Shown piece after piece: positions 1 to 21,976 of a stretch of 21,976 nucleotides of DNA. The notes under the pieces were generated by a model. That model saw only the letters and a program-made list of their open reading frames with translations, did not search any database and was not told where the DNA came from. Every line of letters starts with the position of its first letter. Within the stretch, counting starts at the first letter, position 1. The position numbers were made by a program, and so were the translations under genes. The DNA comes from a virus: IMG/VR virus record IMGVR_UViG_3300021957_000359, positions 1-21,976 of that record. The stretch is one strand, 5' to 3'.

Positions 1-63
1 AATCTTATAGCCAATGATAAAGTCTTTATAGAAGTCAGGTATGTTATTGATTGGATAATTCAT
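1..63 (-). CDS. Partial small ORF at left edge, unknown
   Basis: An ATG at 63-61 opens a frame that stays open to the window edge for 21 codons (MNYPINNIPDFYKDF...). It starts 7 bp after the stop of the preceding minus-strand ORF, and a weak GGGAA lies upstream. The tight spacing fits the small-gene series read leftwards from 689. No family is recognised and the C-terminus is missing, so it could still be a chance frame. Confidence 0.45.
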   Translation of the reverse strand, partial: MNYPINNIPDFYKDFIIGYKI

Positions 64-70
64 GATGTTC

Positions 71-244
71 TTAGTTCCCTTCTTTCATACAAAGGATTAA
101 TAGCAATACCCACCCACCTAAAGCGACAATAGGTGATAAGAGTATCACAAGTGCTAATTGTTTCTTACTAGTTGTTTCGAACGGATCTGCTATCGGCTGT
201 TGAGCCTTTGCAAACTTCAACAAGGATTGATCGATATTTTTCAT
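71..244 (-). CDS. Small single-span membrane protein (57 aa), unknown
   Basis: The frame translates to 57 aa starting MKNIDQSLLKFAKAQQ. It has a polar N-terminal segment of about 29 residues, one hydrophobic segment of about 23 residues (from LALVILL to VLLLILC, residues 30-52), and a short tail KEGN. That layout is a one-span inner-membrane protein. The start lies 9 bp after the stop of the 60-aa gene, consistent with co-transcription. There is no clear Shine-Dalgarno, only an A-rich leader. Small one-span proteins in phages are often holins or other lysis proteins, but nothing here proves that. Function unassigned. Confidence 0.6.
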   Translation of the reverse strand: MKNIDQSLLKFAKAQQPIADPFETTSKKQLALVILLSPIVALGGWVLLLILCMKEGN

Positions 245-253
245 ATTGTTTTA

Positions 254-436
254 TTAGTTGGTTTTGGGTGGTAAAATGCCAGTTTCTTTGTAAAAATCTA
301 AAATACCTATTGGTTGGTTTAACATCTGATCACCAAAGAATACCATTCGATAAGGATGTGAGCCTTTAATTTGCCAACCGCAATCGTAAACCCATACATC
401 AGACCAACCTTCACCTTTATATGTTACTCCCTTCAT
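254..436 (-). CDS. Conserved-looking hypothetical protein (60 aa)
   Basis: The protein is 60 aa, starting MKGVTYKGEGWSDVWVYD and rich in aromatic residues, with no membrane segment. I chose the ATG at 436-434 rather than the one at 457 because a strong Shine-Dalgarno (GAGGAGGTGG) lies about 7 nt upstream of it, and because this start falls 1 bp after the stop of the DUF7249-like gene. The longer frame would overlap that gene. It sits between two other small minus-strand genes and is probably translationally coupled to the upstream one. No function is recognised. Confidence 0.7.
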   Translation of the reverse strand: MKGVTYKGEGWSDVWVYDCGWQIKGSHPYRMVFFGDQMLNQPIGILDFYKETGILPPKTN

Positions 437-437
437 A

Positions 438-689
438 TTATGCCACCTCCTCTTCATCTTGTTGATAGTGTTCTGCTATTTCTTGCCAGTCGACATTTTG
501 AAGGAAAGCTAAAGCGTAATCTCTACCGATGCCTTCATCAGTACTTTGCTCGATCAATTCCTCTGCAAATTCACGCATACCATCAGATGATCCATAAGCC
601 CAGCTTTCACCGTCTCCATCGAATAGCTCTAAATTAACTCTCCATGTTTCATAGTTTGTCCAGCCGTTATATGTATTGTCGTTTTTCAT
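438..689 (-). CDS. DUF7249-like small phage protein (83 aa)
   Basis: The protein begins MKNDNTYNGWTNYETWRVN. The 'YNGWTNYETWRVNLE' block is the signature I associate with the DUF7249-type small proteins common in phages and some bacterial mobile regions; their function is unknown. The remainder is acidic (GDGESW..., C-terminal DEEEVA). The ATG at 689 is chosen because the family motif begins right after it; the frame can only be extended to a TTG at 737, which adds 16 unrelated residues. The leader is A/T-rich without a Shine-Dalgarno. The gene follows a long gene-poor stretch, so it probably heads a new transcription unit. Confidence 0.75.
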   Translation of the reverse strand: MKNDNTYNGWTNYETWRVNLELFDGDGESWAYGSSDGMREFAEELIEQSTDEGIGRDYALAFLQNVDWQEIAEHYQQDEEEVA

Positions 690-870
690 AATAGTTATTG
701 AGTTAGTAATAATGTGAATAGACTCTTTAAGCCACAATTTGACAAGCTTGTAAATAAAAACTTTTTAATTGTGTTGTAAGTAGCTGATTAACAAGTAATA
801 GGAATATTCAATAGACTTTTAGATAATTGTAAGCAAAACGATTTAAAGCGAAAACAAGCAACAAAAAGCC

Positions 871-910
871 AATGATCGTTTGTGATCGTTATTGATCGTT
901 ATTGATCGTT
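871..910. repeat. Four tandem 10-bp repeats with TGATCGTT core
   Basis: The units are AATGATCGTT, TGTGATCGTT, ATTGATCGTT and ATTGATCGTT. The 8-bp core TGATCGTT is identical in all four, and only the two leading bases vary. The 10-bp period puts each copy on nearly the same face of the helix, as expected for cooperative protein binding. Each unit contains one GATC. Confidence 0.9.
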
Positions 911-947
911 TTGAAGACGGCTCGAAATATCAAATATACAAGTAAAT

Positions 948-979
948 GATGTCATGACGTCAAGATGTCAACAGGTCAA
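948..979. repeat. Four tandem 8-bp repeats (GAYGTCAA-like)
   Basis: The consecutive octamers are GATGTCAT, GACGTCAA, GATGTCAA and CAGGTCAA. On the minus strand each reads as a TTGAC/ATGAC element, so the array presents phased -35-like hexamers to leftward transcription. It lies 37 bp from the 10-bp array. Confidence 0.85.
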
Positions 980-1001
980 GTGACGCAATTCAGCCTGTTG
1001 A
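968..1001. repeat. 8-bp inverted repeat TCAACAGG / CCTGTTGA
   Basis: The arms at 968-975 and 994-1001 are perfectly complementary across an 18-bp spacer. They join the end of the octamer array to the adjacent CTGTTGAT duplication. This may be an operator or a stem. Confidence 0.7.
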
Positions 1002-1010
1002 TCTGTTGAT
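995..1010. repeat. Tandem duplication of CTGTTGAT
   Basis: Two identical octamers lie directly side by side. Their complement (ATCAACAG) resembles part of the neighbouring octamer array (GTCAACAG), so a single protein could read both. Confidence 0.8.
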
Positions 1011-1115
1011 ATGCGAACCCTGTTAATGCAAGTAAGTTGCAATAAGCAAAACATCTGTTTACCTTCTAAAAGCCTTAAGCGATTAGACATAATACATATT
1101 TGACGAACTCTTTTC

Positions 1116-1152
1116 TAGTACATAGGTTATAAATCAGTGCTAAAATGTACTA
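1116..1152. repeat. 8-bp inverted repeat TAGTACAT / ATGTACTA
   Basis: The arms at 1116-1123 and 1145-1152 are perfectly complementary with a 21-bp spacer. There is no T-tract beside them, so a terminator is unlikely. A dyad operator is possible. Confidence 0.6.
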
Positions 1153-1280
1153 TATCTAACAAGTTGTCATAAATCGCATACAAAAACACCTGCCCCCCCA
1201 TAGAAAAAAAGTAGGGTAGCCAAGGGGTAAATTTATGTTTGCGTATATAGCGTAAGCCCTTCAGATTTTTTCGACTAATC

Positions 1281-1484
1281 TTAAAAGTTAGGACTGATTA
1301 GATCGTCTTCATCGTCCATGTCTTCGGCACTGAATAGTATCTCAGCGTCAGTCAAAACGGTCAGTTTAGCGAACTCCAACGAGCCTACTATTGTCTGGTC
1401 GTTAAGATCGAACTCCTGCTGGTATCTCCTGATTAAGTTGTCCAAGTCGAACATAAAAGAGTCTGTTTGGTCGTTGTTATTCAT
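1281..1484 (-). CDS. Acidic small hypothetical protein (67 aa)
   Basis: The protein starts MNNNDQTDSFMFDLDNL and is strongly acidic, with a C-terminal cluster EDMDDEDDL. The middle is probably helical (LIRRYQQEFDL, SLEFAKLTVLTDAEIL). An AGGTAGAG about 13 nt upstream of the ATG is a weak, distant Shine-Dalgarno. It stands alone between two gene-poor stretches downstream of the large terminase, the position of the small 19.x genes in T7, to which I see no similarity. Small acidic phage proteins often act as DNA mimics or host-protein inhibitors, but that is only a possibility. Function unknown. Confidence 0.65.
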   Translation of the reverse strand: MNNNDQTDSFMFDLDNLIRRYQQEFDLNDQTIVGSLEFAKLTVLTDAEILFSAEDMDDEDDLISPNF

Positions 1485-1631
1485 ACTTGCTTACTACTCT
1501 ACCTAAAGATGTTTAACAAGTAAAGGCTCTTGCTTTAAATTAGGTGTGACAAAATGTCCCATGTTATAACTTATTAACAAACAGCTACTTAGAACTTTAG
1601 GCTTTACAACAAACCTGTAATGGTTCATAAA

Positions 1632-1640
1632 TGCTATAAT
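1632..1640 (+). promoter_or_regulatory. Extended -10 element TGCTATAAT on plus strand
   Basis: TGCTATAAT is a perfect match to the bacterial sigma-70 extended -10 (TGnTATAAT). No good -35 hexamer lies 16-18 bp upstream, which extended -10 promoters tolerate. Transcription would run rightwards, opposite to every other gene in the window and towards the 3' end of terL. Two short dyads start just downstream, near the expected start site. In AT-rich DNA a chance match is quite possible. Confidence 0.35.
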
Positions 1641-1644
1641 GGCC

Positions 1645-1674
1645 CTAACGCCTAGTTAGACGTCGCTTTAGCGA
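1645..1674. repeat. Two adjacent small dyads beside the -10 element
   Basis: CTAAC-GCCTA-GTTAG (1645-1659) is followed after 3 bp by TCGC-TTTA-GCGA (1663-1674). Each is a 4-5-bp perfect stem. They sit where RNA polymerase would start from the plus-strand -10 element, so they could be an operator or a structured 5' end. There is no following T-tract. Confidence 0.45.
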
Positions 1675-1721
1675 ATAACATACATAGTAATATTAACAGC
1701 AGTAAGTAGTAGACGCTTTAA

Positions 1722-1952
1722 ACTACTCCTACTCAAAAGTTGTTGTAGCTTTCTCATACTTCGTTCTTTCGAAAACTAAAGTTATAACGTTCTTTAAACA
1801 AAGCTTTTAAAAAGGGGAGATGTGTTTACACATATAAACCAGTAGGAGTAGTAGCAGTTTTATCGTCAGCTATATATAACTTATAACTGTATCTACACTA
1901 AGTAAGAAAACACTTTATATACAGTAATAACAGCTTTGTTAGGAGTAGGAGT
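1722..1952. repeat. Three-copy 12-bp motif with alternative pairing
   Basis: ACTACTCCTACT (1722-1733) is the exact reverse complement of AGTAGGAGTAGT (1841-1852). A further copy, AGGAGTAGGAGT (1941-1952), can pair with the same target over 9 bp. In a minus-strand RNA the two like copies come first and the complementary copy last, so either of two long-range stems could form. Confidence 0.6.
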
Positions 1953-1964
1953 GTTAACGACTAC

Positions 1965-3650
1965 CTAAGTCCAGAGTATAGCTTTACTTCTACTACTTCT
2001 CTTATAGAAAGAGTCAGTAAACTTTGTTAACTCTTGTTGTAACAGTTCTTGTTTTCTATCAACCATACTTTGGTCTACATCAGCAGCCATTTGCTGCACC
2101 CAATAACCAACAGCGATTGATAGAGCATCAAGACGGTCATCATGAGCCAAGCTACCTCTATCTCTTGTTATCCTGGTTAACTGATAGAACAGCATATATT
2201 TAGTCTGTTGTTCTATAGGGTAGCTAAGAGCACTCTTATAGTCGTCAGTAACACAAGAAGGATCAAAGATAAGTCTATGACTGTTTAACACAGGTTCTAA
2301 CGTGTCTACGATTCTAAGCTCCTTCTGTTTGTTATGTCTTACTTCTTCTATTGTTACAGGGTAAGAGGTACGAAACAGAGGTTTAATCAGTTCCATAAAC
2401 ATACCGTCACCAAAGTTAGACTCTATAACTACTTTGTTAACTTTGTTATCCTTAGCGATAGCGACCAGTCGTTTAAGAGTTACTTCATCGTACCCACCTT
2501 TAATACCACCGACACTAGGAACGAACAACTGACCGTTAAGCATCTTGACAACAGCGTACCCTGTTTCATCCTTACCTCGTCCTGACGGGTCAATAGATAG
2601 AACAGAGCCACTATAAGGTACGTTCTCACCGATAGTCTTAAAGGGTCGTTTAAAGCGGTCACCACTCAAACCTACATTAGGCAGTGTCTTATCAGCTAGA
2701 TCGTTATCAGAGGACCACAGTACCTTCTCAGGAGCCGTATCAACATCTACATCTAATATGATAAGGTCGTTGATCTTCAGAGGGTATCTATCAGCATCAG
2801 AGAGCTTAGGATTAAGCATGAACTGTAGAGCGTACCCAGTACGACCGTACGACATCTTACGCTCCTCAAGGTCCATATTAGTGAAGCGAGTAGGTTCTGT
2901 AGTTGTACCGACAGTAGCTTCATCGATTTTATTACTCAGGAGAGGTGCTAGATCGCCTCCGTAGTTCGCATCGACTTCTATCTCATTAGGATACTCAGAA
3001 GGCCATATACGTGCGTTGTAGCCCCTGTCTCGCAGTTTGTTGTATATAGAGTCTTCACATTGAGGAGTACCCAGGAAGAGGATACGAGAGGTGTCTAAGG
3101 GTTTAAGGATAGCTTCGAACTCTTTTACTTGTTCATCTAGCTTATCCCGCATACCTTGAGTAGCAGAGTTGTTAGGTACTTCTACGTCGTCAGCAACGAT
3201 GATGTCAGCACGACTACCTGTTAACTGTGAGGAGATACCTAGAGATTTAACAGAGGGAGCGTGAGAAGCAGGACTGGGTCCGACATCAAAGGCTATCTTA
3301 CTGAATCGTTGGTTCTCTGTAGGTTTTAGGTGATGTAGTATAGGTATCTCCTGGATGATCCGTAGAGTGAAAGTAGAGAAGTCATCGGCACGATTCTTGC
3401 TGGCAGATACAACAAGTATGTTCTTACTAGGGTTGAGTAGGAGTTGATGTACTACATATGCACTACAAACCCACGACTTACCTACTCCACGAAACGCCAT
3501 GATTAACGACCGCTTAGGACCGTGCTGCATATAGTCAGCTATGTCGTACTGTAATTCAGTAGGATCAGGAAGGTTAAGATGTTTCCATACGATGTACAGG
3601 AAGTTACGGAAGTCTTTAAGACTCTCAGGTATCTCTTGGTGTTTCTTCAT
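1965..3650 (-). CDS. terL: Large terminase subunit (TerL), T7 gp19-like
   Basis: This is the ATP-driven DNA-packaging motor and headful/terminus nuclease. It is 561 aa, close to T7 gp19 (586 aa). The N-terminal ATPase has a Walker A-type loop AFRGVGKSW (residues 52-60), Walker B IIVADDVE (150-157, with the catalytic Glu after the Asp pair) and the coupling motif LFLGTPQ (191-197). The C-terminal RNase H-like nuclease has SIDPSGRGKDETG (352-364), VVIESNFGDG (407-416) and LAHDDRLDAL (501-510), which supply the acidic metal ligands. All key motifs look intact. No Shine-Dalgarno is visible before the ATG; the leader is TTTTACTTTACAAT. It is preceded by the small terminase and a hairpin. Confidence 0.97.
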   Translation of the reverse strand: MKKHQEIPESLKDFRNFLYIVWKHLNLPDPTELQYDIADYMQHGPKRSLIMAFRGVGKSWVCSAYVVHQLLLNPSKNILVVSASKNRADDFSTFTLRIIQEIPILHHLKPTENQRFSKIAFDVGPSPASHAPSVKSLGISSQLTGSRADIIVADDVEVPNNSATQGMRDKLDEQVKEFEAILKPLDTSRILFLGTPQCEDSIYNKLRDRGYNARIWPSEYPNEIEVDANYGGDLAPLLSNKIDEATVGTTTEPTRFTNMDLEERKMSYGRTGYALQFMLNPKLSDADRYPLKINDLIILDVDVDTAPEKVLWSSDNDLADKTLPNVGLSGDRFKRPFKTIGENVPYSGSVLSIDPSGRGKDETGYAVVKMLNGQLFVPSVGGIKGGYDEVTLKRLVAIAKDNKVNKVVIESNFGDGMFMELIKPLFRTSYPVTIEEVRHNKQKELRIVDTLEPVLNSHRLIFDPSCVTDDYKSALSYPIEQQTKYMLFYQLTRITRDRGSLAHDDRLDALSIAVGYWVQQMAADVDQSMVDRKQELLQQELTKFTDSFYKRSSRSKAILWT

Positions 3651-3660
3651 ATTGTAAAGT

Positions 3661-3696
3661 AAAAGAGCCGTCCCCGACTAATGCAGTGACGACTCT
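3661..3696 (-). terminator. Hairpin with short T-tract between terS and terL
   Basis: On the minus strand AGAGTCGTC (3696-3688) pairs with GACGGCTCT (3672-3664), a 9-bp stem with one G-U pair and a 15-nt loop, followed by TTTTAC. It looks like a weak intrinsic terminator or an RNA processing site in the 69-bp gap upstream of terL. Because terL must be expressed, it would reduce rather than abolish read-through. The long loop and short T-tract keep confidence modest. Confidence 0.4.
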
Positions 3697-3719
3697 AAGG
3701 GTGTGTAGGGAAGAGCAAG

Positions 3720-3968
3720 TTAAAGCTGTTTCTCTATAGGTGTTTCTTGTTCTTCGTTAAAAGGTAACGTATTGAAGTCAGTACCTAGTTGATCCAAAGC
3801 AGTACCGCTACGGTTATCAACAGTTACATTGTTATCCTTTAAGTACTGTCTAATCATATTCATCAACGAAGGATTATACTCCTCCATAGACTTCATAAAA
3901 TCAATAGATGCTGAACATAGTTTTGTTAACCCGTCAGCAAGTTTAGCTCCTTCTACGTGATCTTTCAT
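3720..3968 (-). CDS. terS: Small terminase subunit (TerS), T7 gp18-like
   Basis: The 82-aa protein starts MKDHVEGAKLADGLTKLCSA. Small size (T7 gp18 is 89 aa), helical content and position directly upstream of terL point to the DNA-recognition subunit of the packaging motor. Residues 32-50 (NPSLMNMIRQYLKDNNVTV) resemble the T7 gp18 stretch around 'SPQLYNAINKLLDRHKF', a pattern shared by podovirus small terminases, and an acidic, proline-containing tail follows. The start lies 6 bp after the stop of the RHH gene, with only a weak GAGAGA upstream. Assignment rests on synteny plus weak similarity. Confidence 0.75.
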   Translation of the reverse strand: MKDHVEGAKLADGLTKLCSASIDFMKSMEEYNPSLMNMIRQYLKDNNVTVDNRSGTALDQLGTDFNTLPFNEEQETPIEKQL

Positions 3969-3974
3969 ATAATT

Positions 3975-4166
3975 TTAGTCTCTCAGCAGTTGGTCGTGGT
4001 CGCCTCGTCCGTTCATGTTGTTGAGTATACGGGTAACCCACGATTGCAGAAGAGCGGAGGAGCTAAGGCCGAGCGTATTGGCGACCTTAGCTACCTCCTT
4101 CTTTTGCGAGCTTGCGAGACGAAAAGTTAAAGCGACTGTATCCTTCTTCTTACTTTTCGAACTCAT
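3975..4166 (-). CDS. Ribbon-helix-helix (Arc/CopG-like) DNA-binding protein
   Basis: The 63-aa protein has a lysine-rich start (MSSKSKKKD), then a beta-strand VALTFRLA (residues 11-18) and two helices (SQKKEVAKVANTLG, SSSALLQSWVTRILNNM). That is the MetJ/Arc/CopG fold order: the strand enters the DNA groove and the helices form the dimer. The 'LGLSSSALLQSWV' segment matches the usual start of helix 2. It lies between the last fibre gene and terS, 6 bp before terS, so it is co-expressed with packaging. It could be a repressor of late or early promoters, or a DNA-recognition accessory of the terminase. Its target is unknown. Confidence 0.7.
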   Translation of the reverse strand: MSSKSKKKDTVALTFRLASSQKKEVAKVANTLGLSSSALLQSWVTRILNNMNGRGDHDQLLRD

Positions 4167-4180
4167 ATAGCAAACTGGTG

Positions 4181-5362
4181 TTAGGCCATTGCAGCTGTAA
4201 AGTCAGCCAATGATCCAAGATTGTTTCCGTCTCCAAGAACAACGTCGTTAGCTTTAACGTCGATCAATTCAGCAGACGAGTCGTCTCCAGTGATGTCAGT
4301 AGAAGTAGCAGAAGCTGAAGTTTTGTAGAAAGCGAACTTGTCTAATCCTTCGTCGTATACTGCAGCGATGTTTCCGTCGTCGGAAGAACCACGCTCAATG
4401 ATAAACCCGGCGTCGTTACCGTTGTTAGCACTTGAACCTGCTCCGTCATTGAGAAGCATGATAGCATCTTTAACTTGGGAGTTGGTGGTTTCAAGGGAAG
4501 TAGTCGTGCCTTGAACGGTTAAGTTACCGCTAAGTACAAGATTGGTTCCACTTACGTCTCCTGTGAAGGAAGCACCACTAAGGTTAGCTTTAGCAACATC
4601 AAGAGCGGACTCAGCTGCACGAGCAGTTGAAGCTTCAGAAGTGATATTCGATTGAAGAGTCGTGTCAGCAGACGCTCTAGCAGTAGCTTCACCACTAACA
4701 GCAGCGATACGAGCAGTTTCTTCGCTGTCGATATTGGACTGTAAAGTCGTATCAGCAGAAGTCCTGGCAGTTTCTTCGTCGTCAATGTTAGTTTGAAGAG
4801 TAGAATCAGCAGCTTGACGTGCAGTCTCTTCAGAATCAATGTTGCTCTGTAAAGTCGAGTCAGCACTGGCTCTTGAGGAAGCTTCACTAGTAATGTTCGA
4901 CTGAAGAGTTGTATCGGCAGATGCACGAGTACTTGCTTCAGAAGAGATAGCGTCAGCGTTAGTTTTGATCTGTCCGTCAAGAGCTTCATCAGCTGCGACC
5001 AAAGAACCAGCAGAAGTGATGTAGTTAGTAGAAGCATTAGCTGAGTACGAACCACCAACACCTAGACCAGCACCACTTTGAGTAGCGTCAAGTTCGGATT
5101 GGATAGCGGAGTCAGCGGATGTTCTGCTACTTGCTTCTGAGTCGATGTTACCTTGTAAGGTACTGTCAGCAGATGCTCGGCTTGAAGCCTCAGCAGTGAT
5201 GTTAGATTGCAGGGTAGTATCAGCACTTGCACGACTGGAAGCTTCGCTGTCGATGTTCGACTGAAGTGTAGCTTCGGCAGCTAACGCACGTGTTTCTTCT
5301 ACTGCAATAGCACTCTTGGTCGATTGACCAATTTGATAGAATATAGATGATGTATCTGGCAT
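4181..5362 (-). CDS. Tail fibre with 18-residue coiled-coil repeats (393 aa)
   Basis: The protein starts MPDTSSIFYQIGQSTKSAIA. Residues 22-260 hold about ten units of an 18-residue repeat of the type EASSRASADTTLQSNI, broken once by a Gly/Ser/Ala insert (GAGLGVGGSYSANAS, from about residue 96). Such Ala/Ser/Leu repeats form long trimeric coiled-coil shafts. The C-terminal part (from about residue 265) has GTNLVLSGNLTVQGTTTSLE, a beta-helix/knob motif seen in marine phage fibres, then a Gly/Asp-rich domain likely to contact the receptor. There is no Shine-Dalgarno; the leader is a CAA-rich unstructured stretch. It is the last fibre gene before the RHH/terminase block. Confidence 0.85.
   Translation of the reverse strand: MPDTSSIFYQIGQSTKSAIAVEETRALAAEATLQSNIDSEASSRASADTTLQSNITAEASSRASADSTLQGNIDSEASSRTSADSAIQSELDATQSGAGLGVGGSYSANASTNYITSAGSLVAADEALDGQIKTNADAISSEASTRASADTTLQSNITSEASSRASADSTLQSNIDSEETARQAADSTLQTNIDDEETARTSADTTLQSNIDSEETARIAAVSGEATARASADTTLQSNITSEASTARAAESALDVAKANLSGASFTGDVSGTNLVLSGNLTVQGTTTSLETTNSQVKDAIMLLNDGAGSSANNGNDAGFIIERGSSDDGNIAAVYDEGLDKFAFYKTSASATSTDITGDDSSAELIDVKANDVVLGDGNNLGSLADFTAAMA
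4600..5300 (-). repeat. Degenerate 54-bp tandem repeats in the fibre gene
   Basis: These encode the roughly ten 18-residue coiled-coil units. The DNA copies are diverged (many synonymous differences, e.g. alternate AGC/TCA serine codons) but keep the 54-bp period. They are split by one non-repeat insert at about 4940-5080. Unit number could change by recombination between copies, altering fibre length. Confidence 0.75.
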
Positions 5363-5404
5363 ATTAGTATTTAACTATAGTTGTTATTGTTGTTGATGTT
5401 AAAA

Positions 5405-5548
5405 TTAAGCAGTACCGTCGGAAACAATCTCCGTCCAAGCAGAACCGTCCCAAATGATAACTTTATTAGTGTCCGTCTCAAAGTATGTTTCACCAGCAGC
5501 TGGCGACGCAGGACGGGTTCCTGATGTGACTGTATTTAATTTAGCCAT
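5405..5548 (-). CDS. Small fibre-module protein (47 aa)
   Basis: Direct translation gives MAKLNTVTSGTRPASPAAGE followed by TYFETDTNKVIIWDGSAW and a short tail. This is a known type of short virion-associated protein in marine podoviruses and myoviruses, in which a beta motif 'G.TYFETDTNK..WDG..W' is present almost alone. The ATG at 5548 lies 7 bp after the stop of the 78-aa gene, and a GGAGGAAG sits about 14 nt upstream, inside that gene's end. The motif is shared by other ORFs of this cluster. It is probably a structural add-on to the fibre or tail; its exact place is unknown. Confidence 0.8.
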   Translation of the reverse strand: MAKLNTVTSGTRPASPAAGETYFETDTNKVIIWDGSAWTEIVSDGTA

Positions 5549-5554
5549 GATGTC

Positions 5555-5791
5555 TTATTCTTCCTCCATAGGTTGTGTCCAAGCTTCGTCTGCTAATACC
5601 GTAAGCATAGCTGAGTGGCTGAGAGTGTCTTTACCGTACAAGCAACGAGGTTTAGCCCCTTCATATTTAACAAAGGTTTCATCCCCCGCTACATTGTACC
5701 TTAGTGTGTCTACTGAAGTTTCAAGTACATCGTCAAAGTTGACGGTACTTACTTCATCAGCAGTTAGAATTACGTATTGTCTATCGCTCAT
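5555..5791 (-). CDS. Conserved marine-phage small protein (78 aa), unknown
   Basis: The protein starts MSDRQYVILTADEVSTVNFD. I recognise the layout (MSDRQYV, then ETS.DTLR.N, then FVK.EG..P, then a C-terminal HS..L..L....W) from small proteins encoded beside fibre genes in marine phages. No function is established to my knowledge. It is acidic, with no membrane segment, and ends WTQPMEEE. It lies 14 bp after the LamG-like gene and just before the 47-aa module. An A/T-rich leader (AATAAACTTAATAAAT) replaces a Shine-Dalgarno. It may be a fibre assembly or chaperone-type protein, by position only. Confidence 0.75.
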   Translation of the reverse strand: MSDRQYVILTADEVSTVNFDDVLETSVDTLRYNVAGDETFVKYEGAKPRCLYGKDTLSHSAMLTVLADEAWTQPMEEE

Positions 5792-5805
5792 ATTTATTAA
5801 GTTTA

Positions 5806-6672
5806 TTAAGAAGGAACGTCTGAAGAGAAGGTAGGACTATTGGCAAGCGTACCGTCGTTACCGCTAGGATCACCGTTAGAGTCAACGCCTTGGTCAGTAA
5901 TAGTTGTTCCGCTTCCAGAGTCGTTGTCTCCCATTCTCCAATAGCCGACAGGTGAATATGAAGTTAAGTCGGCAGGCACTCCACCATTGTAAATATCAGA
6001 AACATCGCCTGTTGCGGTTGAGCCTGTTGAGGTTACACCACCATCTGATAATGTGCTTTGAAAGAAAGCTACTTCATCAATTTTATTACGCCCGTAGACA
6101 TTATTTCGCTCTTTTCCTATATTAAAATCATTATACAGCGAACTACTTGTAGAACCACTTGTCGTGTCGTAATATTTAAGAACCTTGTCCACAAAAACTT
6201 TAATGTAGGAGTTATTCATGGTAACGATTATATTATGCCATACACCCGTAGTAGGTCTTGGATTAACTATTTGCACTTCTGCTCCTGTCTTCCAATGCCC
6301 ATAATAATAATACGCGCTAAAGAAACCAATTGCTCCTGTAAGACCTGATTCATTACCTAAGTGACCTTGATGGGCTGTACTGCTAGTCTCGTTGATCCAA
6401 TAAGATAAGCTGAGGTTCGCCTGACTTGCTGTAAGAGAACTTATGTCCCCAATATCAACCCATGAATTAGTACCGTCAAAGTCTATGCTATATTGGTTCT
6501 GAAAACTTACTGCTTCATTAGCAAACGTTCTCCACACTCCGTTATCATAAGCAACAATAGCACCAGCACTGGTACTCCCTGCTTTCTTTAAATAGAGTTC
6601 GCCATTCTTGACGATCCCATTAGTTACTAGCGAAGACTGCTCGCTATCATCAATTAATGTAATATCACTCAT
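5806..6672 (-). CDS. LamG/concanavalin A-like lectin-fold fibre protein
   Basis: The 288-aa protein has an N-terminal module (residues 1-50) containing NGELYLKKAGSTSAGAI and NGVWRTFANE, a variant of the cluster's beta motif. A LamG-type jelly roll (about 58-225) shows hallmarks YSIDFDGTNSWVDIG, SLSYWIN, TGVWHNIIVTM, IKVFVDKVL and NKIDEVAFFQSTLS. The tail has SDIYNGGVPADL and VGYWRMGDND, standard in phage LamG_3 proteins, and ends in a Gly/Asp-rich stretch. The fold usually binds glycans, so this is the best candidate in the window for direct sugar recognition on the host. It could alternatively decorate the virion. Confidence 0.85.
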   Translation of the reverse strand: MSDITLIDDSEQSSLVTNGIVKNGELYLKKAGSTSAGAIVAYDNGVWRTFANEAVSFQNQYSIDFDGTNSWVDIGDISSLTASQANLSLSYWINETSSTAHQGHLGNESGLTGAIGFFSAYYYYGHWKTGAEVQIVNPRPTTGVWHNIIVTMNNSYIKVFVDKVLKYYDTTSGSTSSSLYNDFNIGKERNNVYGRNKIDEVAFFQSTLSDGGVTSTGSTATGDVSDIYNGGVPADLTSYSPVGYWRMGDNDSGSGTTITDQGVDSNGDPSGNDGTLANSPTFSSDVPS

Positions 6673-6684
6673 TGTGTTTTATTT

Positions 6685-6942
6685 TTAGCTGTTGTTGTAG
6701 ACCTGCCAGTTGCTTCCGTCAAAGACATATAAGTCGTAGGTATCGCTACCGTACATAATAGTACCTTGGTCGTCGCTAGTTCTAGCCGTTATATTTGCTG
6801 CCGTGTCTACTTCTGGTGAAACGGTGTCTTCAGGAAAACCTAGTATAGACTTTAAGAAGTCTGTAACTGCATCCGATTTATCTACCTTGTCATCCAGCTT
6901 CGACTTAACGGTTGTTCCGATTTGTTGAAGTATGTTTGCCAT
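6685..6942 (-). CDS. Small fibre-cluster protein with docking-type N-terminus (85 aa)
   Basis: The protein starts MANILQQIGTTVKSKLDDKV, whose N-terminus resembles those of the 64-aa and 393-aa proteins. A linker (FLKSILGFPEDTVSPEVDTA) follows, then the beta motif ARTSDDQGTIMYGSDTYDL with YVFDGSNWQVYN at the C-terminus. The leader is AAATATAAAACACTA, with no Shine-Dalgarno. I read it as a stub fibre made of an attachment peptide plus one beta module. Its role in the virion is inferred from context. Confidence 0.7.
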   Translation of the reverse strand: MANILQQIGTTVKSKLDDKVDKSDAVTDFLKSILGFPEDTVSPEVDTAANITARTSDDQGTIMYGSDTYDLYVFDGSNWQVYNNS

Positions 6943-6983
6943 TAGTGTTTTATATTTATGTTAGTGTTTATAAGATGTCAAAA

Positions 6984-7178
6984 CTATTGAGCGGCTTGCC
7001 AACCTGAGTCAGTAAATACATACAATTTATTAGTGTCCGTGGCATACGCCATCGTTCCTAAATCATCGCCTGTTCTTGCTTGGATATTACTTTCAGTATC
7101 CAGGATTGCTTTGCTAGTACTCGTAAGAGAGATTAATAAATTTCTGACACTTTGTCCCATTAGATACCATACGCTCAT
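6984..7178 (-). CDS. Small fibre-cluster protein, paralogue of the 85-aa one (64 aa)
   Basis: The protein starts MSVWYLMGQSVRNLLISL and ends with ARTGDDLGTMAYATDTNKL plus YVFTDSGWQAAQ. Both ends align with the 85-aa product, and only the middle linker is shorter, so the two look like tandem duplicates separated by 41 bp. An A-rich leader (AAATGAAAAGAAAAT) precedes the ATG. Probably a minor structural component of the fibre assembly. Confidence 0.7.
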   Translation of the reverse strand: MSVWYLMGQSVRNLLISLTSTSKAILDTESNIQARTGDDLGTMAYATDTNKLYVFTDSGWQAAQ

Positions 7179-7223
7179 ATTTTCTTTTCATTTAGGTGTT
7201 TAAATCCGACACTTGTTAGTGGT

Positions 7224-7460
7224 TTACGGATCACCTGTCAAGCCTTCAAGAAACTCGTCGTGGTCTCCTACCTCTTCTTCACGTGCATCTAGGAAGTAAG
7301 GAAGGTCATTCCAAGCAGAAGTACCGTCACCTATCTTGATACGATTACGACCTGCATCTAGCTCAATAGCTACTTCTCCTTCTAACAACACAGGGTTCTC
7401 ACTACTCCATTCCGAAGCAGTTCCTCTTCTTAATTGTATACGTTTAGTAAAACTAGGCAT
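7224..7460 (-). CDS. LRRGT-type N-terminal fibre domain protein (78 aa)
   Basis: The protein starts MPSFTKRIQLRRGTASEWSS and continues with LLEGEVAIELDAGRNRIKIG and DGTSAWNDLPYF. This is the 'LRRGT...EGE...D......GDG...W..L' domain found at the N-terminus of many phage fibres and related to the major tropism determinant N-domain; here it stands almost alone. I chose the ATG at 7460 because GGAGG lies 8 nt upstream; the frame extends only to a TTG at 7478. It overlaps the end of the upstream gene by 8 bp, which suggests coupling. Confidence 0.8.
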   Translation of the reverse strand: MPSFTKRIQLRRGTASEWSSENPVLLEGEVAIELDAGRNRIKIGDGTSAWNDLPYFLDAREEEVGDHDEFLEGLTGDP

Positions 7461-7683
7461 CAGCTTGTCCTCCGTCAAATATATCAGTTTCGTCTAATAC
7501 AGGGCTACCTCCGTCAATCGTAACGAAAAACGGATCGCTCTCCAGTGAAGTAACTTTAGATTGTAGATTGTCAGCTTTCTCTTTGTTCTCAGTAGCAACA
7601 GCAGACGACACAGCAGAAATAGTACGCTGTTGAAACGACAACGGATTAGGACGAACTACAGGTCTTCTAGCAGGTCTAGCCAT
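7453..7683 (-). CDS. Hypothetical fibre-cluster protein (76 aa)
   Basis: The protein starts MARPARRPVVRPNPLSFQQR, a basic, proline-rich N-terminus. A short helical or coiled segment (ENKEKADNLQSKVTSLESD) and an acidic C-terminus (GGSPVLDETDIFDGGQADA) follow. Basic head, coiled middle and acidic tail suggest a trimeric connector, but no family is recognised. Its stop is 8 bp inside the next gene. Confidence 0.65.
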   Translation of the reverse strand: MARPARRPVVRPNPLSFQQRTISAVSSAVATENKEKADNLQSKVTSLESDPFFVTIDGGSPVLDETDIFDGGQADA

Positions 7684-7686
7684 CTG

Positions 7687-7908
7687 TTAAGCGTAGGAAC
7701 GGTCGCCTTTACATCCCCATCGACCCCTAGACACATCGTTAGCACAAGGAGGGTTGCTGCATTTTTTAATAGCTAAAGAACGAGCACAGTAAGCGTGTCC
7801 TGCTTTTGTTCCTGGTCTAGGTGTTTTACCTGCTTGACCTACAGAGAGGTTACGCTTTCCGACTTTAACAACAACCGCCTTACCTTTTGCTGGTCTTCGT
7901 TTAGCCAT
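7687..7908 (-). CDS. Basic four-cysteine small protein (73 aa)
   Basis: The protein starts MAKRRPAKGKAVVVKVGKRN. The C-terminal half contains AYCARSLAIKKCSNPPCAND and SRGRWGCKGDRSYA, with cysteines at about residues 41, 50, 55 and 66. Similar short basic Cys proteins with 'YCARS..IKKC..PPCAN..SR..WGC' occur beside fibre genes in marine phages. Four Cys with this spacing could bind zinc or form disulfides. It starts 2 bp after the stop of the lysine-rich 41-aa gene. Nucleic-acid binding is plausible from charge, but function is unknown. Confidence 0.75.
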   Translation of the reverse strand: MAKRRPAKGKAVVVKVGKRNLSVGQAGKTPRPGTKAGHAYCARSLAIKKCSNPPCANDVSRGRWGCKGDRSYA

Positions 7909-7910
7909 CC

Positions 7911-8036
7911 TTACTTCTTATTCTTAGGGAACCCACGCTTCATGTTAGCGTATGCTTGAGGTGTAACGGTAGACTTCTTCTTGCTACGGCTAATCCCTAG
8001 CTTCTTCCGTCTGTTCATGTTTTTATATAAGCTCAT
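7911..8036 (-). CDS. Lysine/arginine-rich 41-aa protein
   Basis: Direct translation gives MSLYKNMNRRKKLGISRSKK, then KSTVTPQAYANMKRGFPKNKK. About one third of residues are Lys or Arg and none are acidic. I recognise the pattern from marine phage genomes, where a near-identical tiny ORF sits in the same place. The ATG shares one base with the upstream TAA (TAATG), a typical coupling arrangement. Strong positive charge suggests DNA/RNA or membrane interaction. Function unknown. Confidence 0.8.
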   Translation of the reverse strand: MSLYKNMNRRKKLGISRSKKKSTVTPQAYANMKRGFPKNKK

Positions 8037-8287
8037 TATCGTTTAATTAATATCTCCATCATTCTATCTAACTTACTATTGATTTCTTTAACAGTAGTCT
8101 CTAATCCACTCATACGGTTCTCAACAGCAGTATCTCTTTCACTTTGTGCTGCTAACTCAACCTCTATCTTAGTCAGGCGTTTCTCGTCGTTCTCTAAGCG
8201 ATCCGACAGTTTCTTTATCATCCAACCAATCACGGCAAGTATTACGCCAAGAGCAGTATCTAAGAAGTGGGATAGTGATTCAGTCAT
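8036..8287 (-). CDS. Membrane-anchored coiled-coil protein (83 aa)
   Basis: The protein starts MTESLSHFLDTALGVILAVI. One hydrophobic segment (residues 11-24) is followed by a charged, heptad-like helix through nearly the rest (KKLSDRLENDEKRLTKIEVE; MSGLETTVKEINSKLDRMME). This is the layout of small membrane-anchored coiled-coil phage proteins, some of which are annotated as holin- or haemolysin-associated. In this position it may belong to lysis or anchor in the virion tail. AGGATAAGAGG just upstream of the ATG provides a Shine-Dalgarno, and the gene starts 6 bp after the 270-aa gene ends. Confidence 0.75.
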   Translation of the reverse strand: MTESLSHFLDTALGVILAVIGWMIKKLSDRLENDEKRLTKIEVELAAQSERDTAVENRMSGLETTVKEINSKLDRMMEILIKR

Positions 8288-8293
8288 TGCCTC

Positions 8294-9106
8294 TTATCCT
8301 ATTACTACGACTTTGATGTATTTACCTGCAAAAGACCCTACTGACGCAGTACCAGTTGAGGTGATATCGGCATAACCCAACGCTGCTAATTGTATTGTGA
8401 TATTACTAGAAGTTACATCTGTTGCTACGGCTCCGTAGTTTACGGACAAAGTTTGGGACATAAATGTTAATGACTGTGGATTGGCTCCAGAGGAAGATGA
8501 TGATACATATACTTTAAAATCTACCTCACTTGTCCCAAGGCCGTGAGTAAATGTATAATTACTTCCGTTAGTTAATCCTGCACCACTGTCGTTAAACCAT
8601 ACGCTACTATATTTAGAAACTGCACCTACAGCACCATTAGCAGCAGCTGTAATCCGTCCTTGTTGGTCTACTGTAATGTCAGCACTTGTATAAGAACCAG
8701 GTGCAACAGCAGTATGTGCTAGTTTATCAGCCGTAACAGCATCGTCGGCTATCTTCCCAGTGGTTACATTTAAGTCCTCTATCTTATCCGTCTCAACAGC
8801 ACCTGTAGCTAGTTGTAAAGCATCAACACCTCCGTCAGCTATACCTATTGTACCTGTTGCAGTAATACCGCCTACAGGACTTGTAACTAAACCAGTACCG
8901 CTATCCACTTCAGTAACAGTACCACCACTTCCCGCACCACTTAGTTCACTATGCTTTGCTAAACGAACACCACTTCCCGCGGAGCCTCCAGTGTGCACCA
9001 TTAGTGTATCTAAATCGGTATCTACGGTTACTTCTCCTTCAGCACCTGCAAAAGATGTGTGCTCTGTGGTGGTTCCTCTTCTAAGTTTTACTTGTATGTT
9101 TGGCAT
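8294..9106 (-). CDS. Tail fibre protein with LRRGT N-domain (270 aa)
   Basis: The protein starts MPNIQVKLRRGTTTEHTSFA with GAEGEVTVDTDLDTLMVHTG, the LRRGT-type N-domain (residues 1-45). The middle is fibre-like, with repeated short motifs (ATGAVETDKI, NVTTGKIADDAVTADKLAH) and GSYTSADITVDQQGRITAA, a widespread phage-fibre shaft motif. The C-terminal 100 residues are Ser/Gly/Thr-rich beta (FTHGLGTSEVDFKVYVSS...) and end at GKYIKVVVIG, a plausible receptor-binding tip. It begins 12 bp after the 166-aa gene and has no Shine-Dalgarno. Confidence 0.85.
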   Translation of the reverse strand: MPNIQVKLRRGTTTEHTSFAGAEGEVTVDTDLDTLMVHTGGSAGSGVRLAKHSELSGAGSGGTVTEVDSGTGLVTSPVGGITATGTIGIADGGVDALQLATGAVETDKIEDLNVTTGKIADDAVTADKLAHTAVAPGSYTSADITVDQQGRITAAANGAVGAVSKYSSVWFNDSGAGLTNGSNYTFTHGLGTSEVDFKVYVSSSSSGANPQSLTFMSQTLSVNYGAVATDVTSSNITIQLAALGYADITSTGTASVGSFAGKYIKVVVIG

Positions 9107-9118
9107 GGTTCTATGTGG

Positions 9119-9619
9119 TTATGCGATTGATCCAAAGTCTAATGTTGTTGATAGTTTGTCAGAGTCTACTGATCCGTTTGTAAGTCCTACCTTAGCAGTA
9201 TTAGCCGTAACAGCAGAGTTGTTAGCTACTTCTGTATCGAAGTCAGATATGGTAGAAGCAGCCTGTGTACCTGTGTGGTTAGCCCTGCTCTTTAAGTTAG
9301 CGTCACTATCATTAGCAGTCGCACCGTCAGCTACGTTTAATAACGACTGAGTCTGTGCTACGCTTAACTCTATTATATCAGAAGAACTACCAGTATTATT
9401 ACCTAATATCGTATTAGCAGGTATCTCTTCTATCTTAGCGAAAGTAACAGAGTCGTCAGGAACAGCGGTTAACGATCCTACCTCTGCTCCACCTGCTGTA
9501 CTACCGTCGTGTACAAATAACTTCTTAGTATCTGTAGTATAAATTAATTCACCAGCAGACCCAGTGAACGTACTGTTTTGAGCTGCTGTTCCTCTTCTTA
9601 GTTGTACTGATAAACTCAT
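9119..9619 (-). CDS. Tail fibre protein with LRRGT N-domain (166 aa)
   Basis: The protein starts MSLSVQLRRGTAAQNSTFTG with SAGELIYTTDTKKLFVHDGS, a paralogue of the 270-aa protein's N-domain. The following shaft-type motifs include LGNNTGSSSDIIELS and SRANHTGTQAASTISDFD, both common in phage fibres. It ends at TLDFGSIA with no evident receptor-binding tip, so it may be a connector. The ATG overlaps the TGA of the adaptor gene (ATGA), indicating coupled translation. Confidence 0.85.
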   Translation of the reverse strand: MSLSVQLRRGTAAQNSTFTGSAGELIYTTDTKKLFVHDGSTAGGAEVGSLTAVPDDSVTFAKIEEIPANTILGNNTGSSSDIIELSVAQTQSLLNVADGATANDSDANLKSRANHTGTQAASTISDFDTEVANNSAVTANTAKVGLTNGSVDSDKLSTTLDFGSIA

Positions 9620-10581
9620 GATATAAGACCGTAGTTATAAGACGCTGTTACTGGATCACCTGTTACGCTCCCCCAATCATACTCTGTAGGAATGTCTACT
9701 TTAGGCTTAAAGCCTCTCTCAATAACAAGTATCTCAGATAAGTTAGCAGGTGGTGTTGTAAATTGTATTTGATCTGCTCCTCCTGAAATAGTGTAATCAC
9801 TAGGGTCTATAACAGCACCGTCGATAGCTACGAGTATAACAGTTGAAGATACACCATTTGTTGTAAAAGACAAAGAGAAGTCAGTATCTGTTCCATTGCC
9901 TGTAAACTTATCGAAACCTGGCACTACTCCTGTACCTGTAACGATAGAAGAAATAGTATTGTCTACATATATCTTATTAACAGCATCATTAACATCAGAG
10001 GGACTTCCTACACCTGTTATCTTATTGTCCCCCATTGCTAAAGCACCTGTCATCGAGTCACCTGCTTTAGACACTTTAAGTGCTAATCCTGCTATCCTCG
10101 CTGACTCTTCACTGGTTATAGCTCCGTCTACATAGTTCTTGGTGGTAGCGTCTTGAGCATCAACAGGATCAGCTAAGTCTTTTAAGTTCTGATTCTGAGC
10201 AGAAAAGTCAAGACTACCTTGTACTCGTTGTAGTGATTGATCGTTTAACTCGCTTATCTCTTCCGCTAAGAAACGGTTATGTTGATAAGCTCTATCTAAT
10301 TCCGACTCAGTAAGTACCGATCCGTTCTCAAAGTCTACTAGGTTTAAGTCAGGTTGACTCTTTCTTCTTACTCTTACATTGTCACCTGCAACAACACCTA
10401 TCGTAGGAAACACACGAGTAACACCTGAAGTAGTAGCTACTGAGTAGTTTTCTAAAGCGAGAGAAGAACCGTTAACTTCTACTGTTATATGGATTTCTTC
10501 TAGGAACGGAAACGTTACAATAAACCCTGCTGTTATGTCAGAGGCTGAAACGCTGTTATAGTCTACGTAGGTGTTAGCCAT
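9616..10581 (-). CDS. T7 gp17-like tail fibre adaptor (321 aa)
   Basis: Residues 1-145 match the T7 tail-fibre N-terminal domain that attaches fibres to the tail: MANTYVDYNSVSASDITAGF, then VTFPFLEEIHITVEVNGSSL, VRVRRKSQPDLNLVDFENGS and LTESELDRAYQHNRFLAEEI. A shaft/hinge follows (GDSMTGALAMGDNKITGVGS, DVNDAVNKIYVDN). The C-terminal domain (TGNGTDTDFSLSFTTNGVS; QIQFTTPPANLSEILVIERG) is a small beta fold seen in marine phages. At 321 aa it is shorter than T7 gp17 (553 aa) and lacks a long shaft, so receptor binding is probably carried by the downstream fibre genes. The leader is A/T-rich. Confidence 0.92.
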   Translation of the reverse strand: MANTYVDYNSVSASDITAGFIVTFPFLEEIHITVEVNGSSLALENYSVATTSGVTRVFPTIGVVAGDNVRVRRKSQPDLNLVDFENGSVLTESELDRAYQHNRFLAEEISELNDQSLQRVQGSLDFSAQNQNLKDLADPVDAQDATTKNYVDGAITSEESARIAGLALKVSKAGDSMTGALAMGDNKITGVGSPSDVNDAVNKIYVDNTISSIVTGTGVVPGFDKFTGNGTDTDFSLSFTTNGVSSTVILVAIDGAVIDPSDYTISGGADQIQFTTPPANLSEILVIERGFKPKVDIPTEYDWGSVTGDPVTASYNYGLIS

Positions 10582-10622
10582 GATTAATATTATATTATTA
10601 CTTATTGAGCGAGGAGTTCAAG

Positions 10623-13600
10623 CTAGTTTCTAAAAGGAATCAATCTTTCTTCTAGTTTAGATGGTCGTTGTGTCTTTTTATAACTCTCCAAAGGGAACTC
10701 AGTACCAGGTAAAGCTTTCTCTAATTCACGTCGTTCTTCTAGCTCACCTTCTCTAACAGGTTCAGCTAATTTCTCTGTTAATTCCTGCTTAAATTCAACT
10801 TGTTCCATTAATATAGGATATTCTTCTTTTAGCTGCTCTAAAGCTGCTCCTCTATAACCTCTAAATATTTCAGCAACAGCAGTAGGTCTTTTGTCGTATT
10901 CTTCAAAACCTTCAGGTACTGTTGTTTTAGGAGCTTTTCTTATTTTAAAATCTTCACGACTCGCTAAGAAAACAATTTGTTCCTTTAATGTCTTACCTGT
11001 TTTGGAAGGCAAACCTGTGCGAGTGCTTAACTTAACTTGATTTGATAACTCCTGCCAGCGATCAAAAGCGTTTTGTTGTGTCTCAGGATGTATGATTTCC
11101 TCTAAGTCCATCTTCTCCCATATAGAAGTACCGCCATTAAAATGATGTGTGCCTCCTAATTCGACTACAACAGCAGCAGCAGCTTCGCTTACCTTAGCTT
11201 GATATGCTTCTTCTAGGAGTTCTTTAGTTACTTCTTTTGTTCCTTTATCTTTTAGCTCTTTTCTAACACTAGCTTTTGTTATCTTAGGAACATCTAAAGT
11301 TCTAAACCCAGTCTCAGGATCAACTTTTACATACTCCTTAATAGAACCTGTTTGATTGAAAGTACCAAACGGGGCTAACACAGCAAGACCCCCCACTTTT
11401 CTTTTCTTAATACCTCTAGTTTGTATGTCACCAAAGATGTCACGCATAGGAGGAACCAGTTTAGATAAACCGTTCATACGTCGAGCAACAACTTGTAATA
11501 AATTATTATTCTCACGCACAACATCGTCTGACATATAGTTAGCGGTATTAGCAATCGAAGGCACAGCTGTGCTTCCTAATCCTTTTAATATCTTAAATGC
11601 TTCTCTTTGGGTCGCTTCTTTACTGTCTGTAGCTTGGGTAACAAGTTTAATAGCATCTCCTAAGTTCTTATAGTAAGACTTATTTACGATGTTGTTCGTA
11701 ATAGCTAACGATGCTGCTTCCATTAAATTACGTGCTTCTTCTCTTTGTGCCACAGTTCCGTGATGAAGTGTTTTGAAATCAGCGGTTATACTTAAAATAG
11801 TATTCAACGGTTCTAAAGCTGCTAAACTAATTGCTTGTTTTTCCCCTTCTTTACCTATCCTTAACGTATATTCAGGCATACCCGTGGCAGCCCTTATGTT
11901 CATTTTTGTCTTCCAGTCTTGACTCTCAGTACCAACAAACTCAAAGACATCTTCGACACCTTCAGCTAAACCGTAAGCAGCTAATATTACACCTGCTCCT
12001 ACAATCTGTTGACCTTTCGCACGTGCTACTACTACGGGGTCATTGCTCTCTAAATCCCTTGCCGTCTTAGACCACAGTTTTTTAGCAGTTTCATGAGCAA
12101 CTTTTGTCCCTGGTATTTTAGTTTTAGTAGCAAGGTCAGCAAGAGATACAAGAGAGTTAGTAGAAGCCATAGCTCCTCTTGTTATATTACGACCCGTACG
12201 CATAAACGGATTCAATACCGTCTTTAGTAGTGGGTATGTGTTTAAGAACGCCTCGATGTGTCTGCTACCTCTTTCTAGTACATTAGGATCGCCTAATATC
12301 GGTGCTCCTTCCTTTGCTCTTTGTTCCCAACCAGCTTCAGCAAACTCACCAATCTCCTCGGTAAAAGTAACCTCCTTTAAGTTTCTATTAACGTAATCAA
12401 CGAAAGCACTTGTATCTTTATTCCAATTATCTTTAACAAAGTTATCAATATAAGACGCTAAATCTTCAGGCTTAACCCCTTCTTTCTCTGCCATTAAAAT
12501 AGCTTTACGTCTTACTTGGTCTTCGTTTAGTAATTTAGTTTTTGATTCATTAAATACTTTAGAAACAAAGTTGTTGTAGAAGTCTTGAAACTCACCAACA
12601 GGTTGACCTGCTTTCTTTGCTGCTATGTAATCCATCTCAGCTTTAGCCAACGTCATCGAGTGTGCTATATTCAATCTAGTTCTCACATCTATAGCAGCCA
12701 TAGATTTACCAGGTATGTCAACAAATCGACCTACATTTTCTATAGATTGGCCTAAAGCTCCTGTAATTCCTGTACGCTCCATAGAAAACGCAGATTCTCC
12801 TATTCTTTCAAAGTGCGACTGTAAGTCGGAGTCTCCTGTTTTTAAAACACGTAACGCTTCTTTATTGGCTATCTCAGAAAAATTACCGTATGATGATGAA
12901 GCTTTCAACCAAAAGTCCCCTGCCTCTTCAAACTGCTCACGTGTTAATCCGTTCTTCGCCCAAGGCACAGTAGCCATATATTTAGCACCAACAAAACCTG
13001 CTAAACGATGGTAGCCTGACATCAACCTATTCGATATACCCACTTTAGCGTGTGTAACTGGACTACTCAACATACTAGCATAAGCTAAGTCAGACATAAC
13101 ATCTCTTACTTTAGTGTAACGTGATACTACATTCTCAGCTACAGTTTTAGCTACAGTTTGAGCAGACTTGCTTTGAAAAGCTTCTTGTTGTTTTACCAAT
13201 ATATCTCGTACTTCGCTTATATCGTCAGCTTGTTGTACAGTTTGTAATAACTTCCTAACTACCTCTATCTCGCCAAATGTTTTAATCTGTTGATCTAGTT
13301 CTTCGGTAGTTAAATCTTTAGCTGCTTTTAAATCACTAACTAAATTACCTTCTAGCTTTTCCTTTAAATGCTCCTGCTTTATTTCAAGAATGTCTTTAGT
13401 GTACTTCCTCGATTGCAACAGACGACCAGATGCTGATCCCGATTTCTTCCAACCCATCATAGCTGGTATCAACTTATGAATACTAACCATAGCGTCGTTA
13501 ATGACTTCTGGGTTATTTAAATCAGAACCGTCTAAAAACTTTAGAACATCATCAAATCCTTTCACCATGATAGCACCATTAGCTGCCATGTGTATTCCTA

Positions 13601-15806
13601 GTTGGTCAATAGCGTCAGCAACTTCAGCGTTGTCTGTTACTTGAGAAGCCCGCATAACAAGAGCTAGTTCATTACCTGCTTCCTTACCTAAGCGTCTGTC
13701 TAACTCCTGTTGTACTTTTACTAAGTATTGTACCTTACCTACACGACCACCCTTTACTTTTTCCAAGTCTCTCTTTATAGCATCTTGTACGGAGTTTATT
13801 AATAGTTGTTTTTCCGCATCATCCGTAAGTAACCTAGCTTTTATTTCATCCTTAGTATCTTTAGGTTTACCTGTTTCAGGATCAATATCACGAGTACCAC
13901 CTCCTGTTAAAAAGTCTTCTACTATTTCTCTAGCGTCAGCACTAACTTCTTCTTGTGGTTTTTGAGTAGTGGTAGGTGCTTCGGGAGTTTTAGCTTCAAT
14001 AGCTGGTTTAGATGCTGGCTTTTTAAAAGCATCCATAGCCTCTTGGGCTTTCTTCAGCTGCCCTTCAAAGACTTCTTTAGCATTCTCGTCTTTACCTATC
14101 TTAGCTTTTAATTCAGTCAGCACTTCATCTTGTATGCCTCTCTTCTTAACCGTCTCTCCTAACAAAGCTAATTTAAAAACAGTCTCAGCATTTTGTGTTC
14201 CCCCTGCTAATGTCCTAAACTCAGAAGCGATAAACCAAGCTTCTTCTCCATTTATTTGTCTTCTAAACTTTTCTAATTCAACAGCAGAATAAGCATCTTG
14301 AGCAGCAGCTAGTTTCCTTTTAAATTCTATAGGAGCATCTACTTCTGTACCTTTCATAGGAAAACCATCAAACTCTTCTTCAAGTTTTTCTAGTTCTTTT
14401 CTAGCTTTTACTTCAACAGCATCGAAAGCATCATCACCTATGTTAGTTAAATCAGGAGCAATAAAAGGAGAACGCTTTAAACCTAAAGGTATATCTTCTT
14501 CTACTACAGTTTTAGGTGCTTCTTGTTCTTTAACAGCTACAGTAGGTTCATCAGCTTCTTTAAATATCTTAGCTGCTTCACTTTGTTGAAACTCTTCAGC
14601 TGCTGCTGCTACTTCCTGTGCTTGTTTCTGTTCAGCTTCATCAAGACTATCAATAGCTTGTTGTAACACTCTTTCCTCATCAGGTTTCAAAGCGTTAATC
14701 TTATCTTCGATCTGTTTGACCTTATCTCTAGCTGCTTTGTTAACCGCCCCACGCTTCTCCGTTCTTTGTAAATCTTTCTTAACTTGCTTCAGCTCATCTT
14801 GTAGGGCTTTCCGCAGTATAGGAGCAGAGGGGTCTTTCTTAGGTGAGTATGAAACTAATGATTTCTCTAAACGTCCCAACCCTGCACCGAGTCCTGCACC
14901 TGCTCCACCTGCTATTAAAGTGTGCTCTAATTCAATGCCCTCTTTTTCCTCAAACAGTACTTGCAAGCCTTGTCGTGTTAAATCTTCCCCAACACCCATC
15001 CCAGCCCCTTGAGCAGCTCTAACAGCAACAGTAGCAGCAGTGCCTAAATCTTTACCTGTCTTCAATCCTGGCAAAAGCAAACCAAAACCACCAGCTGCCA
15101 AAGCTTCCATATAGGATGTATCTTCCTGCATCCCTGACCCTATACGCATCTGTTGTGCTATAATATTAAAGAAAGCACTAGATGTTCCTTGAAGTCCTAC
15201 CCACAATGCTTTTGTTAACGGTTCAGGTGCTAACAATAAAGGAGCCGAAACAATACCTGTAAACATAGGACCACCAATTTCAACTGCCATAGGCCCAAGT
15301 ACATCAACAGACTGACTAACAAAACCACCAAAACCTTCGTAGTCAGGGTTAGGTATAATACCCGCCCTAACAAGTTTCATTGTTTCCTCTTTAGCGTCTG
15401 CCATTGCTTGTGCACTGAAAGGATCACCTTTAGAAAGTTGTTGAGCTACTATGTGATTGGCAGGACTTTCAGGAGGTAAACCTGTTATTGAGGTAGCTCT
15501 TTCCAGTATTAACTCTCCTTCTGAATATAAAGAACGAATACCGTGATCGGGTAAAGTAGTTGGTAATTCTACCTTATCAGAAGTTGGTTTTCCAGGACGT
15601 AGTCTTTGTGGTGCTTGTCCTTCAGGCGTAGCTTCTATCTGCTCTTGTCTGGTGAGAGGTTTAACAGGCTTGCGAGTGCGAACACCTTCGACCATACGTT
15701 CTTCTGCTTCTTTAAAAATAGGCCCAGTAACTTGCTCCGTAAGTCTTTTACGATCTTCTTCCGTTAAAACTTTATCAGCATCAATACCTGTTGTTTCTTT
15801 AGCCAT
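10623..15806 (-). CDS. Giant internal virion/ejection protein, gp16-like (1727 aa)
   Basis: By position (after the gp15-like, before the gp17-like gene) this is the largest internal core protein, which enters the host with the DNA and helps form the ejection channel. It is longer than T7 gp16 (1318 aa). Residues 1-150 are polar. Residues 170-320 are hydrophobic and Gly-rich (VDVLGPMAVEIGGPMFTGIV; LIAGGAGAGLGAGLG). Residues 330-650 are charged and coiled-coil-like with Pro/Ala linkers. The long helical C-terminal half contains LSSPVTHAKVGISNRLMSG, a motif type I associate with large ejection proteins. I could not find a lytic transglycosylase signature in its N-terminus, unlike T7 gp16. No clear Shine-Dalgarno. 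Confidence 0.85.
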   Translation of the reverse strand: MAKETTGIDADKVLTEEDRKRLTEQVTGPIFKEAEERMVEGVRTRKPVKPLTRQEQIEATPEGQAPQRLRPGKPTSDKVELPTTLPDHGIRSLYSEGELILERATSITGLPPESPANHIVAQQLSKGDPFSAQAMADAKEETMKLVRAGIIPNPDYEGFGGFVSQSVDVLGPMAVEIGGPMFTGIVSAPLLLAPEPLTKALWVGLQGTSSAFFNIIAQQMRIGSGMQEDTSYMEALAAGGFGLLLPGLKTGKDLGTAATVAVRAAQGAGMGVGEDLTRQGLQVLFEEKEGIELEHTLIAGGAGAGLGAGLGRLEKSLVSYSPKKDPSAPILRKALQDELKQVKKDLQRTEKRGAVNKAARDKVKQIEDKINALKPDEERVLQQAIDSLDEAEQKQAQEVAAAAEEFQQSEAAKIFKEADEPTVAVKEQEAPKTVVEEDIPLGLKRSPFIAPDLTNIGDDAFDAVEVKARKELEKLEEEFDGFPMKGTEVDAPIEFKRKLAAAQDAYSAVELEKFRRQINGEEAWFIASEFRTLAGGTQNAETVFKLALLGETVKKRGIQDEVLTELKAKIGKDENAKEVFEGQLKKAQEAMDAFKKPASKPAIEAKTPEAPTTTQKPQEEVSADAREIVEDFLTGGGTRDIDPETGKPKDTKDEIKARLLTDDAEKQLLINSVQDAIKRDLEKVKGGRVGKVQYLVKVQQELDRRLGKEAGNELALVMRASQVTDNAEVADAIDQLGIHMAANGAIMVKGFDDVLKFLDGSDLNNPEVINDAMVSIHKLIPAMMGWKKSGSASGRLLQSRKYTKDILEIKQEHLKEKLEGNLVSDLKAAKDLTTEELDQQIKTFGEIEVVRKLLQTVQQADDISEVRDILVKQQEAFQSKSAQTVAKTVAENVVSRYTKVRDVMSDLAYASMLSSPVTHAKVGISNRLMSGYHRLAGFVGAKYMATVPWAKNGLTREQFEEAGDFWLKASSSYGNFSEIANKEALRVLKTGDSDLQSHFERIGESAFSMERTGITGALGQSIENVGRFVDIPGKSMAAIDVRTRLNIAHSMTLAKAEMDYIAAKKAGQPVGEFQDFYNNFVSKVFNESKTKLLNEDQVRRKAILMAEKEGVKPEDLASYIDNFVKDNWNKDTSAFVDYVNRNLKEVTFTEEIGEFAEAGWEQRAKEGAPILGDPNVLERGSRHIEAFLNTYPLLKTVLNPFMRTGRNITRGAMASTNSLVSLADLATKTKIPGTKVAHETAKKLWSKTARDLESNDPVVVARAKGQQIVGAGVILAAYGLAEGVEDVFEFVGTESQDWKTKMNIRAATGMPEYTLRIGKEGEKQAISLAALEPLNTILSITADFKTLHHGTVAQREEARNLMEAASLAITNNIVNKSYYKNLGDAIKLVTQATDSKEATQREAFKILKGLGSTAVPSIANTANYMSDDVVRENNNLLQVVARRMNGLSKLVPPMRDIFGDIQTRGIKKRKVGGLAVLAPFGTFNQTGSIKEYVKVDPETGFRTLDVPKITKASVRKELKDKGTKEVTKELLEEAYQAKVSEAAAAVVVELGGTHHFNGGTSIWEKMDLEEIIHPETQQNAFDRWQELSNQVKLSTRTGLPSKTGKTLKEQIVFLASREDFKIRKAPKTTVPEGFEEYDKRPTAVAEIFRGYRGAALEQLKEEYPILMEQVEFKQELTEKLAEPVREGELEERRELEKALPGTEFPLESYKKTQRPSKLEERLIPFRN

Positions 15807-15811
15807 AATAA

Positions 15812-17623
15812 TTATTCGTACACGCCTGGAGAGATGAATTTAGAGGTAGGTATACTTAAACCATAATTTTGATTAGCAAGTATGATAGACTCTCGTTCCC
15901 ATTGTTTAAAAACTTTATCTCGTATATCTTGTGCTTCTTCCCTTATTCTTTCCTTAGCTTGTTCAGGAGTCATAGAAACACTTCTTTCGTAGCTGTCAAA
16001 TCTATCCTTAAAAGCTAATCTAAATTGTTGCTCGTAAGCGTTGTACCTTCTGTTAACAAAAGCCTTAGCTGCTGATGGTCCTTTTTTATTTAATATAGAC
16101 GTATATACACTACGAGGGTCTTTGCTTCTAGCATCTACAGGCACATCGTCAGGTACACCTAATTCAGTAAAGTAACCAACCTCGTATGTAGCAGGAGTAA
16201 AAGCTGCTCGTTCTTTAACAAATCCTGTTATCAATTCCTCATCAACAGTTATTATGTTTTTATAAAAGTCATCCTTATAAATTAACCGATCAAAGTCCCT
16301 AGAGTCTTCTATCTTTTTAAGAAGCCTATTCCTTTCTTGTGCTGTTATACCTCCGTTATTTACACCTAAACGAAAAGCACCTTCCACTTCTTGGACAGCT
16401 CCTTCTAATTCTAAACCTTCATCTATTAAAACATCTAACTTACCTACAACTAATTTAGTAGCGTCGTTTCCTGGTTTGTTTATATCAGCAAGAATATTAC
16501 TAAAAGAAGATAAAGCTCTTTCTTGTAGGTGTTTAGGCACACTAGCTAGGTATTCTTTACTTATTCGCCTAGCGTCTTCAGACGGCACAGCTATGGACTC
16601 ACCAACAGCAGCTGTTAAATCGTTTATAACATCGCTTGTTATTAATTTAAAATCTAACTCATCTTTATCTAAGGCTCTTTTCTCCAAGACAGCTTTTTGA
16701 TTCTCTACATCGATAATAAAATTACTAATGGAACTACCTACCTCAGCGTCTGCAAATTTAATACCATCACCTAAATCTAATTCCCTTAGCTTATCAAGGA
16801 AATTAATAGCTTTAGTAGGACTTACAGCACCGCTTGTTAACCCTTCTTTTAATCCTTCTTTCATTAAGTTATTCCACGCATATTGATGTGAACCTTCAAA
16901 CACACCTGCTGAATGATTTAACCAACTCAACATAGATATATCATTTACATCTAGTTCTCCTGATAAAACTTGTTCAACAACAGGGCGACCTAATTCAACC
17001 CAAGCTCTTTTAGTAGTCTCCGATCTTACAGCGTCTAGTCTATTGTTTACATCTCCTCTAAATTCTTCATCTACTTTCGTAAATGCTTTTTCTGCATAGT
17101 CCCTAACAGACGGATCAGAGAACTCAGGACGTTTTAAAAACTCCGATTTAGTCTGTGCTATCGTATCTTCAGGATTGTCTGTTGTTTCTACTACACTGCG
17201 TAGCTGGTCTCTGTAGTCTTTACGAACCAACGATTCGCTTTGTGCTTGTAAGCCGCCAATGATAAAAGGAGCATTTATGTTCTCAGGTACTAACCCAGCT
17301 TTAATGCCTTTCCTTGTGGCTGTTTTTAACTCCTCACTGATACCGCTAGGGTCTGCTAAAAAGGCTTTTCGTCCACGTGCTATCTCACCTTCCCTAAGCT
17401 GCTGCTCCTGCTCCTCAGCTCTCTTTAGTTTCAGTAACTCCTGCTGTCTTTGTTCTTGTATTAATTGATTGCGTGTAGCAGCTATTCTACCGAACTGTGA
17501 TAACGCTGGGTTAATCTGCGATAGAGCATCTGCTAGATCAGACAAACCACTACGACCTGCCCTGACATTAGCCAATCCAAACTGAAAGCTAGGTAAATTA
17601 ACAGGTTGTATAGGTTCGGCCAT
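15812..17623 (-). CDS. Internal virion protein, gp15-like (603 aa)
   Basis: The protein starts MAEPIQPVNLPSFQFGLANV. A Gln/Glu/Arg-rich coiled segment (residues 51-80, NQLIQEQRQQELLKLKRAEE) is followed by mainly helical sequence to the end (ISPGVYE). Length and helical content resemble T7 gp15 (747 aa), an internal core protein ejected with the genome. The assignment comes chiefly from synteny between gp14-like and gp16-like genes, as sequence conservation in this class is low. It starts 6 bp after the upstream stop without a Shine-Dalgarno, and ends 5 bp before the next ATG. Confidence 0.8.
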   Translation of the reverse strand: MAEPIQPVNLPSFQFGLANVRAGRSGLSDLADALSQINPALSQFGRIAATRNQLIQEQRQQELLKLKRAEEQEQQLREGEIARGRKAFLADPSGISEELKTATRKGIKAGLVPENINAPFIIGGLQAQSESLVRKDYRDQLRSVVETTDNPEDTIAQTKSEFLKRPEFSDPSVRDYAEKAFTKVDEEFRGDVNNRLDAVRSETTKRAWVELGRPVVEQVLSGELDVNDISMLSWLNHSAGVFEGSHQYAWNNLMKEGLKEGLTSGAVSPTKAINFLDKLRELDLGDGIKFADAEVGSSISNFIIDVENQKAVLEKRALDKDELDFKLITSDVINDLTAAVGESIAVPSEDARRISKEYLASVPKHLQERALSSFSNILADINKPGNDATKLVVGKLDVLIDEGLELEGAVQEVEGAFRLGVNNGGITAQERNRLLKKIEDSRDFDRLIYKDDFYKNIITVDEELITGFVKERAAFTPATYEVGYFTELGVPDDVPVDARSKDPRSVYTSILNKKGPSAAKAFVNRRYNAYEQQFRLAFKDRFDSYERSVSMTPEQAKERIREEAQDIRDKVFKQWERESIILANQNYGLSIPTSKFISPGVYE

Positions 17624-17629
17624 GATATG

Positions 17630-18331
17630 TTAAAATAGTTTATAACCCCCGCGAAGCATCGTACCACCTGACCCACCTCTGTATGTACTTCCAGTGGCAG
17701 TTTGTGTCACGTTTGGTTGCTGTTTCATTCCTCCCCCAATAGCTAAACCACTTCCCGCCCCTGACAACCCACCGCTTAAAGCCTTAAATGTAGTTACTAA
17801 CGGGCTTTCAGTTTCGATAGGCTGGCTTAAACTTAACATCTCCTGTTGACCTGCTAATGATAACTCCTGCATACCTAGACCGTACTGAACTCCGTACAAT
17901 CCTCTTTGCTCTTCGATCCTACTTAACTCACTTCCTAACTGTCTTTTTAATTCGTTAGTTATAGCACTGCTTTGAGCCACAGCTCCTTTAGCTCTTTCAG
18001 TACCTTCTGCTGCTGCGTACATTTTAGAAAGTTGACCTTCCCTCTGTGCTAGTGCTAACTCTTTTTGCTGTTGTTCTAACAAAGCAGATGTTCTTTGCAT
18101 TCCTTGTTTTTGTTGAGCAAAACCTCTTTGTTGTTCCTGAAGTGCCATCTGTGTTTTAGCTTGTTGCCTTTGCCCCGCAGCACCTACAACAGGAGCAGCT
18201 AAACCTAACGCAGTTGTTCCCGCCATTATACCCATACCTGTAGCGGATATACCTGTGGCAGCGGTAGCAGCGGCTACTGAACCTGCTCCGACATGACCTA
18301 ATAAAGCTGCACCTAATACTGGAAAACACAT
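17630..18331 (-). CDS. Internal virion protein, gp14-like (233 aa)
   Basis: The protein starts MCFPVLGAALLGHVGAGSVA. An Ala/Gly-rich hydrophobic region (residues 4-52) can insert in a membrane. A Gln-rich coiled helix (QAKTQMALQEQQRGFAQQKQ and onwards to about residue 150) and a Gly-rich tail ending MLRGGYKLF follow. T7 gp14 (196 aa) has the same role, forming the outer-membrane part of the ejection channel. I start at the ATG at 18331, just after the upstream stop (TAATAGATATG), with AGAGAGAAAG upstream, rather than the earlier start at 18382, which lies inside the gp13-like gene. Confidence 0.8.
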   Translation of the reverse strand: MCFPVLGAALLGHVGAGSVAAATAATGISATGMGIMAGTTALGLAAPVVGAAGQRQQAKTQMALQEQQRGFAQQKQGMQRTSALLEQQQKELALAQREGQLSKMYAAAEGTERAKGAVAQSSAITNELKRQLGSELSRIEEQRGLYGVQYGLGMQELSLAGQQEMLSLSQPIETESPLVTTFKALSGGLSGAGSGLAIGGGMKQQPNVTQTATGSTYRGGSGGTMLRGGYKLF

Positions 18332-18336
18332 ATCTA

Positions 18337-18774
18337 TTACTTTCTCTCTAATATAAATGACATATACCCGTCGAACTGGCAATCGCTAAACTCAGCACCT
18401 AACCACTTCAACCACTTGACACTCAACTCGTTAGTCTTCATCACTACATTTGTTAAGCAATCGTATCCGATCATCAAGTCATCCATCCACTTCTTCGAGT
18501 TAACTACGAAATACTTCTTAACTTCTACTAATCTACGAGTACCCAACAACCAAGCAACGCCTACATTACCTGCATTTGTAACACCGAAGCTACAGTATAA
18601 ACCGTTTTCGTCTCTTAAAGAATACACCTTCTCACTTGTTTCAAATGACATATACACAGCATCTTTAGGGTGGTGCATCAATCCGATACACTCCATCATA
18701 TCCTCTTCCCTCATGTTGTCGTACAACGCAAAAGCATCTATGTCACGCTGTGCTGGTTCTATTCTAAGACCCAT
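18337..18774 (-). CDS. gp13-like protein, GNAT-related (145 aa)
   Basis: The protein starts MGLRIEPAQRDIDAFALYDN. The MREEDMMECIGL segment matches the 'REED..E' motif of T7 gp13 relatives (DUF2833). The middle (GLYCSFGVTNAGNVGVAWLL) and end (NELSVKWLKWLGAEFSDCQF) resemble an acetyltransferase-like fold. T7 gp13 is needed for virion assembly. The ATG at 18774 is preceded by GAGGAG about 8 nt upstream and overlaps the nozzle gene by 11 bp; the longer start at 18807 lies deeper in that gene. Whether it has any enzyme activity is unknown. Confidence 0.82.
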   Translation of the reverse strand: MGLRIEPAQRDIDAFALYDNMREEDMMECIGLMHHPKDAVYMSFETSEKVYSLRDENGLYCSFGVTNAGNVGVAWLLGTRRLVEVKKYFVVNSKKWMDDLMIGYDCLTNVVMKTNELSVKWLKWLGAEFSDCQFDGYMSFILERK

Positions 18775-21700
18775 ATCTTCTACTCCTCGGTATAAACATC
18801 GATTCAAATTCTGCAGCTAATAGCTTAACTGGCAAGGCTGAATCGCTCTTTACTTCAATTGTTACTTCGTTTGGTTGTGCTTGTACTGCAAATCTAAAGT
18901 GTCCGTCTTGTGGTTTAAACTCATTCAACGATAGGTTAGCTCCTACTATGTCAGGATTAAACACATACTTGTAAGTGTCTCTGTATAAAGGAGTTACTTC
19001 TACTGTAAAGTGTCCTGTGTCTGCATAGTTCAAGCTACCGTTCCGTATTGTTTGGAAGGTGTAATCAGAAGCAGATCGTCCTCCTCTTTCAGTAGGTTGC
19101 TTGAGTGATTGATTGGAGAACCTGTACAACATATTGTACGGCTTACCTATAAAGAAGTACTTGTCGTTGTTATAGAAGTTACCACTAGACCATATAGTAG
19201 CAAAGTTAACATCAGAGTTAACAGTCCATTTATCACTTGTAGCAGGACTATCAGAATCAGAAGCAGTATGAGTCTCTACACATTTATAGATAACACCTTT
19301 ACTGTAAGCAGTAGCAGCTGCCCAATCAGGAGTACCGTCAGGAACCTCTGTTACTTCTCTCCAGTTACTCGCAACAAAGTCAGAGCCTGAAGTATGAGCT
19401 GTTACACAGTAGTAGAGTTTACCGTCATAAGATACATAATCACCGCTTCCATCATCAGCATAACTAGCTAAAGTACCTGTAACACTGATAGAACTAGAAC
19501 TAGCTATACTCACCGCTCTCTCTGTTCCTATCTTTGTATATAGTTGTAATCCTGTCGTGTCGTAAGGTATACCGCTAATGGTAGTCTTCTTAGTAGTAGG
19601 ATTATATAACGATACGGTAACATCTTCTCCGTCCACTCTGCTATCAAGATATAAACTATAATCTAAACCAGTGTCCTTTAATCCGTCCTCTAAGGTTAAC
19701 GATTCAAGGTGTAGTCCTTCTGTATCAGATGTAAGCATAAACAACTTACTGTCTATAAAGTCACACCCTACGATGTCACGCTCAAAAGTAAACTTCATCC
19801 AAGCACTTTGTATCTTCTCCTTGTTACTCCAGAAGTACTTATATACAAACAGAGTCTTCAGATCATCATCAGTAGTTATAACAAGTGTATTCTCAGTAGG
19901 ACTACCTACGATACGAGTAGCTTTCTTACTGATGTACTTAGGTATCTGTTGAGTAATCTCTTCAGCGTTGAATGTCTCAGTGTTGTTATCGACAAAGTAT
20001 TCATACACACCTTCGTAATCATTCCGTTGAAAGGTAAAGTATATATAGTTACCTACTGCTAATGGATTGATACTGTCTGATATATCGTACTCAGTAACAG
20101 GAGATATAGCTACCGTCTTAGGACTTAGTATATCTGCACCTCTCAACACAAACTGTGACTGCTTACTGAATAACATCAGCTTCTCTTGGAACGGTATAGC
20201 GTGTTGTAGTACTGCTACTTTTGTGTGACTGAGTCCTACATCTATAGGTGCACTGTCTAACAACTGTTGAGTAGTAGTACGGAAGAAGTTAAAGTAAGCA
20301 TCTGCTTCACTAAAGATAACAGCGTTGTTAGTCAGGAATCCTAGACGGTTCTTAAAGAAGAAGATGTCATTGATCGTCTGTCCAACAAAAGAAGGGAAAG
20401 GATTAGTACCGTCATCACCTGCTTGTCTAGAAGTGTAACCTAAAGAACCGTTAACATATCTTTTATTTACTTCCCAATCAGGTGCTGTAGTAAAGTCAGT
20501 AGTAGCTACCCAATACTCTTCCCAATCGTAAACTCCATTACCATCTGTATCCACAGTAGAACCAGGAGCAGTATCAGCAGTTGAAACGTGTTCTTCTACT
20601 AAGTTATATATCGTACCGTTTCGTTCTACTGTCCCTACTAATTCGTTGGGAGCCTGTACTATAAATTTATTAACACTACCATCCCCGTTGAGCTTAGGAA
20701 CAATAGTAACAGGCATCGATTCAGGGTCTATTGTGGTATCTATACCGACAAGAGGTGCTGCAGCTCTTCCGTCGTCCTCCCAACCTACAGTCTCTACCCA
20801 ACTGCCTTCACCATAATCCTCTTTATCTTTTGTTGCAAAGCGTACATAGTAATCGTCTTGTGCTATATCAGCATCACCACGAACTTTTATACGAAACTCG
20901 TGAAAGCAACGCTTAGGTAAGTCCGTAATACTATCTACTTCTTTATAAGCTACACCTAAACCTTGATTAGCTAAACCGTCTTCTGTCCGAATACTAAAGT
21001 CTTTATTGTTAGTAATCTTTATTATAGCACCTTCACGCTCCACTTCGTACTCTGTACCTAACAAAGGAGATGCAGTAAAGTTAGGCATGGTTACGCCATA
21101 AGAAGCAGCGTTAGCTTCTGTGATTTCTTCAACATTTGAAGTAAATATCCAAGGATAATACCAGACGTTTTCATAACGCTTTTTTATCGTCAGCTTAAAA
21201 GTGTCGTTTAAGTTTGGTAATGTTCCGTCGTACCCTGTTCCTTTGTGTGTTAAAGTACTAGATTGAACACTGCCTCCTGAAAAAACAACTGTACCCTTGG
21301 CTCCAAAACCTATTTGCACGGCCGTAGGGTCTGTGTAATCTTTGTCGTACTGGTCTACAAGGTATTCGTAGGTGTTGTATATATGACCTTTTTTAGTTGT
21401 GTGTTTAGAAGTGTCATCCCATCCTGAACCGCCAGTCAATGTAGTCGTACTGACTCTTGTGTCAGATGCTAGGTAAGTGCTTAAAACTGTCTGTAAAGCT
21501 TCTGCTATGTATTCAGTGTCAGCGTGTAAACCAGTGCCTGAGCCTAGCGATGTATACGTGTGGCCGTCGTTGTGCGGAGAAGCAGCGTCGATTACTTTCC
21601 CGTCTAAATATATATCGTAAGTTTTCTCGTAATCACCAAGCTTAACAAAAACTAACGCTTGGTACTTACCGTCGCTATTCCTAACGTCTTTACTTTTTAG

Positions 21701-21976
21701 ATCAGCATCTGTATTAATAGCTACCGTCTTACTCTTATTAACAAGAAAGGTATAGTCAGCTACCGTCAAAGCTCTTACTTCTTTAATCGGCTCTGTTATA
21801 CTGTTTAGGTAAGTCTGAGCAATAGAAGTAGTAACAACAGGAATAGAAGTACCTAGTGATAAATTGTAAGCACTGACGCTACCACCTAACGATACATTGA
21901 TAACATACTTGTTCTTCTCGTCTCGCTTAACAAAGTGTGTGAATAGATTAGTAGGCTGACTACTGTCTACATTCTT
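18764..21976 (-). CDS. Tail nozzle protein (tail tubular protein B), gp12-like, 5'-partial
   Basis: The frame stays open to the right edge: 69 codons precede the TTG at 21769, so the start is outside the window and at least 1070 aa are visible. TVADYTFLVNK (after 21769) matches T7 gp12 'TVADYTFIVNR', and NPFPSFVGQTINDIFFFKNR (about 20341-20404) matches the T7 segment 'PWPSFVGSSINDVFFFRNR'. The C-terminus FIPRSRRYGS also fits. The protein forms the distal tail tube and fibre platform. It is longer than T7 gp12 (794 aa). Extra sequence includes an EF-hand-like loop (DTDGNGVYDWEEY) and two CBM-like repeats near the C-terminal end. Confidence 0.95.
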   Translation of the reverse strand, partial: KNVDSSQPTNLFTHFVKRDEKNKYVINVSLGGSVSAYNLSLGTSIPVVTTSIAQTYLNSITEPIKEVRALTVADYTFLVNKSKTVAINTDADLKSKDVRNSDGKYQALVFVKLGDYEKTYDIYLDGKVIDAASPHNDGHTYTSLGSGTGLHADTEYIAEALQTVLSTYLASDTRVSTTTLTGGSGWDDTSKHTTKKGHIYNTYEYLVDQYDKDYTDPTAVQIGFGAKGTVVFSGGSVQSSTLTHKGTGYDGTLPNLNDTFKLTIKKRYENVWYYPWIFTSNVEEITEANAASYGVTMPNFTASPLLGTEYEVEREGAIIKITNNKDFSIRTEDGLANQGLGVAYKEVDSITDLPKRCFHEFRIKVRGDADIAQDDYYVRFATKDKEDYGEGSWVETVGWEDDGRAAAPLVGIDTTIDPESMPVTIVPKLNGDGSVNKFIVQAPNELVGTVERNGTIYNLVEEHVSTADTAPGSTVDTDGNGVYDWEEYWVATTDFTTAPDWEVNKRYVNGSLGYTSRQAGDDGTNPFPSFVGQTINDIFFFKNRLGFLTNNAVIFSEADAYFNFFRTTTQQLLDSAPIDVGLSHTKVAVLQHAIPFQEKLMLFSKQSQFVLRGADILSPKTVAISPVTEYDISDSINPLAVGNYIYFTFQRNDYEGVYEYFVDNNTETFNAEEITQQIPKYISKKATRIVGSPTENTLVITTDDDLKTLFVYKYFWSNKEKIQSAWMKFTFERDIVGCDFIDSKLFMLTSDTEGLHLESLTLEDGLKDTGLDYSLYLDSRVDGEDVTVSLYNPTTKKTTISGIPYDTTGLQLYTKIGTERAVSIASSSSISVTGTLASYADDGSGDYVSYDGKLYYCVTAHTSGSDFVASNWREVTEVPDGTPDWAAATAYSKGVIYKCVETHTASDSDSPATSDKWTVNSDVNFATIWSSGNFYNNDKYFFIGKPYNMLYRFSNQSLKQPTERGGRSASDYTFQTIRNGSLNYADTGHFTVEVTPLYRDTYKYVFNPDIVGANLSLNEFKPQDGHFRFAVQAQPNEVTIEVKSDSALPVKLLAAEFESMFIPRSRRYGS

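Follow-up and report, generated by a model that had tools for sequence, protein, structure and literature searches.

Exchangeable direct-repeat arrays in the left genome end of a T7-like marine phage, with a candidate DeoR/GlpR-type operator

What do short direct repeats do in the non-coding left end of a T7-like phage genome? The window analysed here, that is, the whole stretch of DNA, is a 21,976-base virus record, a T7-like (Autographiviridae) fragment whose minus strand encodes T7-like structural genes; its source genome is that of a T7-like marine phage. Between positions 871 and 1010 it carries adjacent short repeats for which a preliminary description offered four options: an iteron-type origin, a multi-site operator, a packaging or terminus recognition site, and a leftward early promoter. 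To our knowledge, the function of short repeats beside T7-type terminal repeats is not settled. The interpretation given in that description is partly supported, and the multi-site operator is the best supported of its four options, the units being conserved, one-stranded, helically phased and DeoR-operator-like. The repeat elements of the region are the following.

873..910, minus strand: the A array, four AACGATCA units (TGATCGTT on the plus strand) with a 10-bp period, DeoR-operator-like.
948..979, minus strand: tandem 8-bp NGAYGTCA units, an exchangeable upstream cassette with a MetJ met-box likeness in layout only.
982..1018, minus strand: cassette GTTCGCATATCAACAGATCAACAGGCTGAATTGCGTC, containing both CTGTTGAT units and common to many relatives.
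1028..1042, minus strand: cassette TTGCAACTTACTTGC, a TTGC direct repeat with an 11-bp period, common to many relatives.

The four 10-bp units with an identical core were borne out, with TGATCGTT starting at 873, 883, 893 and 903, and this array scored 32 of 32 identical columns, as compared with a mean of 23 and a maximum of 25 for random Markov (dinucleotide-based) sequences modelled on the array region. The four GAYGTCAA-type units are present at 948-979 with a period of 8, reading GATGTCAT, GACGTCAA, GATGTCAA and CAGGTCAA, the last being a weak match; their score of 28 also exceeds the random maximum of 25. These are the two strongest periodic arrays of the 22-kb window, across which a scan of periods 7-13 found no other site scoring 28. 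Moreover, TGATCGTT occurs five times in the window, four of them within the array, and 0 of 100 shuffles held five copies. Two perfect CTGTTGAT units were confirmed at 995-1010; taken alone this two-copy unit is weak, and it belongs to a larger shared element. The inverted repeat reported to join the arrays exists, 960-975 pairing with 994-1009, but is imperfect (81%). An Rfam search gave no match.

The octamers had also been read as phased TTGAC (-35-like) elements of a leftward early promoter. TTGAC is literally there, and the region does precede the first minus-strand early genes, but a sigma-70 scan of the array region found 6 sites against 5.7 in shuffles and thus no convincing promoter in the window.

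To establish the position of the arrays in the genome, the flanking genes and the terminal repeat have to be considered.

441..689, minus strand: first gene beyond the array; its 83-aa product is DUF7249-like but just under the Pfam cut-off.
1085..1252, minus strand: inferred terminal repeat, its 1252 end well supported and its ~1085 end tentative.
1253..1271, minus strand: conserved sequence AAAAAATCTGAAGGGCTTA directly outside the terminal repeat, with the T7 counterpart AAAAATCTGAGTGACTA.
1281..1484, minus strand: conserved short ORF of 67 aa, on the stretch from terL to the terminal repeat.
1965..3650, minus strand: terminase large subunit (TerL).
3720..3968, minus strand: terminase small subunit (TerS), a weak PHROG match, the same in relatives with and without the array.
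3975..4166, minus strand: small protein earlier described as RHH, the same in relatives with and without the array.

The best relatives of TerL are Ayaqvirus S45C18 (64%) and marine roseophages (59%); the protein described as RHH had no match in Pfam or PHROG. Reading downstream from terL, the 67-aa ORF is followed by AAAAAATCTGAAGGGCTTA and, across the cut site, by CGCTATATACGC. Just before the terminal repeats of T7 and HTVC019P, whose lengths read from the records are 160 bp and 162 bp, stand AAAAATCTGAGTGACTA and GAAAATTATGAGGGGGTA, respectively, the cut-site sequence being common to the window and both phages. The cut-site block was found in most of 46 dereplicated relatives, and three contigs that represent independent relatives from different samples (L121, L136 and L141) start no more than 1 base from the cut site. 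Because the cut-site sequence is conserved and three contigs start there, the left end of the terminal repeat was put at 1252; its right end is tentatively placed near 1085 by a conserved TTATGTCT block. With the terminal repeat at 1252-1085, the arrays, downstream of terL in the non-coding left (leading) genome end, would lie about 75-212 bp past it, inside the left end and ahead of the first early gene.

Several other features of this genome deserve mention. The sequence AAAAATCTGAG...CTA (1253-1271, minus strand), outside the start of the terminal repeat, is present in most relatives and also in T7, and this conserved boundary could help to place genome ends in T7-like metagenomic contigs of the group. 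Inside the terminal repeat (1190-1215, minus strand), many relatives carry TTCTTATAGGGGAGGG, which is near the T7 promoter core; in the window only TTTTTTCTATGGGGG is present there, found once. ATCTGTT, the T7 RNA polymerase pause motif, was rejected as a candidate, as it occurs in the window only on the strand opposite late transcription. The nozzle protein (tail tube B; 18764-21769, minus strand) contains an insertion, the carbohydrate-binding module CBM_5_12, which may be an add-on for host binding, and a probable tail-fibre gene contains 54-bp tandem repeats at 5140-5271 (DTTLQSNI...SEASSRASA coiled repeats).

Conservation of the unit in related phages holds for 33 of 59 related junctions, where the slot carries a same-strand, 10-bp-phased AACGATCA array; elsewhere it holds other, mostly short-repeat sequences. 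Relatives with the same gene order and no repeats whatever had been named as the finding that would overturn a functional reading, and most relatives in fact retain some short repeat, often a different one. A scan of IMG/VR for two AACGATCA units 10 bp apart recovered 50 stretches, as against 7 for the backwards control, and in about 30 of the 50 the array lies 245-390 bp past the start of the terminal repeat. Among 33 dereplicated arrays comprising 127 units, mostly four per array, the unit spacing is exactly 10 bp in 83 of 94 gaps, most of the remainder being 11 or 21. Eight core positions are nearly invariant across the 127 units, a conservation somewhat inflated by the selection of units for core similarity, which leaves linkers, orientation and phase unaffected. 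The two linker bases vary in 57/83 and 45/83 neighbour pairs, and exact units number 92 forward and 0 reverse. As judged from these patterns, conservation of the array is constraint on a putative bound site and not slippage. No such array was found in the stretches read of the cultured roseophages CRP-113 and CRP-125, nor did GenBank phages include near-DNA relatives of the junction. A second phage lineage (L108, L122, L133 and L137) carries AACGATCA arrays in non-coding DNA close to the terminase genes, with units opposite to the gene strand; these gave no clear clue to function.

Where the AACGATCA array is missing, the slot is occupied by CCAAATATGGAA-type pairs, GTGTCA-type, ATTGAAAC (9-bp period), GTCTCAA or TATAC types, as assigned by eye, and about six array families reappear in distant lineages. 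The elements upstream of the slot are also mixed and matched, among them TTGC direct repeats, CGCAAAT...ATTGCGTC, CGTATCAA...TTGATGCG and the 8-bp tandem. Most instructive are the closest relatives: between the window and L001, L002 and L003, TerS and the RHH protein show 100% identity, and L001 and L003, with TerL identities to the window of 100% and 96%, have both flanks of its slot with another sequence between them in place of the array. The 8-bp NGAYGTCA units (948-979) are likewise missing in L003, despite its identical TerS and RHH protein. On a TerL tree of 40 phages the array type changes 21 times (shuffled-label mean, 22.4), and the A array against the rest changes 13 times (12.7 shuffled), so that array type is random relative to the tree. 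Together, the swaps in L001 and L003 and these change counts, which match the shuffles, indicate that array type is uncoupled from the terminase. Furthermore, since phages with identical proteins carry different arrays, TerS, TerL and RHH are not the specific readers of the array. A TerS recognition (pac) site is thereby rejected, as is an RHH operator, with regard to both the 10-bp array and the 8-bp units. The proposal of a packaging or terminus site was thus right about the place, just inside the terminal repeat, and wrong about TerS and RHH as its readers. Natural swaps with an unchanged terminase separate the array from recognition by packaging proteins and point to transcriptional control by host regulators.

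Which regulator might read the array is suggested by its resemblance to DeoR-family operators. Scanning bacterial genomes for three units returned eight arrays, in unrelated bacteria. One of these belongs to a DeoR/GlpR gene of Acidomonas methanolica (L158), whose promoter bears a 4-unit array and whose end bears a 2-unit pair, with the identical AACGATCA core. Close homologues of this regulator (about 50% identity) were picked by protein or gene similarity alone, and all eight promoters fetched have a 10-bp pair with at most 5/16 mismatches (16% of background windows), two of them with at most 1/16 (0.3% of background windows); the eight are not independent, six being rhizobial, and the set is small and partly redundant. 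Of 30 alphaproteobacterial homologue promoters, 11 stay within 4 mismatches at the spacings tested, compared with about 10% of background windows. The motifs of the DeoR-family regulator RhaR (Chloroflexus and others) are direct repeats with 10-11 bp periodicity, and binding is reported for a 38-bp tandem of four sites (PMC3870299). The phage array shares this period, and its unit sequence occurs in promoters of DeoR-family genes, albeit in the small and partly redundant close-homologue set. Against the link, just one of the eight bacterial three-unit arrays adjoins a DeoR gene, and bacterial arrays of the AACGATCA core are rare. Sampled Alphaproteobacteria and Flavobacteriaceae yielded no AACGATCA pairs beyond the seed genomes, and a host-wide motif was therefore rejected. 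The promoter comparison covered Acidomonas and homologues of its regulator. A DeoR HTH was found in 0 of 17 phage records, an absence that is not final because many of these are fragments. Since no phage record tested has such a domain, a host regulator is the most likely binder; and because the binder would have to be host-derived, we do not claim membership in the DeoR/GlpR operators for the array.

We therefore favour, while holding it to be somewhat short of probable, a reading in which the A array is an exchangeable early-region cassette, a DeoR/GlpR-type operator read by a host regulator and affecting early transcription. What the data establish is where the array lies, its conservation, phasing and orientation, and its exchange independently of the packaging proteins; that the binder is of DeoR type and host-derived, and that it acts on early transcription, is inference. 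The repeats at 871-1010 would be exchangeable protein-binding cassettes, sited past the terminal repeat and ahead of the first early gene, and the four AACGATCA units, one per helical turn, would allow a host regulator to occupy adjacent units along one face of the helix. The bound regulator may repress, delay or tune early transcription in response to host metabolic state, or else the array may titrate it. The distance from the array to a TTGACA box ranges from 35 to about 280 bp, and distances to the gene are also variable. This variation argues against a fixed activator geometry; with neither distances nor promoter geometry fixed, classical activation fits less well than repression, roadblock or titration. 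Rather than serving as an origin or a packaging site, the locus is probably a control element of the plug-in kind. In T7, the left end enters first and bears host promoters. A wider generalization, which we regard as possible but distinctly less likely, is that apparently lytic T7-like phages keep in the first-entering end operators for host metabolic regulators, as a modular panel that is swapped between near-identical phages and tunes early infection to host regulators and metabolic state. If true, this would provide lytic phages with a simple means to read host metabolism, and it is directly testable.

Two alternatives retain some weight, each with a rather small chance of being correct. 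One is that the array is the counterpart of the T7 SRL short repeats, for which a packaging role is sometimes discussed, and aids concatemer processing or packaging with a unit sequence free to drift. The slot is the same: in T7, whose terminal repeat is 160 bp long, 13-bp CCTAAAG repeats follow it at 174-340, and in HTVC019P the 162-bp terminal repeat is followed by 12-, 10- and 8-bp repeats at 240-307. The window array also lies beside the terminal repeat at the left end; however, T7 also carries its units within the terminal repeat and, at the right end, ahead of it, and the window array is confined to the left side. The array differs between phages that have identical TerS and TerL, and a drifting spacer would not hold one 8-bp core and exact helical phase across phages. 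An operator or silencer for a phage protein other than TerS or RHH, for example an early regulator setting superinfection exclusion groups, is about as improbable. The swaps between near-identical phages do recall operator exchange among immunity groups, and the recurrence of array families in distant lineages fits as well, but no early gene strictly tracks array type, the association test showing only lineage effects, with the strongest gene associations those of phage lineage. Prophage immunity was rejected, with no integrase in 12 records.

An iteron-type origin is very unlikely. Short phased direct repeats in a non-coding region would suit it, and a small protein resembling DnaA domain IV is encoded by some relatives, but a family A DNA polymerase is present in 6/6 records tested, a T7-like RNA polymerase ORF is seen downstream, and no Rep gene was noticed on reading the early regions of relatives. 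T7-type polymerases go with promoter-primed initiation, and their presence here leads us to expect the same mode. The near-complete G001 has the array but no DnaA-like protein, and G008 and G014 have the protein but no array at their junctions; the protein was rejected as the array binder, not being tied to array type. This small protein is the DnaA DNA-binding domain (PF08299), found in 10 of 47 phage records (L009, L015, L017 and others) in the early region, close to its RNA polymerase end. Least credible of all is a neutral minisatellite produced by replication slippage, since, for all the tandem 10-bp units and the similar arrays in unrelated bacteria, linkers diverge while cores stay constant, in a single orientation and a fixed place.

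Set beside known systems, the repeats of the window share features with several. The 948-979 array resembles MetJ met boxes in its tandem 8-bp units and GACGTC-like core; the likeness is in layout only, the NGAYGTCA unit differing from the met-box consensus, AGACGTCT. HTVC019P too has short repeats past its terminal repeat, in its case at 78-145 bp, with unrelated unit sequences and mixed periods. The T7 SRL/SRR arrays (CCTAAAG) likewise place short direct repeats at the left end, in the interval from the terminal repeat to the first early genes, but have a 13-bp period and extend within and left of the terminal repeat, whereas the window array has a 10-bp period, keeps to the left side and is exchanged between close relatives. 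Finally, the A array differs from DeoR/GlpR operators in lying in a phage end without a DeoR gene, and from rhizobial DeoR promoters in having no -35 box directly downstream of the repeats; what it shares with the operators of RhaR and Acidomonas is a tandem of direct repeats at 10-11 bp, with four units spanning about 38 bp.
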